The notes under the pieces were generated by a model, which ran no database searches, was not told the origin of the DNA, and saw only the letters and a program-made list of their open reading frames with translations. A stretch of DNA of 62,304 bases, taken from a virus. This document shows positions 1 to 62,304 of this stretch, piece after piece; within the stretch, counting starts at the first letter, position 1, and each line of letters opens with the position of its first letter. Location of the stretch: IMG/VR virus record IMGVR_UViG_3300035682_000035, positions 1-62,304 of that record; one strand, 5' to 3'. A program made the translations under genes and the position numbers.

Positions 1-22
1 TGTTGACTTACCTGTTTTTGGA

Positions 23-46
23 CGTTAGGTTGAGCTCAACCTAACG
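23..46. repeat. 24-bp perfect palindrome
   Basis: The arms CGTTAGGTTGAG and CTCAACCTAACG meet with no spacer, giving a perfect dyad of 12 bp per arm. The next base pair outward (A22/G47) breaks the symmetry. It lies in a non-coding region 8 bp upstream of the 25-bp tandem repeat. It could be a dimeric protein-binding site or a cruciform element of an origin. It is not followed by a T-tract on either strand, so a terminator role is unlikely. Confidence 0.8.
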
Positions 47-53
47 GTCGAGG

Positions 54-99
54 CGCTCACCCAACCAGTTAGCTCAGACGCTCACCCAACCAGTTAGCT
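54..99. repeat. Two copies of a 21-bp direct repeat, period 25
   Basis: The 21-bp unit starting CGCTCACCCAACC and ending AGTTAGCT occurs at 54-74 and 79-99 without mismatch, separated by four bases. The GTTAG core is shared with the arm of the palindrome at 23-46. The arrangement immediately before an iteron array suggests a protein-binding region of an origin or packaging site. Confidence 0.8.
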
Positions 100-102
100 T
101 CT

Positions 103-214
103 ACTATCACCGCAAACTATCATGACTACTATCAAGGGTAGACAACTATCACTGGTAAAAGGACTATCATGGTTAAGTGACTATCATTGGTAATGACTAT
201 CATCTCTTCTATCA
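103..214. repeat. ACTATCA iteron array, candidate origin or regulatory region
   Basis: The heptamer ACTATCA occurs in the same orientation at 103, 116, 128, 145, 163, 180 and 196, and a degenerate TCTATCA follows at 208. Spacings are 12-18 bp. An AT-rich stretch follows immediately (214-260). Direct iterons beside an AT-rich tract are a classic layout of replication origins, and also occur at phage packaging or repressor regions. No gene overlaps the array. The specific role is inferred. Confidence 0.65.
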
Positions 215-399
215 TAGATTAATTATGACAATCTTCGATTGACGTTTGATTTGTTTGTTTGTCCCCTTCGGGGACAAAGGGCGCGGAAAAATCCGCACCC
301 GAGCGGAGGCGAAAAAAAACCCCGCGACCCGAAGGCCGCGAGGCGGAGGCGGCGGAGCCGCGAGGCGGGAAGGCGGGAGCCGAAACCCCCGCCCGTTTA
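215..399. other. GC-rich hairpin region downstream of the isolated leftward gene
   Basis: This non-coding stretch changes abruptly from AT-rich to very GC-rich. It contains a 9-bp hairpin with a three-base loop (TTTGTCCCC at 258-266 against GGGGACAAA at 270-278), a short GCGGA/TCCGC hairpin near 282-296, and several overlapping CCGCGAGGCGG-type inverted repeats at 324-372. It sits directly after the stop of the leftward gene 400-1275, so at least part of it is transcription termination sequence. No coding is supported. Confidence 0.55.
312..340 (-). terminator. Rho-independent terminator after the gene at 400-1275
   Basis: Read on the minus strand, CGCGGCC pairs across a short loop with the GGGTCGCG segment, followed by GGGG and then eight T residues (A-run at 312-319 on the plus strand). 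This is a textbook intrinsic terminator 60-90 bp beyond the stop codon at 400. It insulates the iteron region from the gene to its right. Confidence 0.7.
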
Positions 400-1275
400 T
401 CATGCCGAGAAATAGGCAGCAATCTTTTCAGCTAGCTTGTGTAGCTTGTCCTCAACCGCAGTCGATGGAGCGAACGAAGCCTCATCAGTATCAGTCAAGA
501 TTTCATCGACGCACTTAATGACGTAATCAAGAGACTCGCCAAATTTTTCACCGTTGGCAGCTTTGGTGCGGTTGACCTTAGCTTGCATATAACCGCCAGC
601 AATCGCAGCAGGAGCCAGCTTGTTAGCTATGTCAGTAGCAGACGGAACCTTGCCGAAGATAGGATTGTTGCCGCCTACGCACTTAACCTTGAGCGCCTTT
701 GCTTGTTCCAACAGCACATCATCAGCAGGAACAGGCAGACCTTGCAATTCAAGATTGCCCCGAACCCGCTCGACCAGACCGCGAGCCAATTCATTCGGAG
801 CACCAGCATCATCGACCAAATCATAAGCCAGCGAAGCAGGAACCTCGACAGCTTGAACCTTGACCGACTTGCCCTTGCGCTGGACTGTGGCAGTGACAAC
901 ATCGACAGGCGAACCAGACCAGCCAGCAGACGCAATCGTGAACGCACGTTGATAAGCCATTTTATCAGCCGAGGATAAGCCACCTTCGATACCGAAGTTG
1001 TCAGCTAGGGCGCGATACAAGGCAGGCAGATATTTACCATCGACCGAACCATCCTCATGACGCCGAGCCGTGAACATATCTTCAACCAAGCAGACACCAG
1101 ACGTTTCATTATCGCCAACGCCGTAAGACCAGCGCATTGAATACTTGCGTGCAGTGTTGATACCTTCAACCATAGTGGCGATACCAGCTTGCGCTTGAGC
1201 AGTACCTTCGCGGTACATATCGAGGCCCGTTGAAATCGTGGATGCATTCGTGAGAAGCTTTGCAGTAGTAGTCAT
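400..1275 (-). CDS. Unrecognised 291-residue protein, isolated leftward gene
   Basis: I do not recognise this protein. It is soluble, with no membrane segment, Ala-rich helices, and a conserved-looking central part (GVGDNETSGVCLVEDMF, then RRHEDGSVDGKYLPALYRAL). The ATG at 1275 is preferred over an in-frame TTG at 1287 because a TTGGAA ribosome-binding sequence precedes it. The gene stands alone, transcribed away from the structural operon. It has a good promoter (1332-1360), two CTTAAC-type operators upstream (1388-1430) and a strong terminator beyond its stop. A dedicated, regulated transcription unit beside a putative origin suggests an early or abundant protein, perhaps replication- or host-directed. 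That role is inference only. Confidence 0.75.
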   Translation of the reverse strand: MTTTAKLLTNASTISTGLDMYREGTAQAQAGIATMVEGINTARKYSMRWSYGVGDNETSGVCLVEDMFTARRHEDGSVDGKYLPALYRALADNFGIEGGLSSADKMAYQRAFTIASAGWSGSPVDVVTATVQRKGKSVKVQAVEVPASLAYDLVDDAGAPNELARGLVERVRGNLELQGLPVPADDVLLEQAKALKVKCVGGNNPIFGKVPSATDIANKLAPAAIAGGYMQAKVNRTKAANGEKFGESLDYVIKCVDEILTDTDEASFAPSTAVEDKLHKLAEKIAAYFSA

Positions 1276-1331
1276 TTGATATTCCAATCATTTGTTTGTG
1301 TTGCTGGGGAGTTTCTCCCCCCAGTTATTAA

Positions 1332-1360
1332 TATATAGCCTATATACTTGCTTAGACCAA
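1332..1360 (-). promoter_or_regulatory. Sigma70-like promoter for the gene at 400-1275
   Basis: On the minus strand, TTGGTC (1355-1360) and TATATA (1332-1337) are separated by exactly 17 bp, about 57 bp upstream of the ATG at 1275. The -35 box and adjoining spacer (TTGGTCTAAGCAA) are repeated at the 58.7-kb promoter, which supports a functional element. Confidence 0.65.
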
Positions 1361-1387
1361 ATGGACTTGGAGAATTAAAACCAAGAG

Positions 1388-1430
1388 CTTAACGCCAGTT
1401 AAGACATCGCAAAGCATAACCACAGTTAAG
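1388..1430. promoter_or_regulatory. Two tandem CTTAAC-N4-GTTAAG operator sites
   Basis: Site one is CTTAACGCCAGTTAAG at 1388-1403, a perfect 6-bp inverted repeat with a 4-bp spacer. Site two is CATAACCACAGTTAAG at 1415-1430, with one arm mismatch. The sites are 27 bp apart, so not on quite the same helical face. They lie 28 and 55 bp upstream of the -35 box of the leftward promoter, a position typical of activator binding. Related sites occur at 58614, 61076 and 61716. Confidence 0.6.
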
Positions 1431-1472
1431 CAAAGCGCACTACGCACGCAGCATAGCTAGAAAATAAAATCG

Positions 1473-1487
1473 GTCTGCTACGCAGAC
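1473..1487. repeat. Short inverted repeat GTCTGC-TAC-GCAGAC
   Basis: A perfect 6-bp inverted repeat with a 3-bp spacer lies in the divergent intergenic region between the leftward gene and the structural arm. It has no T-tract, so it may be an operator or an RNA hairpin. No other copy was seen. Confidence 0.4.
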
Positions 1488-1801
1488 TTGATTAGGTTTA
1501 AGTAGTAGTTGAGTGGAGTGTAGAATTACTAGGGGTGGGTGTGGACGGATTGACTATACCGTTACCCCACCATACCCCGACCCCCCAACTGTGGCATAGT
1601 GTTACCCCACCACTACATACATACTATTTTGCACATTCAGGGACCACATTTCAAAAAACATACCCCCCACCCCCTCTTTTTCTACCCACCGGTTTCCCAG
1701 CGCCTAGTACAGCCAGACCCCCCGTCACTGTTTCAAATGCAACACCCCCCCCCCCCCATTTTCCTTGCTTTATCCACAGCCTACCCCTATTCAGCCCACC
1801 C
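1488..1801. other. C-rich, G-poor intergenic region before the structural arm
   Basis: The plus strand here is strikingly C-rich and G-poor, with a 13-C homopolymer at 1745-1757 and repeated CCCC runs. The phrase GTTACCCCACCA occurs twice (about 1560 and 1599). The minus strand therefore carries several clustered G-tracts. An open reading frame crosses this stretch in frame with the HNH gene, but its Pro/His-rich translation looks non-coding. I cannot identify a convincing rightward promoter, although one must lie here or nearby. Confidence 0.5.
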
Positions 1802-2158
1802 ATGCCTTTCAAAGACCGCGAGAAGCAGAGGGAAGCGAGCCGTAGGCACTACGCGAAGCATCGAGATCAAGTTATTGCCAAGGCTAAAGAGTACAGCGTC
1901 AAAGCCCGCGTGCGCATCCGTGCGTATATAAGCAACTACCTCAAGACTAGCCCCTGCGTAGACTGCGGGGAAACAGACGCCATCGTGCTAGAATTTGACC
2001 ACCTCAAAGATAAAGACTTCAACTTGTCAGACGCTGCGCGCAAAGGTGTCAGCATGAAAAAGTTAAACGCCGAGATCGCTAAGTGTGAGGTGCGCTGCGC
2101 TAACTGCCACCGCAAGAAGACCTACGAGCGTAGTGGTTGGACGCACAAAGATAATTAA
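1802..2158 (+). CDS. HNH endonuclease next to terminase
   Basis: A 118-residue protein with a basic N-terminal helical part and a C-terminal HNH fold. CVDCG forms the first zinc knuckle, LEFDHL carries the catalytic histidine, and CANCHRKK the second knuckle. HNH proteins beside terminase genes are common in phages and can take part in packaging-linked DNA cleavage. Others are free-standing homing-type nickases. The ATG at 1802 is chosen because the open frame upstream translates into low-complexity Pro/His sequence. No good ribosome-binding site precedes it, so expression may be low or the start may differ. Confidence 0.75.
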   Translation: MPFKDREKQREASRRHYAKHRDQVIAKAKEYSVKARVRIRAYISNYLKTSPCVDCGETDAIVLEFDHLKDKDFNLSDAARKGVSMKKLNAEIAKCEVRCANCHRKKTYERSGWTHKDN

Positions 2159-2230
2159 CCCTTTTCTTTTTCCCACTAGGTTGTTACACAACCTCGCAAC
2201 CCCGGCCTCCTACAAGCGGAGCTTAACTAC

Positions 2231-2836
2231 GTGACTATAGTCAAAATAGAACCAAGCACGGAATACCCAGTGCCGTTTGACCTGTCCGACGAGGACTTCG
2301 ACAGCTTCGCGGATAAACTAGCTTCCATAGGAAACACAGCCGAGCTGCTTGAGCAGCTGGGTGCCCCGGTCGAGTCTTCTAAAGAAAACCTTGAAGACGA
2401 GGTGGCGTTACTTGATGCAGCCATCGACAAACAAAAAGTTGGCCCACTAACCCAGAGCCTGCCTGCTGCCCTCGGCGCTGCGGCTTTCTTACGTGCTTAT
2501 GGCCAAGGCCGAGCACTCGACGTGGACCAAGTGCGCACCGCGCTTACTAATAAGTTGATGGAGATAGCTGACTGCGGGGACATTAAGTTCGAGCTCAAGG
2601 CCATCGAACTACTTGGTAAGCACAGCGACATCGGGCTGTTCACCGAGCGTAGTGAGATAAATGTCAACTATACCTCATCAGAGAGTCTGGAGAAGGCCAT
2701 TACGGAACGTGTCAAGCGCCTGCTGAATGCAGACGTTATAGATATGAAGCCACTGGGCATGGACCTAGATGAAGAACTAGGCATACTTGATGCGGACTTC
2801 GAAGAGATACTGGCGGAAGAGGATGATATCGGATGA
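2231..2836 (+). CDS. terS: Terminase small subunit
   Basis: A 201-residue acidic protein directly before the large terminase, overlapping it by 4 bases. The central helical part (QVRTALTNKLMEIADCG, KAIELLGKHSDIGLFTER) resembles the DNA-recognition and oligomerisation region of small terminases. The C-terminus is very acidic. The GTG start at 2231 follows a GGAG ribosome-binding site. The product should select viral DNA and load the packaging motor. The call rests mainly on gene position, size and the GLFTER-like segment. Confidence 0.75.
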   Translation: MTIVKIEPSTEYPVPFDLSDEDFDSFADKLASIGNTAELLEQLGAPVESSKENLEDEVALLDAAIDKQKVGPLTQSLPAALGAAAFLRAYGQGRALDVDQVRTALTNKLMEIADCGDIKFELKAIELLGKHSDIGLFTERSEINVNYTSSESLEKAITERVKRLLNADVIDMKPLGMDLDEELGILDADFEEILAEEDDIG

Positions 2837-4350
2837 CGATATCGCTCAAAGACATACCCAAGATACTGCCCAAGCTGTCCCCAGCCGAACAAGAACAACT
2901 ACTTGCAGAGTTAGAAAAGCTTGACAAGCTCAAGACGCGTGACGCGTCGCGTAAGCGATTCTTAAAGTTTGTAGAGCAGGTTTGGCCGTCATTCATAGGG
3001 GGACGACATCATGCAAAAATGGCAGACGCCTTCGAACGCGTTGCTCGTGGTGAGTGCAAACGGCTCATTATTAATATGCCACCGCGACACACGAAGTCGG
3101 AGTTCGCGTCTTACCTGCTCCCTGCATGGTTCCTCGGGCTTAATCCGGGAAAGAAAATCATTCAGTGCTCGCACACCGGCGAACTAGCTGTAGGCTTTGG
3201 TCGTAAGGTTCGTAACCTTGTTGACACAGAAGTATACCACGAGACATTTCCTGACTTAAAACTAGCCGCAGACTCAAAAGCTGCTGGCCGGTGGAATACG
3301 TCAAAAGGGGGTGATTACTTCGCTATCGGTGTGGGCGGTGCAGTGACTGGTAAAGGTGCCGACGTGCTCATCATTGATGACCCGCACTCAGAGCAAGAAG
3401 CTGCTATCGCGGAAATAAACCCCGACATCTACGACAAGGCATATGAGTGGTATACATCTGGTCCGCGTCAGCGTCTCCAGCCGGGTGGTGCCATTATAGT
3501 TGTGATGACGCGTTGGTCGAAGCGCGACCTGACCGGGCAGATACTTAAAGATGCAGCTGCTAACGGCAGCTTAGACGAGTGGGAAGTTATTGAGTTTCCC
3601 GCCATTCTACCTAGCGGCAACCCGCTGTGGCCTGAGTTCTGGGAGCTTGAAGAGCTTGAGAAGGTAAAACGCGACGTTCCTAACTCTAAGTGGCAGGCGC
3701 AGTACCAGCAGAACCCGGTGTCCGAGTCTGCGGCTATCGTCAAGCGAGAGTGGTGGCAGGAGTGGGAAGGCGATGACGCGCCAAGCTGTGACTTTGTCCT
3801 GCAGGTGTGGGATACGGCGTTCGAGAAGACGAGCCGAGCCGACTATAGTGCATGCACTACTTGGGGTGTGTTTTACCACCCCGACAACAACGGCATCACA
3901 CAAGCTAACATTATCCTGCTGAATGCGTTCCGTGACCGTATGGAGTTTCCAGAGCTTAAGCGTGTGGCTGTCGAAGAGTATAAAGAGTGGGAACCAGACG
4001 GCGTCATCATAGAAAAGAAGGCGTCAGGTGCACCGCTCATCTACGAGATGCGGGCTATGGGCATACCAGTGCAAGAGTTCACCCCGACACGAGGTAACGA
4101 CAAGATAAGCAGGCTTAATGGTGTAGCAGATATATTTGCATCAGGGCGTGTGTGGGCTCCGGGGACGCGCTGGGCAGAAGAAGTTATTGATGAAGTAGCT
4201 GAATTTCCTGCCGGAGCTAACGATGACTACGTCGATACTGTGTCTATGGCACTACACAGGTTTAGGCGTGGTGGCTACGTGACTACGAACCTAGACGAGC
4301 CCGAAGATATCGTGTACTTTAAATCAAATCGCAATCAGGGGTACTACTAA
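2833..4350 (+). CDS. terL: Terminase large subunit
   Basis: The 505-residue packaging motor ATPase and nuclease. The N-terminal ATPase has a Walker A-type motif, MPPRHTKSE (residues 82-90, Lys88), and a Walker B motif, VLIIDDP (Asp182, Asp183). The C-terminal RNase H-like nuclease shows VWDTAFE, IEKKASG and NDDYVDTVSMAL, supplying its acidic residues. Length is normal for the family. It binds the portal and TerS, cuts concatemers and pumps DNA into the prohead. It overlaps TerS upstream and the next small gene by one base. Confidence 0.95.
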   Translation: MTISLKDIPKILPKLSPAEQEQLLAELEKLDKLKTRDASRKRFLKFVEQVWPSFIGGRHHAKMADAFERVARGECKRLIINMPPRHTKSEFASYLLPAWFLGLNPGKKIIQCSHTGELAVGFGRKVRNLVDTEVYHETFPDLKLAADSKAAGRWNTSKGGDYFAIGVGGAVTGKGADVLIIDDPHSEQEAAIAEINPDIYDKAYEWYTSGPRQRLQPGGAIIVVMTRWSKRDLTGQILKDAAANGSLDEWEVIEFPAILPSGNPLWPEFWELEELEKVKRDVPNSKWQAQYQQNPVSESAAIVKREWWQEWEGDDAPSCDFVLQVWDTAFEKTSRADYSACTTWGVFYHPDNNGITQANIILLNAFRDRMEFPELKRVAVEEYKEWEPDGVIIEKKASGAPLIYEMRAMGIPVQEFTPTRGNDKISRLNGVADIFASGRVWAPGTRWAEEVIDEVAEFPAGANDDYVDTVSMALHRFRRGGYVTTNLDEPEDIVYFKSNRNQGYY

Positions 4351-4616
4351 TGGCAGATGTTAAGGCACTTTTTCCTATCGGCAAAACTCAATGGGCTAAG
4401 TGGTCTAATGACCAGCGTACAGCTTTTAACGAAGCACGCGCAGCAGGCGTGCCATACGGCGATGCCGTAGTAGGCGCGAACCAAACCCAGACCAAAAAGA
4501 AAAAGAACGTGTTCGATATTATCGAAGATGTAGCTGAAGCAGCCGCAGTGATATCACCAGCGGTATCAATAGTTAAAACCGTAGTTAAAGCTGCGACCCA
4601 GAAGAAAGCCAAGTAA
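4350..4616 (+). CDS. Small protein between terminase and portal
   Basis: An 88-residue protein of unknown function. The N-terminal half is polar (KTQWAKWSNDQRTAFNEARAAG). A Lys-rich linker precedes an Ala/Val-rich amphipathic or membrane-prone segment (EAAAVISPAVSIVKTVVKAA) ending in a basic tail. Its tight placement between terL and portal suggests a head or packaging accessory role, which is inference. Confidence 0.7.
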   Translation: MADVKALFPIGKTQWAKWSNDQRTAFNEARAAGVPYGDAVVGANQTQTKKKKNVFDIIEDVAEAAAVISPAVSIVKTVVKAATQKKAK

Positions 4617-7100
4617 ATGGATATCGACAAGTCGCTCAACCAAGCCCCGCTAGGTATGTCCCCGATGATGTCGGAGATGGACGAAGGTCCAGACATCGAG
4701 ATTGAGATCGAAGACCCTGAGAGTGTTCGTATTGGCATGGATGGTCTAGAAATCGAGATCGACCCAGATGATGACGAGGGCGACTTTAACGATAACCTAG
4801 CTGAAGACTTGGACGAGAGCGTGCTTACAGAGCTTGCTGGCGACCTGCTTGGTGAGTTTGACGAAGATATCAGCAGCCGCAAGGACTGGATACAGACTTA
4901 TGTAGACGGTCTTGAGTTGTTGGGTATGAAGGTCGAAGACCGTACGGAACCTTGGCCCGGTGCATGTGGTGTACATCACCCACTGCTGGCCGAAGCGGTA
5001 GTTAAATTCCAAGCCGAGACTATGAGCGAGACATTCCCAGCCCAAGGGCCGGTGCGTACGCAGATAATCGGTAAAGAGACTATAGAGAAGAAGGACGCCG
5101 CTGCACGCGTCCAAGAAGATATGAATTACCAGTTGACCGATGTGATGGTCGAGTATCGTCCTGAGCACGAGCGCATGTTGTGGGGGTTGGGCCTTGCAGG
5201 TAACGCGTTCAAGAAGGTGTACTACGACCCATCACTCGGTCGTCAGGTTGCAATGTATGTAACTGCGGAAGACGTAGTTGTGCCTTATGGCGCGTCCAGC
5301 TTGGAAGTCGCTGAACGCGTCACCCACGTGATGCGGAAGACCCCGAACGAGCTTAAAAAGCTCCAAGCAAATGGGTTTTACCGTGATGTAGACCTACCAG
5401 AGCCCGTCAATTCGATGGATGAGGTAGAGCAGAAGATTTCGGAACAGCTTGGCTTCCGTGCAGAGACCGATGACCGGTACAAACTGCTAGAAATGCACGT
5501 AGATTTGGTCATTGAAGACGATGACTACCGTGACGAAGAGGAAAACAAGCTTGAAATAGCACTCCCATACGTTGTTACCATAGATAAAGAGACCGAGACG
5601 GTCCTATCTATTCGCCGGAATTGGAACCCCGATGATAAAAAGAAACTTAAACGCAATCACTTCGTACATTACTCGTACGTCCCGGGCTTTGGCTTCTACG
5701 CTTTTGGCCTTATTCACCTTATTGGTGCTTTTGCTAAGTCTGGTACCAGTCTTATTCGTCAGCTTGTCGATGCTGGTACTCTATCTAATCTCCCGGGCGG
5801 GTTCAAAACTAAAGGCTTGCGTGTCAAGGGTGATGACACCCCGATAAGTCCTGCTGAATGGCGCGATGTAGACGTCGCTAGTGGTACAATGCGTGATAAT
5901 ATCATGCCACTACCCTACAAGGAACCTTCACAGGTTCTTTACTCCCTTCTTGGTACTATTGTAGACGAAGGTCGTCGCTTCGCTGGTATGGCGGACATGA
6001 AGGTGTCTGACATGTCTGCACAGGCTCCTGTGGGCACCACACTAGCTATTCTTGAGCGTACGTTGAAGATGATGAGTGCCGTGCAGGCACGTGTCCACTA
6101 TGCGATGAAGCGCGAGTTCCAGCTTCTTAAGGGCATCATACGCGACTACACACCAGATGCGTACAGCTTTGAGCCAGAAGAAGGCGGTCGTAGGGCCAAG
6201 AAGTCTGACTACGACAACGTAGATGTTATTCCTGTATCTGATCCTAACGCTGCCACTATGGCGCAGAAGATTGTACAGTATCAGGCTGTTATCCAGTTGG
6301 CACAGGGCGCGCCGCAAATCTACGACCTGCCCTATCTACACCGTCAGATGCTTGAGGTGCTAGGTATCAAGAACGCGCAGAAGCTCGTACCACTCAAAGA
6401 TGGTGACGACATGAAGCCGCGTGACCCTGTGTCAGAAAATATGGACATCATTAACGGTAAGCCCGTTAAGGCGTTTATCTACCAAGACCACGAAGCACAT
6501 ATCATGGTGCACACTACCGCAATGCAAGACCCTAAGATTATGCAGCTTCTGGGCCAGAACCCTAATGCACAGTCTATGATGAGTGCAATGCAAGCGCATA
6601 TAGCTGAACACCTTGCGTTCGAATACCGTAAGCAAGTCGAAGCACAGGCCGGTGTACCGCTGCCACCACCAGAGGCAGAGATGGACAAAGACACCGAACT
6701 GGCTGTCTCCCGTCTAGCTGCACAGGCAGCGCAACAACTGCTCCAGAAGAACCAAGCCGAAGCTGCACAGCAGCAGGCACAGCAGACAGCGCAAGACCCA
6801 ATCGTCCAGATGCAGATGCAAGAGCTGGAGATTAAGAAGGGTGAACTCGAACTCAAGCGGCAGAAGATGCAGATTGACGCCGCAGAGAAGAACGACCGAC
6901 TCGAGCTAGAGATGGCGCGTATCGAGTCGCAAGAAGAGATAGCTGGCCTAAACGTCGGCGCAAAACTTGCCACTTCCAAAAGTCAAATGGAAGCTAAGCA
7001 GGAAGCAGAAGGACTCCGCATGGGTATCGAAATTGCCCGTGAAGCCCTCCAAAGTGAACAACCCGTTCCCAACCAAGCAACGCCCAAGGAGAATGAATGA
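4617..7100 (+). CDS. Portal protein (P22/T7-like, 827 residues)
   Basis: A large portal of the kind found in short-tailed phages. The first 80 residues are extremely acidic. The body contains the typical clip and stem region (RNWNPDDKKKLKRNHFVHYSYVPGFGFYAFG, given here in two overlapping stretches: RNWNPDDKKKLKRN and HFVHYSYVPGFGFYAFG) and the GAFAKSGTSLIRQLVDAGTL helix. The C-terminal 150 residues are Gln- and Ala-rich and form a long coiled coil comparable to portal barrel helices. It forms the dodecameric vertex ring through which DNA enters and leaves. The start directly follows the preceding stop. Confidence 0.92.
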   Translation: MDIDKSLNQAPLGMSPMMSEMDEGPDIEIEIEDPESVRIGMDGLEIEIDPDDDEGDFNDNLAEDLDESVLTELAGDLLGEFDEDISSRKDWIQTYVDGLELLGMKVEDRTEPWPGACGVHHPLLAEAVVKFQAETMSETFPAQGPVRTQIIGKETIEKKDAAARVQEDMNYQLTDVMVEYRPEHERMLWGLGLAGNAFKKVYYDPSLGRQVAMYVTAEDVVVPYGASSLEVAERVTHVMRKTPNELKKLQANGFYRDVDLPEPVNSMDEVEQKISEQLGFRAETDDRYKLLEMHVDLVIEDDDYRDEEENKLEIALPYVVTIDKETETVLSIRRNWNPDDKKKLKRNHFVHYSYVPGFGFYAFGLIHLIGAFAKSGTSLIRQLVDAGTLSNLPGGFKTKGLRVKGDDTPISPAEWRDVDVASGTMRDNIMPLPYKEPSQVLYSLLGTIVDEGRRFAGMADMKVSDMSAQAPVGTTLAILERTLKMMSAVQARVHYAMKREFQLLKGIIRDYTPDAYSFEPEEGGRRAKKSDYDNVDVIPVSDPNAATMAQKIVQYQAVIQLAQGAPQIYDLPYLHRQMLEVLGIKNAQKLVPLKDGDDMKPRDPVSENMDIINGKPVKAFIYQDHEAHIMVHTTAMQDPKIMQLLGQNPNAQSMMSAMQAHIAEHLAFEYRKQVEAQAGVPLPPPEAEMDKDTELAVSRLAAQAAQQLLQKNQAEAAQQQAQQTAQDPIVQMQMQELEIKKGELELKRQKMQIDAAEKNDRLELEMARIESQEEIAGLNVGAKLATSKSQMEAKQEAEGLRMGIEIAREALQSEQPVPNQATPKENE

Positions 7101-7291
7101 CAAATGAGTTACTGATGTACCTGTCAAAAAAGGTACAAGATGAGATTGACGTAATTAGCGGCGACCTCGCCCGTGGCACTGCAAAGGACCATGGGGAATA
7201 TAAATATGCCTGCGGAATTATTCGCGGACTTATGATGTCAAACGGTTTCATCGCTGAAACCGCACAAAGAATGGAACATGACGATGACTGA
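7097..7291 (+). CDS. Small conserved head-region protein
   Basis: A 64-residue protein overlapping portal by 4 bases and the GroES-like gene by 14. It contains GDLARGTAKDHGEYKYACGI, a segment I associate with small genes just downstream of portal in many podovirus genomes. Its function is unknown. The position suggests head assembly. Confidence 0.7.
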   Translation: MTNELLMYLSKKVQDEIDVISGDLARGTAKDHGEYKYACGIIRGLMMSNGFIAETAQRMEHDDD

Positions 7292-7724
7292 AGAGGACAA
7301 TACTCTCCCCGTACTACCAGAGATTTTTCTGGCTACGGACGTAAATAACATCGAGGACGCAACAGTCCTACCCGACACTGACGATAAGAAAGCCAAGCAG
7401 CTTCCAGACCCATCAGGCTATCGCATATTGTGTGCTATCCCTGAAGTCGAAGACAAGACCGCTGGCGGTATCTTCAAGGCCGACTCTACCAAGCAGTATG
7501 AAGAACTCACTACCCCAGTGCTTATGGTGCTTAAGATGGGTCCAGATTGCTACAAGGACGAGAAACGTTTCCCGTCTGGCCCATGGTGCCAAGAAGGTGA
7601 CTTCATTCTGACCCGCCCAATGGCAGGTAGCCGTGTGAAAATTCACGGTCGTGAGTTCCGCCTAATCAACGACGACAGTGTAGAAGGTGTTGTTGAAGAC
7701 CCACGGGGTATTTCCCGCGCTTAA
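7278..7724 (+). CDS. GroES-like co-chaperonin
   Basis: A 148-residue protein whose residues from about 45 onward fit the Cpn10 fold. PSGYRILCAIPEVEDKTAGG matches the first strand and the TAGGI mobile loop that docks on GroEL. VLKMGPDCYKD corresponds to the VxAVGPG turn, EGDFILTRPMAGSRVKIHG to the VGDxVLFxKYAGTEVKxxG strand pair, and a VEGVVED end matches the oligomer strand. The first 40 residues are an acidic extension. Phage co-chaperonins such as T4 gp31 adapt host GroEL to fold the capsid protein, and the position between portal and scaffold fits that role. Confidence 0.8.
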   Translation: MTMTEEDNTLPVLPEIFLATDVNNIEDATVLPDTDDKKAKQLPDPSGYRILCAIPEVEDKTAGGIFKADSTKQYEELTTPVLMVLKMGPDCYKDEKRFPSGPWCQEGDFILTRPMAGSRVKIHGREFRLINDDSVEGVVEDPRGISRA

Positions 7725-7753
7725 CGGACGTAACCCGTACAAGGAGAAGTAAA

Positions 7754-8704
7754 ATGACCATGCAGAATGATGACTTCGAGGATTTTTCCTACGAAGTCGA
7801 AGACGAAACCCCCGTTTCTGAGGCTAATACGCCCGAAATTGAAATTGAAGATGATACCCCTGAAGCAGATCGTGGCCGTGAGCCAATGCCGAAGGAACTT
7901 GTTGAAGAACTGGAAGCTGATGAGCTCGAAGACTATTCCGACAAGGTAAAGACACGTCTGAAGCAGATGAAGAAAGTCTGGCATGACGAGCGTCGTGAAA
8001 AAGAACGCGAGATGCGTGAAAAGACAGAAGCTCTTTCTGTTGCGCAACGTATTCTTGAAGAGAACCGCAGGTTAAAAAATACACTAGCACAGGGCGAACA
8101 GTCGCTAATTGGTAGCTATAAACAAACTGCGGAGTTTGAGGCTGCTGCAGCCAAACGTGAGTTTAAAGAAGCCTACGAGTCAGGTGATGCAGACCGTCTA
8201 GCAGACGCTCAAGAGAAGCTTGCTGAAGTTAACTACCGGATGCAGCAAATAAATAATTATCGTCCTACTTTACAGGAGGAAGATAAGGAGGTAGAAATAC
8301 CTCAACAGCAGGTGCAAATTCCGCAGCCTGACCAGAAAACTATGGCGTGGCAAGAGCGCAATACGTGGTATGGTACAGACCCGGAAATGACCGCAACTGC
8401 TCTTGGGCTTCACCAGAGGCTCATAAATGAACGTGGCCCGCAGTTTGCAGGCACCGACGAATATTGGGGCGTTGTAGACAAAACTATGCGCCGTCGCTTC
8501 TCCGATTACTTCGGAGATGAAATGGATTACGGTGACACCAAGCCCGCTGCACGCGAACAAAAAGCGTCATCGGTCGTTGCTCCAGCCTCACGAACACGGT
8601 CCCCCAAAAAGATTGTGTTGAAACAGTCCCAGTTGGCAATCGCAAAACGTCTAGGCTTAACAGCTGAACAGTATGCCCGTGAACTAGTGAAGATGGAGAA
8701 TTAA
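7754..8704 (+). CDS. Putative scaffolding protein
   Basis: A 316-residue protein with a very acidic N-terminus, a long charged coiled coil (about residues 55-150, rich in Glu, Arg, Lys and Gln) and a basic C-terminal segment (PKKIVLKQSQLAIAKRLGL). This composition and the place between portal and capsid genes are those of phage scaffolds, whose basic C-terminus binds the coat. It has a strong AAGGAGAAG ribosome-binding site, as expected of an abundant assembly protein. Confidence 0.75.
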   Translation: MTMQNDDFEDFSYEVEDETPVSEANTPEIEIEDDTPEADRGREPMPKELVEELEADELEDYSDKVKTRLKQMKKVWHDERREKEREMREKTEALSVAQRILEENRRLKNTLAQGEQSLIGSYKQTAEFEAAAAKREFKEAYESGDADRLADAQEKLAEVNYRMQQINNYRPTLQEEDKEVEIPQQQVQIPQPDQKTMAWQERNTWYGTDPEMTATALGLHQRLINERGPQFAGTDEYWGVVDKTMRRRFSDYFGDEMDYGDTKPAAREQKASSVVAPASRTRSPKKIVLKQSQLAIAKRLGLTAEQYARELVKMEN

Positions 8705-8705
8705 A

Positions 8706-9182
8706 ATGACTGATATTATTGACGCCCTAGAAGGTAAATCGGGTTTGACCCGCGCCCCTCGTGAAACTCGTGCAGAAGCTGAACGTCCTAAAGTATGGCA
8801 ACCGGCATCGACCCTGCCAGAACCGGACAAGCAAGCTGGTTATGCGTATCGTTGGATACGTGTAGCATCAATGGGCCAAAACGACCCTCGCAATATCTCG
8901 TCCAAACTACGGGAAGGTTGGGAGCCAGTTAGCATCAAGGAACAACCTCAGTTCCAGATGTTGGTAGACCCTGATAGCCGTTTCAAAGACAACATCGAAG
9001 TCGCAGGACTGTTGTTGTGCAAGGCACCGGAAGAACTGATGCGTCAGCGTAAGGAATACTTTGCTGCTAAAAATCAGTCTCAGATGGACTCCGTGGACAA
9101 TAACTTCATGCGTGAGAACGACGCTCGTATGCCACTCTTTAGGGAAAAACGGTCTACGACGTCATTTGGCAAAGGCAAATAG
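8706..9182 (+). CDS. Conserved head-cluster protein
   Basis: A 158-residue protein of unknown function starting one base after the scaffold stop. The central part (YAYRWIRVASMGQNDPRNIS, then REGWEPV) is well structured and the C-terminus is charged. Similar proteins sit between scaffold and coat genes in related podovirus genomes (from memory). A minor head or assembly role is likely. Confidence 0.65.
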   Translation: MTDIIDALEGKSGLTRAPRETRAEAERPKVWQPASTLPEPDKQAGYAYRWIRVASMGQNDPRNISSKLREGWEPVSIKEQPQFQMLVDPDSRFKDNIEVAGLLLCKAPEELMRQRKEYFAAKNQSQMDSVDNNFMRENDARMPLFREKRSTTSFGKGK

Positions 9183-9198
9183 CTAAAGGAGCTATAAA

Positions 9199-9816
9199 AT
9201 GGCATACCCTTCTGTTACCAGCCCTTACGGGCTAATCCCGATCAATTTGATCGGCGGACAGGTTTTTGCTGGTGCTACTCGTCAACTTCCAATCGCGGTT
9301 AACTCCTCGACTGCCATCTTCTATGGTGACGTCGTTAAGTTGCTCGCAGGCGGTACTGTTGGCAAGGACACTGGTACAGACTCGGCCACCCCTGTCGGTG
9401 TTTTCCTCGGTTGTACCTATACGGACCCAACCTTTGGTTTGACATTCCGTCAGTACTACCCCGGCACCACGAGCATCAGCGACATCACAGCATACGTTCA
9501 GGAAGACCCTGATGCGTTGTTTAAGGTTGCTGTATGCGCTGGTACCAACTCGAACACCGTTAGCTACCTCACTCAAGCCGCTGTTGGCTCGAACGTGAAG
9601 TTGGCAAATGGTGCGAACAACGTAGGTTCAACTGCGACTGGTAACTCTAAGGTCGGTGTTGACTCGACTGAAGGTACTACTTCGACGTGGCCTATCCGCG
9701 TTGTGGACGTTGTCCCTGAAACTGCTTTGGCAGGTAGCCCCGGTTCTTACACCGAAGTTATCGTCAAGTGGAACCAAGGCACCCACAGCTACCTCAACCC
9801 AACCGGTCTGGCATAA
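9199..9816 (+). CDS. Putative capsid decoration or structural protein
   Basis: A 205-residue beta-rich, Gly/Thr/Val-rich protein with low charge. It has a strong ribosome-binding site (AAGGAGCTAT) and lies 12 bp before the coat gene. The sequence (YPSVTSPYGLIPINLIGGQV, TPVGVFLGCTYTDP) is of the type annotated as virion structural protein next to Mu-like coats. It could decorate the capsid surface. No lytic or enzymatic motif is visible. Confidence 0.65.
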   Translation: MAYPSVTSPYGLIPINLIGGQVFAGATRQLPIAVNSSTAIFYGDVVKLLAGGTVGKDTGTDSATPVGVFLGCTYTDPTFGLTFRQYYPGTTSISDITAYVQEDPDALFKVAVCAGTNSNTVSYLTQAAVGSNVKLANGANNVGSTATGNSKVGVDSTEGTTSTWPIRVVDVVPETALAGSPGSYTEVIVKWNQGTHSYLNPTGLA

Positions 9817-9828
9817 GGAGACTGAACA

Positions 9829-10740
9829 ATGGCAATTTCACGCGCACAACTTCTTAAAGAACTGTTGCCCGGACTGAACGCTTTGTTCGGCCTTGAGTAT
9901 GCACGTTACGGCGAAGAGCACAAAGAAATCTACGAAACAGAGACTTCTGAGCGTTCTTTCGAAGAAGAAACCAAGCTGTCGGGCTTCTCGGCTGCTCCGG
10001 TTAAGAACGAAGGTTCGGCCATCGCGTATGACAACGCACAGGAAGTCTTCACCGCTCGCTACAACCACGAAACGATTGCCCTCGGGTTCTCGCTGACGGA
10101 AGAAGCGATTGAAGATAACTTGTACGACTCCTTGTCGTCGCGTTACACGAAGGCACTGGCTCGCGCCATGGCTTACACCAAGCAGACCAAGGCTGCTGCA
10201 ACCCTGAACAATGGCTTCGACACCGATTATCCCGGTGGCGACGGCGTTCCATTGTTCTCGGCTTCACACCCATTGGTTTCTGGTGGCACGAACTCGAACA
10301 TCCCAAGCACTCCTGCTGATTTGAACGAAACGTCGCTTGAAGCGGCTGTAATTCAGATTGCAGCGTGGACGGATGAACGTGGCCTGCTCATCGCGGCTAA
10401 ACCGCGTAAGCTCGTCGTACCACCAAGCCTGATGTTTGTTGCTACTCGCTTGCTCGAAACCGAACTTCGCGTTTCGACTGCGGACAACGACATCAACGCA
10501 CTGAAGTCAAACGGCTCGATCCCAGAAGGATACGCTGTAAACCACTTCTTGACCGACACGGATGCTTGGTTCTTGACCACAGACGTGCCAAACGGTCTGA
10601 AGCACTTTGTTCGTACGCCAATGGCGACGGGCATGGACGGTGACTTCGATACTGGTAACGTACGTTACAAGGCTCGTGAGCGTTATTCGTTCGGCTGGTC
10701 AGACCCTCTGGGTATGTACGGCAGCGAAGGCGCAGCCTAA
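9829..10740 (+). CDS. Major capsid protein (Mu gpT-like)
   Basis: A 303-residue protein resembling the Mu-type major head subunit. It has an N-terminal helical arm, a central segment (RYNHETIALGFSLTEEAIED, then YTKQTKAAATLNNGF), the typical GVPLFSASHPL phrase before a variable loop, and RKLVVPPSLMFVATRLLETE in the HK97 core. It has a good AAGGAGACTG ribosome-binding site and an intrinsic terminator just downstream, as expected for the most abundant structural gene. Confidence 0.88.
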   Translation: MAISRAQLLKELLPGLNALFGLEYARYGEEHKEIYETETSERSFEEETKLSGFSAAPVKNEGSAIAYDNAQEVFTARYNHETIALGFSLTEEAIEDNLYDSLSSRYTKALARAMAYTKQTKAAATLNNGFDTDYPGGDGVPLFSASHPLVSGGTNSNIPSTPADLNETSLEAAVIQIAAWTDERGLLIAAKPRKLVVPPSLMFVATRLLETELRVSTADNDINALKSNGSIPEGYAVNHFLTDTDAWFLTTDVPNGLKHFVRTPMATGMDGDFDTGNVRYKARERYSFGWSDPLGMYGSEGAA

Positions 10741-10776
10741 TAAGTTTCCCCGAGAGCGTAGCTCAAGGGAACGGGG

Positions 10777-10811
10777 GGAAGGGAGGAGAGAAATCTCTTC
10801 CCTTCTTTTTT
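10777..10811 (+). terminator. Rho-independent terminator after the capsid gene
   Basis: A GAAGGGA...GAGA stem pairs with TCTC...TTCCCTTC around a GAAA loop and runs into six T residues. It lies 37 bp beyond the capsid stop and should separate heavily transcribed head genes from the downstream structural genes. Confidence 0.85.
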
Positions 10812-10915
10812 ATATGTGCTATATCTACGCTACTAGGGAACAATATTCGTACCGACCGGCCCAGCGGACTTAGTAGAGACGGTACGTACGAGTGCTACTA
10901 CACAGGAGATAAATC
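10812..10915 (+). other. Spacer after the capsid terminator
   Basis: This roughly 100-bp non-coding stretch follows the terminator and ends in a good ribosome-binding site (CAGGAGATAAATC) for the next gene. It must either be read through or contain a promoter. AT-rich TATATG and AATATT boxes are present, but I cannot pair them convincingly into a promoter. Confidence 0.4.
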
Positions 10916-11284
10916 ATGGCTAATACCACATTTAACGGTCCAGTTCGTTCTGAGAACGGCTTCCAAACAATTTCAATCGACGGCTCGACCGGCACTGTAA
11001 CAGTCACCGGCACTTTCGGTGCAGCTACTTCGGTAACTTCTTTGGCTGCAACGAGCACGGTTACCGCTCGTAGCGCTTCGGGCCTCACCGCTGGCGGTGC
11101 TTCTGCATTCATCGGCACTAACGTCGCCGCTGGTATGGGCATCTATATGGGTTCAGGCGCTCCGACTGTTGCAGCAGCTAAGGGTTCGCTCTACCTGCGT
11201 AGCGATGGTTCGGGTGTAGGCGACCGTGCATACATCAACACCAACGGCACGACCGGCTGGGCTGCAATTACTACTGCTTCGTAA
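10916..11284 (+). CDS. Small beta-rich virion protein
   Basis: A 122-residue Thr/Ser/Gly/Ala-rich protein without charge clusters. The C-terminal part (GIYMGSGAPTVAAAKGSLYL, then SDGSGVGDRAYINTNGTTGW) resembles the end segments of head fibres and tail-fibre trimerisation regions. It is probably a head fibre or decoration protein. No enzymatic motif is seen. Confidence 0.6.
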   Translation: MANTTFNGPVRSENGFQTISIDGSTGTVTVTGTFGAATSVTSLAATSTVTARSASGLTAGGASAFIGTNVAAGMGIYMGSGAPTVAAAKGSLYLRSDGSGVGDRAYINTNGTTGWAAITTAS

Positions 11285-11315
11285 TCGGTAACAACCTCTA
11301 AGAAGGAGAATACTG

Positions 11316-11792
11316 ATGGGTATGCAATATGATGTCAAATCCAAACATTTGGGCGCTTCAGGCGTTGCGTATGGCTCCCGTACGCGCCTGAAGGGGGCTA
11401 TTATCTCTGCAAATGCGGCTGCGGCACAGAGGAACGTCCTCTTTATGGAGAACGACCCGCAAGCAGGTACGTACAGCATCACCTCAACCACGCTGACCGT
11501 CACAGTAGCAAATAATCTTGTTGCCGGTGATAGGGTATTTCTAGATTTTACTAGTGGTACCGCTGTGGACGGTTCGTATACGGTGCTTACTGCTAATGCC
11601 ACCACCTTTACGGTTACTACGGCAGCCTCGGGTACAGGTAACGTGACGGTTTATATGACCTTGCTGTTAGAAGCCGATACCTACAATCCTACGGCGTACT
11701 CTATACTCGTTCCCGGCGAAGGCATCCTTGCGGAAAACGGGATTTATGTAGGTTTGCCTGCAAACGTAACCGCTACAACCTTTTACGGGTGA
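11316..11792 (+). CDS. Hypothetical structural-cluster protein
   Basis: A 158-residue protein. The N-terminal 45 residues are polar and basic. Residues 50-110 form a beta-rich Thr/Val module with FLDFTSGTAVDGSYTVLTAN, typical of short Ig-like or fibre strand repeats. It is encoded between the small virion protein and a glycosyltransferase. Its function is unknown and a virion surface role is possible. Confidence 0.6.
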   Translation: MGMQYDVKSKHLGASGVAYGSRTRLKGAIISANAAAAQRNVLFMENDPQAGTYSITSTTLTVTVANNLVAGDRVFLDFTSGTAVDGSYTVLTANATTFTVTTAASGTGNVTVYMTLLLEADTYNPTAYSILVPGEGILAENGIYVGLPANVTATTFYG

Positions 11793-11795
11793 TAT

Positions 11796-12533
11796 ATGCA
11801 ACAGGAACAAAGCTACGACTTAGCTGGTAAGAGCATCTTCATTGCTCTTCCAGCGTACGACTTCAAGGTATCCTTGAAGCTAGCTGTTTCTCTTGCTCGT
11901 TTCGCGCAACAGGCTGCGCAGCACGGGGTTGATATTCAGATTGGCAGCATTTGCGGCTGTTCTGTTGTCTCCCGTGCGCGCAACTTGCTGGCGCAAGACC
12001 TGCTTGAGTCGAACTGCGACTTCCTAATGTTCATCGACTCGGACATTAACTTCGAGCCAGAAGATGTATTCCGCCTTATGGCGTGGGGTACAGACCCTAA
12101 GAAGGGTATTGTAGCTGCGGTGCCCCGTACGCGCAGCGAAACCAAAACTTACATCGCTACGCTTGACCATGACGAAAATGGCGAACTCACCATGAACGGT
12201 ATGGGCCTCGTACGTGCGAAGCGCGTGGCGACTGCCTTTATGCTGGTTCGTCGTGAAGTCTTTGAGCAGATGGCTGAAGCCCATCCAGAATGGAGATACT
12301 ATGACACTCGCTCAGATCGCACGCTTACCGCGATGTTTGATTTCCAAGTTACGGAAGAAGGTTACATGGGGGAAGACTTCCTCTTCTGCGACCGTGCACG
12401 TGAACTCGGTTTCGACGTCTGGATCGACCCATCAATCTCGTTAGGTCATATGGGCGTACAGGAATATATCGGTAACTACGGTCAAGACATCCTCTATCCG
12501 ATGGTTGTCCCCGCACAGAAGGACGCAGCATAA
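11796..12533 (+). CDS. GT-A type glycosyltransferase (right-arm copy)
   Basis: A 245-residue enzyme related to the glycosyltransferase at 48672-49433. Shared features are a SRARNLLAQDLLES segment, the FLMFIDSDINF motif carrying a DxD-like metal and nucleotide-sugar site, and a late GEDFLFCDRARELGFDVW acceptor motif followed by HMGV. Such enzymes move a sugar from a nucleotide donor. In phages they may modify virion proteins, DNA bases or host surface glycans. Being placed among structural genes, virion glycosylation is my first guess. Confidence 0.8.
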   Translation: MQQEQSYDLAGKSIFIALPAYDFKVSLKLAVSLARFAQQAAQHGVDIQIGSICGCSVVSRARNLLAQDLLESNCDFLMFIDSDINFEPEDVFRLMAWGTDPKKGIVAAVPRTRSETKTYIATLDHDENGELTMNGMGLVRAKRVATAFMLVRREVFEQMAEAHPEWRYYDTRSDRTLTAMFDFQVTEEGYMGEDFLFCDRARELGFDVWIDPSISLGHMGVQEYIGNYGQDILYPMVVPAQKDAA

Positions 12534-12973
12534 TGGGTATTAAGCTTGGAGATATTTCACCGTTCGCAGGCGCTGTAACGGGTAAGGGTATATTTGGTAA
12601 GGGACTCGGTGCAATGAATAAGGCACTTGGCCCTATGGCGGGTATAGCGCCTCGTATGGCTGGAGCGGCACAGAAGAAGACCGCTCGACGCGCAGCGACA
12701 GCCGCAGAAGTTGCGGCTATGCAAAGGGCTGACTTCGACGCCAAGCGCGCTGCTGCATCCGGTATGCGTGCTCGTCCGATGATAGAAGAAGTTATGGTAG
12801 CTGAACAAGCCCCCGCTATGGGCGGTCGCTTCGGAGTTACAGACCGTGGCGAGAATACCAAGCAGTTTAAAAAGGGCGGCAAGGTTAAAAAGATGGCCAA
12901 AGGCGGATCAACTGCTTCTAAGCGTGGTGATGGTATCGCTACCCAAGGCAAAACCAAAGGACGTTTTATCTGA
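12533..12973 (+). CDS. Basic virion-associated protein with KGG motif
   Basis: A 146-residue basic protein starting on the last base of the glycosyltransferase stop. The first 40 residues are Gly/Ala/Met-rich (GAVTGKGIFGKGLGAMNKAL). The C-terminus contains KKGGKV and KKMAKGGS, a motif found in at least five other proteins of this genome. The function is unknown. Its charge suggests packaging with DNA or binding to another virion component. Confidence 0.65.
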   Translation: MGIKLGDISPFAGAVTGKGIFGKGLGAMNKALGPMAGIAPRMAGAAQKKTARRAATAAEVAAMQRADFDAKRAAASGMRARPMIEEVMVAEQAPAMGGRFGVTDRGENTKQFKKGGKVKKMAKGGSTASKRGDGIATQGKTKGRFI

Positions 12974-13227
12974 TGGCCAAGACGCCTGCTTGGACACGCA
13001 AAGAAGGCAAAGCGAAGTCTGGCGGGCTGAACGCCAAGGGTCGTGCGTCTTACAATAAGGCTAATCCGGGTAAGCCCGGGTTGAAGGCTCCGCAGCCTGA
13101 AGGTGGTCCGCGCAAGAAGTCATTCTGCGCACGGATGTCGGGAATGAAGAAGAAACTCACATCGAAGAAGACCGCTAATGATCCTAACAGCCGTATCAAC
13201 AAATCCCTCCGTGCTTGGAAGTGCTGA
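12973..13227 (+). CDS. DUF6321-like small basic protein
   Basis: An 84-residue, very basic protein (TRKEGKAKSGGLNAKGRASY, PGLKAPQPEGGPRKKSFCAR, KKLTSKKTANDPNSRINKSL). I recognise this pattern as the DUF6321 family found in aquatic phages and some giant viruses. No function is known to me. One base overlaps the preceding gene. Confidence 0.75.
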   Translation: MAKTPAWTRKEGKAKSGGLNAKGRASYNKANPGKPGLKAPQPEGGPRKKSFCARMSGMKKKLTSKKTANDPNSRINKSLRAWKC

Positions 13228-13228
13228 C

Positions 13229-13471
13229 ATGGAAATGATGATCTGGAACATCATACTGAGCGCAGTGGTGGGCATCATGGGCTTCCTGTTTAAAGGTAAG
13301 TTCGACGACCTCACCCGTATAAGTATACTGCTTAACAAGACACGGGAAGAAATGGCTCGGGAACATGTGACCCGTGCGGAGATGAACACATTGGTTGATA
13401 AGCTAGGGGATCGGTTTGACCGGGCCTTCGAGCGCCTTGAGGCCAAGGTTGATGAGATGAGAAAGGTATAA
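13229..13471 (+). CDS. Small membrane-anchored coiled-coil protein
   Basis: An 80-residue protein with one N-terminal membrane segment (about residues 5-21, IWNIILSAVVGIMGFLF) and a charged helical cytoplasmic or periplasmic part that is probably a coiled coil. The ATG at 13229 was chosen because the longer frame overlaps the preceding gene deeply. It may be a holin-like or spanin-like component or a minor virion membrane protein. Confidence 0.6.
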   Translation: MEMMIWNIILSAVVGIMGFLFKGKFDDLTRISILLNKTREEMAREHVTRAEMNTLVDKLGDRFDRAFERLEAKVDEMRKV

Positions 13472-13473
13472 TT

Positions 13474-14553
13474 ATGGCACGTACGATGAAAAAGTTCTCA
13501 GCCGGTGGCGCACAAGGTCGTTACGACCGTCGTATGGCAGATATCGAAAAAGACTACGCAAATGCTATGAAGCGTAAGACGGGTAAGGCTGCTGAAGTAG
13601 CTGATGCAAAGCGCCAGCAGCGCATTGCTGACGCCAAGGATGATCTTGCCAAGCGCACAGGTGCTGATCGTACAGCTACTCGCGCCGCAGAGCGTACCGC
13701 AGAAAGCAACCTCACAAAGACCCGCAAGTACGGCGCACCACAGTCGGTAACTAAAGATACCGCTGGGCCTACAGGGAAAGTCACAGACACCCTAGGTGCG
13801 TTAACTGCGCCTAAGTCGGACCTCGCTACCGCTGCTAAGAAGCCTGTACAGAAGCCCGTACAGAAGCCTGTACAGAAACCAAATATCGACAACCCGTCTA
13901 TGTCTAGCACTCGGGCACGGCTGGAAGCAGGGCGCGCCGATTTCCGTAAGCAGCAGCAAAACCGTCGTAAAATAGCAGCAGCAGCTGAAAAAGAGCCTGT
14001 TACTAGGATGGACAGGAAGGCTTTCGACGACTTGAAAACCGGTAAAAACAGCTATGGAGCTGCTAACCTCGGAAAGTCACGCGCACCTGCCGCTTCATCG
14101 GCGTTGATGGCACCAAAGGGTTCTACGTCACGTAGCGGCTCTTTAGGCGACATATTCAAAACATCTGACGCCTACAGAAAGTCACAGGAAGCTAAATACG
14201 GTAAAGCCAAAGGAGGCAAAATTATGAAATACGCTAAAGGTGGTTCGGCATCTTCGCAACCAATGCCGCCGAAGAAAAAACCAAAAGAGCCGATTACGGG
14301 TGGTGCAAACACCGTGCCGTTGACCCCAGAGCGTAAAGAGTTTCTTAAGGAACTGGCAAAGCGCAATGCTAAGCCGGGTATGGCGAAAGGCGGTAAGGCA
14401 ACTAAGTTCGGCGCTGCTATGAAGAAGAAGTCAGCCGACACTAAGGGTCGTGCAATGATGAAGTTCGCCAAGGGCGGCTCCATCGACGGTTGTGCTGTCA
14501 AAGGCAAGACCAAGACTTCGATGGTCAAGATGAAAAACGGCGGCTCCTGCTAA
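13474..14553 (+). CDS. Large basic repeat-containing protein with multiple KGG motifs
   Basis: A 359-residue Lys/Arg/Ala-rich protein predicted to be largely disordered. It contains a three-fold KKPVQKPVQKPVQKP repeat near residue 130 and, in its C-terminal third, MKYAKGGS, GMAKGGKA, MKFAKGGS and MKNGGSC. It lacks recognisable enzymatic motifs. High charge and position among virion genes suggest a DNA-associated or internal head protein. Confidence 0.6.
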   Translation: MARTMKKFSAGGAQGRYDRRMADIEKDYANAMKRKTGKAAEVADAKRQQRIADAKDDLAKRTGADRTATRAAERTAESNLTKTRKYGAPQSVTKDTAGPTGKVTDTLGALTAPKSDLATAAKKPVQKPVQKPVQKPNIDNPSMSSTRARLEAGRADFRKQQQNRRKIAAAAEKEPVTRMDRKAFDDLKTGKNSYGAANLGKSRAPAASSALMAPKGSTSRSGSLGDIFKTSDAYRKSQEAKYGKAKGGKIMKYAKGGSASSQPMPPKKKPKEPITGGANTVPLTPERKEFLKELAKRNAKPGMAKGGKATKFGAAMKKKSADTKGRAMMKFAKGGSIDGCAVKGKTKTSMVKMKNGGSC

Positions 14554-14846
14554 TGCGCGCTTGTCGGGGTATGGGGGCTATAAACCCTTCTAAAATGCCG
14601 GGGGCGAAGACAATTCGTCGTAAGGATAACCCCGACGAAGTGACTATGTATGCTAAAGGCGGCGAGGCGAAGCTCGATATTTCGAAGGCCATTAAGAAGC
14701 CCGGTGCATTGCGCTCGGCTTTAGGCACCAAGAAAGGGCAGAAAATCCCAGCCGGTAAGCTTGCTAAGGCCGCTAAGGCTCCCGGTAAGTTAGGCCAACG
14801 TGCACGGTTTGCGCAGTTGCTAAAGGGCTTCAATAAAGGTAAGTGA
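14553..14846 (+). CDS. Small basic protein with KGG motif
   Basis: A 97-residue protein starting in a TAATG overlap with the previous gene. It contains MYAKGGEAKLDISKAIKKPG followed by Lys/Ala-rich helices. A longer frame upstream is ignored because it overlaps the previous gene. The function is unknown. It shares the AKGG motif with its neighbours. Confidence 0.6.
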   Translation: MRACRGMGAINPSKMPGAKTIRRKDNPDEVTMYAKGGEAKLDISKAIKKPGALRSALGTKKGQKIPAGKLAKAAKAPGKLGQRARFAQLLKGFNKGK

Positions 14847-14847
14847 T

Positions 14848-15429
14848 ATGATTCCTGCAGGTAATTTTGGCAATCAACAGGGCGGCTTCGGTGGTCAGCA
14901 ACAGCAGGGCTTCGGTGGTTTTGGCGGTGGCTTCGGTGGTCAGCAACAGCAGGGCTTCGGTGGTTTTGGCGGTGGCTTCGGTATGCCTCAGCAACAGCAG
15001 GGCTTCGGCGGTTTCGGTGGTTTCGGTATGCCTCAGCAACAGCAGGGCTTCGGCGGCTTCGGCGGATTTAACGGCTTTGGTGGTGGGTTTGGTATGCCCC
15101 AGCAGCGTTTCGGCGGCTTCGATATGCTTCGGCAACGCATATTGTCAGCGCGGCAGCGACAACAACAACAACCTATGACTTTCCCTCCGGCTCCGCAGCA
15201 GCCCCAACCCCAGCCCCAACCCCAGCCCCAACCGCAAGTCTCTGGTGGGCGCGGGTCCGACTTTGGTTTCGACCCGACGCAACCTAGGATTTCAGGTGGC
15301 CCCGTCAGTGATCCAATGCAGCCGCAAATGATGACTCAACCCCCAGCGCCTAACCCCTATTCTCAGCAGGTCGGCCAAGAAGACCCACGTATGCAAGCCA
15401 TGCGTAATATGAGCATGATGAGGTTTTAA
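14848..15429 (+). CDS. FG- and Q-rich low-complexity protein
   Basis: A 193-residue protein. Residues about 10-90 are made of repeated GGQQQQGFGGFGG and GMPQQQQGFGGFGG units. The middle contains a Pro-Gln repeat, and the C-terminus ends in MQAMRNMSMMRF. No globular domain is apparent. Composition resembles prion-like or FG-type condensate-forming sequence. The repeats are also nearly exact at DNA level, so copy number may vary. The function is unknown. It lies inside the virion gene block. Confidence 0.65.
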   Translation: MIPAGNFGNQQGGFGGQQQQGFGGFGGGFGGQQQQGFGGFGGGFGMPQQQQGFGGFGGFGMPQQQQGFGGFGGFNGFGGGFGMPQQRFGGFDMLRQRILSARQRQQQQPMTFPPAPQQPQPQPQPQPQPQVSGGRGSDFGFDPTQPRISGGPVSDPMQPQMMTQPPAPNPYSQQVGQEDPRMQAMRNMSMMRF

Positions 15430-15431
15430 TC

Positions 15432-15827
15432 ATGGCTCGGTCGGACGAACCTAAATGGAAACGCATTGTCGCTAGTGTAAAAGCTGGCGACAAAGGTGGA
15501 AACGCAGGTCAATGGTCCGCACGCAAAGCCCAGCTTGCTACGCAGCGGTACAAGAAGTCCGGCGGCAGCTACAGCGGCCCGAAGACAGAAGCGCAGAAAT
15601 CTTTGTCCAAATGGGGTAAGGAAGACTGGGGAACCAAGTCAGGCAAGCCGTCTACTCAAGGGCCGAAAGCTACGGGTGAGCGCTACTTACCTAAGAAAGC
15701 ACGTGAGGCTTTGAGTTCGCAGGAATACTCTGCTACAAGCAAGGCGAAACGCGCAGGCATTAAGGCGGGCAAACAGTTCGTTAAGCAGCCAAAGGCCATA
15801 GCAAAGAAGGCAGCTAAGTACCGATGA
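15432..15827 (+). CDS. DUF5872-like basic protein
   Basis: A 131-residue basic protein with GGNAGQWSARKAQLATQRYK, SLSKWGKEDWGTKSGKPS, ATGERYLPKKAREALS and FVKQPKAIAKKAAKYR. I recognise these as hallmarks of the DUF5872 family, which occurs in phages, giant viruses and algae. Its biochemical role is unknown to me. It overlaps the following adaptor gene by 4 bases, so it is probably co-translated. Confidence 0.75.
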   Translation: MARSDEPKWKRIVASVKAGDKGGNAGQWSARKAQLATQRYKKSGGSYSGPKTEAQKSLSKWGKEDWGTKSGKPSTQGPKATGERYLPKKAREALSSQEYSATSKAKRAGIKAGKQFVKQPKAIAKKAAKYR

Positions 15828-16531
15828 CTACCTCTGGCACCACCACATTTAACCTCAACCTCAACGACCTAGTCGAAGAGGCTTTTGAGCGTTGTGGGGC
15901 TGAGCTTCGCACGGGTTATGACTTACGCACTGCACGCCGCAGTTTGAACCTGCTCACTATTGAGTGGGCTAACCGTGGCATTAACTTGTGGACCATTGAG
16001 CAGGGTTCGATCCCCATGGTGCAGGGACAGATCGTCTATGACCTGCCGGTAGATACCATAGACCTACTTGAGCATGTCGTGCGCACCCAGACTGGGCAGC
16101 AGCAGACTGATATCACTATTAACCGTATCAGTATCGACACATACTCGACTATTCCAAATAAGAACGCGCAGGGTCGGCCTATCCAAGTGTGGATTAACCG
16201 CCAATCTGGTGCGCAAAACCCCTCCGGTATCCAGTACCCGAGCATCAACGTGTGGCCTGCGCCTGACCAGAACAGCTATTATACATTTGTTTACTGGCGC
16301 TTGCGCCGCTTACAGGATGCTGGTGAAGGTGTTACTACGCAAGATATACCGTTTAGGTTCCTCCCTTGTCTGGTGGCTGGTCTCGCGTATCACCTATCCC
16401 TAAAGGTTCCCGGCGCGCTTGAGCGTTCTGCGGGGCTGAAGATGCAGTATGAAGAACTCTGGCAGCAGGCTGCTGATGAGGACCGTGAGAAAGCGCCTTT
16501 GCGCATCGCACCTCGTCAGTATTTCCGGTGA
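15824..16531 (+). CDS. Head-tail adaptor (tail accessory) protein
   Basis: A 235-residue protein with the helical start NLNDLVEEAFERCGAELRTG and a beta-rich centre (IVYDLPVDTIDLLEHVVRT, NVWPAPDQNSYYTFVYWRLR). This matches the phage adaptor family related to P22 gp4 and T7 gp11. It should attach below the portal and start the short tail. The second adaptor-like gene at 17263 supports the call. Confidence 0.75.
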   Translation: MTTSGTTTFNLNLNDLVEEAFERCGAELRTGYDLRTARRSLNLLTIEWANRGINLWTIEQGSIPMVQGQIVYDLPVDTIDLLEHVVRTQTGQQQTDITINRISIDTYSTIPNKNAQGRPIQVWINRQSGAQNPSGIQYPSINVWPAPDQNSYYTFVYWRLRRLQDAGEGVTTQDIPFRFLPCLVAGLAYHLSLKVPGALERSAGLKMQYEELWQQAADEDREKAPLRIAPRQYFR

Positions 16532-16534
16532 TAC

Positions 16535-16927
16535 GTGCCTAATCGGTTCGCCTCTGGTAAGTGGGCAATCGCCCAGTGTGACCGCTGTAACTTCCGCTAC
16601 AAGCTTAAGGAGCTTAAGCGGCTTGTCATTAAGACCAAGAACATCAACATTCTCGTGTGCCCCACTTGCTGGGAACCAGATCAGCCCCAGCTTCAGTTGG
16701 GTATGTACCCCGTGGATGACCCACAAGCGCTGCGCGACCCACGCCCAGACAATAGCTATGGACAAGCGGGCCTGAACGTGGACAATAACCCAACCGATGG
16801 TAGCCGCATAATTCAGTGGGGTTGGGCCCCTGTAGGGTTAAATAATCCTTTGGGTTTATTTGGTCTTCCAAATACGCTATTAGGTGTTGGTCAAATAGGG
16901 ACCGTAACAGTCGAGACGGAGAATTAG
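16535..16927 (+). CDS. Zinc-ribbon protein
   Basis: A 130-residue protein with a four-cysteine zinc ribbon (CDRC near residue 15, CPTCWEPDQPQLQLGMYPVD after a basic strand pair). The C-terminal half is Asn/Gly/Pro-rich. The start is GTG. Such small Cys4 proteins near tail adaptors occur in podovirus genomes. The role is unknown and structural zinc stabilisation is likely. Confidence 0.65.
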   Translation: MPNRFASGKWAIAQCDRCNFRYKLKELKRLVIKTKNINILVCPTCWEPDQPQLQLGMYPVDDPQALRDPRPDNSYGQAGLNVDNNPTDGSRIIQWGWAPVGLNNPLGLFGLPNTLLGVGQIGTVTVETEN

Positions 16928-16929
16928 TG

Positions 16930-17121
16930 ATGGATAAGAAAGACATGAAGCAGGATAAGGCTACCGCAGCGAAGGCCGTGCACAAGCACGAGCGCGCAAT
17001 GCACAAGGGTAAGCCTCTGACTAAGATGGCCAAGGGCGGCAAGACCAACGCACAGATGGGTGCAATGGGCCGTAACCTAGCCAAGATCGCCAATCAGAAG
17101 TCATCTTCGCGGGGTAAATAA
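16930..17121 (+). CDS. Tiny basic protein with KGG motif
   Basis: A 63-residue Lys/Ala/His-rich protein (KQDKATAAKAVHKHERAMHK, then MAKGGKTNAQMGAMG). It carries the shared MAKGG motif. It may be an internal virion or DNA-binding protein. No further evidence is available. Confidence 0.55.
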   Translation: MDKKDMKQDKATAAKAVHKHERAMHKGKPLTKMAKGGKTNAQMGAMGRNLAKIANQKSSSRGK

Positions 17122-17122
17122 T

Positions 17123-17263
17123 ATGGACTATAAACCAAAAACGGTGCCTATTGTGAAGAACAACTCAGGCTATCCTAACAACGTAGCTAACACTCAGACT
17201 GTGAAGACTCGCGGTACGGGTGCGGCTACCAAGGGTACACACAGCAGCAAGAAGCTTGGCTAA
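17123..17263 (+). CDS. 46-residue small protein
   Basis: The ATG at 17123 opens a short frame (MDYKPKTVPIVKNNSGYPNN ... KKLG) that ends in a TAATG overlap with the adaptor gene. Spacing and translational coupling suggest it is real. Function unknown. Confidence 0.5.
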   Translation: MDYKPKTVPIVKNNSGYPNNVANTQTVKTRGTGAATKGTHSSKKLG

Positions 17264-17925
17264 TGAATTACGCTGAACTCGTCGAAGCAATTAAGGGTTA
17301 CACCGAAAACGACTTTCCGGATACGGTAGGGTCGGGTGGACTCACTTCGACTGAGCAAATTGATATTTTCATCGTTAACGCCGAAGAGCGCATCTTCAAC
17401 TCAGTCCAACTTCTGGACTTACGGAAGAACGTCACCGGCAGCGTGACCGCCAACAACAAATATCTTTCTGTTCCTTCGGATTGGCTTGCTACGTTTTCAA
17501 TCGCGTTGATTGACGCAAATACTGGGTCGTACGAGTTCCTGCTGAATAAAGATGTGAGCTTTATTCGTTCGTCCTTCCCTAATCCAAATGTGACGGGACC
17601 GCCAACTCACTACGCTTTCTTTGATGTGAACTCCTTCATCCTTGGACCTACCCCAGACCAAAATTACGGCGCAGAACTTCACTATTTCTACTACCCGCCG
17701 TCGATTACGGTTGCAGGTTCGACGTGGTTAGGTGATAACTTTGAGAGCGTTTTACTTTACGGCGCGCTATTAGAAGCGTATACGTTCATGAAAGGCGAAG
17801 CTGACGTTATTGCTGAATACCAAAAGCGCTACAACGAAGCGATGGGTATGCTGAAGCAACTGGGCGAAGGCAAGAACCGTCAAGATATGTATCGGACTCC
17901 GCAAGTACGGTACCCAGTGAGGTAG
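17263..17925 (+). CDS. Second head-tail adaptor-like protein
   Basis: A 220-residue protein with NYAELVEAIKGYTENDFP, IFIVNAEERIFNSVQLLDLR and YLSVPSDWLATFSI. These segments match the phage adaptor (gp11-like) proteins of short-tailed phages. It should form a ring between portal and tail nozzle. The frame begins within the stop of the previous small gene. Confidence 0.75.
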   Translation: MNYAELVEAIKGYTENDFPDTVGSGGLTSTEQIDIFIVNAEERIFNSVQLLDLRKNVTGSVTANNKYLSVPSDWLATFSIALIDANTGSYEFLLNKDVSFIRSSFPNPNVTGPPTHYAFFDVNSFILGPTPDQNYGAELHYFYYPPSITVAGSTWLGDNFESVLLYGALLEAYTFMKGEADVIAEYQKRYNEAMGMLKQLGEGKNRQDMYRTPQVRYPVR

Positions 17926-17930
17926 TATAG

Positions 17931-18215
17931 ATGTTTGATTTAGCAGCAGGTAATATCGGAAACGTTATGGTAATGACCTCGGATAACCGTGGGTTTACGC
18001 CTGAAGAAATTGCTGACCGCGCATTAGACAAGATCATGTACGTAGGTAGTCAGACACACCCAGCTATCCGCGATCAGGCCGAAGCTTTCCGAGAAAATAT
18101 ACGGGAAGTAATTGTGTTTTATATGCACGAAGCAATTCGGTCTCATAATGTAACTCTGGTAAGTAAATTTAAACAGGCGGGGCATCCAGAGCTAACCGCC
18201 ATACTCGATATATAA
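17931..18215 (+). CDS. Conserved small virion-cluster protein
   Basis: A 94-residue mostly helical protein (FTPEEIADRALDKIMYVG, HPAIRDQAEAFRENIREVIV, AIRSHNVTLVSKFKQAG). I have seen similar small proteins near adaptor or portal genes in marine podoviruses, but the function is unknown. Confidence 0.6.
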   Translation: MFDLAAGNIGNVMVMTSDNRGFTPEEIADRALDKIMYVGSQTHPAIRDQAEAFRENIREVIVFYMHEAIRSHNVTLVSKFKQAGHPELTAILDI

Positions 18216-18227
18216 GGAGGCCTTAAC

Positions 18228-18707
18228 ATGCCAATTACCCAAGCAATGTGCACTAGTTTCAAAGCTGAACTTATGCTCGCCGTACACGACTTTCGTGTAA
18301 CAGGTGGCGACACTTTCAAGTTAGCCATGTACACTTCTTCAGCTACGATTGATGCAAACACGACGGCTTATTCGGCTACCAACGAAGTGACCGGCACAAA
18401 CTACACGGCTGGTGGCGGCACGCTGACGCGTACCGGTGTCGGTACAACTAACTCAACGACTACCAATGGTACGGGTTTCACTGACTTTACCGACCTTACG
18501 TTCACCAATGCGACCGTTACGGCTCGCGGCGCTCTTATTTATAATACCACGCCGTCTGCTAACTCGAACGCGAACACCACGCTGACGAACGCTGCGGTAT
18601 GTGTACTGGACTTTGGTTCGGATAAGACTTCGACGGCAGGCGATTTCACCATCGTTTTCCCAGCATTTGATGCTGCGAACGCAATTATTCGTATTGGTCA
18701 AGCTTAA
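18228..18707 (+). CDS. Structural protein, likely tail or fibre related
   Basis: A 159-residue Thr/Ala/Asn-rich beta protein with FRVTGGDTFKLAMYTSSATI, a Thr-rich middle and a C-terminal FTIVFPAFDAANAIIRIG. It has a strong AAGGAGG ribosome-binding site. The sequence resembles small phage structural proteins that precede fibre genes. No enzymatic motif is seen. Confidence 0.6.
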   Translation: MPITQAMCTSFKAELMLAVHDFRVTGGDTFKLAMYTSSATIDANTTAYSATNEVTGTNYTAGGGTLTRTGVGTTNSTTTNGTGFTDFTDLTFTNATVTARGALIYNTTPSANSNANTTLTNAAVCVLDFGSDKTSTAGDFTIVFPAFDAANAIIRIGQA

Positions 18708-18764
18708 TAACATTAGTAGCGTAGCCGATAGCCAGCCATAATATAAACTACGGAACCCTATGTA

Positions 18765-20609
18765 ATGCCACTTATTCTCGCAGACCGTGTCAAGGACACA
18801 ACTACGACAACTGGTACGGGCACGATCACGCTTAGTGGTACGGCCCCTATCGGGTATGTTTCGTTTGGCACGGCTATCGGTAACGGCAATACTACGTATT
18901 ATACTATTACGGCAGGTTCGGAGTGGGAAGTTGGTATCGGCACTTACACGGCTTCGGGTACAACACTATCCCGCGATACGGTGCTCGCATCAAGTGCAGG
19001 TGGTACGACCAAGGTTACCTTCTCCGCAGGTACCAAGGATGTCTTTGTAACCTATCCTGCTGGTAAGGCTATTTCGGATGGCTACGGCACACTGCCTGCC
19101 GCTAATGGCGGCACTGGGTTAACTTCACCCGGCACAGCAGGTAACGTCCTTACTAGCAATGGCACGGCATGGACGAGTGCAGCAGGCGGCCCCGCGTTTC
19201 AAGCTGTCGCTTCTGGAACGCTGGCAGACGGCTCAACGGTTATCGTTAATACTGACGGAACAGTGAGCGTGGCAGGCATAGTCGTTTTTTCAAGCCCGAC
19301 CTTCGGTACTGCGACTGTGTTTGAGAGCGCAAATACCACATACATTTCCGCCACTTACGACAGCGTTTCTCAAAAAGTAGTCATAGCTTATCGGGACGTA
19401 GCCAACTCCAACTACGGTACTGCTATCGTTGGTACGGTGAGCGGCACCAGCATCAGTTTTGGTACTGCGGTTGTGTTCGAAAGCGCGGCCACCATTGACA
19501 TTTCCGCCACTTACGACAGCAACGCTCAGAGAGTAGTTATTGCTTATCAAGACTCCGGCAACTCCAACTACGGTACTGCTATCGTCGGAACAGTCAGTGG
19601 CACCAGCATCAGTTTTGGTACTGCGGTTGTGTTTAGGAGCGCGGCCACTTTCTACAGTTCCGCCACATACCACAGCGTTTCTCAAAAAGTAGTTATCGCT
19701 TATCGGGACAACGGCAACAGCGCCTTTGGTACTGCTATCGTCGGAACAGTCAGTGGCACCAGCATCAGTTTCGGTACTGCGACTGTGTTTGAGAGCGCGG
19801 CCACCCTTGACATTTCCGCTACCTACGACAGCGTTTCTCAAAAAGTAGTTATCGCTTATCAAGACGTTGGCAACTCCAGCTTTGGTACGGCTATCGTCGG
19901 AACAGTCAGTGGCACCAGCATCAGTTTCGGTACTGCTACTGTGTTTGAGAGCGCAAGTACCGCATACATTTCCGCTACCTACGACAGCAACGCTCAGAGA
20001 GTAGTCATCGCTTATCGGGACGTAGCCAACTCCAACTACGGTACTGCTATCGTCGGAACAGTCAGTGGCACCAGCATCAGTTTTGGTACTGCGGTTGTGT
20101 TTGAGAGCGCAAGTACCGCATACATTTCCGCCACCTACGACAGCTTTAGTCAACGAGTAGTCATCGCTTATCAAGACGTTGGCAATTCCAGCTTTGGTAC
20201 TGCTATCGTCGGAACAGTCAGTGGCACCAGCATCAGTTTTGGTACTGTGGTTGTGTTTGAGAGCGCAACTACCCCATACATTTCCGCCACTTACGACAGC
20301 GTTTCTCAAAAAGTAGTCATAGCTTATCAAGACGCCGGCAACTCCAGCTTTGGTACTGCTATCGTCGGAACAGTCAAGGGCACCAACCTCACCGCTGAAA
20401 ACTTTATCGGCTTCAGTAACGGTGCCTATACGAACGGCCAAACGGCTACTGTCCAAGTAGTGGGCGCTGTCGATGATGCGCAGACTGGCCTCACACCGGG
20501 ACAGTCTTATTTCGTACAAACTACCGGAGCGCTAGGCTTGACGGCGGATAGCCCATCCGTGTTTGCTGGCACAGCTGTTGCAGCAAGCAAGATTATTGTA
20601 AAAGGATAA
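18765..20609 (+). CDS. Fibre-like protein with seven 52-residue repeats
   Basis: A 614-residue protein. Residues 1-170 carry a typical phage fibre start (LSGTAPIGYVSF, ending in the PAANGGTGLTSPG phrase). Residues 180-543 are seven exact 52-residue repeats of the form FGTAxVFESAxTxYISATYD, then SxSQKVVIAYxD and a GTAIVGTVSGTSIS end. A short C-terminal beta module follows. Each repeat holds about four strands, so a seven-bladed beta-propeller is predicted. It is probably a receptor- or glycan-binding tail protein. Confidence 0.75.
   Translation: MPLILADRVKDTTTTTGTGTITLSGTAPIGYVSFGTAIGNGNTTYYTITAGSEWEVGIGTYTASGTTLSRDTVLASSAGGTTKVTFSAGTKDVFVTYPAGKAISDGYGTLPAANGGTGLTSPGTAGNVLTSNGTAWTSAAGGPAFQAVASGTLADGSTVIVNTDGTVSVAGIVVFSSPTFGTATVFESANTTYISATYDSVSQKVVIAYRDVANSNYGTAIVGTVSGTSISFGTAVVFESAATIDISATYDSNAQRVVIAYQDSGNSNYGTAIVGTVSGTSISFGTAVVFRSAATFYSSATYHSVSQKVVIAYRDNGNSAFGTAIVGTVSGTSISFGTATVFESAATLDISATYDSVSQKVVIAYQDVGNSSFGTAIVGTVSGTSISFGTATVFESASTAYISATYDSNAQRVVIAYRDVANSNYGTAIVGTVSGTSISFGTAVVFESASTAYISATYDSFSQRVVIAYQDVGNSSFGTAIVGTVSGTSISFGTVVVFESATTPYISATYDSVSQKVVIAYQDAGNSSFGTAIVGTVKGTNLTAENFIGFSNGAYTNGQTATVQVVGAVDDAQTGLTPGQSYFVQTTGALGLTADSPSVFAGTAVAASKIIVKG
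19302..20393 (+). repeat. Seven tandem 156-bp repeats inside the fibre gene
   Basis: Units begin at 19302, 19458, 19614, 19770, 19926, 20082 and 20238, always in the same frame and with no indel. The most conserved part, encoding GTAIVGTVSGTSIS, is nearly identical in DNA, suggesting recent duplication or gene conversion. Confidence 0.9.
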
Positions 20610-20613
20610 GCCC

Positions 20614-20868
20614 ATGCAAACCATCGTTGAAAATTCTACTAACCTCTCTAAGTATCTGCTCGATGATACAGAAGTCGTTGTATTGAATGAGGACACCATC
20701 GTCGTTGGCGATCCGGCTGAGTTCATAATCGCTGACCTTAACGCCAGCACTGCAACCATATACGAAGGTATTACTGCCCCCGACGATTGGGTTGGTAACA
20801 AGTATACCTTCGACGGTACTGATTGGGCGCTGAACCCAGATTGGGTTGAGCCACAAGCTGCTGAGTGA
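20614..20868 (+). CDS. Small acidic protein before the endolysin
   Basis: An 84-residue acidic protein ending in EGITAPDDWVGNKYTFDGTD and WALNPDW. The Asp-Trp-rich end resembles short fibre-tip or chaperone-like segments seen next to tail-fibre genes. Start codon of the amidase follows the stop in a GTGATG overlap. Function unknown. Confidence 0.6.
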   Translation: MQTIVENSTNLSKYLLDDTEVVVLNEDTIVVGDPAEFIIADLNASTATIYEGITAPDDWVGNKYTFDGTDWALNPDWVEPQAAE

Positions 20869-21296
20869 TGGCAAAACTAGGTCCTGTCAAATATCTCACG
20901 ATCCACTGCGCGGCTACGCCAGAAGGGCGTCATGTTACGCATGAGCAGGTTACAGAGTGGGACAAGGCTAAGTTCGGCCAGACTAGCTACCACTGGGTTA
21001 TTGAGGTTGATGGCTCTATGCACCGTACGCTGCGCGATGACCAAAAAGGTGCGCATGTAGGCAACGCAAACACAGGCAACATTGGCATCTGCTACATTGG
21101 TGGTATGGATAAGGGTATGAAACAACCTAAAGATACCCGTACAGATGCACAAAAGAAGTCGCTCCTTACACTCATTAGGACGTATAAGGGACGCTATCCG
21201 GGCATTATCATTCGCGGTCACCGCGACTGGCCCGGTACTAGAAAAGCCTGCCCATCATTTGATGTGGCGGCATGGCTTAAAGAAACGGGAGAATGA
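20868..21296 (+). CDS. Endolysin, N-acetylmuramoyl-L-alanine amidase (T7 lysozyme-like)
   Basis: A 142-residue amidase_2-fold enzyme that cuts the bond between muramic acid and the stem peptide. The zinc ligands and active site line up with T7 lysozyme: His13 (TIHCAATPEG), Tyr41 (SYHWVIEVDG), His118 (GHRDWPGTRKACPSFD), Lys126 and Cys128. Length equals that of T7 lysozyme, and no signal peptide is present, so a holin is needed. That role fits the following small membrane protein. Confidence 0.93.
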   Translation: MAKLGPVKYLTIHCAATPEGRHVTHEQVTEWDKAKFGQTSYHWVIEVDGSMHRTLRDDQKGAHVGNANTGNIGICYIGGMDKGMKQPKDTRTDAQKKSLLTLIRTYKGRYPGIIIRGHRDWPGTRKACPSFDVAAWLKETGE

Positions 21297-21298
21297 TT

Positions 21299-21472
21299 AT
21301 GGGTAAGTTTAAAGGTAAAAAGACTTATATCGTCGGTGCCCTTGGCGTCATTGGCGCTATTGCCAGCTTTCTTGTTGGTGATGCCTCTGCTATAGAAGCA
21401 AGTCAGATAGCTATTACGGCTATCCTCGGCATGACGATGCGTAACGCAATCGGCAGCGCAACTAACGGGTAA
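21299..21472 (+). CDS. Putative holin
   Basis: A 57-residue protein two bases after the amidase stop. A basic N-terminus (MGKFKGKKTY) is followed by a hydrophobic segment (IVGALGVIGAIASFLVG) and a second, weaker one (AIEASQIAITAILGMTMRNA). Size, topology and position beside the endolysin fit a small two-segment holin that opens the inner membrane for the amidase. Confidence 0.7.
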   Translation: MGKFKGKKTYIVGALGVIGAIASFLVGDASAIEASQIAITAILGMTMRNAIGSATNG

Positions 21473-21526
21473 TTTACCACCCTGTATGGTATTTACCTAA
21501 CCGCAGCTTAGGGAGGGAGCTATAGT

Positions 21527-24415
21527 ATGTTTGGCTTTACTCCCCTCTCTACTACACCGTTTAGTACTCTACCTAATGTATCTGTAAGCGTATCCGCCAC
21601 AGGCGTAGCAGCCAATGGGTTTATTGGCACAGTTGCGTTTAGGTTCAGCTACCGAGTAACAGGCGTAGCAGCCAACGGGTTCGTCGGTACATCTACGGTA
21701 TCGGCCAAAGCCAGAACTACTTTAACAGGCGTAGCAGCCGGTGGCTTCATTGGCGCAGTTACGATTAAGTTTGGTTACCTAGTCACAGGCGTAGCAGCCA
21801 ATGGGTTCGTTGGTAATGAAGCAGTCTTAGCTAAAGCCCGAGTATCCGTCACAGGCATAGCAGCCAATGGGTTCATCGGTAACGAAACAGTTCTAGCCAA
21901 AGCCAACGTGCCTGTCACAGGCGTTTCAGCTACTGGGTTCATCGGTAACGAAACAGTTCTAGCCAAAGCCAACGTGCCTGTCACAGGCGTTTCAGCTACT
22001 GGGTTCATCGGTAACGAAACAGTTCTAGCCAAAGCCAACGTGCCTGTCACAGGCGTAGCAGCCAACGGCTTCGTTGGCACAGTTGCGTTTAGGTTTAGCT
22101 ACCGAGTAACAGGCGTTTCAGCCAACGGGTTTATCGGCACATCTACGGTCTCAGCTAAGGCCCGCACTGCCCTAACAGGCGTCTCAACCAACGGGTTCAT
22201 CGGTAACGAAACAGTTCTAGCCAAAGCCAACGCCCTACCTACGGGTGTTTCAGCTAACGGCTTTATTGGTACAACTGCGGTCTTAGCTAAAGCTAGCACT
22301 ACCCTAACTGGCGTAGCAGCCAATGGTTTCATTGGCACCGCTACAATCTCGACTAAAGTAAGCACTACCCTAACTGGCGTAGCAGCTAATGGGTTTATCG
22401 GCACATCTACGGTCTCAGCTAAAGCCCGCACTACCCTAACTGGCGTAGCAGCCGGTGGCTTCATTGGCACGTCTGCGGTCTCAGCTAAAGCTAACGCACT
22501 GCCTACGGGTGTTTTAGCCAACGGCTTCATTGGCACATCTGCGGTCTCGGCTAAAGCTAACGCACTGCCTACGGGTGTTTCAGCCGAAGGCTTCATTGGC
22601 ACAGCCACGATCTCGGCCAAAGGCATCACTACCCTAACTGGCGTAGCAGCCAATGGCTTCATTGGCACATCTACGGTCTCAGCTAAAGCCAACGCACTAC
22701 TCACAGGCATAACAACCAACGGCTTCATTGGCACATCTACGGTCTTTGCTAAAGCCAACGTACCACTCACAGGTGTTGTAGCCGAGGGCTTCATTGGGGA
22801 TGTCAGCGAAACCTTAGGCAATATAGATAACACGGCCCTCTTAGGTTTCTCGGGCTTCTCAGTCGTGCCCTTCTCAGGGGTGGAAACCGACCAACGATTC
22901 AACACAAACGTAGATGTCACAGACGTTTCGGCTAATGGCTTTATTGGCACATCTACGGTCTTAGCTAAAGCCAACGTGCCTGTCACAGGCATAGCAGCCG
23001 ATGGTTTCATTGGCACACCTGCATTTAAACTGGGAACTAGTTTCTCAGTCACAGGCGTAGCAACCGAAGGTTTCGTCGGTACATCTACGATCTCAATTAA
23101 AGCTAACGCACTACTCACAGGCGTAGTAGCCAACGGCTTCATTGGCACCGCTACGATCTCGGCTAAAGCCAACTTGCCTATCACAGGCGTAGCAACCGAT
23201 GGTTTCATTGGCACATCTGCGGTCTTAGCTAAAGCCAACGCACTACCCACAGGCGTAGCAGCCAATGGTTTCATCGGCACATCTACGGTCTCAGCTAAAG
23301 CCAGCACTACCCTAACTGGCGTAGCAGCCGAAGGCTTCGTTGGCACACCTACATTTAAACTAGGAATTAGTTTCTCAGTTACAGGCGTAGCATCCAACGG
23401 CTTTGTTGGCACCGCTACGATCTCGGCTAAAGGCCGCACTACCATAACAGGCATAGCAGCCAACGGCTTCGTCGGCACGGTTGCGTTTAGGTTCAGCTAC
23501 CAAGTAACAGGCGTAACAGCCGACGGCTTCATTGGCACATCTGCGGTCTTGGCTAAAGCCAACGTGCCTGTCACAGGCGTAGCAGCCGACGGCTTCGTCG
23601 GTACATCTGCGGTCTTAGCTAAAGCTAACGTACCGGTAACAGGCGTAGCAGCCAATGGGTTAATCGGTACATCTGCGGTCTCAGCTAAAGCTAACGCCCT
23701 GCCTACGGGTGTTTCAGCCAATGAGTTTATCGGCATATCTACGGTTTCGGGTAAAGCCAGCACTACCCTAACAGGCGTAGCAACCGACGGCTTCATTGGT
23801 GATGTTAGTGAGGCCGTAGGCAACGTAGACAACACGGCCCTCTTAGGTTTCTCAGGCTTCTCAGTCGTGCCCTTCTCAGGGGTGGAAACCGACCAGCGGT
23901 TCAATACAAACGTAGATGTTACAGACGTCTTAGCCGAAGGCTTCGTTGGCACATCTGAGGTCTTAGCTAAAGCCGACGTGCCTGTCACAGGCATAGCAGC
24001 CGACGGCTTCGTCGGCACAATTGAGATTAAACTAGGAACTGGTTTCTCAGTCACAGGCATAGCAGCCGACGGCTTCGTCGGTACAACTACGGTTTCAGGT
24101 AAAGCCAACGCACTGCCTACGGGTGTTTCAGCCGACGGCTTCATCGGCACAACTACAACCCGTTCTAGCTACTCAGTAACTGGTGTTTCAGCCAATGGCT
24201 CTATCGGTACTGTAGAAGTACCTAGCTGGAACCCAATCGTTCCAGTACAAGACCCAGACTGGGTGCCTATAGATGACTCTCAGGCGGGTGTTTGGGTTAC
24301 GATTGATGACACACAGGACCCAAGTTGGCAGGTTGTTATTAGCTCGCAAAGTACAGATTGGTCTGCTATACCCGATACGCAAATACCAAACTGGCAGGTG
24401 GTTGATGACACCTAA
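21527..24415 (+). CDS. Giant repeat fibre, 38 copies of a 20-22 residue unit
   Basis: A 962-residue protein built from 38 copies of TGVAANGFIGTSTVSAKANxL-like units. Most are 22 residues and a few 20, with FRFSY-type strands. Copies 19 and 33 carry a nearly identical insert of about 28 residues (LLGFSGFSVVPFSGVETD), related to the N-terminal FGFTPLSTTPFSTLP. The C-terminus has five W-containing units of about 11-12 residues (DPDWVPIDDSQ, DPSWQVVISSQ). It looks like an extended beta-solenoid or beaded fibre. Receptor binding is likely but unproven. Confidence 0.7.
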   Translation: MFGFTPLSTTPFSTLPNVSVSVSATGVAANGFIGTVAFRFSYRVTGVAANGFVGTSTVSAKARTTLTGVAAGGFIGAVTIKFGYLVTGVAANGFVGNEAVLAKARVSVTGIAANGFIGNETVLAKANVPVTGVSATGFIGNETVLAKANVPVTGVSATGFIGNETVLAKANVPVTGVAANGFVGTVAFRFSYRVTGVSANGFIGTSTVSAKARTALTGVSTNGFIGNETVLAKANALPTGVSANGFIGTTAVLAKASTTLTGVAANGFIGTATISTKVSTTLTGVAANGFIGTSTVSAKARTTLTGVAAGGFIGTSAVSAKANALPTGVLANGFIGTSAVSAKANALPTGVSAEGFIGTATISAKGITTLTGVAANGFIGTSTVSAKANALLTGITTNGFIGTSTVFAKANVPLTGVVAEGFIGDVSETLGNIDNTALLGFSGFSVVPFSGVETDQRFNTNVDVTDVSANGFIGTSTVLAKANVPVTGIAADGFIGTPAFKLGTSFSVTGVATEGFVGTSTISIKANALLTGVVANGFIGTATISAKANLPITGVATDGFIGTSAVLAKANALPTGVAANGFIGTSTVSAKASTTLTGVAAEGFVGTPTFKLGISFSVTGVASNGFVGTATISAKGRTTITGIAANGFVGTVAFRFSYQVTGVTADGFIGTSAVLAKANVPVTGVAADGFVGTSAVLAKANVPVTGVAANGLIGTSAVSAKANALPTGVSANEFIGISTVSGKASTTLTGVATDGFIGDVSEAVGNVDNTALLGFSGFSVVPFSGVETDQRFNTNVDVTDVLAEGFVGTSEVLAKADVPVTGIAADGFVGTIEIKLGTGFSVTGIAADGFVGTTTVSGKANALPTGVSADGFIGTTTTRSSYSVTGVSANGSIGTVEVPSWNPIVPVQDPDWVPIDDSQAGVWVTIDDTQDPSWQVVISSQSTDWSAIPDTQIPNWQVVDDT
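21600..24210 (+). repeat. DNA-level tandem repeats of 60-66 bp in the fibre gene
   Basis: Units start with ACAGGCGTAGCAGCCAA or close variants. Neighbouring copies such as those at about 21915 and 21981 are identical, which points to ongoing unequal recombination. The region may be collapsed or expanded by assembly. Confidence 0.85.
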
Positions 24416-24487
24416 GCAGGTACACAGATGCAGGTCAGTGGTGGTAACACAGTAATCTGGACTCAGATACCGACGTAAGGAAAGAAG

Positions 24488-25411
24488 ATGTCAAGCACAT
24501 ATAGCAATCTCAAAATCCAGTTAATGACCACTGGCGAGAACCTCGCCACGTGGGGTAACGTCACAAATGTCAACCTTGGGACTGCGCTTGAAGAAGCTAT
24601 TGTCGGTTCAGCGGATGTTACCTTTGCTAGTGGCAACGTCACACTTACTCTTTCCAATGCAAACACGACGCAGACCGCACGTAACCTGCGCTTGAACTTG
24701 ATCGGCACCACTGGCGGCTCGACACGCAATCTGGTCGTACCCAGCATTGAGAAGGTCTACATCGTCAACAACACCTGTGCAGACAGCGTGGTGGTTAAGA
24801 CGACTGCGGGCACTGGCATCACGGTGCCTACTGGCAAGACTATGTGGGTTTACAATGACGGCGTGAATGTGGTGGACGCTACGACGCACCTGACATCGCT
24901 TACACTTGGAACGCCTCTTGCCCTTACCTCTGGCGGCGTAGGATCAAACACGGCTGCGGGTGCACGGTCTAACCTGAGCGCAGCTAAGTCTGGGACTAAC
25001 ACGGACATTACGTCGCTCCAGCCGCTGGCTTATGCTATTGAAACCGCCACAGTTGTAGGTTCGGGTCTGAGTGGCACTTTGACTATCGACGCGATTACGC
25101 AGTCGGTACTATACTATACCGGTAACGCATCGGCTAACTGGACGGTTAATGTACGTGGTAATAGCGGTACGACCATCAACTCACTGCTTTCTACGGGGCA
25201 GGCGATCACTATTGCGGTCTTTGCTACCATCAGCACCGTAGGGTATTACAATAATGTCTTTCAAGTTGACGGTGTGACCGTCACCCCCAAATGGCAGAAT
25301 AGTGCGCCTGTCGTAGGCAACACCTCGAGTGTTGACGCTTATACATATACCATTGTGAAGACGGGTAGCGCAGCCTATACGGTCTTTGCATCGCTGACTA
25401 AGTTCGTCTAA
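24488..25411 (+). CDS. Tail fibre-type structural protein
   Basis: A 307-residue protein that starts SSTYSNLKIQLMTTGENLAT followed by WGNVTNVNLGTALEEAI, the N-terminus shared by many phage fibre proteins. A middle beta region and a LTSGGVGSNTAAGARSNLSA segment precede a C-terminal jelly-roll-like stretch. It is probably a virion fibre or its base. The ribosome-binding site is TAAGGAAAG. Confidence 0.75.
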   Translation: MSSTYSNLKIQLMTTGENLATWGNVTNVNLGTALEEAIVGSADVTFASGNVTLTLSNANTTQTARNLRLNLIGTTGGSTRNLVVPSIEKVYIVNNTCADSVVVKTTAGTGITVPTGKTMWVYNDGVNVVDATTHLTSLTLGTPLALTSGGVGSNTAAGARSNLSAAKSGTNTDITSLQPLAYAIETATVVGSGLSGTLTIDAITQSVLYYTGNASANWTVNVRGNSGTTINSLLSTGQAITIAVFATISTVGYYNNVFQVDGVTVTPKWQNSAPVVGNTSSVDAYTYTIVKTGSAAYTVFASLTKFV

Positions 25412-25421
25412 GGAGCGCACA

Positions 25422-26189
25422 GTGCCGACAATCGTCACACGTGGAGTAGCAAGCGCACGAGGGGCTGGTACCTTTTCGGCTGCTCCTCCGCCTCCTCCGC
25501 CGACCCCGACTCCACCACCTCCGGGACCGCCTCCTGTTTTTCAAACGGTTACGTTTGGCGCTGGTACCAGTAGCATATGGACTGCGCCTACTGGCGTGTC
25601 TACGATTCTTAACCTTCAGGTTGCTGGTGGTCTGTATTCCGAGGTCCCCGGAGATTATGTGTACAATACTGTTTACGGAGCTGCCTACGTACCCAGCTCC
25701 GATCAACCGGGCTCACCCGGTGCGTTCTACACTTATGCGCAGGCAGGGGCGTATGCAGACGGCGTCCTAGCGGCAGCTAACTCAGGGGGTACCGGAGACC
25801 GGTACATAACTCTTGACCCGCTATTGCTAAGTTGGAATTCTTCTACGGGTGGTTATTTTACGCAGCCGAGTAACCCCCAAACTTACCTCGCTAATGGTGT
25901 AGCTGAACGCGTTCTCGGCCCGTGGGATAATCGTAGCAGTAGCCCAGTAGGTGGCCCGGGCCAACCTCCCGTTGAATGGGGTATCGGCTTTTTCGTTTAT
26001 ACCCCCGGCGGCGAGTTTCCCGGCACCCCATCCTCCGCCTTTGGGCGCACCGCAGCAGGCACGACGTCGGCAGGGCAACCGCAAATTATAACTAGTGCTT
26101 CTTCTGTTTCGGTTACGCCGGGACAAGCGTACCAGATAATCGCTGGTGGTGCGAGCGGCTACGTCACTTTCCAGTTTAGTCAGCAGTAG
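25422..26189 (+). CDS. Fibre-tip protein with proline linker
   Basis: A 255-residue protein with a basic start (TIVTRGVASARGAGTF), a Pro-rich linker (PPPPPPTPTPPPPGPPP) and a Gly/Tyr/Ser-rich C-terminal domain resembling glycine-rich fibre adhesins (YVPSSDQPGSPGAF, GGPGQPPVEWGIGFFVYTPG). The linker probably gives flexibility between the anchor and the adhesin. Exact function is unknown. Confidence 0.65.
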   Translation: MPTIVTRGVASARGAGTFSAAPPPPPPTPTPPPPGPPPVFQTVTFGAGTSSIWTAPTGVSTILNLQVAGGLYSEVPGDYVYNTVYGAAYVPSSDQPGSPGAFYTYAQAGAYADGVLAAANSGGTGDRYITLDPLLLSWNSSTGGYFTQPSNPQTYLANGVAERVLGPWDNRSSSPVGGPGQPPVEWGIGFFVYTPGGEFPGTPSSAFGRTAAGTTSAGQPQIITSASSVSVTPGQAYQIIAGGASGYVTFQFSQQ

Positions 26190-26199
26190 GAGCTAATAG

Positions 26200-28152
26200 A
26201 TGCCATTCATCAAGCTCCAGTTTAAGCCCGGTGTAAACCGCGACCAGACCGACTACTCGAACGAGGGCGGTTGGCGCGAGTGCGACAAAATACGTTTCCG
26301 CTCTGGATATCCAGAGAAGATTGGTGGCTGGCAGAAAGCTACGTCTGCTCAATTCCAAGGCGTGTGCCGTCAGATGTGGAACTGGGTCACGACCTATTCC
26401 GATAACCTCATGGCGCTTGGTACGCATCAGAAGGTTTTCATCGAGAATGGTGGCTACTACAATAACATCACCCCACTGCGTCTGGTTGACCCTACGCTTG
26501 ACACACCGGACACTGACAACTGCGTCTACACAGATACCACTGCGCCTAATGTGGTAACCATCCAGTTACCGGTGGCACACCTTGCCGAAACAGGTGACTT
26601 CGTAGAAATCTCAGGTGTAACCGGCACTATTGGTGGTGTGCCTGCGGACGAGATTAACGGCAACCACGAGATTACTGTGGTTACTGGCCTGACTTTCACG
26701 ATCCCTGTTACAAGTCCGGTCACCTCAAACGTCTCTGGTGGAGGCGGTACTGTTATTATCATCGACTTCGAAATCCGCCCCGGATATCCAATTACCACAG
26801 AAGGTTATGGTTGGGGTACAGGCACGTGGTCGCGTGGGGCTTGGGGTCTTGGTTCGACTGAGCCGGTCTTCTTCCCGCAGCGCGACTGGTGGTTCGATAA
26901 CTTCGATAACGACCTCGTCATGAATATCCGCAATGGGGCTGGTTACTGGTGGGTTCGCGGTGCTACTCCCGATCCGGGCACGGCGCTTGCCACGCGGGCT
27001 ATTACGCTACAGAAGTATGCGTTTGACTGGGCTACGGCGACCAGCGCGCCTGTCTATACCCCTACGGAATATGCAGAAGCAGTACCAGTTAAGATTATGC
27101 AGTTGCTCGTGTCTCAGCAAGACCGGCATCTTATTGCCTTTGGCGCTGTGCCGTTTGGCTCAACGAACCCTGACGATTTCGACCCGATGCTTATCCGTTG
27201 GGCTGACCAAGACACTCCTGAAGACTGGATTCCGCAGCCGACCAATACCGCAGGGGACATCCGGGTATCGCGTGGCTCGCGCATCGTACGCGCTATGCCA
27301 TCACGTCAGGAAATCTTGGTCTGGACGGATAGCCACCTGTTCACGCTCCAATTCCTCGGCACGACAGACGTGTTCGGCTTGCAGGAATATGCTGACAATA
27401 TCTCCATCATCTCATCACGTGCGGTGACAACGGCAGCTAACATTACCTACTGGATGGGCCAAGATAAGTTCTATGCCTATACCGGGCGCGTCGAAACGCT
27501 ACCATGCACACTGCGCAATCACGTGTTCCAGAACATTAACATCTCTCAGTCCGATCAGGTTATCTGCGGCACCAACGAGCAATGGAACGAAGTCTGGTGG
27601 TTCTACCCAGCAGGTGATAGCGACTATAACAATGCCTATGTGGTCTATAACCACCTTGAGCGCATCTGGTACTATGGAACAATAGAGCGCACCGCTTGGT
27701 TAGATACAGCACTGCGCCGCTACCCACAGGCCGCAAACACACCACTCTCTGATTTCTCAGCGGGGCAGACTTACAACCACGAGGACGGCATCGACGATGA
27801 TGCTGATCCAATGCTATCCTATATCCAGTCGTCGGACTTCGACTTGGCTGATGGCGACCAGTTTATGCTTTGCAGACGCATTATTCCTGACGTTGGGTTT
27901 AGCGGGTCCATAGCTAATGATGCTAGTGTCACCATGCAAATCCGCTCGCGTAACTTCCCCGGTTCTGCGCTTTCTAACAACGTGGCGGACTCAAAGCCTG
28001 TCATCGAGACTTCGGTAGACCAGTACACCGATCAGGTCTTCCTGCGTGCCCGTGCGCGCCAGATGGCGCTTAAAATCCAGTCTGAAAATCTTGGTGTGCA
28101 GTGGCAGTTGGGTGCCCCGCGCTTGGATGCCCGTGAAGATGGTAAACGCTAA
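26200..28152 (+). CDS. Tail stabilisation or nozzle protein (P22 gp10 / T7 gp12-like)
   Basis: A 650-residue beta-rich protein. The N-terminus (PFIKLQFKPGVNRDQTDYSN, then EGGWRECDKIRFRSGYPEKI) is characteristic of the large tail proteins of short-tailed aquatic phages. The middle holds DNA-stabilisation-like segments (SRGSRIVRAMPSRQEILVWT, ITYWMGQDKFYAYTGRVETL). It should form the tail nozzle beneath the adaptors. No lytic motif is visible. Confidence 0.75.
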   Translation: MPFIKLQFKPGVNRDQTDYSNEGGWRECDKIRFRSGYPEKIGGWQKATSAQFQGVCRQMWNWVTTYSDNLMALGTHQKVFIENGGYYNNITPLRLVDPTLDTPDTDNCVYTDTTAPNVVTIQLPVAHLAETGDFVEISGVTGTIGGVPADEINGNHEITVVTGLTFTIPVTSPVTSNVSGGGGTVIIIDFEIRPGYPITTEGYGWGTGTWSRGAWGLGSTEPVFFPQRDWWFDNFDNDLVMNIRNGAGYWWVRGATPDPGTALATRAITLQKYAFDWATATSAPVYTPTEYAEAVPVKIMQLLVSQQDRHLIAFGAVPFGSTNPDDFDPMLIRWADQDTPEDWIPQPTNTAGDIRVSRGSRIVRAMPSRQEILVWTDSHLFTLQFLGTTDVFGLQEYADNISIISSRAVTTAANITYWMGQDKFYAYTGRVETLPCTLRNHVFQNINISQSDQVICGTNEQWNEVWWFYPAGDSDYNNAYVVYNHLERIWYYGTIERTAWLDTALRRYPQAANTPLSDFSAGQTYNHEDGIDDDADPMLSYIQSSDFDLADGDQFMLCRRIIPDVGFSGSIANDASVTMQIRSRNFPGSALSNNVADSKPVIETSVDQYTDQVFLRARARQMALKIQSENLGVQWQLGAPRLDAREDGKR

Positions 28153-28844
28153 TGGCACTAGATAGATTCAAAGCCGCTCCACTACCTAACCCACCGTCAC
28201 ATTACGACCCGCAGTATATACGGCAGGTTATTCGCGTTATAGAAAACTACTTCTCGCAGTTAGACTCGCGCACCCCAAACAATGCGCAGAAATACACAGC
28301 GGACTTCTTCTACGGAAGCGGCATCGGTCTGACGTTCCCACATAATCAGTTTACTAGTTTAGTTGACCAGTCAGCAGCAGCCGTTGATGTGGCTTACCCA
28401 GTTAAGTTAGAAGTGACGTCGTTTACCGATGATATATCTATAACAGGCGTTAATAACACGCGGATCACCTTTGCCGCCCCCGGCATCTATATGCTGATAT
28501 ATAGCTTGGCGTTTAAGAACACGACGAATGACACCCAAGAAGTAGACGTATGGTTCCGGTACAACAACGGCACCACCACAACGGATGTCGCTAACTCAAA
28601 CAGCCGGTTTACAATACCGCCCCGCAAATCTTCAGGCACACCCTCTTACCTTATCGCGGTTACACCATTTAGTGGTTATGCAGAGGCAGCGGGCGTATGG
28701 GTCGAAGTTATGTGGCACACAACCAGCACAAGCGTAGTTATGGAGCATCTTCCAGCAGTTGCGTACTCAGCAGGTGTAACACCTGCACATCCGGGTACAC
28801 CTTCGGCTATTGTCGAAGCGTTCTTTGTATCGAAGGCCACGTAA
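28152..28844 (+). CDS. Structural protein with C1q-like jelly roll
   Basis: A 230-residue protein starting on the last base of the previous stop. The first 60 residues are helical. Residues 85-200 have the strand pattern of a C1q/TNF-like jelly roll (RITFAAPGIYMLIYSLAFKN, VDVWFRYNNGTTTTDVANSN, AAGVWVEVMWHTTSTSVVME). Such domains occur in phage appendages that bind host surfaces. Function beyond that is inferred. Confidence 0.65.
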   Translation: MALDRFKAAPLPNPPSHYDPQYIRQVIRVIENYFSQLDSRTPNNAQKYTADFFYGSGIGLTFPHNQFTSLVDQSAAAVDVAYPVKLEVTSFTDDISITGVNNTRITFAAPGIYMLIYSLAFKNTTNDTQEVDVWFRYNNGTTTTDVANSNSRFTIPPRKSSGTPSYLIAVTPFSGYAEAAGVWVEVMWHTTSTSVVMEHLPAVAYSAGVTPAHPGTPSAIVEAFFVSKAT

Positions 28845-28909
28845 GAATGGTGTTTAGTTTTGAACAGATTGCCGCTATAAGCGTAGTGATAAGGTAGGGA
28901 TAAGGGATA

Positions 28910-30517
28910 ATGGACTACAACGCAGCTTCACCTATGGGCAACCCCCCACAGCTAGGCACACCCATACCCGGCACTACGGGTGGTCTTCCTACGCAGGGTG
29001 GGCTGAATGTGGCTCAAAACCCTATGGCGCAGCAGTTGCAGTCGCAAGGTCGCGGCGAAGACTCTATGCTTATCCACATGACACCAGACGAGGTTAACAG
29101 CCTTCAAGGTCTGGCTATGGCACATGGCGGCTCACTTACTATTAACCCGCAAACAGGTCTGCCTGAAGCTGGCTGGCTTGGCAAACTTCTCCCAACTATT
29201 CTTGGCGCAGCCCTAGCGGCTACTGGCGTCGGTGCTCCCCTTGCTGCTGGTATCGTAGGCGCAGGTCAGTTCGCACGTACTGGTAGCTTGAAGAAGGGCT
29301 TGATGGCTGGCCTCGGTGCCTTTGGTGGTGCTGGTATGGCTGGTATGGCTGGTGTTGGTGGTTCTATCTCACACAACGCAGCTGGGTTACTTGGCGACAA
29401 AGCTGGTTTCTTTGGTGCTAATATGGGTCTTGGTGCTGCTGTACCGGCAGCGCAGCTTGCGCCAGTCGCCGTCACTCCTGATACTCTTGGTAATCTTGCT
29501 AATACACCAGTAACACCAACAGTAAACATCCCAGCATCCGGCATTGCTGGTGGTCCGGGGGCTACTACATTAACTGCACCGACCGTAGCGCCTACGGCGG
29601 TTAACCCTATGCAGGCAGCTATAAACAGCCCAGAGTTTGCTCGGCAGTTCGCTAACTCTGTAGGCAATATGCCACCTCCGGTAATGAAAGGCGCAGAGTT
29701 CACAGGCGGCTTAGGTTCGCGCTTCGCTCAAGCTACACGTGCAGGTCTACCTGCTGGTACTCCGGGCATTATCTCTAAAGCTGCTCCTATGTTGGGTGTT
29801 TCAGGCATTACGAGTGGTATCTCCGGTGCAATGGCCCCAAAACAAGGCACTATGGGTGATGACGGCGTCATAGATAATTCCTATGCTGGTCCGTACACTG
29901 CGCAGAAGCGCAATGCTACTTTCGCAGACAACACCGAAGACCTTCTTAAGTCGTCCAAGGAGCGTCGCTACTTCGACGTAGGTATGCCTGAAGTTTATAA
30001 CATGCAGGGCCAAGTCGTACAGCCGGGTTCCAGCACTGCGCGGGGCACACCCATACTACAAAATGTCCTGAACCCTAACGCTAAGAAGGGCCAGAACCGC
30101 TACAACCAGATACTCACTCCGTATATGGTAGACCCCCAACAAGACATGGGCTACGCCGATGGCGGTGAAGTAGATATGAAGAACGGCTCTTTTGTCGTTG
30201 ATGCTCGCACTGTATCAGAGCTTGGTAACGGCAGCAGCAATGCAGGTATGGAGCTTCTGTCTCGTATGGGCGGACGCCCCCTGCAAGGGCCCGGTGACGG
30301 GGTAAGCGACTCCATTAAAGCACGTATCGGTGGTAAGCAGGAAGCACGTGTCGCCCGCGACGAAGTGTTATTCCCGCCAGAGGCAGTTAAGCGCTTAGGC
30401 GGCGGCAACCCGAAGAAGGGCACTGCCAAGCTGTACTCACTTATGAACAAGGCGCACAAAGCCCGCAAGAAAGCGGACCGTGGAGAAGATACTAAAGTGC
30501 GGCGTGGGCTTGCATAA
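28910..30517 (+). CDS. Putative DNA-ejection (internal virion) protein
   Basis: A 535-residue protein with a MLIHMTPDEVNSLQGLAMA segment near residue 53 and a long Gly/Ala-rich hydrophobic stretch (about residues 95-165) that could insert in membranes. The C-terminal third includes YADGGEVDMKNGSFVVDART and a PARxGG-like Lys-rich end. It begins the ejection module that ends with the 2260-residue protein, so a role in forming the trans-envelope channel is likely. Confidence 0.7.
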   Translation: MDYNAASPMGNPPQLGTPIPGTTGGLPTQGGLNVAQNPMAQQLQSQGRGEDSMLIHMTPDEVNSLQGLAMAHGGSLTINPQTGLPEAGWLGKLLPTILGAALAATGVGAPLAAGIVGAGQFARTGSLKKGLMAGLGAFGGAGMAGMAGVGGSISHNAAGLLGDKAGFFGANMGLGAAVPAAQLAPVAVTPDTLGNLANTPVTPTVNIPASGIAGGPGATTLTAPTVAPTAVNPMQAAINSPEFARQFANSVGNMPPPVMKGAEFTGGLGSRFAQATRAGLPAGTPGIISKAAPMLGVSGITSGISGAMAPKQGTMGDDGVIDNSYAGPYTAQKRNATFADNTEDLLKSSKERRYFDVGMPEVYNMQGQVVQPGSSTARGTPILQNVLNPNAKKGQNRYNQILTPYMVDPQQDMGYADGGEVDMKNGSFVVDARTVSELGNGSSNAGMELLSRMGGRPLQGPGDGVSDSIKARIGGKQEARVARDEVLFPPEAVKRLGGGNPKKGTAKLYSLMNKAHKARKKADRGEDTKVRRGLA

Positions 30518-30948
30518 TGCAAGTTACTTTAATTCCTACCGAACATGTGAGTGAGTTATGGCCTCGCATCTTCCCACACTTGAGTAAAGCTGCGGAGTAT
30601 ACGTTTGGTCGGTATGAGCCTGAAGATATCCTCGACTCGGTTACGCAGTATGACCATCATCTCTGGGTTGCATTTACAGGCGAAGAGATAAAAGGTATTA
30701 CAATAACCTGCTTTAAGCAGTACCCACGTATGTTATGCCTTGATATGGTATTTTGCGCAGGTGATGAAGGTATGGAATGGAAAACTCCTATGCTTAAAAT
30801 GTTGCAGCACTGGGCGCACGATAATGACTGTGAACGGATCGAATCTTCTGGTAGGATCGGTTGGTCAAAGATTTTTAAAGACGATGGATATAAAGCACTT
30901 TGGCAGGTATATGAATTGCCGGTCGCAGATGCAGGACTAGGAGCGTAA
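30517..30948 (+). CDS. GNAT-like internal virion protein
   Basis: A 143-residue protein with a GNAT-type alpha/beta layout: an N-terminal helix pair, HHLWVAFTGEEIKGITITCF as the central strands, and a C-terminal ESSGRIGWSKIFKDDGYKAL. It lacks an obvious acetyl-CoA P-loop, so it may be a structural relative, as with the T7 internal virion protein gp13 and its counterparts (from memory). One base overlaps the previous stop. Ejection-module membership is inferred from position. Confidence 0.65.
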   Translation: MQVTLIPTEHVSELWPRIFPHLSKAAEYTFGRYEPEDILDSVTQYDHHLWVAFTGEEIKGITITCFKQYPRMLCLDMVFCAGDEGMEWKTPMLKMLQHWAHDNDCERIESSGRIGWSKIFKDDGYKALWQVYELPVADAGLGA

Positions 30949-30949
30949 T

Positions 30950-32233
30950 ATGGGCGGTGGTGGCGGTAGCAATCAAGTACAAAAGTCGGAGGTTACTCAG
31001 TCAACCCTCCCCGAATACGCACGCCCCTATTTCGAAGGGCTGATGCAGCGGGCAGGCACGACGCTAACAACTGACTACCAACCCTACGGTCAAGAGCGCA
31101 TAGCTGATTTCACGCAGCAGCAGCGTGGAGTCCAACAGAATATCCTAGGTATGCAGACACCGGGACAGTTCGGCAATGCTAGCACGCTTGCTACCGCTGC
31201 GGGTCTTGGTTCTTTGGAGGCGGGGAAGTATACTCCCGGCCAATTTGGTTTCCAACAGGTGAATGCACAGCAGGTTAATGCGCCCAGTATGCAAGCGGCG
31301 CAGACTAACTACAACCCCAATCTGACGACGTTCCAGATGCAAGCTCCCGACCAGTTCGGACAGCAGCAAACCAACCAGTACATGTCGCCGTACATGCAGA
31401 ACGTAGTAGATACCCAGAAGCGCGAAGCCGTCCGCGATGCGCGGCAGGGGCAGATTGTGCAAGACCTCGGCGCTGCTCGTCAGGGCACATATGGTGGTAG
31501 CCGCCAGCTTCTTGCTGGTCTCGAGCGTGAGCGTAATCTAGGTACGCAGTTAGGTGACATCCAAGCACGTGGTTCGCAATCGGCGTTTGAAAACGCACAG
31601 GCTCAGTTTGAGCGTGATCGTGGCGCGACTATGACAGCGCAGCAGCAGAACTTGGCGGCTCAACTTGGCGTCCAGCAACTTGGCACTGACGTCGGTTTGA
31701 AAACCGCTCTTGCTAACCTTGATGCTAAGTCACAGGCTAACGTGCAAAACCTCGCAGCCCAACTTCAGACGCAAGGACTTAACTCAGAGCAAGCGATGCG
31801 CGCTGCACTGGCTAACCAGCAGGCAGGGCTTGATACTCAACGTATGGGTGAGCAGTCTCGTCAGTTTGGTTCGCAGCAGGGGCTTGCAGGGCTGGCGCAA
31901 GCCGGTCAGATGGGTCAGACACTTGCTAATATTGGTTCGGCGCAGTCGCAAGCCGACCAAGCCCGCTTGGGTATGCAGCAGGGTACAGCTGCGCAGCAGC
32001 AAGCGATGAACCAGCAGTACCTAGACACGGCGTATCAAGACTTCCTGCGCCAGCGTGATTATCCGATGGAGCAGATGCAGCAGTACAGCAGCTTGCTACG
32101 CGGTGTGCCAGTAACACCGAATACAACTAGCACAACTTACGCTCCCAATGCTTCGCTAGGCTCGCAGCTAGTTAGTGGCGGTCTCGGCGCAGCTGCTCTC
32201 TACAATACTGCTAACAGGGCGGGAGTAATTTAA
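30950..32233 (+). CDS. Gln-rich structural protein of the ejection module
   Basis: A 427-residue Gln/Ala-rich protein. After a GGGGG start, the body has RDARQGQIVQDLGAARQGTY and GGSRQLLAGLERERNLGTQL, then long heptad-like helices (residues 200-360). It resembles structural proteins found beside the transglycosylase and large internal proteins of marine podoviruses. It may form an ejected helical sheath or needle. Confidence 0.65.
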   Translation: MGGGGGSNQVQKSEVTQSTLPEYARPYFEGLMQRAGTTLTTDYQPYGQERIADFTQQQRGVQQNILGMQTPGQFGNASTLATAAGLGSLEAGKYTPGQFGFQQVNAQQVNAPSMQAAQTNYNPNLTTFQMQAPDQFGQQQTNQYMSPYMQNVVDTQKREAVRDARQGQIVQDLGAARQGTYGGSRQLLAGLERERNLGTQLGDIQARGSQSAFENAQAQFERDRGATMTAQQQNLAAQLGVQQLGTDVGLKTALANLDAKSQANVQNLAAQLQTQGLNSEQAMRAALANQQAGLDTQRMGEQSRQFGSQQGLAGLAQAGQMGQTLANIGSAQSQADQARLGMQQGTAAQQQAMNQQYLDTAYQDFLRQRDYPMEQMQQYSSLLRGVPVTPNTTSTTYAPNASLGSQLVSGGLGAAALYNTANRAGVI

Positions 32234-32234
32234 A

Positions 32235-33926
32235 GTGGAAACTAAACCGTTTACCATACAGTCTCCTGAAGCGATAGCCAAGGACTACGGCGGCAACAAA
32301 CAGAAGATAGCTGAAGCTATGCAGATGGGTATTCTTGACCCTACTGCGGGCACGCTAGCAGGTATGTTTATTGACCGTATGCGGTCGGCTGCGCAGACTG
32401 AAGCTACACCCCAGCAGACTGTGGCCCAACAGGTCTTTGCTCCCCCTGCTCCCCCTGCGCCACCTATGGGTGCCCCTATGGGTGCCCCTGCAGGTCTTGG
32501 TGCTACTCCAGAAGCTGCGGCTATGCCGCCTCAAGAAATGGGTCCCCCGCCACAGGAAATGCCGCCTCAAGAAATGGCTGCGCCTCAAGAAATGGGTATG
32601 CCGCAAGAGATGCCTAGTATGGCTGAAGGTGGCATGGTGCCTCCATATATGGCTGGCGGTGGTCTTTCTGAACTACCTGTACCTGACACTATGTTTGATG
32701 AGCCCAGTAGCGGTGGCTTTGACGAGGGCTATGCAGGTGGCGGTATGGTTGCATTTGGCCGAGGTGGCGGTATCGACCTTGAACGCTTCCGCAAAGCCAT
32801 CATAGCCCAAGAAAGCGGTGGCGACTACGGTGTAGCTAATGCTGAAGGTAGTGGCGCACTAGGTGCGTATCAGTTCATGCCACCAACTGCTCGCGCTTTA
32901 GCCGAACGACTCGGTCTCCCCTATCGCCCCGACCTACTGCAAGGTAATAAGGGTCGAAGCAAAGAAGGCCGTGCCTACCAAGACGCGCTAGGAACAGCGC
33001 AGCTACAAGACGCAATTGAATTTGGTGGTGGTGATATCGGCAAAGCCGGAGCATTCCACTTTGCTGGGCCTAACACAAAGGGGCATGGAGCTAAGACACG
33101 CAAGTATGAGCAGGATATCTTACGCCGGTACTCAGGGTCGAAAGACGCTGGGGGCGAAGAACTTGTAGATGCTGCGCAGGGAGACGACACCGTCTACGGC
33201 CTACCTACGAACCTACGTGGTAATATCGACCTAATTAAAAGCTTGATGCCAGCAGAGTCTGAAGAGGACATTGAACTTCGTAAGGAACTTGCGGAAAAAT
33301 TGTCTCCTGAGAGCCGTGCACAGGGCAAAAAAGATGCGTTCTTCGCAGGTCTAGGTGATCTTTCAGAGCGTATTGCTAATGCAAAGGACAAGAGCACTTT
33401 TGGTAGTATATTTGGAAGTCTTGGTGGTGGTGCCGGAGACATTTCAAAGAGACTAGATGCAGAGGAAAAGAGTATACGCGAAATGCAGCGTGAACGCTCT
33501 GCACTAGCAAACCTTAGCCGTAAAGAGCAAATAGAAGCCATGCAGATGGGCGTGGACGTTAACAAGTCCGCCGCTGTTCTTAATGAAGGTATCGCAGCCC
33601 GTCAGGAAGACGTTGCATATAAGAGAGCTATGCTCGACATCGAAAGGTCAAAGATAGGTGCCGACCTAGCCAAGATAATGGCTGACAGCAAAGATAAGGA
33701 AAATACCAAAGACCGGTTTATAGAAACGTTCTATAACGTGCTAATAAGAAAAGGGTATTCAGAAAACCAAGCTAGGCAGTTTGCATATATAGCTGCAGAA
33801 AAGCAGCTTGCTAAGGTTAAAGAAGAGTTTGGGGGCACTGGCGATATGGGAACCCTATTCCCACAGGGCGCTACCGGTGCTACAGGAGGCACAGCAGATA
33901 CTCTGGACTACGGTTCACTAAAGTAA
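32235..33926 (+). CDS. Virion lytic transglycosylase
   Basis: A 563-residue protein with a GTG start. Residues 60-170 are Pro/Met/Gly-rich and include MAEGGMV and YAGGGMV motifs. From residue 183 an SLT-type domain begins. FRKAIIAQESGGDYG holds the catalytic Glu193, and GALGAYQFMPPTARALAERL is the characteristic second motif. The C-terminus is a long charged coiled coil. It should open peptidoglycan during DNA entry, separate from the amidase used for lysis. Confidence 0.85.
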   Translation: METKPFTIQSPEAIAKDYGGNKQKIAEAMQMGILDPTAGTLAGMFIDRMRSAAQTEATPQQTVAQQVFAPPAPPAPPMGAPMGAPAGLGATPEAAAMPPQEMGPPPQEMPPQEMAAPQEMGMPQEMPSMAEGGMVPPYMAGGGLSELPVPDTMFDEPSSGGFDEGYAGGGMVAFGRGGGIDLERFRKAIIAQESGGDYGVANAEGSGALGAYQFMPPTARALAERLGLPYRPDLLQGNKGRSKEGRAYQDALGTAQLQDAIEFGGGDIGKAGAFHFAGPNTKGHGAKTRKYEQDILRRYSGSKDAGGEELVDAAQGDDTVYGLPTNLRGNIDLIKSLMPAESEEDIELRKELAEKLSPESRAQGKKDAFFAGLGDLSERIANAKDKSTFGSIFGSLGGGAGDISKRLDAEEKSIREMQRERSALANLSRKEQIEAMQMGVDVNKSAAVLNEGIAARQEDVAYKRAMLDIERSKIGADLAKIMADSKDKENTKDRFIETFYNVLIRKGYSENQARQFAYIAAEKQLAKVKEEFGGTGDMGTLFPQGATGATGGTADTLDYGSLK

Positions 33927-33935
33927 GGTTGATAT

Positions 33936-36900
33936 ATGCCTGATGTACGCATGCCCGACGGTACAGTTATAAGAAACGTACCAGCAGGAATTACTAAGGC
34001 ACAGCTTAATGCTAAGCTAACGAAGAACGGGTTTGACCTCAACAGGCTGACCACGCCTAAGCAGAAGCCAAGCGCAATTGAAAATATCCCGCTAGTAGGC
34101 GGATTGCTTGCGCCTATTGCAGACATACCCTTGAGTGCGGTCGAAGGTTTAAGCGGCACTACCAAGTCAATCGCAGATGTGTTTGGTGCCGACAATGTTG
34201 TATCCGATGCGGCTGACTATGTAGCTAAAGCAGCGGCTGCTTTGAAATCTGCTGGGTCTCGTGAAGATGCTGAAATCGCCAGTAAAATCCAGAAAGACGC
34301 TGAAGGCAAAGGTGTCTGGGAAGAAGTAAAGGCTGCAGCTAGGGCGTTCACTTACTCTCCACTAGAGAGCATTGCCAGCGTGGCAGGTTCGGCGGCACCG
34401 TTTATCGCAGCGGGTGTTGCCACCGGAGGTACAGGAGCCGTACCCCTAGCTACTATGGCTGGGCTTGGCGCAGCGTCAGGCGCAGGTACTATAAAAGGTT
34501 CCGTGTACGATGCGGTATACAGCGAGTTCGTAAAGAACGGTGCATCTGAAGAAGACGCCGCTGCCGCCGCCGAGAAGGCGCAGGAGTATAGCGGCAAGAA
34601 TATAGACCAGATTGCACTTGGTGGTGCCATAGGCGCACTTGCTTCGGCTACTGGCTTTGGCCCGCAGTTCGCTCGCAGCATAGGTAATAACGTAGTCAAG
34701 AAGGTTGCCGCCGAGGTAGCCGAGCGTGAAGCTGTAGAGGCCGTAAAGGTCGGTGCCAGAAAGAGCGTGCTGGGTGGTGTTGCCAAAAGTGCAGTTGTAG
34801 AAGCTGTACCAGAATCTGTACAAGGTGGGCAGGAAAAACTGTCCCAGAACCTAGCACTGCAGCGCGAGGGCTTCGATGTAGATACGTTTAGGGGTGTAGC
34901 TGGACAGGCTGCGTCCGAAGGCATCGCGTCCCTGTTTCTGGGTGGTTATGGTGGTGCACGTGCAGCAAAGGCGGAAAACCGTCAGATACTCACAGAAGAG
35001 ATTGCCCAAGAACTTGACGCCCTGCCTGCAGATGCAGACGAGCAAACTATATCTGAAGCAGAAGCTAGATTCGTCAAGCGCGGGTTTCCCTTGGAGAAGG
35101 CAACGCAAGTTGTCGAGAACTTAAAATCCGCCAAAGAAGCTATTGACAAGCAAGCTGCAGAACTAGAGCGGGCACGTGCCGAACGGATGGCACAAGGAGA
35201 AGCTGAAGCAGCAGCCGAAGAAGGCACAGGCTCTAACTTTACTGGCCCGCCTCCGGTTGATACCGAAGAAGAAGCTGCCATGCAGCGCATGCGTGAGGCC
35301 GAGTTTGCAGGTGCAGGTGCACCACAGCAACGTAAACCATCTACTATAGAGCAAGCAGCTATTGATCTTGTTTCTGCCGTTGACGCTGGCGGTGTGCCGT
35401 TCAACACACCTAGAATAAATGCGATTGGACGCGGACTAGGGCTTGATATCGGTAAAAATGATAAACCCGAAGCCACTATCGACCGCATCCGTGCAGCGGT
35501 TGGTCGGTTTGATTTTACTCCCCCAATCTCTGAAACACAGGATACTAACGCTCCCCCTACTGGTGGCGTCAACGCCCAGTACCGCCGTAACACAACCCAA
35601 CCCACTATTACGCCAGCATTTGCTGCGACTGCAAACGAAGATGAAGTTCGTGCATTTGCTGACCAATACGGTATCGACGAAGCAGAAGCCGTTGAGCGCC
35701 TAAGTGCGGCGGCTTCGTCACCTTCAGGCATTGTATACTCACGTAGAGGACGTCCACCCAGTGCGAGCACGGTAGAAGCTGCGGGCCAAGAAGGTCTATT
35801 CGGCGCACTGCCTACACAGGAAGAAAACCGCCTCGACAAGTTTGAGGAAATCCAGCAGCGCAAACTGGAGCAAGGTGCGCTTGCACCTGAAGACCGCGAA
35901 GCGGAAAATCAGGCACGTGCCGATGAGTTTGATAGGCTGCAGCAAGAACGCGCAGCGAAAGACGAGCAGTACACGGCTGACTTTGTAAAAAACATCGAAG
36001 ATGCCATTCGTCGCGCTAACCCTGCTAACGAAGCCTATAGTGTGCAGGTTGATGCAACCAGCCCGAAGCCTTACAGGGTTGTAGGTCCAGACGGAGAGTT
36101 GTTTGCAGCCGCAGATAACCTGCAGGACTTTGAAGCACAGGCGATGGACCTTCTTCCATACGTTGCTCCCCCTACATCTATTCAAGAGACGGACTCCGCG
36201 AACCCCACCGTGGCTACATCCATGGTGCAGGAACTTACCCGTGATATTGATGCTGCGCGTGAGCGTGGCGAGATAGACAACAACCAGCGCACCGAGCTTA
36301 TTCGTCAGATAGAACGCCCCGACGCATACGATAAGTATGGTCGTCCGCAGGACAACATTGCCAAGGCTGAAGAAGAAGCCCGTGCAGCAATGTCCAAGTT
36401 CCGCAACACCACAGGTGTTGAAGCCAAGGCAGCGGAAGCAGAGCTAGCCGTCGCCAACGAGAAGCTGACTAAGCTAGTAAACAACCGCATGCTGAACCCG
36501 ATCAGGTCTAAGCTGCGCTCCATGGCAGAGAACCGTCAGCTTGAGCGCGAAGGCGCTACATCCCGTGTGGGCAGCGCTAAGGTGCAGCAGAAGCTAGGCG
36601 AGATGGAAGGTGCAGACACCAGTGCCGAGCAGCGCGAACAACGCGAAGCCAAAATCGACATAGCCGAAGGCCGTGTATCTAAGTACCGTAGGGGTGAAGC
36701 GCAACCGGGCCAAGTTAAGACAGACGTATCTAAGGTACGTGCAGCGGTAGATGCCATCGTGTCAGTATGGAAGGGGCCACCTGTAGTTACGGTAGTCCAG
36801 TCTGTTAACGACATAGCTGACGCTAAGGTACGTCGGGCTGTGATGCAAGATAACGCTACCAATGCAGAAGGCTTCGTGGCCCCTGATGGTACAGTGTATC

Positions 36901-39900
36901 TAATTGCCGACAACCTTGAGTCCGTAGAGCGTGCTAAGGCGGTGCTGTTCCATGAAGCTCTTGGCCACGTTGGCCTTGAGAAGCTGTTCCGTGGCGAGCT
37001 AGATAGCGCTCTGACTGCACTGTATAAAAGCAACGGTAACATACGGGCCAATACCGATGCGTGGCTAGCTGCTAACCCAGATGCCTATGCGCAGGATACC
37101 AACCGTACCGCCCGCGCAGTAGAAGAAATCCTAGCCGAGATGTCCGAGAATGGGCAGCTTAGGCCGACAATGCTAAAGCGCATTGCAGCTATTATCCGTA
37201 ACTTTGCACGTAGGCTGGGTATCAATCTGGCAATCAGCGATGCGGACGTAGAAGCTATACTGGCTGCAGGCCACGAGCGTGTCGTAAACGGTGCGCAGGA
37301 AAGCACACTCGTCAAGGGCATGCGGTATATTAACGGCTGGCGTGGTGGTGCTGCACCTACCACAAAATACTCACGGCCCAAGACCACTAAGCAGAACAAA
37401 GAGAAAATAGGAACTGCTGAAGCTAGTATAAGTCCCGGTATGCGCCGTACCCAGAAGTCTACCTCCACTAACGGCATAGCTGAAGGTGTAGAGCAGGTTG
37501 TTAAGGGGCATAGCTGGAAAGACTGGGGCGGTGGGCTAAAGGATAACCTAGAGGCCATGGCACCACCTACCTTGGTGGCCACGCTAAAGACTATACCGAC
37601 GTCTGGCATCTTAAACTGGTTCGGCCCAGATATACCCACCATACGTGAGATTGACACGTTGGTGCAGAAGATGGTTGCCATGAAGGCCAACATACTCAAA
37701 GCTGCAGAGCAAATTGGTATGGAGTTAGACGAGTTCCTTCTGTCTGATAAAGACCAACTACTGGCCCAGACGCAGAGCACTGCCCGTATAAATGAAATGG
37801 CACCCGACGATTTCAAGTCTGCTGACGATGCACTGGCTAATCACCCTGCCATGAAGGAGGTCGAAGCTCGCATACTGAAGAACGCCAACGATAAGGTGTT
37901 AGCTGCCCGTATAATAGCCGAGGTAAAAGCCTTGGTTATGCAGAGCAAAGACGCAATCACCGTAAAGGGTGACAAGGTAGCTATGTCTACCGCTATGAAG
38001 AAGTTGGTAGCGAACCTATCTAAGACAGCCATAGATAGCAAAAATACCAGTGACCAGATGAAGCAGATAGCGGAACTTACCCGTCGTATCCGCGATACAC
38101 ATGCTTTGTGGGACAAGCTAGGTGAGCTTAAGAACGGGCACAAGCTATACAAGGAAATACGTTCCTACTACAAAGATATGTTCGAAGCCGAGCTTGCACT
38201 ACTAGACGGTCGGATTGCGTCTATCGCCGGTACTAAAGAAGCCAAGCGTTTGCGTGACCTACGTGCAGATATGATGCGGGAAGTTATGAACCCCGATGAA
38301 TCCAAGAAGGGCGGCGACATATTCTACAATCTTGACTCAAGCTTGTTCACCAAAGACTACTTTCCGTTTATGCGGGCAGGTAAATACTACATACGTGTAT
38401 CCGCTGCCAAGGACGGCTCGCGGGAGCGTGAGTTCTACCAGTTCGAAACTGCCAAGCAGCAAATAGCTGCGAAGAAAGCGATAGCTAAGCGCTTAGGTAT
38501 AGACCCTGAGAAGAACGATGGGGTACTTACTATAGGGTACGACGTCGCACAGTTGCAGGAAGAATTAAAAACTGACGACCAGATGATGAAGAAGATATTT
38601 GACCTAGTGGGTAAAGCCAAGGCCGAGTTTGCTTCAAGTGGTGTACTAGGTGCCAGCGACTTCAAAGACCTGACGGACAGCATCTACCAGACATGGTTGC
38701 TATCTACCCCCGAACGGTCAGTACGCCGCCGGTTCATGCATGCTCAAGAGGTAGTCGGGTTCCAGCAGGATATCCTACAGAACTTTGCATCGCAAGCGAG
38801 CAGCTATGCTAACCAACTAAGCAAGCTGGCATACGCCGGGGACATACGCTTAAAAACCGAGGAGGCACGTGACAACGTGTCGGACCGCCCAACTACAGAG
38901 CAGGCTAGACTTAAAGCCGCTATATATGAATTAGAACAGCGTGCCGAAGACGAGATAAACCCAAGCCCGCAGAGTTCGTTTATTAACGCCCTTAACCGTG
39001 CGTCTTACTTCTACTACCTGACAGCGCCAGCGACAGCGATGCTGCAGCTTACTTCCATACCGATACGTGTGGTGCCACGCCTGTGGCGGGATTACGGGTA
39101 TGCGGAAGGCACCCGCATGTGGCTGAAGTATATGAAGATATGGAACACTCTAGGTAAAGCTAAGGTGCAGAGCACTCGCACAGGGATAGCCGGTGTGGGT
39201 GACTCGCTTGATGTCCTGATGCCCAACATACTAAGCTCTAAATTGGTTAGTGCTGACACCAAAGAAGGTAAACTTCTACGTAGGGCACTGGCGGCAGGTA
39301 TGGAGCGCAACGTGCTTGAGACCGTGCAGGATACACTAATCCAGAACGAGCGGGAAACAGGACAGAAGCACCGTACGGGTGCAGCGCGCACCGTTGCCGA
39401 AACTGCTGCGGTAACAGGTAAAGCCATGGGCGTCATGTTCCAAGGGTTGGAAAACATCTCACGCCAAGCAGCCTACTTCATGGCGTTTGAGTTAGCGTAC
39501 AAGGCAGAGACTGCTAAAAACCCCGGCGCACCTGAGAAGGTAGTGTTTGATAAGGCAGTCACCACTGCCCTAGATACTGTGCGCGATACTCTTGGTGACT
39601 ACTCCAACTGGGAACGTTCACGCATAATGAAGAACGATGTGTCTCGTGCACTGTTCCTCTTCAAGATGCATCCCATTCTGCAGACTAAGTTCCTAGTAGG
39701 CGCGATGCGAGATATCGGGCGTGGGTTGTACCCCGGAGCTTCACCAGAAGCAAAGGCCGCACGTGCGGGCGCTATGAAGGAACTAGGCGGCGTCTTGATG
39801 ATGGCTGGCGTATTTGGTGGCCTTCTAGGTATGCCCCTGTACTCGGTCATGGCACTGGCGCTATCTGAAAGCTTTGACGAAGAAGATGATGAGGATGTGC

Positions 39901-40718
39901 GCAAGCTTATGGGTCTTGACCCACGTGTCGCCTACGACTCCGACATTATGTTCCGTGCATGGTTGATGGATAAGTTCGGAGAGCCGATGGTTGGCGACGT
40001 GTCGTTGGCAGACATTCTTATACACGGCCCGCTTGGCGCTTTATCGAACACTGAACTGTCTAGCCGTACATCACTCGACCTCAAGAATATGTGGTTCCGC
40101 GAAGCAGTTGCAGGTGACTCCACTGGTGACAGCATAATAAAAACACTGCTGGCTAACGTAGCAGGTGGGCAGATGCTTATTCAGGCGTTCAATGCAAAGG
40201 ATAACTTTGCTGAAGGCGATATGTATGGTGGTATCAAGAAGATGGCACCTGCGTTTGTTCGGTCATGGGTAGCAGCGGAGCAAGGGGAAGCCGAAGGTGT
40301 GGTTACCCGCAAGGGTGATGTCATTATAGATAAGAACGATATCACTGGGTTGGATACGTTCCGCACGATATCTGGCTTCCGACCACTGCGTCTTGCTAGA
40401 TGGCAGGACTACTACATCACTCGTAGTAAGAACGACAAAAAGATAAAGGCGGAGAAGACCCAGCTGCTATCCACCTTGGATAGGAAGCTACGTGAGGGTG
40501 ATATTACTTCTAAGGAGCAACTACAGGAGTTCATCACCGACGAGGTTATTCCGTTCAACCGCACGTACCCAGACCCAAGCTTCATAATTACCGAAGAGAC
40601 CATCATGCGGTCACTCAAGGGTCGTGCGGATGTACGGGGCCGCACAGTGCAGGGCATGCGGCTTGAGAAGAAGACTGCAGAGAAAGATATCGGTATGGCA
40701 GATAAGTTCCGCCCATAA
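33936..40718 (+). CDS. 2260-residue polyvalent virion protein with zincin motif
   Basis: The largest gene. The N-terminus reads PDVRMPDGTVIRNVPAGITK, a start seen on other large phage internal proteins. Gly/Ala-rich membrane-prone segments occupy about residues 45-70 and 130-230. A metalloprotease motif HEALGH lies at 1006-1011, with candidate third ligand Glu1063 or Glu1064 (AVEEILAEM). A region near residue 1680 (ASYFYYLTAPATAMLQLTS) resembles the LPD38 domain of polyvalent proteins. Another hydrophobic segment lies near 1950. It is probably ejected into the host with DNA, with several activities. No RNA polymerase motif was found. Confidence 0.8.
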   Translation: MPDVRMPDGTVIRNVPAGITKAQLNAKLTKNGFDLNRLTTPKQKPSAIENIPLVGGLLAPIADIPLSAVEGLSGTTKSIADVFGADNVVSDAADYVAKAAAALKSAGSREDAEIASKIQKDAEGKGVWEEVKAAARAFTYSPLESIASVAGSAAPFIAAGVATGGTGAVPLATMAGLGAASGAGTIKGSVYDAVYSEFVKNGASEEDAAAAAEKAQEYSGKNIDQIALGGAIGALASATGFGPQFARSIGNNVVKKVAAEVAEREAVEAVKVGARKSVLGGVAKSAVVEAVPESVQGGQEKLSQNLALQREGFDVDTFRGVAGQAASEGIASLFLGGYGGARAAKAENRQILTEEIAQELDALPADADEQTISEAEARFVKRGFPLEKATQVVENLKSAKEAIDKQAAELERARAERMAQGEAEAAAEEGTGSNFTGPPPVDTEEEAAMQRMREAEFAGAGAPQQRKPSTIEQAAIDLVSAVDAGGVPFNTPRINAIGRGLGLDIGKNDKPEATIDRIRAAVGRFDFTPPISETQDTNAPPTGGVNAQYRRNTTQPTITPAFAATANEDEVRAFADQYGIDEAEAVERLSAAASSPSGIVYSRRGRPPSASTVEAAGQEGLFGALPTQEENRLDKFEEIQQRKLEQGALAPEDREAENQARADEFDRLQQERAAKDEQYTADFVKNIEDAIRRANPANEAYSVQVDATSPKPYRVVGPDGELFAAADNLQDFEAQAMDLLPYVAPPTSIQETDSANPTVATSMVQELTRDIDAARERGEIDNNQRTELIRQIERPDAYDKYGRPQDNIAKAEEEARAAMSKFRNTTGVEAKAAEAELAVANEKLTKLVNNRMLNPIRSKLRSMAENRQLEREGATSRVGSAKVQQKLGEMEGADTSAEQREQREAKIDIAEGRVSKYRRGEAQPGQVKTDVSKVRAAVDAIVSVWKGPPVVTVVQSVNDIADAKVRRAVMQDNATNAEGFVAPDGTVYLIADNLESVERAKAVLFHEALGHVGLEKLFRGELDSALTALYKSNGNIRANTDAWLAANPDAYAQDTNRTARAVEEILAEMSENGQLRPTMLKRIAAIIRNFARRLGINLAISDADVEAILAAGHERVVNGAQESTLVKGMRYINGWRGGAAPTTKYSRPKTTKQNKEKIGTAEASISPGMRRTQKSTSTNGIAEGVEQVVKGHSWKDWGGGLKDNLEAMAPPTLVATLKTIPTSGILNWFGPDIPTIREIDTLVQKMVAMKANILKAAEQIGMELDEFLLSDKDQLLAQTQSTARINEMAPDDFKSADDALANHPAMKEVEARILKNANDKVLAARIIAEVKALVMQSKDAITVKGDKVAMSTAMKKLVANLSKTAIDSKNTSDQMKQIAELTRRIRDTHALWDKLGELKNGHKLYKEIRSYYKDMFEAELALLDGRIASIAGTKEAKRLRDLRADMMREVMNPDESKKGGDIFYNLDSSLFTKDYFPFMRAGKYYIRVSAAKDGSREREFYQFETAKQQIAAKKAIAKRLGIDPEKNDGVLTIGYDVAQLQEELKTDDQMMKKIFDLVGKAKAEFASSGVLGASDFKDLTDSIYQTWLLSTPERSVRRRFMHAQEVVGFQQDILQNFASQASSYANQLSKLAYAGDIRLKTEEARDNVSDRPTTEQARLKAAIYELEQRAEDEINPSPQSSFINALNRASYFYYLTAPATAMLQLTSIPIRVVPRLWRDYGYAEGTRMWLKYMKIWNTLGKAKVQSTRTGIAGVGDSLDVLMPNILSSKLVSADTKEGKLLRRALAAGMERNVLETVQDTLIQNERETGQKHRTGAARTVAETAAVTGKAMGVMFQGLENISRQAAYFMAFELAYKAETAKNPGAPEKVVFDKAVTTALDTVRDTLGDYSNWERSRIMKNDVSRALFLFKMHPILQTKFLVGAMRDIGRGLYPGASPEAKAARAGAMKELGGVLMMAGVFGGLLGMPLYSVMALALSESFDEEDDEDVRKLMGLDPRVAYDSDIMFRAWLMDKFGEPMVGDVSLADILIHGPLGALSNTELSSRTSLDLKNMWFREAVAGDSTGDSIIKTLLANVAGGQMLIQAFNAKDNFAEGDMYGGIKKMAPAFVRSWVAAEQGEAEGVVTRKGDVIIDKNDITGLDTFRTISGFRPLRLARWQDYYITRSKNDKKIKAEKTQLLSTLDRKLREGDITSKEQLQEFITDEVIPFNRTYPDPSFIITEETIMRSLKGRADVRGRTVQGMRLEKKTAEKDIGMADKFRP

Positions 40719-40750
40719 AAAACCCCCGCTGGGGAGTAGGCCAGCGGGGG
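40717..40750 (-). terminator. Terminator between the converging arms
   Basis: CCCCCGCTGG (40723-40732) pairs perfectly with CCAGCGGGGG (40741-40750) around an 8-base loop. Read leftwards it is followed by six T residues, so it ends the left-arm transcript. Read rightwards it lacks a T-tract but could still slow polymerase leaving the 2260-residue gene. Confidence 0.85.
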
Positions 40751-40794
40751 TAGTATCAACCAACGGAAGGAGCATCTTCCGAGGACGTTTATAA

Positions 40795-40995
40795 TCACAT
40801 CCTCCAGATACGTAAACCCCTAATACCAGATTTGGTATCCACCACGCTCCGGTACACTACCTTTAGCTTCAGTCTGCGTAGCACGGGGCGTATTTCCTTC
40901 TTAGCGGCTTTTGGGTCTAGGCACGGGAAGAACAGTGACGCGCCCTTGGTGAAGGCGCGCCAGTTTATATCGTAGCTGACCCCAGCTACCTTCAC
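40795..40995 (-). CDS. Last small gene of the left arm
   Basis: A 66-residue basic protein (KAAKKEIRPVLRRLKLKVVY, RSVVDTKSGIRGLRIWRM). It overlaps the primase-helicase stop by 4 bases and is followed by the arm terminator. Function unknown. It may be a small nucleic-acid-binding protein. Confidence 0.65.
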   Translation of the reverse strand: MKVAGVSYDINWRAFTKGASLFFPCLDPKAAKKEIRPVLRRLKLKVVYRSVVDTKSGIRGLRIWRM

Positions 40996-43826
40996 TCTTC
41001 GTCGGCGTCCGGCTTCACAGCCGTGATTGCGTTATTGAACAGGTCCGTAATGCCACTAAAGTCAGGGTGGTTAGCGTCGAAGATTAGCGACTGCACCGGC
41101 ACCGTGTTGACCTTCATGCCCTTTGACATGCGCTTGTTCTCTGCGTCAAGGTACAGGCCCTTGGCTTTCATAGCGTTAATGGTCGAGCGGTAAGCAATGT
41201 TACGTGCCCCACAATACTCACGGAACGAGCTAGCAGTTATGTATACCTTAGCAGTATCCGGTTCGTAGCGTATCATAAGCTCTCGCAACGGCTCTAACTG
41301 CGGTACTTCCACCATCTTGCTGCGACGGTCTACCCCGTCATTAACTATGAGAATGTTACCCAGACGGGCGTTCATAAACTCACCAAGTATCTGCTGGTCA
41401 CCTTCGGGTGGCGGTGTCATCGTGTTGCGTAGGTTGAGTATCATCTTGCACGTCCACTTAAAGATGGCAGCAATGTCCCAGTTACACAGGCCAAGATGCA
41501 GGGCGATGTAGATACCCGTTATGTTAGCTGCTGCTGTTGCCGACCAGAACCGCTCACGCTGTGTTAGCTTAAGCTTGGAGTCGATGCGCTGTTGAACCGT
41601 AGCATAAAGCGCCTTCACCTCGTCATAGTGCGTAATCAGGTACCGTGCGTAGATGTCACCTGCATGCCCGTAGTTTTCAAGCAACTGGTGGTCGAACATC
41701 TTCTTGCCATACTCGATGTCAATCGCGTCAGAATAGTCGATGCTGTATTCGATGATGCGCATGGTTTCACCATCAGGCGACCCCTTGGCAATCTCAAGCT
41801 TCTCGTAGAACGAGTGGTTAGACGAGCACAGTGCTATGGTCTGCCATGACGTCAGGTTTGCCCGAAGCTCGTTTGAAGACGCCTTCATGCGATCCTTGCC
41901 TGTACCCTGTGTAATCAAGTAGGCGAGTTCACTTAGTTGCTTGGGCTCTGTGTTCGACATTTCGTCGAAGCTGATATGCAGGTTACAGAAAACCCCTATC
42001 TTAAATACCTTCGAGTTGAACGTGTCGTCCTTCTTGGCACATAGCGCCGCTGGGTCGCCGTATACACTGTTAGCCATAAGCAGGGCTGTAGTCTTACCTG
42101 TACCTGACTTGGGGTGCACCACGTTAATGATTGCCCCACGTTGACCGGAGAAACGCAAGAGAGGCGCACCGAAGGCGGTGGCTGCTGCGAACGCATGCCC
42201 TTCAAGGCCCGGACGTCCGTACAGGTTAAACACCTCTGTCCACTTCTCCAACGTACCCTTAGCTGTCATGTGTTCGGCTAGTGCCTTGGTGACTGACGAC
42301 GGGGGGCTATGGTATGTCCCCTCGGCACTTATCTCACGGTCGCCTATAATAAACTTACTGTCGTTATCGACCCATCCAAATTGATTGCGCATTTGTTCTA
42401 CCTTTGTGTTGTGAAAATATTGAGCTACTGATTTTACTATGAAGTCCACCAAGTACGCATAATCGACCTTGGAGCTAAGCATCACGTGCTTAGAGGCGAG
42501 GAACTTGCGTAGCTCGTTACCGTCCATCACCTTTGAATTGTGCACCGTGAACTCTTTGACGCCATCCTGTGGGCTGTGCAGACGAATAAGTGCTACACCC
42601 CCCTCGACTGGGTCATCCATACGCTTGGCTACATATATGTCGTACGGATACACCAATACAACGTCCTCGACGCCTTCTTCCTCGTCTTTGGGTGTAACCT
42701 TGCGCCATACGCCACCGTGCTTGCCCCGTACGTAGGGGAAGGGAAACTCGGGTATATGGTACTTCACTGCCCCAAGCTGGGTTTCCTCTATAACTACGTT
42801 GTCCTCTGGAGTTGCCTCCTTCAGTTCTTTACCTAGTGTAATAGGGGAGCGTATCTTGCCAATGTGCGGGCACCCTGCACATCCGCCGGGATTGTGTTTC
42901 TCGAACTCCGCACATGTGTGCGGCCCGACTATGTGTGTTACCTTCTGCTCAACCTTGTCAGGGTCATAGTCAGGATGGTCTGCGGATAACTTGTGTATAG
43001 CCTTATCACGGTCCTTACAGAACTTGGCGATTGACAACGCAGCAAACCATCGTGGCTCAGATATTTCCCTGCGGTCTGCGTAACTAGCGTTAAGCTGCTT
43101 GCACCCGTTCTGACCACGGTTCATAATCTTGGTGAAGCTCGACTCCATGTTGGCACGTATAAGCTTAGCTAACGGGCTAGGTGCGAATGTAGGCATGTCA
43201 CCAAACAGTGTCGCCTTCGTCTCCTTTACCCCCAACAGGTCACGTATGTCCTGCATGGGTGTCGGCTTACCAATCGTTATGACTTCTACACGTAGGGGGT
43301 CCGTACCCTTAAAGTTAAACGTGCCGGGAATACGCAGGATACGCGCTGCTTCGAAGCAGCTGTTATCGACACGTAGCTCCTTAGTGGTGCAGACTTCCTT
43401 CAGCCTTAGACACACAGGCTCCCATTCTTCACGTGTAACTTCTTCAGTCAACGTCCAGTATACGTGCAGACCGCGCCCAGAATTAACTATGGTGGGCTTA
43501 GGCATACCGACTGTCTTGCAGAACTTACGAAGGGCATCTAACCCTTCTTCCTGTGTATCGTAGTCCTTCTCTGGCCCACAATCTATGTCGAGCCAAAGTG
43601 ACTTAAGTGACTTGACGTTTTCTTTCTTCCTGCTCTTACCGTCTGTATACTTAGCTACACCAAAAAATACATTCTTCCCTTGGTTGAGGAACGTCTTGGC
43701 CCATGCGTCGGCCTCTTCACGGGTCTCTACTAGCTCCTGTTGCTTGCTGTCGGGGCTTAGCCCGACGATAGCGTACCAACCCTCTTGGGGCTGCACCGCT
43801 GATAAAAGGTCAAAATCCTCTGCCAC
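40992..43826 (-). CDS. Primase-helicase (AEP-like primase plus DUF927-type ATPase)
   Basis: A 944-residue replication protein. The N-terminal archaeo-eukaryotic primase domain shows LWLDIDCG (Asp80, Asp82), SGRGLHVYW (116-124, His121) and DNSCFEAARILRIPGTFNFK (Asp154 onward). Near residue 320 lies a Cys-rich CAGCPHIG zinc element. The C-terminal ATPase has Walker A HPKSGTGKTT (Lys578) and Walker B LHISFDEM, matching DUF927-type helicases. It should unwind DNA and lay primers for the polymerase. The start is GTG. Confidence 0.85.
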   Translation of the reverse strand: MAEDFDLLSAVQPQEGWYAIVGLSPDSKQQELVETREEADAWAKTFLNQGKNVFFGVAKYTDGKSRKKENVKSLKSLWLDIDCGPEKDYDTQEEGLDALRKFCKTVGMPKPTIVNSGRGLHVYWTLTEEVTREEWEPVCLRLKEVCTTKELRVDNSCFEAARILRIPGTFNFKGTDPLRVEVITIGKPTPMQDIRDLLGVKETKATLFGDMPTFAPSPLAKLIRANMESSFTKIMNRGQNGCKQLNASYADRREISEPRWFAALSIAKFCKDRDKAIHKLSADHPDYDPDKVEQKVTHIVGPHTCAEFEKHNPGGCAGCPHIGKIRSPITLGKELKEATPEDNVVIEETQLGAVKYHIPEFPFPYVRGKHGGVWRKVTPKDEEEGVEDVVLVYPYDIYVAKRMDDPVEGGVALIRLHSPQDGVKEFTVHNSKVMDGNELRKFLASKHVMLSSKVDYAYLVDFIVKSVAQYFHNTKVEQMRNQFGWVDNDSKFIIGDREISAEGTYHSPPSSVTKALAEHMTAKGTLEKWTEVFNLYGRPGLEGHAFAAATAFGAPLLRFSGQRGAIINVVHPKSGTGKTTALLMANSVYGDPAALCAKKDDTFNSKVFKIGVFCNLHISFDEMSNTEPKQLSELAYLITQGTGKDRMKASSNELRANLTSWQTIALCSSNHSFYEKLEIAKGSPDGETMRIIEYSIDYSDAIDIEYGKKMFDHQLLENYGHAGDIYARYLITHYDEVKALYATVQQRIDSKLKLTQRERFWSATAAANITGIYIALHLGLCNWDIAAIFKWTCKMILNLRNTMTPPPEGDQQILGEFMNARLGNILIVNDGVDRRSKMVEVPQLEPLRELMIRYEPDTAKVYITASSFREYCGARNIAYRSTINAMKAKGLYLDAENKRMSKGMKVNTVPVQSLIFDANHPDFSGITDLFNNAITAVKPDADEE

Positions 43827-43869
43827 GCAGACACCACTCCATAGGGCAAGTCACAAGCCCACTCCTAAA

Positions 43870-43902
43870 AGAAAAAACTCTCTACCCCGTTAGGAAGTAG
43901 AG
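43870..43902 (-). terminator. Internal terminator or attenuator before the primase gene
   Basis: On the minus strand CTCTAC (43902-43897) pairs with GTAGAG (43885-43880) and is followed by AGTTTTTTC. The hairpin overlaps the stop codon of the HTH gene. Some transcripts should end here, reducing primase expression relative to upstream genes, unless an antiterminator acts. Confidence 0.65.
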
Positions 43903-44132
43903 CTCTCCAGACTAGCCATGTATGAAGCTATAAGCGCCGTGGCACTGCCCTGCGGGACCGAAGTCCCGCAGAACCAGTTGTATACTGTTTGCCTCGTTAC
44001 ACCTGTACACTTGGCTACCACAGCTACGGGTATGTCCTGCGCGATACAGAGCCTACCCAGACGAACACCCAACTTGTGTTTGCTCGCCTTGGCATTTGCT
44101 TCCTGTATACGTAGACTATAACCGCCGCTCAT
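43890..44132 (-). CDS. HTH transcription regulator (Cro/XRE type)
   Basis: An 80-residue basic protein. Residues 25-60 form an XRE helix-turn-helix (GRLCIAQDIPVAVVAKCTGV, then TRQTVYNWFCGT). Size is like Cro. It overlaps the SSB-like gene by one base upstream and ends in a terminator hairpin. It is a candidate binder of the CTTAAC-type operators, which is inference. Without an integrase, a lysogeny switch is not supported. Confidence 0.8.
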   Translation of the reverse strand: MSGGYSLRIQEANAKASKHKLGVRLGRLCIAQDIPVAVVAKCTGVTRQTVYNWFCGTSVPQGSATALIASYMASLESSTS

Positions 44133-45079
44133 CAGTCGTCTTCTTCTTCGTCGTCGGCCCAGTCACTAACCACAGCGGCAAGTGTGCCGGTAGGTGCATC
44201 AACAGCGGCAGCGGTAGTAGCCTTTTTAGAAGGGCGCTTCACTGGTTCGGCCAATGCTTCTTCTTCATCGTCCTCACCATCGTCGTCATCCAAGAAGGAT
44301 GGCTTCTTAGCCTTTGGTTCTGGCTCCGGCTGTGCTGTAAGCTTGACAGGTTCTTCCGTAGTTGTGGCCTTCGCCATGTCGAAGCTAATCAAGCGCATAG
44401 TGGCAGGGTTGTTCTGCGCCTCGTTGACACGCGCTAACTCATCTAGGTCAATAAACCGGTCAGCAGTGAAGTTAAGCTCCATAGTTTCTGCGTCAAGGTT
44501 GTACGCAACCGTAGTAACCACGCGGTCAGGCGCTGCATTGTTTGACACCAGATGGCGGCAGTACTGCTCAAACGGAAGGACGTTACCAGTAGCCTTACCG
44601 AATAGCGACTTAGCTGGGATGTTGAACTGATATACATCACCGGACTCATCGCCGTCCAAGAACAGTGCTACCTTGCGGCTGAAGCGACAGGCTTTACCCT
44701 TACCGTTCTTACCCGAACCATCTATGTTCTTAGGGCAGCTAGCGCAATTAGCGGACTGACGGTTGGCGGCGGATGCTTCTGGCTTGTCACCTAGGTTAGA
44801 GAAGCAGTCAGGTGCACTGCCCTTGGCGTCGGGGTCATAGTCGTTAGCGTAGAAGCTACGGCTAGGCTTATCCAGCATAGCAAGGATGATGGCGTTAAAC
44901 TCACCACGGATGGCCTTGCCAACCTGCTCACCGTTTACGATGCGCTTGAACGTGCCGTTGGTGTTGGTGGCGATGCGGTTGTAGCCGCCCATGCCCGAAG
45001 CAATCTGCGTACCCATCTTGGATGGTGGCAACGCCACTGCGACAGCATTGGGGTTTTTGAAGATAGTCAAATTGGTCAT
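44132..45079 (-). CDS. Candidate single-stranded DNA-binding protein
   Basis: A 315-residue protein. The ATG at 45079 is preferred over a GTG at 45091 because of the GAGAG sequence before it. Residues 80-130 contain a Cys cluster (NCASCPKN, KACRFSRK) that may bind zinc. Residues 230-315 are strongly acidic, ending DWADDEEEDD, the hallmark tail by which SSBs recruit partners. Position between the primase-side HTH gene and the helicase supports replication. No OB-fold signature is certain. Confidence 0.55.
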   Translation of the reverse strand: MTNLTIFKNPNAVAVALPPSKMGTQIASGMGGYNRIATNTNGTFKRIVNGEQVGKAIRGEFNAIILAMLDKPSRSFYANDYDPDAKGSAPDCFSNLGDKPEASAANRQSANCASCPKNIDGSGKNGKGKACRFSRKVALFLDGDESGDVYQFNIPAKSLFGKATGNVLPFEQYCRHLVSNNAAPDRVVTTVAYNLDAETMELNFTADRFIDLDELARVNEAQNNPATMRLISFDMAKATTTEEPVKLTAQPEPEPKAKKPSFLDDDDGEDDEEEALAEPVKRPSKKATTAAAVDAPTGTLAAVVSDWADDEEEDD

Positions 45080-45087
45080 TGTTTCTC

Positions 45088-45489
45088 TCACTTGGTTGTT
45101 GGTTTACGAACCGAAAGCACATACTTAGTATCTGCATTGAGGCCGATAGGTAGGCTATCGGGGTTCTCCTCTAGGTAATTACGCATGTTGCCATTGTGGA
45201 TGCGCTGTTCGAGAAGATGCATAACATCATTCTCCTTAAGAAACTTGTACATGGACTCCCAATCGCTCGTCCAGTATCGGGTAGCAGCGCGTCTCGTTAT
45301 CGTACCTTCTTTGGTACGTAGGCTATCGACGTTCTGTGCGTTGCAGACTTCTAGAAGCTTGGCGCTAATCATGTCCATCTGCCCCCTAAGCTCCGCTATC
45401 TCGGCTTTGTGGGCGTCTTCCTTTTCTTGCACGGCATCGCGTATCTTGCGGTAGACACGTACAAGCTTGTCTACGGGTAAGTCTTCCAT
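45088..45489 (-). CDS. Hypothetical protein next to the SSB candidate
   Basis: A 133-residue protein with an N-terminal coiled coil (KIRDAVQEKEDAHKAEIAEL) and a C-terminal globular part (RYWTSDWESMYKFLKENDVM, MRNYLEENPDSLPIGLN). The pattern is widespread in phages beside recombination or SSB genes, but I do not know its function. Confidence 0.7.
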   Translation of the reverse strand: MEDLPVDKLVRVYRKIRDAVQEKEDAHKAEIAELRGQMDMISAKLLEVCNAQNVDSLRTKEGTITRRAATRYWTSDWESMYKFLKENDVMHLLEQRIHNGNMRNYLEENPDSLPIGLNADTKYVLSVRKPTTK

Positions 45490-45516
45490 ATTTGTGCTCC
45501 TTCGTTGTAGTGGTAC

Positions 45517-45556
45517 GTTATATTGTTAGTTACCACTTAGCTTTGACAATGTCAAA
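45517..45556 (-). promoter_or_regulatory. Possible promoter with TTTGACA palindrome
   Basis: The 69-bp gap before gene 45088-45489 holds a 15-bp palindrome TTTGACA-A-TGTCAAA (45542-45556) and a TATAAC box (45517-45522). A -35 at proper spacing is weak (CAAAGC), while TTGTCA lies 21 bp away. The palindrome may be an operator or an activator site. Confidence 0.35.
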
Positions 45557-45558
45557 TA

Positions 45559-47103
45559 CTATATTTCCATAACTTCCTTGTACAAGTCAATAAGTTTCTG
45601 GTGGTTGGTGATATTATTTTTTAGCATGCTGTACAGCCGCTCCTCCACCGGACTGCCTTTGATGTGCACCACGGTCATGGCGTTCTTCTGGCCGGGACGG
45701 TCGATACGTGCGTTAGCTTGCAGGTAGGTTTCCACGCTGGTTACCGGCGCATACCAGATGATAGTATCTGCCTCTGTTAGCGTAAGACCATGGCTGGCAG
45801 CTTGTGGCTGGATTATTAGCACATGCGGGTCTTTCTGCGTCTGGAACCGCTCGATTATGTCGCTGCGCTTATTCAGTGACACCTTGCCGTTGATGACGCC
45901 GCACGGTATGCCTTCCTTCTCCAGCTTGGCCCGTAGTATCTCTATGGTGTGCGTGAACGGCACGAAGACCAGCACCTTGTGGCTGGCTTCTTCTATGACT
46001 TCGAGCACCACGTTGATGCGGTTAGACACATCGAACTCTAGCACCTCGCCAGTATCCGTGTAGACCGCGCCTCCGCTTATCTGCAGTAGCTTGTTTATCT
46101 GCGTAGCTGCGTTGACTGCGCTGACTTCTTCGCCCGCTGTCTCAATCAGCAACTGCTCTTTTAGCATCTTGTAGTACTTGTTCTGCTGCGTCGTTAGCGG
46201 AGCGTCCCGCGACACGTGCGTCACTTCGGGCAAGTCAAGGCAGTCTTTCTTCTCAAACCGTATGGCTGGCTGAAGTATGTTATGTACATACTCGGACGCA
46301 TGGGGCTTCGGGGCCCACTTAAAGTGCGTAACCTTGTGCATGATTGCTGCGCGGAACTCGGTAAAGTATTTAGGGCAACCCTGTGGGTTAACCAGCTTAG
46401 CTAGCCCGTAAGCATCTATGGGAGACTGGGCAGCAGGTGTACCCGTCATCATCCAAAGCCGTGGGTCTGTAGCGTGGACAATCTTATCAAACATCTTCCA
46501 GCGGTTAGTCTGCACGTTCTTATATGCGTTTGCCTCGTCCACTACGATAAGGTCAAAGCCCCCTGCAATTATCTCGTCCTTGACGATAGCCAGCCCGTCG
46601 AAGTTGATAATGACGAACTCTGCCCCTGCTTCGATAATCTTCTTGCGTTGGGGGGCTGCGCCATGTGCTACGCTACACGAGCGGTGCATAGCAAAGGTAA
46701 ACAAGTCTCGTTGCCAAGCCGACTTCATGATCGACAATGGGCATAGCACCAGTACGCGCTTAATCAGGCCCTTCTTCATCAAGTAGTCAGCAGTCCATAT
46801 AACGCTGGCGGTCTTGCCTGTACCCTGCTCGTTGAAGCAGAATGCGCGTTTGCGGATTGACAAGAATGAAGCTGTCTCTTTCTGGTGGTCGAACGGCGCG
46901 TACTTACCTGTCCACTTATAGTCGCGTAACATCGGGGACGGCACGCCGTCGAACCCAAGCTTAGCTAGCTGCGTAGCCTCGGGTAGCCCCCAGTGTACGG
47001 CTACGGCTCCGCCTTCAACTATAGCGCTCTTTGTTATGTGGTTAGGTATAGTATGTGCGTTCGGCGCTGTGATTAGCAGCGCCTTGTTATCAATTATCTG
47101 CAC
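45559..47103 (-). CDS. SNF2/superfamily 2 helicase
   Basis: A 514-residue helicase. Walker A is FNEQGTGKTA, followed by VLCPLSIMKSAWQRDL (motif Ia), the Walker B variant VVDEAN (DEAx box), MMTGTPAAQ (motif III), and in the second domain VFVPFTHTIEILRAKLEKEG and ANARIDRPGQK (motif VI). A GTG start at 47103 with an AAGGAGC site is preferred to a longer frame that overlaps the previous gene. It probably remodels DNA during replication or recombination, beside the Cas4-like nuclease. Confidence 0.88.
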   Translation of the reverse strand: MQIIDNKALLITAPNAHTIPNHITKSAIVEGGAVAVHWGLPEATQLAKLGFDGVPSPMLRDYKWTGKYAPFDHQKETASFLSIRKRAFCFNEQGTGKTASVIWTADYLMKKGLIKRVLVLCPLSIMKSAWQRDLFTFAMHRSCSVAHGAAPQRKKIIEAGAEFVIINFDGLAIVKDEIIAGGFDLIVVDEANAYKNVQTNRWKMFDKIVHATDPRLWMMTGTPAAQSPIDAYGLAKLVNPQGCPKYFTEFRAAIMHKVTHFKWAPKPHASEYVHNILQPAIRFEKKDCLDLPEVTHVSRDAPLTTQQNKYYKMLKEQLLIETAGEEVSAVNAATQINKLLQISGGAVYTDTGEVLEFDVSNRINVVLEVIEEASHKVLVFVPFTHTIEILRAKLEKEGIPCGVINGKVSLNKRSDIIERFQTQKDPHVLIIQPQAASHGLTLTEADTIIWYAPVTSVETYLQANARIDRPGQKNAMTVVHIKGSPVEERLYSMLKNNITNHQKLIDLYKEVMEI

Positions 47104-47119
47104 GACTGCTCCTTCGTGG

Positions 47120-47398
47120 TTACTTCTTACGTTCCCGTTTGCTGCGCTCCGACACGAGGTTACCCTTCTTATCACGGAGGAAAGACCGGTTAGTGGTCTT
47201 GCTTTCTACACGCAGCCCTGTCTTGTTAGTGCCGCCTTTGTCAAATGCTTTTGTGTGGGCAACGTCCTTGCCATCACCTTTGTGTACCTTACCAGCCTTC
47301 GTCATCTTAGCACGGGCAGCGTTGCGCGCAGCGCGGTTCTTCTTCTGCACCGCTGTGCCTTGGTACTTATCGTACTCCGCCCTGTAATCCCGTGCCAT
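47120..47398 (-). CDS. Small basic protein with HNH-like motif
   Basis: A 92-residue Lys/Arg-rich protein. The segment GDGKDVAHTKAFDKGGTNKT followed by GLRVESKTTNRSF resembles phage HNH-like small proteins whose motif is DVDHxxxLxxGG...NLRVxxxxxNRS. Here the first Asp of the DH pair is Ala. It may be a weakened nuclease or a DNA-binding remnant. It begins in a TTGATG overlap with the nuclease gene. Confidence 0.6.
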   Translation of the reverse strand: MARDYRAEYDKYQGTAVQKKNRAARNAARAKMTKAGKVHKGDGKDVAHTKAFDKGGTNKTGLRVESKTTNRSFLRDKKGNLVSERSKRERKK

Positions 47399-48069
47399 CA
47401 ATATCTCCTAGGCTTCCAATGTTCGCAGCTTTTAACTGGACACCATCCACATAGTGGGCTGGTCTTTGCGTTCCATACACCATTTCGCATGCTGTCCTCA
47501 AGCTGTTCTAGCTGATTATTAAACACGGTTAGGTACGTATCCAAGTGCTCACGGGTGTGCGTCTTCTTAGGAAACTCGTTCGATACCACAAACGCCAGCC
47601 CTGACTTAACCTTAGTTATCTCTGGGTAGTGCACAAACACCGCGCCAGCCATAAGGTCTAGCTGCTTCATGTCCGCATACTTGGCGTTCTTGCCTGTCTT
47701 GTAATCTACCATGTGGGCAGTCTTGCCGTTCACTATAAGCAAATCGACTATGCCGCGCCACCATACGTCCTTATCAAAGAAGCCGCATGGCTCGTAGCCA
47801 GTATCCGTCTTCCTGACGCCTAGCTTTAACTCGGTGTGCTTCTCGCCCTTAAACTGAGCCAGCACTTCCACCACGGGACGCATGACTGCAAACTTCTCTG
47901 GTATCGGTGTGCCATTCTTAATGTAATGTTCGGCTGCTTCGTGCGCGTTGGTCCCATAGATAGCTGCTTCGCCGGGGTCGTCCTTTACGTCCTTAACCAC
48001 CTTGAGGTGGAAGTACTTCTTCGGACACTGGTCGAAGGTCTTGATGCTACTATAGGACCACGCTGTCAT
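47398..48069 (-). CDS. Cas4-like PD-(D/E)XK exonuclease with Cys cluster
   Basis: A 223-residue nuclease. The RecB/Cas4 order is visible: His43 (GTNAHEAAEH), Asp109 (GIVDLLIV), VDYKTGK with Asp122 and Lys124, and Gln136. Cys15 (FDQCPKKY) and a C-terminal trio Cys207, Cys210 and Cys215 (CGWCPVKSC) match the four-cysteine iron-sulphur site of Cas4/AddB nucleases. It should be a 5'-end resection exonuclease working with the SNF2 helicase next to it. Confidence 0.85.
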   Translation of the reverse strand: MTAWSYSSIKTFDQCPKKYFHLKVVKDVKDDPGEAAIYGTNAHEAAEHYIKNGTPIPEKFAVMRPVVEVLAQFKGEKHTELKLGVRKTDTGYEPCGFFDKDVWWRGIVDLLIVNGKTAHMVDYKTGKNAKYADMKQLDLMAGAVFVHYPEITKVKSGLAFVVSNEFPKKTHTREHLDTYLTVFNNQLEQLEDSMRNGVWNAKTSPLCGWCPVKSCEHWKPRRY

Positions 48070-48070
48070 G

Positions 48071-48658
48071 TTATCTGGATTTCCCTTGGATACGGTCAGC
48101 CACTAACGTAGCATACCCCGCTATATCAAGCCAGCTATCTGTGTGGTGTGGGTCACCAATGATGATACGCGCAATCTTACTCGCTATCATATCAAGGGCT
48201 TCTTGATGGTCTGCTTGTAGTCCTGCATTTTGTTCGTCTAGGGCGCTACGGATGAGTTCTTTCATTTCCTGTGCAAAAAGCGCTACGCTAATGAAGCTAC
48301 CGTAAGTGGTTGCACGTTCGTCGAGGATTGTGTCTACGTCATCGACTTCCGGCTCAGACAAGCACTCTCTGGTGCAGGGTATACCAAGCACTGCTTCCGC
48401 CTCTGCCTCTGCCCTCCAGCCTTCGACCATCTCTTTGACCTTGTTGTTGTGCTCTGCGGCGGTCTGCCGCACCGTTTCCACCACTTCACCTGCCGCTTCC
48501 CTAAGCTTCTTCTTGGCTAAGTAGATGTAGCTGTCACTAACTAACATGCGCTCTTTAATCTGCTTCACAGTCTCACCGCCTTTGAGCATGTCTGCGACTG
48601 CATCAAACTTAGTTTTGTACTGGGATGGTTGGTATTTGGGTACGTTAATCTTTCTCAT
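48071..48658 (-). CDS. HTH plus DUF6378-like protein
   Basis: A 195-residue protein. The first 55 residues look like a helix-turn-helix (AVADMLKGGETVKQIKERML, VSDSYIYLAKKKLRE). The C-terminal half (ERATTYGSFISVALFAQEMK, EALDMIASKIARIIIGDPHH, TDSWLDIAGYATLVADRI) matches DUF6378, a phage domain of the MazG-like all-alpha type. Its biochemical role is unknown. It has the shared AAGGAGCAAG ribosome-binding site. Confidence 0.7.
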   Translation of the reverse strand: MRKINVPKYQPSQYKTKFDAVADMLKGGETVKQIKERMLVSDSYIYLAKKKLREAAGEVVETVRQTAAEHNNKVKEMVEGWRAEAEAEAVLGIPCTRECLSEPEVDDVDTILDERATTYGSFISVALFAQEMKELIRSALDEQNAGLQADHQEALDMIASKIARIIIGDPHHTDSWLDIAGYATLVADRIQGKSR

Positions 48659-48671
48659 TTAACTTGCTCCT

Positions 48672-49433
48672 TCACTTGAGGTTGCCGCCGCTCTTCAGGA
48701 TGTCACCACCAAACACATACGTGCCTACATGATGTAACTGGATGAACGGGTGGGCGTGTATTTTGCCACCGTGTTTACGCCACAGTTCGCAAAAATGGTA
48801 ATCTTCGCTTAGCAGTGCACCGGTCTCGTCGATGCTGGTAGCGAAAAACTCATGGGTCAAAGGCTTGACGTACTCGCCTGTCTCTGGGTCTTTGAACGAG
48901 GATACGCGGTAGGTTGGCACATGAGGTATCAACTCTTCGAATACCCCCCGCTTGATTAACATGAAGCCTGTGCCGCCATGCCGCACTTCGATGCAGCCTG
49001 TCTCATCGGACTCTGCATGGCCTTCCCCTATCATATTAAATACAAAGGCTCCGGCATGGTCCGCAAGGTCCGTTTTGCCTTCAAGGGCAGCGCGGTTGAC
49101 GCTGTCCCAGTTCACTTCCTTCTTAGGGTAGATACCGCATGCGATGTCCTTGTCGGTCAGCAGAAGGTGCGCGATAGCCTCTTGGTCAAAGCCAATGTCA
49201 GCGTCGATGAACATTAGGTAGTCGTGGTCACTCTCAAGGAATACCCGTGCTAAGTCGTTACGTGCCCGTGTGATAAGGCTCTCGTTCATAATCTGGCACC
49301 ATGCTATGTTGACACCAATCTCACGCATCTTAGCCATGGTCATGAGTAGACCTTGCACATAGTGTCCTGTGCACATGCCACCGTACATCGGGGTGGCAAT
49401 CATAATGCTTGGGCGTTTAGTTTCTTCAGTCAT
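48672..49433 (-). CDS. GT-A type glycosyltransferase (left-arm copy)
   Basis: A 253-residue enzyme related to the copy at 11796-12533. It has SIMIATPMYGGMCTGHYV, SLITRARNDLARVFLESDHD, YLMFIDADIGFD (DxD-like) and ALLSEDYHFCELWRKHGGKI, then LHHVG. It likely uses a nucleotide sugar. Its early-arm position differs from the right-arm copy, so DNA modification or host-surface change is possible. It overlaps the GcrA-like gene by 8 bases. Confidence 0.8.
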   Translation of the reverse strand: MTEETKRPSIMIATPMYGGMCTGHYVQGLLMTMAKMREIGVNIAWCQIMNESLITRARNDLARVFLESDHDYLMFIDADIGFDQEAIAHLLLTDKDIACGIYPKKEVNWDSVNRAALEGKTDLADHAGAFVFNMIGEGHAESDETGCIEVRHGGTGFMLIKRGVFEELIPHVPTYRVSSFKDPETGEYVKPLTHEFFATSIDETGALLSEDYHFCELWRKHGGKIHAHPFIQLHHVGTYVFGGDILKSGGNLK

Positions 49434-49602
49434 TTGCTTTCGCTTTCTTTTTAAGTTTTCTGTAGCGGCCCTCTACGGAGGCAATCGTAAGCCCCATTCG
49501 TTCCGCCATATATGCTGGTCTTAGGCCGTGCTGATAATGAGCCAGCAATTCGGCGTCCTTCTCAGGCGTCCATACCATCGTAGACCGTCTTACTATTGGC
49601 AC
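49426..49602 (-). CDS. GcrA-like small HTH protein
   Basis: A 58-residue protein. A GTG start at 49602 is chosen because an AGGGAG ribosome-binding site precedes it in a TAGTG overlap. The sequence MVWTPEKDAELLAHYQHGLR, PAYMAERMGLTIASVEGRYR resembles the DNA-binding start of GcrA (WTxE...LLxxL...G.SxxxIAxxLG.T.xxVxGRxxRL), the alphaproteobacterial cell-cycle regulator. It lacks the GcrA C-terminal domain. It may redirect host transcription or bind phage operators. Confidence 0.6.
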   Translation of the reverse strand: MPIVRRSTMVWTPEKDAELLAHYQHGLRPAYMAERMGLTIASVEGRYRKLKKKAKAND

Positions 49603-50132
49603 TACTTACTCCCTAGTACTTTAACCAAAGCCTGAACTGCTATGGTGTGGTCCCTATTGCCGTTAATATAATTATGTGAAGCCGGTGTGCAATTTTGTCT
49701 TTCTGCTTCCGCAGCTAGCAATGCCCGTGCTTCAAGTAGCAGTGGGTCTACGCCGAGGTCTGGATAGCGAAGTAGTGCAGCCTCTTTCCACTGCTGCAGT
49801 GCAGTAACCTCCGCTTCGAGTGTATTGACAAGCTCACCAAACAAATCAGACTGCGTCGGTAGTTTCTGTGGTGCATCTTTGCTCTTTTCGTATTTTACGG
49901 AGTACGCACGGTGGGTAGTAGTGCGGCCAGATGGGCCCGACTCAGGCTTTTTACCTGTAACAAAAACTATATCCTTAGCTGCCATCGAACTGACAGCATG
50001 TGATATGTCGTCTATTTCCAAGTGTGGCATGAGGGTGGAAAGTTCTTTAGTCGTACTGTTGGGGTTGCGTTTCAACACATTTAAAACTTCTTCCTTCCGA
50101 CTGTTCGGGCGTACTTTAACTGCATAATTCAT
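49602..50132 (-). CDS. Winged-helix-like protein of unknown function
   Basis: A 176-residue protein. Residues 10-60 look like a winged helix (SRKEEVLNVLKRNPNSTTKE, LSTLMPHLEIDDISHAVSSM, AAKDIVFV). A Lys-rich linker precedes a coiled coil (residues 95-120) and a C-terminal helical part. It could be a DNA-binding regulator. No family recognised. Confidence 0.55.
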   Translation of the reverse strand: MNYAVKVRPNSRKEEVLNVLKRNPNSTTKELSTLMPHLEIDDISHAVSSMAAKDIVFVTGKKPESGPSGRTTTHRAYSVKYEKSKDAPQKLPTQSDLFGELVNTLEAEVTALQQWKEAALLRYPDLGVDPLLLEARALLAAEAERQNCTPASHNYINGNRDHTIAVQALVKVLGSK

Positions 50133-50155
50133 GGTACTTACTCCTTCTCTGGTTG

Positions 50156-50338
50156 TTACTTGGTTTTATTACCTACAAAACGACCACGCTCGTCGCGGTC
50201 AGTAAGGGCCTTTAGTTCCTTGTTCAGCTGCTCGTTCTCGCGTTTGAGGGTGAGAACATTTCCATTTGCGCTCCCCTTACCCAGCATGTAGCTAAAGAAG
50301 ACCAACACAAATATTGCTATTGCTGTTACATAATCCAT
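50156..50338 (-). CDS. Small membrane protein with coiled coil
   Basis: A 60-residue protein with one N-terminal membrane segment (ATAIAIFVLVFFSYMLG) and a charged helix (KRENEQLNKELKALTDRDER). It resembles short accessory membrane proteins or i-spanin-like products, but lies far from the lysis genes. Function unknown. Confidence 0.6.
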   Translation of the reverse strand: MDYVTAIAIFVLVFFSYMLGKGSANGNVLTLKRENEQLNKELKALTDRDERGRFVGNKTK

Positions 50339-50340
50339 CT

Positions 50341-51027
50341 CTACTCTCCTTTCTTACGTACAATTAACTGATAGCCGACGTGCACAATATCCACTTCCTC
50401 TGCGAACAGGTTAGTGAAGGCGTCGATGGCTGCTTTGGGGCGGTGCAGGATATCCCGTGCGTTCGGTGTCCATAGGTAATCATCGAATACCATCAGCCCC
50501 TTGGGGTTGAGCAGAGGCCACGCCATACACGCATCGGTCATAACGTCCTTGGCTATGTGGCTACCGTCGATGTAAATAAAGTCGTATAGGTTCTTGCTAT
50601 CGATACAACTAGCCAGCTTTGAACCTAAGTGCTCGGTGGAGGGGTGCTTATATTTATATACCCGCTTGCACTCGCGCTCTGTTGGGGCAGGGGAAGCGTA
50701 GCGAGTATGCACTGGGTATGGGAACTTATACTCTCCATAAGGCTCTTCCACCACCGCGCCGCCCAGTGCTAGGTTTATATTATAATTGAACCGTTCTTCG
50801 ACGGAGTCCATGTCCTCTTCGCTATGTTCTTCGCCGCCTTTCCACGTATCAACACAGTCAATCCAGTCACCGGGGTTCATCATGTTCTCAATGATCCAGA
50901 CAGTGCTGCGGCCCTCAAAGGAACCAATCTCAAGGAAAGCCTTACGCTCTGGCAGCATAGGGGTAAGCTGGTTCCAAACCTCTGGTGCCCAGTTGAACCA
51001 GTCTTTTGTAAATTTATATTCAGTCAT
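50341..51027 (-). CDS. Class I SAM-dependent methyltransferase
   Basis: A 228-residue protein of Methyltransf_24-like type. Motif I is FLEIGSFEGRST (31-42), an acidic residue at the end of strand 2 lies in DWIDCVDTWKGG, and YDFIYIDGSHIAKDVMTDAC and LNPKGLMVFDDYLWTPN give motifs later in the fold. Substrate is unknown. Related enzymes methylate small sugars or surface polymers, and this could pair with the glycosyltransferase upstream in the operon. Confidence 0.8.
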   Translation of the reverse strand: MTEYKFTKDWFNWAPEVWNQLTPMLPERKAFLEIGSFEGRSTVWIIENMMNPGDWIDCVDTWKGGEEHSEEDMDSVEERFNYNINLALGGAVVEEPYGEYKFPYPVHTRYASPAPTERECKRVYKYKHPSTEHLGSKLASCIDSKNLYDFIYIDGSHIAKDVMTDACMAWPLLNPKGLMVFDDYLWTPNARDILHRPKAAIDAFTNLFAEEVDIVHVGYQLIVRKKGE

Positions 51028-51038
51028 TATTTTGCTCC

Positions 51039-51389
51039 TTAGTTTGTATCAATGTGCTGCATGGCGGTCTGGCTATTCTGTAGTATCTTCTTCTTCCTTG
51101 CTAGTTCCTCCAGCTTACGCTCGTACTCCTGCTCTTCCAGCTCCTTGCGGCGGTTTTCGGGGCCGTTGCAGAGTTCATCCATCACCTGTTCGTGGACTTC
51201 AGCCATACGAATATCGCGTATCTTTGCAGCGAGTGCAGCTTTGTCAGCCTCATTTCCGTGGGCGTGTATCGCGCTCAGGTGGTTATACCACCGGTCATGG
51301 TACGCCCCTTCCTTAAACCTAAACTCTTCGGGGTGGCTCTCCATCCGTGCGAGTAATAGCTTCACTGCGTCATGCGGTTCATCCGCCAT
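51039..51389 (-). CDS. Hypothetical helical protein
   Basis: A 116-residue protein, mainly helical and acidic at first, with a charged coiled-coil C-terminus (RRKELEEQEYERKLEELARK). It has the shared AAGGAGCAAG ribosome-binding site. No family recognised. Confidence 0.6.
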   Translation of the reverse strand: MADEPHDAVKLLLARMESHPEEFRFKEGAYHDRWYNHLSAIHAHGNEADKAALAAKIRDIRMAEVHEQVMDELCNGPENRRKELEEQEYERKLEELARKKKILQNSQTAMQHIDTN

Positions 51390-51402
51390 AGCTTGCTCCT
51401 TC

Positions 51403-51693
51403 TTATGGTCTTAAATGTTCTGGCATAAACTCGCAGTAGTATTTGATTTGTCCACCACTACTACCGCGAAAGCCAATTGCACGGGCGCAATCTGCCCAAG
51501 TCTCCCCCTGCTTCCGCATTATAACGACCCTACGTAGCTTAGTACCCGATATCCCTGCATCGGGGTCGTGCATGTTCCCCCTACGCGCTCGGTTCGACGG
51601 TCGGTTCAACCACGCTTCGTACTCTTCGGCTGGTGGTGTCGCCGTAGGCATCATGTGGACATCACGGTATCCTCTTATACCTTTAACCTCCAT
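51403..51693 (-). CDS. Small HTH-like protein before DNA polymerase
   Basis: A 96-residue protein. The C-terminal half (RRVVIMRKQGETWADCARAI, GFRGSSGGQIKYYCEFM) has the layout of a helix-turn-helix with a conserved Trp, similar to short phage DNA-binding proteins. It overlaps the polymerase stop by 11 bases. Function unknown. Confidence 0.6.
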   Translation of the reverse strand: MEVKGIRGYRDVHMMPTATPPAEEYEAWLNRPSNRARRGNMHDPDAGISGTKLRRVVIMRKQGETWADCARAIGFRGSSGGQIKYYCEFMPEHLRP

Positions 51694-53551
51694 AGCTTGC
51701 TCCTATCTTGCTTTCACAATTCAATGGTAACGTTGGTGCCCACTTGGGGCGCATGCGCATGCATGCTTCGACAAACGCACGGGCCTTGTCGGCCTCTTCT
51801 ACGGGGGCAATCACCCCCACGGCATCGTGCACGGTCATCACTACACGGTACTTACGTGCGACCATCAGCATCTGCTCACCTATAATAATACGGGCAAGTG
51901 CCTGACACACGTTCTCTATAAGCTTACCGCCGTATATATACGTAGGTAGCGTAGCCCGACCCCTCTTGACGTCGTAGACAAACTGGTCACGGCCCGACTT
52001 CTGGTCCCGCTGCTTGCGTAGGTTATCGTACCTCAAGTACATGCCGTTAGGCAGACGCACACCAAACATATCAATAAGCACGGCTTCATGCTTGCCTAGA
52101 GGTGCGGTCCGAGCGGACATAAGCGCGTCGAGAGCCTTGTCACCCTCCGCCCACAAGAGCGGTATGCGTTCGAACTGGTCCCTATACTTATACACGATGC
52201 TGGCGCACTCTGACGACGACAGCGATACGCCCATGGTCTCCAGCTGTACCTTAAACTTAGCCGCACCCATGCCATACCCAGCCCCAAGGATGGTCATCTT
52301 ACCTATGAAGCGCTCGGGGTGCTCGTTTATCTCGTTTACCGGCTTGTTATATATCTCCGACGCCATGATTTTGTACGGGTCGTACTGCATGTCCATCTTC
52401 TCTACACCCGCTGCGACTTCCGCATTGTTCTTATCAAAGAACTCCACAAGGTCTTCCTGCCCAGCTAGCCACGCCAAGGTGCGCGCTTCAATCTGCGACG
52501 AGTCACAGTCGATAAACACATAGCCTTTTGGTGCTAGCATGGACTTCTTGAGTGGTGACTTGCGTGGTAGGTTCTGGAGGTTCACCTTGTCGTCGCCACC
52601 CCACCTACCTGTGTGGGCTGCATAGTAACGTAGTGGGACTGGTAATGTCCCCCGGTCGGCAATAGCTATAAACCTCTCGGTGCGCGTTTCCTCAAGTGTA
52701 GACTTCACACCTAGTCGCGCAGCTACTACCGCCTGCACTGTCGGGTTGGGGTGCTCAAGCAGTGCCTTGAACCCCTCGTCACTCTTGGCGAAGGCAAATG
52801 CTTCCTTGCCTGTCTTCGGACTTACCTTCGTAGGTGGGACTACACCCATGTCACGTAGCAGCAAAGCTAGCTTCGGGTTGGACATCAGTGCGTCTTTGTC
52901 CGCCTCGACTGCTTCCATAAGCTCGGCTTTTTTGCTCCTCACATTAGACACGTGTTTTGTGAGGACTTGTTTGTCTAAGACCAGCACCGGCTCCGTAAAC
53001 ATTCTGATAGTAAGGTCGATAAGCCGCAGTTCAGACACAGGCATGAGTGGTGCCGTGACCTCAAACAACTTGTGCGTTAGCTCTACGTCATTGATGCAGT
53101 ACTCACCGTACCGCTCTAGGTCCTCGTCAGTAAAGTCCAGCCGCCGCTTACCCAGCGCGTTGATAACCTCTGTGCCCTTCTCGCCCAGACCATAGCGCTC
53201 GACTGCTTTAGCTAGGCTGTTACCAGCATGCGGCCCGTCGATAGCACGAAGCATAGACAGGGTATCTGCAATTCGCTTGGGTCGAATGTCATAACACCAG
53301 TTAAGGATTGCCATGTCGAACATAGCGTTGTGAGCCACAGCTACGCTGTTAGCCCAGTCCCACTTATCTAGCCACCGCTTGGTTTGCGCCTTGGTCCCGC
53401 TGAACCATTCAGTTGGTTCATTGTTACGCTTGACTGCAACACCGATGGTCTCGAACTGTGAGTCGCGGACATACTCCTCCGTTGTCAGCTTAGATAAGCT
53501 AAACTTCTGGCTGTAGTAGGTTTCGAAGTCGATGTTCAGAATGTCCATCAT
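51683..53551 (-). CDS. DNA polymerase A with 3'-5' exonuclease
   Basis: A 622-residue family A replicase. Exonuclease motifs are NIDFETYY, VAHNAMFDMAIL and YCINDVELTH. The polymerase has motif A DSSQIEAR (Asp350, Glu355). Motif B spans Arg414, Lys418, Leu422 and Tyr426 (RFIGKMTILGAGYG). Motif C is VHDA (Asp576, Ala577). Leu422 equals Phe762 of E. coli Pol I, and Ala577 replaces the usual Glu883. No DnaJ-like insertion is present. It lacks a 5'-3' exonuclease domain. Confidence 0.93.
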   Translation of the reverse strand: MMDILNIDFETYYSQKFSLSKLTTEEYVRDSQFETIGVAVKRNNEPTEWFSGTKAQTKRWLDKWDWANSVAVAHNAMFDMAILNWCYDIRPKRIADTLSMLRAIDGPHAGNSLAKAVERYGLGEKGTEVINALGKRRLDFTDEDLERYGEYCINDVELTHKLFEVTAPLMPVSELRLIDLTIRMFTEPVLVLDKQVLTKHVSNVRSKKAELMEAVEADKDALMSNPKLALLLRDMGVVPPTKVSPKTGKEAFAFAKSDEGFKALLEHPNPTVQAVVAARLGVKSTLEETRTERFIAIADRGTLPVPLRYYAAHTGRWGGDDKVNLQNLPRKSPLKKSMLAPKGYVFIDCDSSQIEARTLAWLAGQEDLVEFFDKNNAEVAAGVEKMDMQYDPYKIMASEIYNKPVNEINEHPERFIGKMTILGAGYGMGAAKFKVQLETMGVSLSSSECASIVYKYRDQFERIPLLWAEGDKALDALMSARTAPLGKHEAVLIDMFGVRLPNGMYLRYDNLRKQRDQKSGRDQFVYDVKRGRATLPTYIYGGKLIENVCQALARIIIGEQMLMVARKYRVVMTVHDAVGVIAPVEEADKARAFVEACMRMRPKWAPTLPLNCESKIGASYGG

Positions 53552-53748
53552 CTTATCCTAGTTACGTGAATAGTGGTGCCTATGGCGCGGGTTATGTAGT
53601 AGCGCTCTGACCGTTCGTTCTGGTTGTGTGCAGCGCGGCGGATTAACCTCTTGGAATGGTCGGTAGGCGTGTCGAATATGCGTACCTCACCTACCCCCAT
53701 CGCGTTAATGCCGTACTTAGACTTCCTTATGTCCGTACCAAACGTCAT
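53548..53748 (-). CDS. Small basic protein upstream of DNA polymerase
   Basis: A 66-residue protein (FGTDIRKSKYGINAMGVGEV, RIFDTPTDHSKRLIRRAAHN). It overlaps the polymerase start by 4 bases and the following gene by 4. The fold of a short beta-alpha-beta DNA-binding protein is possible. Function unknown. Confidence 0.6.
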   Translation of the reverse strand: MTFGTDIRKSKYGINAMGVGEVRIFDTPTDHSKRLIRRAAHNQNERSERYYITRAIGTTIHVTRIR

Positions 53749-54101
53749 GCGTTTTGTTCCCGCTCCGCTATGTGCATATCCAGCAGTCGCTTCTCAAAGA
53801 ATTTGTTTAGTGCCTTAAGTAATGCAGCCGAGCCTTCCTTGGCGTTCTTATTCCACTTGCGTTCCGAGTCGCTGTTCAAGCCGGTTGAGTTAGCGTTGGG
53901 TTTTGCGGTTGTTGCATGCTCTACCTTTGGTCGCACCACTTCTACCTTCTTCTCTGTGCCCTTCTTCATCTTGTCGCGCAGTTGAAGAACGCGCCTCACA
54001 TCCACACCGTAATATGATGCAATGTATTTCATGTCAGTTATGTACCCAATCGCACGGATGATATCTTGGTCGGTCTGGCCTAACCCTTTATACTTTGTCA
54101 T
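53745..54101 (-). CDS. Putative HTH protein
   Basis: A 118-residue basic protein. The first 45 residues (QTDQDIIRAIGYITDMKYIA, SYYGVDVRRVLQLRDKM) read as a helix-turn-helix. A Lys/Thr/Asn-rich linker precedes a helical C-terminus (ALLKALNKFFEKRLLDM). A DNA-binding role is likely. No family recognised. Confidence 0.6.
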   Translation of the reverse strand: MTKYKGLGQTDQDIIRAIGYITDMKYIASYYGVDVRRVLQLRDKMKKGTEKKVEVVRPKVEHATTAKPNANSTGLNSDSERKWNKNAKEGSAALLKALNKFFEKRLLDMHIAEREQNA

Positions 54102-54402
54102 TGGTTCGTTCTTTCATATTGTGCACAAGGCCGCGCACCATGTCCCAGTTCTCATCATTGGCTACCACAGCTACGCCGTTACACCGACGTATGGCCTCAA
54201 GCTCACGCACCTGTAGGGCTGTTGGCTTGTTGGTTCCTGCCTTGACTTCGATGGCTAAGAAGTGTCCATTAACGCAGCATATAATGTCAGGGACGCCACT
54301 ACGACCAAAGCCATGGGTGGCGGGGAAGAAGTAATATACTCCTTCCTCCTTCAACACCTTGACTATTTTTTCTTTGACTCTTTTCTCCGGCGTTGACGCC
54401 AT
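54088..54402 (-). CDS. VRR-NUC nuclease
   Basis: A 104-residue single-domain nuclease of the VRR-NUC branch of PD-(D/E)XK enzymes. GVPDIICC supplies Asp39, AIEVKAG supplies Glu52 and Lys54, and Gln64 follows in TALQV. Stand-alone phage VRR-NUC proteins cut branched DNA such as Holliday junctions, so it may resolve replication intermediates before packaging. It has the AAGGAGCAAA ribosome-binding site. Confidence 0.85.
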   Translation of the reverse strand: MASTPEKRVKEKIVKVLKEEGVYYFFPATHGFGRSGVPDIICCVNGHFLAIEVKAGTNKPTALQVRELEAIRRCNGVAVVANDENWDMVRGLVHNMKERTNDKV

Positions 54403-54435
54403 GTCGTTTGCTCCTTCTTATGAGTGTTTATCCCT

Positions 54436-55296
54436 CTAGGTATTGCTAGTCAATATATAAAACGTATCGTCTGCGGTGCGGATACCGACACCATCAATTA
54501 TAGTATCCATCTCGGTCATCTTGAGTAGGGCAAGTGACGTCTTTATGTGGTCCGACAGTGCATCTAGGTTGGTTGACTGCGCCGCTCCACCAAAAGGCAT
54601 GGCGACAATGTCCCGTGGACGCTCAATCAACAGTATGTGGTGTGCACTAGCAATGTCCTTAGCTACACGGTCACTCTCGGCTAGACTCTGATACGCTTCC
54701 TTGGCTCGCATAACCTCGGGCTTATCTTGAACAGCTAAGAACTCCGCCCACCTGTCACCTGATGTCAGGTATGCCAGCATCGGTTCATGCAACAGCTCAA
54801 CATTGCGCGTGTGCGCTCGCCTATCTTTGTAGGTGGCTTGCTGCATGGCAGTGAAAGCCTTCTTGTGCTTCTCGTTGGCAAGCTCGTCCAACGTGAGCGG
54901 GTAGCACTCCTTCAAGACTTCAGCGGCAATGACCTTGAAGTGCTTACTCTTCTTGCGCATGCCTACCAGACGCTTTGCGTTTATGCGGTGGCTACTAGCT
55001 GCGTATACAGTTGTGCCCCCGTGGTAGTCTTTCTCTATGTTGCCAATCTTCTCACCGTTATCATATATGTCGAAGTTGTCATGCAGCACATGGTTGACCT
55101 CATCACCAATCCCCCTAGTGCCAAAGCCCCTACCATGAAACTCCCAGTGTGGACGCTTGTGCTGAATGGCCTCGATTAGCGGGACCATGAACGGATGCAC
55201 TATGGAGTCCTTCGCACGTTCTGTGGCGGCGTTATCTACACCCGCAACGGTGTAGTAGGTGTTGTGCAGGTTTAGTTTGTATATGGTTTTAGTCAT
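54436..55296 (-). CDS. Hypothetical protein of the MoxR/VWA cluster
   Basis: A 286-residue protein. ATG 55296 is preferred to an upstream TTG because of a canonical AAGGAGCAAG site. Segments include FHGRGFGTRGIGDEVNHVLH, YAASSHRINAKRLVGMRKKS and RPRDIVAMPFGGAAQS. No family recognised. It is the last member of the run MoxR, small protein, VWA, DUF3150-like, this gene, all sharing direction and close spacing. Confidence 0.65.
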   Translation of the reverse strand: MTKTIYKLNLHNTYYTVAGVDNAATERAKDSIVHPFMVPLIEAIQHKRPHWEFHGRGFGTRGIGDEVNHVLHDNFDIYDNGEKIGNIEKDYHGGTTVYAASSHRINAKRLVGMRKKSKHFKVIAAEVLKECYPLTLDELANEKHKKAFTAMQQATYKDRRAHTRNVELLHEPMLAYLTSGDRWAEFLAVQDKPEVMRAKEAYQSLAESDRVAKDIASAHHILLIERPRDIVAMPFGGAAQSTNLDALSDHIKTSLALLKMTEMDTIIDGVGIRTADDTFYILTSNT

Positions 55297-55310
55297 CGTC
55301 TTGCTCCTTC

Positions 55311-56162
55311 TTACCAATCAAATTGTCCTAGTACCGAGTCCACATGCGCCTTGAGGTCACTGCGTGTTATCTCGTCCTTACGAATGTCCTCGACGTCTAC
55401 ACCGCTGATAGCCTTCTCCAGTGCTAGCCTAGCTGTCTCAAGCGTCGGGTCCTTAGTGATGTTTAGATGTGACAGGAGTTGGCACATCTCTTGTGCGTTG
55501 GTTACGAACGTAGACCGGAACTGCTTGGTCTCTTCGCCTTGTGGCTCGGTCAGCTTCTCGCTCATGGTCAGCAGTGTCGTATGTAGTTTATCCCATGTAG
55601 TTTTCATAGCATCGCCCACACGGTCGGTGTATGCTGTCTCGTACTGGTTGCGTAGGTGAGCTAGCTCGTCGTTGTTGATGTCAAGACGGAAGTCACCCAC
55701 CTCTGGCACAGGGCTGAACACCATGCGGAACCCGAACTTAGACGCCACTTCCTCTGCGCTTGGGTAGTTGGCACCATCGAACAGGTCACCAAGGCAGGTC
55801 TGTGCGGTCACTATTAGGTCGGGGTACTCTGCTACGAACTTAGACACCTTAGAGTTGAAGTATGCTGCACGTGCGTCCGCCTCTCGCTTATACTCTAGGA
55901 ACATAGACGTAGGCAGCAGCCTCACACCCTTGTCGGACCAAGGCAGTGTGCGTCCGTTGTGCCACGTGCGACAGAGCGCAGCGTAGTCAGCTATGTCCTT
56001 ACGCAAGCTAGTGCCAGCCATAAGGTTCTTTCGAAACTTACCAGCGTCAGCCACAGCATGTGCGTCTAGTGTTACCTTGTCAGTTGTCTTGCGGTCTACG
56101 ATAGCTGCTGTCCATACAGAGATGTTCATCTCCACCAGCATTGCTGAACTTGATATACTCAT
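55311..56162 (-). CDS. DUF3150-like protein of the MoxR/VWA cluster
   Basis: A 283-residue protein, ATG 56162 with an AAGGAGCAAG site. Its body (MLVEMNISVWTAAIVDRKTT, RTLPWSDKGVRLLPTSMFLE, AEEVASKFGFRMVFSPVPEV) matches my memory of DUF3150 proteins, which travel with MoxR ATPases and VWA proteins in phages and some bacteria. It is mostly helical and lacks catalytic motifs. It may be a scaffold or substrate of the ATPase. Confidence 0.6.
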   Translation of the reverse strand: MSISSSAMLVEMNISVWTAAIVDRKTTDKVTLDAHAVADAGKFRKNLMAGTSLRKDIADYAALCRTWHNGRTLPWSDKGVRLLPTSMFLEYKREADARAAYFNSKVSKFVAEYPDLIVTAQTCLGDLFDGANYPSAEEVASKFGFRMVFSPVPEVGDFRLDINNDELAHLRNQYETAYTDRVGDAMKTTWDKLHTTLLTMSEKLTEPQGEETKQFRSTFVTNAQEMCQLLSHLNITKDPTLETARLALEKAISGVDVEDIRKDEITRSDLKAHVDSVLGQFDW

Positions 56163-56173
56163 GTGCTTGCTCC

Positions 56174-57361
56174 TTAGTTGATATGTATTGTCTTGCCTGT
56201 TGATGCGACCATCTTGCCACCGCCTGTGATTACCCACAGTATCGGTGCGCCATTCCAGTCCGAACCCCAGTTAGGCACGAACCCGTCTGTGAACATGATG
56301 ATGCAGTCGGCCTTGATATCCTGCTCCTTGAGGTATTGCTCCATAGCGCCGGGGTTCGTACCACCCCCACCTACTGGCTTAGTGGAGTTACGGAATGACC
56401 CGCGTGTCGAGTCATCATACACTTCATGCCCTGCCATGGTGTGGTCCCAGTAGATGATGTGTAGCTTGTCAGGCGTAACCACAGATAAGATAGCGTCAGT
56501 CTCCGACAGGTTCCGTGTGTGGTCCTCGTTTGTGATGGACCCAGACGTATCACAGCCAATCACGATGTTTTTCACGCGCTCACCGACGAGGCTGGGCATG
56601 ATAGTATCTGATGATAGAAACCTACGGTTTGGTTTGCGCCACGATGAGTAGTCACGGCCAGCACAGGTAGTGTTGACGAACTCCTGTAACAGCGTACGCC
56701 AGTCTACCTTGGGCTCGAGGATGTCCGACAACTCACGCGACATACCACCAGCACCTTTGCCGTGCATCTTCTGTGCAGCAATCATACCCTGACGGATAGC
56801 TTGGTCTACTTGCTTAGACAGCTCTTCCTTCTCTTCCTTGGTCAGTTCGCTAGCACCTTCCCAGTCATGCTCGTCGAAGCCACCGCTGCCGCCACCGTCA
56901 CCGCCTTCTTGCTTCTCCTTCTTGAGAATGTCGAACACCTGCTTGGTATTCATACCTGCGAACCTGCGGTCTATAAGACCTGCTGGCTTACCATCCTTCT
57001 GCGGCATAGCTACCACCGTGCCACTCGGGTCACGGGTGATAATCTCTAGGTTGATGACGTAGTCACAGGCCATGTTAGTTAGCTGTGCGTCCTCCTGCCA
57101 TAGCTTCTGCCATGTAGTTAGGTGGCGATACATCTTGTGGAATGACTCATGCACCACGACGAAAGCTACCTCTGGTATGGATAGCGCGTCGATGAAGGCG
57201 CGTCCGTATATCTCGTCACGCCCGTTAGTAGCTGCGGTTGGTGTGGTCTCACACACCTCCTTCGTGCCCATCATGAAGATGCCGGACATGTCTGCGAACA
57301 ACGGGTTACGCATGAGGTCGATTACCACACGTGTTAGTTTACGCTCGGCTGTTAGTGCCAT
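56174..57361 (-). CDS. VWA protein with metallopeptidase-like N-terminus
   Basis: A 395-residue protein of DUF2201 type. The N-terminal region has VHESFHKMYRH with His71, Glu72 and His75, a zinc-peptidase motif. A Gly/Ser linker follows residue 150. The C-terminal von Willebrand A domain contains the MIDAS start GCDTSGS (near residue 270) and later DCIIMFTDGF. It likely binds and is remodelled by the MoxR ATPase upstream. The target in the cell is unknown. Confidence 0.85.
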   Translation of the reverse strand: MALTAERKLTRVVIDLMRNPLFADMSGIFMMGTKEVCETTPTAATNGRDEIYGRAFIDALSIPEVAFVVVHESFHKMYRHLTTWQKLWQEDAQLTNMACDYVINLEIITRDPSGTVVAMPQKDGKPAGLIDRRFAGMNTKQVFDILKKEKQEGGDGGGSGGFDEHDWEGASELTKEEKEELSKQVDQAIRQGMIAAQKMHGKGAGGMSRELSDILEPKVDWRTLLQEFVNTTCAGRDYSSWRKPNRRFLSSDTIMPSLVGERVKNIVIGCDTSGSITNEDHTRNLSETDAILSVVTPDKLHIIYWDHTMAGHEVYDDSTRGSFRNSTKPVGGGGTNPGAMEQYLKEQDIKADCIIMFTDGFVPNWGSDWNGAPILWVITGGGKMVASTGKTIHIN

Positions 57362-57521
57362 TAGCTTGCTCCTTTAGTCTGTTAGTTGCGTATACGTATG
57401 CGCTTAGCTCGTCGGGGTGGTCGAAGAATGAAACGTGCATGACTTTGCGATTGGATAGATTAACCTGCCATATCGACCAAATCTCACTACGCTTCACATC
57501 CACCACGTGAAGCCCATCCAC
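57339..57521 (-). CDS. Small protein between MoxR and VWA genes
   Basis: A 60-residue protein starting in a TAGTG overlap with the MoxR stop and overlapping the VWA start. It has DVKRSEIWSIWQVNLSNRKV and SFFDHPDELSAYVYATNRL. Tight coupling suggests it is expressed with the complex, possibly as an adaptor. Function unknown. Confidence 0.6.
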   Translation of the reverse strand: MDGLHVVDVKRSEIWSIWQVNLSNRKVMHVSFFDHPDELSAYVYATNRLKEQANGTNSRA

Positions 57522-58594
57522 TAGAGGATGTCCACGTTAGCCAATGCCCAGTCGCGGAACTTAGTAGACGTAAAGCCAATCTGCTTCTTGTCTGGGTTCT
57601 TACACAGGTTGACTGCGAACACAGCTTGCCACTCTGGTGCCATGCGCTCGACATACTCCATGAACGGCGTGATTGTATTGCGGTCAATCTTGGCAATCGC
57701 ACCGAACACCATGACTGCGCATGCGCCGGGACTCTCGGGCAGCTTGGCCTTGGCTGGGTCCTTAGTGATGTCGTCCCACGTAGGTAGCTGGTCTTGATAC
57801 TCTACGAAGGCATGCATGTCCCGCGCAGCGGACTCACCGATTGTACCCACCATGGCTGCGAGTAGCGCGTTGGCTGTCAGCTTCTCACGCTGCTTGAGTA
57901 CGTCGTTAGACGCAAGCTGCAACGACCGACCTGATACGAAGCTACCCTGCTGCCGCTTGGGGTTGAAGATATACGGATTACTCTCTTGGTCACCGTCCAT
58001 GTATGATGCCATGGCATGCGGGAACTGATTAACCCAAGCCATGACAACGGGGTCGATGTCGTTAGTAACTGCCCATGCCAACCACTCGTCTGCGTCTGGC
58101 TTGCGCACCGTAACCGTAGTTACGCGGTTGCGTGTATGTGGCTTGACTGTATCGCCAAGACCTTCGCCTGCCATGTTGCCAGTCATAAGCACGATGGAAC
58201 CATCGCGCAGCACGTTGTTACCTAGCCGTGGCTTGCGCGACTCCAGCAGAGGGTGAAGCATATTCTGCACAGGCTGCGGTGCCTTGGTGAACTCGTCTAG
58301 CATGATAACCACAGGCTTGCCGGACTGTATCTGGAAGATAGCGTTAGCGAAGTACTCGGTTATCTGCTTGTCACGGTTGATACTCGGCATGGCGATGTCG
58401 CCAAGGTCGGCTTGTGCGCAGTCAAAGTATGCGTAGGCGTATGCGTCACCGAAGTGCCGCTCCAGTGCGCCCATGATGGATGACTTGCCAATCCCAGGCT
58501 CACCTTGAAGGAAGAACCGATTGTTAGGGCAGTTGATGATAAGGCTTGCAGCTTCTGCAAGTGACACAGTTGTGCCGAAGTTTAATGCACTCAT
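57521..58594 (-). CDS. MoxR/CobS-like AAA+ ATPase
   Basis: A 357-residue ATPase. Walker A is GEPGIGKSS (31-39, Lys37), Walker B VVIMLDEF (Asp100, Glu101), and LMTGNMAGEGLGDTVKPHTR carries sensor 1 and arginine-finger-like residues. The C-terminal half is the usual helical lid region with QQGSFVSGRSLQLASN. MoxR enzymes work with VWA partners to remodel proteins or insert metals. It heads a transcription unit with its own promoter at 58686-58714 and an operator at 58614-58629. Confidence 0.88.
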   Translation of the reverse strand: MSALNFGTTVSLAEAASLIINCPNNRFFLQGEPGIGKSSIMGALERHFGDAYAYAYFDCAQADLGDIAMPSINRDKQITEYFANAIFQIQSGKPVVIMLDEFTKAPQPVQNMLHPLLESRKPRLGNNVLRDGSIVLMTGNMAGEGLGDTVKPHTRNRVTTVTVRKPDADEWLAWAVTNDIDPVVMAWVNQFPHAMASYMDGDQESNPYIFNPKRQQGSFVSGRSLQLASNDVLKQREKLTANALLAAMVGTIGESAARDMHAFVEYQDQLPTWDDITKDPAKAKLPESPGACAVMVFGAIAKIDRNTITPFMEYVERMAPEWQAVFAVNLCKNPDKKQIGFTSTKFRDWALANVDIL

Positions 58595-58613
58595 GATATG
58601 CTCCTTGTTATTG

Positions 58614-58629
58614 CTTAACTACAGTTAAG
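58614..58629. promoter_or_regulatory. CTTAAC-N4-GTTAAG operator before the MoxR cluster
   Basis: CTTAACTACAGTTAAG is a perfect 6-bp inverted repeat with a 4-bp spacer. It sits about 57 bp downstream of the promoter -10 box and immediately upstream of the AAGGAGC ribosome-binding site, a place where a bound repressor would block elongation or initiation. Confidence 0.6.
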
Positions 58630-58685
58630 ACTTTGCTTGGTTGTTGTGGTTGTCGTCCGCTTGTGCGGCTCTTTATTGTCCTATG

Positions 58686-58714
58686 GTTATACCACAGGTA
58701 TTTGCTTAGACCAA
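58686..58714 (-). promoter_or_regulatory. Sigma70-like promoter for the MoxR cluster
   Basis: On the minus strand TTGGTC (58709-58714), a 17-bp spacer and TATAAC (58686-58691). The block TTGGTCTAAGCAA is shared with the promoter at 1332-1360, indicating common control. The gene start lies about 92 bp downstream. Confidence 0.65.
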
Positions 58715-58716
58715 AC

Positions 58717-59634
58717 TCACCTGAAGTATCGGCCATAGCGGTCGTGTACGCACTTACCTGCTTCCACCCGTTCTTTGGTAAACAACTCGTCACGGTAGTG
58801 TTTATGCATAGTGTGCGTCAATTCTAGTCTGGCCTCGTTCAACAGCATGCGCCAGCGACCAGCGGTTAGCCATGCCATAGCTTTGTACCAGCTCTCGGTA
58901 TCACCGCTCTCTACTAAGCTAATCAACTGTGGCGGACCCTCGGGTGACCAGCTCAAGCCACCATGTGCTGGCAGACCCATCTCCCTACGCTCTTCGGGGG
59001 GAATAGACGGTAACCGTGGGTTATCTCTGCTCTCCTTGTCCCACGGACTATACTGCTTATCGTCCGCGCTTAGTTTAGCCATGACCTCGACATACTGCAT
59101 GAACGGTTTGTATTGCTTGGTTAGCTTGGCCTTCTCTTGCTTGTTCATGATGTGCTTATACGTAGGTGTCGGGTTGAGGTAGATGGGTGTATCGTGTTCG
59201 CGCAGTATGAACACTGCTTTGCGTGGGTTATTGTATCGTAGCTGTAGCGGATACTGCCCGATAACTTCTTCACCATCGACATGCGATACCGCATGCACCC
59301 AGTCCTCGTTATACTTACGCTGGATGTTAAGCACTGCTATGCGCTGTATACGCTCACGACACGCCGCACTTAAGTTCTGCTCAATAGTCACGCGCCCGTC
59401 AGGGTGGTAGGCCAGCAGTGCTTTGTTCTGGTCCTTCTGCCACGTGTTACCTATGCACACCGCTTTGTCCGTGTCGCGTATGTAGATAGCCAACCACTTC
59501 TGGTCGCGCCTACCCGCTGGCTTGGTTCCGTCCTTGTCACCTCTGATTGGTTCGACCTTGTTGAAGTGTGCGAGTGCAGCTGTGTAGCTGCGTAGTACGG
59601 GTAGTGCCCCGTATGTGTTCCAATTCAATGCCAT
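58717..59634 (-). CDS. Hypothetical 305-residue left-arm protein
   Basis: I do not recognise this protein. It starts ALNWNTYGALPVLRSYTAAL, has a beta-rich section (KWLAIYIRDTDKAVCIGNTW, DGRVTIEQNLSAACRERIQR) and a charged helical C-terminus. The start follows GGAGAAGTGAG. It ends two bases before the -35 box of the MoxR promoter. Confidence 0.65.
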   Translation of the reverse strand: MALNWNTYGALPVLRSYTAALAHFNKVEPIRGDKDGTKPAGRRDQKWLAIYIRDTDKAVCIGNTWQKDQNKALLAYHPDGRVTIEQNLSAACRERIQRIAVLNIQRKYNEDWVHAVSHVDGEEVIGQYPLQLRYNNPRKAVFILREHDTPIYLNPTPTYKHIMNKQEKAKLTKQYKPFMQYVEVMAKLSADDKQYSPWDKESRDNPRLPSIPPEERREMGLPAHGGLSWSPEGPPQLISLVESGDTESWYKAMAWLTAGRWRMLLNEARLELTHTMHKHYRDELFTKERVEAGKCVHDRYGRYFR

Positions 59635-59635
59635 C

Positions 59636-59914
59636 TCACTTCTCCTTGTATGCTTGAGCGTTCAGCTCGTTGCGTAGGTAGAACTCGCGGTAACCGCTCT
59701 GTCCACGGCGTAAGCCAAAGTCTGTTATCATCTTGCTAAGCTGCGGTTCGAGTGCGCGTAGTTGGTTACGTATTTCGATAACGTCAGTTAGGAGCTTGAT
59801 AGTAGCTATATCCGCTGCGTCATCTTCACGCCCGGGCAGCACTGTGCCTATGCCTACGCTGTTAGTGGAGTTTGTGTTTGTTGGTGTTATGTGGCGTATT
59901 GCTATTTGTGTCAT
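59636..59914 (-). CDS. Small hypothetical protein
   Basis: A 92-residue protein. ATG 59914 is used because the longer frame overlaps the neighbouring gene deeply. It has a Thr/Asn-rich start (RHITPTNTNSTNSVGIGTVL) and a helical part (KLLTDVIEIRNQLRALEPQL). One base separates it from the next gene. Function unknown. Confidence 0.55.
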   Translation of the reverse strand: MTQIAIRHITPTNTNSTNSVGIGTVLPGREDDAADIATIKLLTDVIEIRNQLRALEPQLSKMITDFGLRRGQSGYREFYLRNELNAQAYKEK

Positions 59915-60107
59915 TGGTTTCTCTTTCGTTATTATAGTCGTAGTCATGCTCTTGCTCGAGCCGCATGGCGTCACGTAGTGCTTCTTCGAAGCTGTCCCTA
60001 TATTTAGCCAGCACAGCCACCTCACATAGACGCATGAATAACTCGCCGTGCAGCCTGTTTGCTATCTGGACTAGCTTGAACGCAAGCCAACGTCTGACGG
60101 ACTCCAT
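59862..60107 (-). CDS. Small helical protein with Asn-rich tail
   Basis: An 81-residue protein with an amphipathic helical body (ESVRRWLAFKLVQIANRLHG, ELFMRLCEVAVLAK) and an Asn/Thr-rich C-terminus. The stop-start junction with the previous gene is TGATG. It overlaps the next gene by about 50 bases, so one of the two may be shorter than drawn. Confidence 0.5.
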   Translation of the reverse strand: MESVRRWLAFKLVQIANRLHGELFMRLCEVAVLAKYRDSFEEALRDAMRLEQEHDYDYNNERETNDTNSNTPHNTNKHKLH

Positions 60108-60286
60108 CACTCGTCCCCTTTGGTCTTGGACTCGGCGTCGATGGCCTTTGCAAACACCCGTATCGCTGCCAGCTTGCGCTCGACGTCGTAGATATAGTTG
60201 AGTGCTTTCTTAAGCAGGCTCTTGTCGTGCTCGTCTACCATGTCGTCGCGCATCTCGCGCAGTGCTTGTTTCTCTTCGAATGTCAT
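60107..60286 (-). CDS. Small charged protein
   Basis: A 59-residue protein (TFEEKQALREMRDDMVDEHD, KSLLKKALNYIYDVERKLAA). The start is in an ATGA overlap with the upstream gene and the stop in a TGATG overlap with the downstream gene, so it is translationally coupled on both sides. It is helical and of unknown function. Confidence 0.6.
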   Translation of the reverse strand: MTFEEKQALREMRDDMVDEHDKSLLKKALNYIYDVERKLAAIRVFAKAIDAESKTKGDE

Positions 60287-60741
60287 GTTGTTACTTTCTT
60301 GGTTGGTAGTGTGAATGTTATGTCTAGTGCACGGTTTACCGTCGTTACGCAGTCTGCGTTGGTGCTCATGTTTATATCTATGTCTTGATACTCCTCTCCT
60401 ATACGCACGTACTCATATGCTATCTCGAACGGTGTGACGTTCGGGTCTTGGCTGACGCCATCCTTAACTGTGGTTACGGGCTCGGCATCTAGCAGTGCAT
60501 CAATCTCAGCGAACGCCTTGTCCACTTCTCTCGGATGCTCGTAGGCTTCGTACCACTTGACGTCCTCGTATGAGACGACGATTGCTCGGTTCTCCTCTTC
60601 GTAGTCGATGGTGGCGCACCATTCGCCCTTCGCTTCAGTATGCGGATAGTTTGCATCAAACCACAGCTTGAGCAGCGGATACGCCGTGTCGCTGTCACTA
60701 GGCACGTAGATAACTACAGTTACTTCTGAACGATAACCCAT
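60283..60741 (-). CDS. Conserved phage protein starting MGYRSEV
   Basis: A 152-residue acidic protein. The N-terminus GYRSEVTVVIYVPSDSDTAY is a start I have seen repeatedly in phage hypothetical proteins. It has an alpha/beta pattern (WCATIDYEEENRAIVVSYED). Function unknown. The coding sequence includes CTTAACTGTGGTTACG at 60463, one base from the operator consensus. Confidence 0.65.
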   Translation of the reverse strand: MGYRSEVTVVIYVPSDSDTAYPLLKLWFDANYPHTEAKGEWCATIDYEEENRAIVVSYEDVKWYEAYEHPREVDKAFAEIDALLDAEPVTTVKDGVSQDPNVTPFEIAYEYVRIGEEYQDIDINMSTNADCVTTVNRALDITFTLPTKKVTT

Positions 60742-60742
60742 C

Positions 60743-60838
60743 TCACTCCCCCTTCAATGTTGCGTGGATAGCCCAGACTGCGAAGATGCCTGCGCTTATA
60801 AAGAATATCTCGGCTGCTACGTGTAGTAGGGTGTTCAT
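60743..60838 (-). CDS. 31-residue membrane peptide
   Basis: An ATG at 60838 in an ATGA overlap with the gene above opens a short frame with a single membrane segment (EIFFISAGIFAVWAIHATL). Coupling to its neighbour supports translation. It could be a small membrane regulator or toxin-like peptide. Function unknown. Confidence 0.45.
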   Translation of the reverse strand: MNTLLHVAAEIFFISAGIFAVWAIHATLKGE

Positions 60839-61065
60839 TGGTCTTGCTCCTTATCATTCCATTCTTCGCAGCTGCTGCACTGCCATTGCTTTGGCATAGC
60901 TGCCATTGGGTCACAGCCTTCACCGCAGTAGCTGCATGGTGCGTAGCTACAGTCGTATTCTATAAAGGCGGGGCTTAGTGGTATGTCGTAGAACTGATAC
61001 CCTTCGGCTTCCAGCTGCGCACGTAGTGCGGTGCCCTTGGCGAATAGTGCTGACTTGCTATACAT
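60835..61065 (-). CDS. Small Cys-rich zinc-binding protein
   Basis: A 76-residue protein with CSYAPCSYCGEGC and QCSSCEEW, enough cysteines for one zinc ribbon. It follows the canonical AAGGAGCAAG site, and the operator at 61076 lies just upstream. Function unknown. Confidence 0.6.
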   Translation of the reverse strand: MYSKSALFAKGTALRAQLEAEGYQFYDIPLSPAFIEYDCSYAPCSYCGEGCDPMAAMPKQWQCSSCEEWNDKEQDQ

Positions 61066-61291
61066 CTGCTTGCTCCTTAACTGTGGTTAAGCTTGGGAAC
61101 TTGTAGCCAAAGTCCTTGATTAATATGTCGCGTACATTTTCGCGGTCCACGCTGTCACCTTCGAACTCTATGTTTGTCCGGTGCTTGTGTATCTTAGTAG
61201 CTGACTTAACGTCGGTTAGCGTTACGCCCATCGGATACAGACCGCCCTTGCCATAGAAGCTAAGCACGTAGGTATAGAACTCATCCATCAT
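61058..61291 (-). CDS. Small hypothetical protein
   Basis: A 77-residue protein. ATG 61291 with an AAGGAGCAAG site is preferred to a much longer upstream frame. It has YTYVLSFYGKGGLYPMGVTL and NVRDILIKDFGYKFPSL. Overlaps both neighbours by 4-8 bases. Function unknown. Confidence 0.6.
   Translation of the reverse strand: MMDEFYTYVLSFYGKGGLYPMGVTLTDVKSATKIHKHRTNIEFEGDSVDRENVRDILIKDFGYKFPSLTTVKEQADV
61076..61091. promoter_or_regulatory. CTTAAC-N4-GTTAAG operator within the left arm
   Basis: CTTAACTGTGGTTAAG is a perfect arm pair located at the end of gene 61058-61291 and 10 bp upstream of the next start, partly overlapping its ribosome-binding site. Binding here could affect transcription through the arm or translation of the next gene. 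Confidence 0.55.
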
Positions 61292-61515
61292 TGGTCTTGC
61301 TCCTTCAGTTTCTCGTATATCTGCGCCATGCTCATGCCTTTGAGTTCTTCTGGCACTTCGACGTATTCGTCGATGGTTTCGTTGTTTTGACGCGCCCATT
61401 CTAAGATAGCTGCTAGCTTCTCCTCTGGTGTACGCTTGGCGTAGTTAGCCCATGCGTAGTGCTGCTTGCGTGACGCCATGAACGCATCAAACTTTTTCTT
61501 CCAATCACTCATCAT
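61288..61515 (-). CDS. Small hypothetical protein
   Basis: A 75-residue charged helical protein (SDWKKKFDAFMASRKQHYAW, RTPEEKLAAILEWARQNNET). It overlaps both neighbouring genes by 4 bases. Function unknown. Confidence 0.6.
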   Translation of the reverse strand: MMSDWKKKFDAFMASRKQHYAWANYAKRTPEEKLAAILEWARQNNETIDEYVEVPEELKGMSMAQIYEKLKEQDQ

Positions 61516-61712
61516 GATGTCCTCTTCGGGTTGAGTTGAGCGAGCTCGGTTACGTTAGTAATCAGCATGTAGTTGCTCTTGTTGATTGGGGCGCTGCAGT
61601 ATGTGACTGCGTGGGCTTGCTTGTCGCCGCATGCTAAGCATGTATGGTAGCCCAGTCGGAACCGTTCGACAGAGAACGGCGTGTAGCAGTCTTTGCATAA
61701 GACCTGTGTCAT
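61512..61712 (-). CDS. First left-arm gene, zinc-ribbon protein
   Basis: A 66-residue protein with CKDC and CLACG cysteine pairs, a likely zinc ribbon. The ATG at 61712 is preferred to one at 61757 because GGAG lies 8 bases before it. With this start the operator at 61716 lies in the leader between promoter and gene. It is a candidate early transcription or replication factor. Confidence 0.6.
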   Translation of the reverse strand: MTQVLCKDCYTPFSVERFRLGYHTCLACGDKQAHAVTYCSAPINKSNYMLITNVTELAQLNPKRTS

Positions 61713-61715
61713 TTC

Positions 61716-61731
61716 CTTAACTCCAGTTAAG
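61716..61731. promoter_or_regulatory. CTTAAC-N4-GTTAAG operator at the left-arm start
   Basis: CTTAACTCCAGTTAAG is a perfect arm pair. On the coding strand its spacer contributes the GGAG ribosome-binding site of the first gene. It lies about 52 bp downstream of the -10 box, as at the MoxR unit, so repressor binding could shut off the whole left arm. Confidence 0.6.
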
Positions 61732-61782
61732 CGTTTTGTGTGCGCTTGGTTTTTCATTGTATCGACGTTCTGCCGATTATTT

Positions 61783-61811
61783 AAAGTAGCACAAAGTCCC
61801 TCTTATGTCAA
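61783..61811 (-). promoter_or_regulatory. Main leftward promoter (TTGACA-17-TACTTT)
   Basis: On the minus strand a consensus TTGACA (61806-61811), a 17-bp spacer and TACTTT (61783-61788) stand 71 bp upstream of the first left-arm gene. The spacer starts TAAG, as in the TTGGTC promoters. This is the best promoter in the window and should drive the early left arm. Confidence 0.7.
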
Positions 61812-62177
61812 ATGGGGCTCGGAATTGGTAATGTAGGGTTTTGTGGAATGTTTAAATACCCTCATTTGTTTTCTAACTTTATTGGGCGGCTGGAGAGGCC
61901 CAGAAATGTGGGGTTTTTTGGGGGTAGTAGTATAGTATAGTTTTAAAGTTAATAAGTTATAAGGAAAATAGTGAACGCTGCCCTTTTCGCCTTTTGCATA
62001 GCGTGAAGGGGCGACCCGAACAGCGACTGCTCAGAAATCAAAATCCCCGCTCATTACCCAATAACTTTCCTACTTCCTACAATAGGGGGTTAAAGCGTTG
62101 AAATATAAGGGAAACTAAAGTTATCGTTTTAAACCCGCCAAATAACTTTGCACTATTTAGCCTACTTTGCATTTTCT
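61812..62177. other. Non-coding region leading to the circle junction
   Basis: AT-rich DNA with a G-run (61910-61925), a near repeat AATAACTTTCC / AATAACTTTGC (about 62080 and 62143), and one tiny frame of 11 codons (GTG at about 61972 after AAGGA) that I do not trust. It continues across the junction into the palindrome and iterons at 23-214. No gene is supported. Confidence 0.5.
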
Positions 62178-62304
62178 TGTTGACTTACCTGTTTTTGGAC
62201 GTTAGGTTGAGCTCAACCTAACGGTCGAGGCGCTCACCCAACCAGTTAGCTCAGACGCTCACCCAACCAGTTAGCTTCTACTATCACCGCAAACTATCAT
62301 GACT
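62178..62304. repeat. Second copy of the contig-end repeat
   Basis: This is the exact copy of bases 1-127. The palindrome, tandem repeat and first iterons described near position 1 therefore appear a second time here and should be counted once in the real genome. Confidence 0.9.

Follow-up and report, generated by a model that had tools for sequence, protein, structure and literature searches.

The stretch of DNA analysed here (the window) comprises the whole 62,304 nucleotides of the IMG/VR virus record IMGVR_UViG_3300035682_000035. A direct terminal repeat of 127 bases was found at positions 1-127 and 62178-62304, and the record is therefore probably a complete genome. The head module is arranged in the order terminase, small ORF, portal, an ORF of 64 aa, Cpn10/GroES-like co-chaperonin, scaffold-like protein, two further ORFs, and coat. 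The portal gene (4617..7100, + strand) was assigned by PHROG 1216 (E 5.5e-22) and is followed by the 64-aa ORF (7097..7291, +), which overlaps the start of the Cpn10 gene (7278..7724, +) and occupies the same place in relatives. Downstream of Cpn10 lie a putative scaffold-like gene (7754..8704, +; PHROG 28737, no known function), two conserved head-module ORFs (8706..9182, +, recognized by PHROG 36003 and synteny, and 9199..9816, +, by synteny), and, as the fourth gene, that for a major coat protein of the Mu gpT type (9829..10740, +; 303 aa, 33 kDa; Pfam PF10124, E 9.6e-10, and PHROG 371). Direct comparison of this coat protein with Mu gpT by blastp gave a weak match (E 0.001).

The scaffold-like product was predicted by AlphaFold2 to contain a helix of 81 residues (residues 63-143; pTM 0.32), which fits, rather than proves, a scaffolding function, and its gene directly follows Cpn10 in 79 of the 80 best-scoring IMG/VR relatives, the sole exception (L074) being a sequence that stops 59 bases past the Cpn10 gene. 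The original prediction had placed the co-chaperonin between portal and scaffold; the portal side holds through PHROG 1216, the scaffold side draws on position and the predicted helix, and the 64-aa ORF intervenes. The window genome carries one Cpn10 gene, and a Cpn60/GroEL gene was found in none of 16 records (the window genome and 15 related ones). Elsewhere in the genome, a DUF2201 metallopeptidase/VWA-like gene adjoins a MoxR-like AAA_5 ATPase gene in the early region (56174-58594, - strand), forming a pair of the MoxR-VWA type; a 2260-aa ORF giving no Pfam match (33936-40718, +) suggests by its size and place a very large virion or ejection protein; and a basic protein with repeated MKxAKGG-like motifs and no PHROG match is encoded among the small ORFs after the coat gene (13474-14553, +).

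The Cpn10 gene encodes 148 aa, or 146 aa when read from the second ATG at 7284. The latter may be the true start, because a Met at residue 3 is common to 75 of the 80 best-scoring of at least 600 relatives, residue 1 being gapped in 70 of these 80. Residues 45-138 of the product match Pfam PF00166 (Cpn10) with E 2.2e-5 and 24.9 bits, above the curated cut-off of 21.1, and the product matches PHROG 3188, 'co-chaperonin GroES', with E 3.7e-12. An AlphaFold2 model was built on a 70-row alignment; the ten-residue blocks of residues 1-40 had mean pLDDT values of 45-62, and those from residue 41 onward values of 79-96. In this model the beta-barrel of the Cpn10/GroES family does form. The top Foldseek matches in the PDB were all Cpn10/GroES (best E 1.9e-6), and the closest viral structures carry the annotation 'Co-chaperonin GroES, uncultured virus'. 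Alignment by VIA-align gave Z 10.1 for 8wuc_a (rmsd 3.0 over 91 residues), with Z values of 8-10 for GroES chains, 7.5-8.0 for gp31, and at most 5.8 for unrelated rows of the alcohol-dehydrogenase type. The Cpn10 pattern on which the original prediction was founded, including the mobile-loop sequence KTAGGIF (residues 60-66), is thus borne out by profile matches and by a predicted fold that matches solved GroES chains, and the protein is confirmed as a Cpn10/GroES homologue. Twelve relatives were compared for dN/dS, of which four were saturated; against the eight with measurable dS, dN/dS of the core was 0.04-0.13, a range indicative of strong purifying selection on the gene.

The acidic N-terminal extension (residues 1-40; 7278..7397, +) has a net charge of -7 and a pI of 4.05, is predicted to be disordered, and falls largely in gapped alignment columns. 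Among the best 80 relatives it varies in length, and the part that is conserved is its end, at about residues 36-43 (E36-x-K-A-x-Q-L-P43, with D36 in the window protein). Among the matches listed, the extension had a median length of 30 aa in the window branch, 26 aa in the CRP-902-type and 19 aa in the Caulobacter-type sequences, with a median charge of -3 in each of these three; in the MW202796-type sequences the medians were 3 aa and 0. With its charge of -7, the window protein marks the extreme of its branch, in which charges span -7 to 0 (n=78 among the matches listed). The extension was originally singled out as unusual; it does exist, is acidic and is about 40 residues long, but as a defining oddity of the protein it was dropped, since length and charge differ between branches. 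The roof segment (G88-G107; 7539..7598, +) has 20 residues, compared with 19 in E. coli GroES, and was 20 residues long in 78 and 19 in 2 of the best 80 relatives, across which its motif RFPxGPWC is near-invariant. The aromatic residues and the cysteine of this motif are presumably absent from the roof of E. coli GroES.

A co-chaperonin had further been called uncommon in a short-tailed phage of this size, and this does not hold. At least 600 relatives of the window Cpn10 were obtained in one scan. Marine et al. reportedly described virioplankton chaperonins, that is, viral chaperonin genes in aquatic viruses, in 2017. GroES is listed among the 13 core genes of HTVC023P-type podoviruses in 82 genomes (Wittmers et al., PMC9599517); it is annotated also in CRP-901-type phages (PMC10149686), with which the sequence records agree, and in the record of DSL-LC04, whose paper (PMC10611076) does not name it in the text. 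With this core-gene status, and with universal presence in the related lineages tested, a Cpn10 gene is ordinary for the lineage. Phages carrying both the Cpn10 and the coat are recorded from SAR11, Roseobacter, Caulobacter and Alcaligenes, together with one metagenome virus assigned to methanogens. Some host records call for caution. Ten loci found by a scan of genome contigs lay in MAGs of unrelated phyla and are read as misbinned phage contigs. Pag-Yong1, MinM2 and Pra-JY27 (OL906435.1, OQ594354.1 and PP438419.1; L001 region) were deposited with three different cyanobacterial hosts, and all are 65,014 in length and 100% identical over the compared stretches; the recorded hosts are therefore doubtful, and the three may possibly represent a shared contaminant phage.

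Linkage of Cpn10 to the coat type was examined in three sets of sequences. A tblastn search with the coat protein returned 21 phage records, and Cpn10 was present in 21/21 (15 by tblastn, some of them weak, and six by annotation or Pfam), although these records are not independent: the three just named are one genome over the compared stretches, four Caulobacter phages gave identical matches, and two Manatee Spring records are of equal length with matching annotation. Cpn10 lies between portal and coat in 18 of the 21. It lies outside that interval in vir526, a putative methanogen virus in which it is upstream of terminase (L092, 980-1336), and in MW202601 and MW202604, where it is two genes from an SSB gene (L094, 1700-2164, and L679, 1700-2164), so the linkage with the coat gene has exceptions. 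The coat of these relatives with Cpn10 outside the interval is divergent. Three distant coat queries then gave 240 viral loci, which are the best 80 matches per query and not a random draw; within these, Cpn10 was found in all 156 loci whose sequence extends 3.5 kb or more upstream of the coat (41/41, 42/42 and 73/73), 1.95-3.5 kb before it, and was visible in 37 of the 84 loci with a shorter upstream stretch. Pfam analysis of whole records detected Cpn10 in 40/40 records picked for length from the same 240. Since a Mu gpT query gave just 4 loci, an autographivirus coat served as the main control. By a purpose-built profile, Cpn10 was detected in 0/84 control loci, and it was found in 0/25 control records (23 of 80 HTVC019P-type, picked for length, and 2 of 4 Mu-like), including 0/2 whole records of Mu-type phages with a gpT coat. 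Judged from these sequences, the association of Cpn10 with the head genes is far stronger than chance would give, and the linkage of the gene to this coat type is near-obligate.

Inheritance of the head module as a block may account for part of this linkage. In its extreme form this would make the gene a passenger, held in place by tight packing of the head operon and having no head-related role, which is consistent with the tendency of head modules toward block inheritance and with the fixed order around Cpn10; the strong purifying selection, the invariant motifs, and the retention of Cpn10 even where it is located elsewhere (vir526, MW202601 and MW202604) make this highly improbable. The same three genomes would fit a phage lid that raised or redirected GroEL capacity for many phage proteins, the coat having no special need of it and the late module setting only the timing, and T4 gp31 does replace GroES for general folding in E. 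coli (PMC6318259). A general supply of co-chaperonin would, however, hardly be expected to follow one coat type in 156/156 loci and 18/21 records and to be absent from the control phages, and we regard it as unlikely.

The mobile-loop region (residues 55-80; 7440..7517, +) is 4 residues longer than the loop of E. coli GroES. The span C52-G88 has 37 residues in the window protein, a length constant among relatives, and its E. coli GroES counterpart has 33. The GroEL-binding tripeptide corresponds to I65-F66-K67 (7470..7478, +), with K67 at the place of GroES L27; this Lys directly after GGIF, which breaks the usual tripeptide, had been overlooked in the original prediction. Of the hydrophobic pattern I/L-x-L/I, position 1 is thus kept and position 3 is not. 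In the best 80 of the at least 600 relatives, position 67 was K in 80/80, and position 65 was I, L or V in 80/80. All 62 matches of a Pag-Yong1 query, a set overlapping that of the window, had K (43), R (5), L (10), V (3) or I (1) at position 3. The residue there was L in 80/80 of the best matches of HTVC023P; among the matches listed for the other types, it was L 59, I 1 and gap 1 in the CRP-902-type, L 65 and I 12 in the Caulobacter-type, and V 20, I 19, L 15 and gap 1 in the MW202796-type.

Cellular Cpn10 sequences were sampled from lists of three phyla, non-randomly, as 89 best-scoring loci and 60 hand-picked from lower ranks of the same lists. Position 3 was I or L in 89/89 of the former and L, I or V in 60/60 of the latter, many of which are divergent paralogues; K or R was found in 0/149. 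Many Bacteroidota and Actinomycetota genomes carry a second, divergent Cpn10 (40-60 bits) in which the aliphatic tripeptide is intact (L720-L737 and L703-L717). A tree was calculated from 85 representatives over 102 columns with the loop columns excluded, and many of its forks are unresolved. Apart from two long-branch rows, the phage sequences are united in a supported group of their own. The rows with K or R at position 3 cluster in a single supported set of 22 representatives, which includes one aliphatic (V) row, with one further long-branched K outlier beyond it, giving at least three changes at position 3.

The GroEL contacts of E. coli GroES are I25, V26 and L27, and binding was abolished by I25A, L27A, I25D and L27D, not by V26D, the Kd rising from 3.8 nM to more than 5 micromolar for the Ala forms I25A and L27A; the same paper gives Ile or Leu as the usual residues at positions 25 and 27, with Met at times (PMC5575113), and L27 is also covered in PMC3514286. 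Lys or Arg at position 3 is a clade-level change at a site that the literature treats as essential, and the gene that carries it is strongly constrained. No mention of Lys or Arg at this docking position was found in searches of an open-licence library. The change lowers confidence in ordinary GroEL docking and leaves the homology unaffected. The change implies that long basic side chains are able to dock, that the GroEL partner is a different one, or that the loop engages something else.

If the last were true, the barrel might have been repurposed in the window branch, no longer capping GroEL and instead acting in head assembly on portal, scaffold or coat. The basic residue fixed in the best relatives, replaced by R in the Pag-Yong1 branch, confined largely to one supported set and absent from the cellular sample, would suit such a role, as would the loss of binding seen on losing L27 and the strictly kept roof motif. 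Position 1 nevertheless stays aliphatic, the loop does not vary in length, and an aliphatic position 3 is retained by sister branches that share the gene order; from these it follows that the ancestral role of the loop was very probably docking, and a complete change of function appears improbable, somewhat more so than a general supply of co-chaperonin. A further proposal, which we put forward tentatively and hold to be possible rather than probable, is that in a large branch of aquatic phages the tripeptide was rewired to Lys/Arg and fixed, and that the protein docks unlike the cellular GroES examined, through another contact on GroEL, with lower affinity or on another partner, yet is obligate for the gpT-type head. 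A fixed Lys/Arg where Ala or Asp kills binding of E. coli GroES runs counter to the accepted docking rule and could reveal ways in which phages adjust or evade the chaperonin interface of the host, and the docking loop is the part most worth following.

The reading preferred for the gene as a whole, to which we give a probability of about 60%, is that the phage Cpn10 caps host GroEL late in infection and helps to fold the 33-kDa gpT-type coat and perhaps its head-module neighbours. The protein would be made late and would, as a heptamer, cap host GroEL; the capped chaperonin would then fold the coat, its likeliest client, and perhaps other head proteins. The longer loop and the Lys-ended tripeptide lead us to expect docking that is weaker or host-tuned, so that the phage protein may not be fully interchangeable with GroES. 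In the case of Mu, mutation of groEL or groES reportedly blocks the assembly of heads and tails (Grimaud and Toussaint, in 1998). In T4, gp23 needs gp31, and GroES is no substitute in its folding (PMC3012670). By analogy with these two precedents and given a coat of the gpT family, folding of the coat by GroEL under a lid that the phage supplies is probably the best-supported mechanism. Further points weigh against a coat-folding lid: K67 sits where L27A and L27D abolish binding of E. coli GroES; an ordinary GroEL-GroES cage is large enough for a 33-kDa coat, which leaves the need for a special lid less than obvious; and Mu, with its gpT coat, manages with host GroES. Because Cpn10 is tied to one coat type in essentially all relatives examined, whether this coat needs its own lid becomes a clean, testable question outside T4.

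T4 carries a phage Cpn10 and is not known to encode a GroEL of its own, and in this the window genome is like it, as it is in a loop longer than that of GroES and in a probable role in coat folding, the latter by analogy. The original prediction had likened the gene to T4 gp31, and the likeness can be kept for the role at most. In build, gp31 is described as having no roof loops, as serving a 56-kDa coat, and as having a mobile loop of 22 against 16 residues by that paper's own measure (PMC6318259). The window protein keeps its roof, its coat is 33 kDa, and its gene lies inside the head module; a gp31-type build, with no roof loops and a wider cage, was thus ruled out by the roof length, and enlargement of the cage for a large coat by the size of the coat. 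With bacterial GroES/Cpn10, the window protein shares the PF00166 match, the predicted barrel fold, the GGI loop motif and a similar roof length, and it differs in the acidic extension, the 4 additional loop residues and the Lys at the place of L27. Its nearest known counterparts are the homologous GroES proteins of HTVC023P (gp36), HTVC027P, DSL-LC04 and Pag-Yong1, with 39-51% identity. In HTVC023P-type phages, GroES likewise lies between the portal and a homologous gpT-like coat, the same head-module setting as in the window, and the residue at position 3 sets them apart: Leu in the HTVC023P-like proteins, Arg in the Pag-Yong1 branch, and Lys in the branch of the window.
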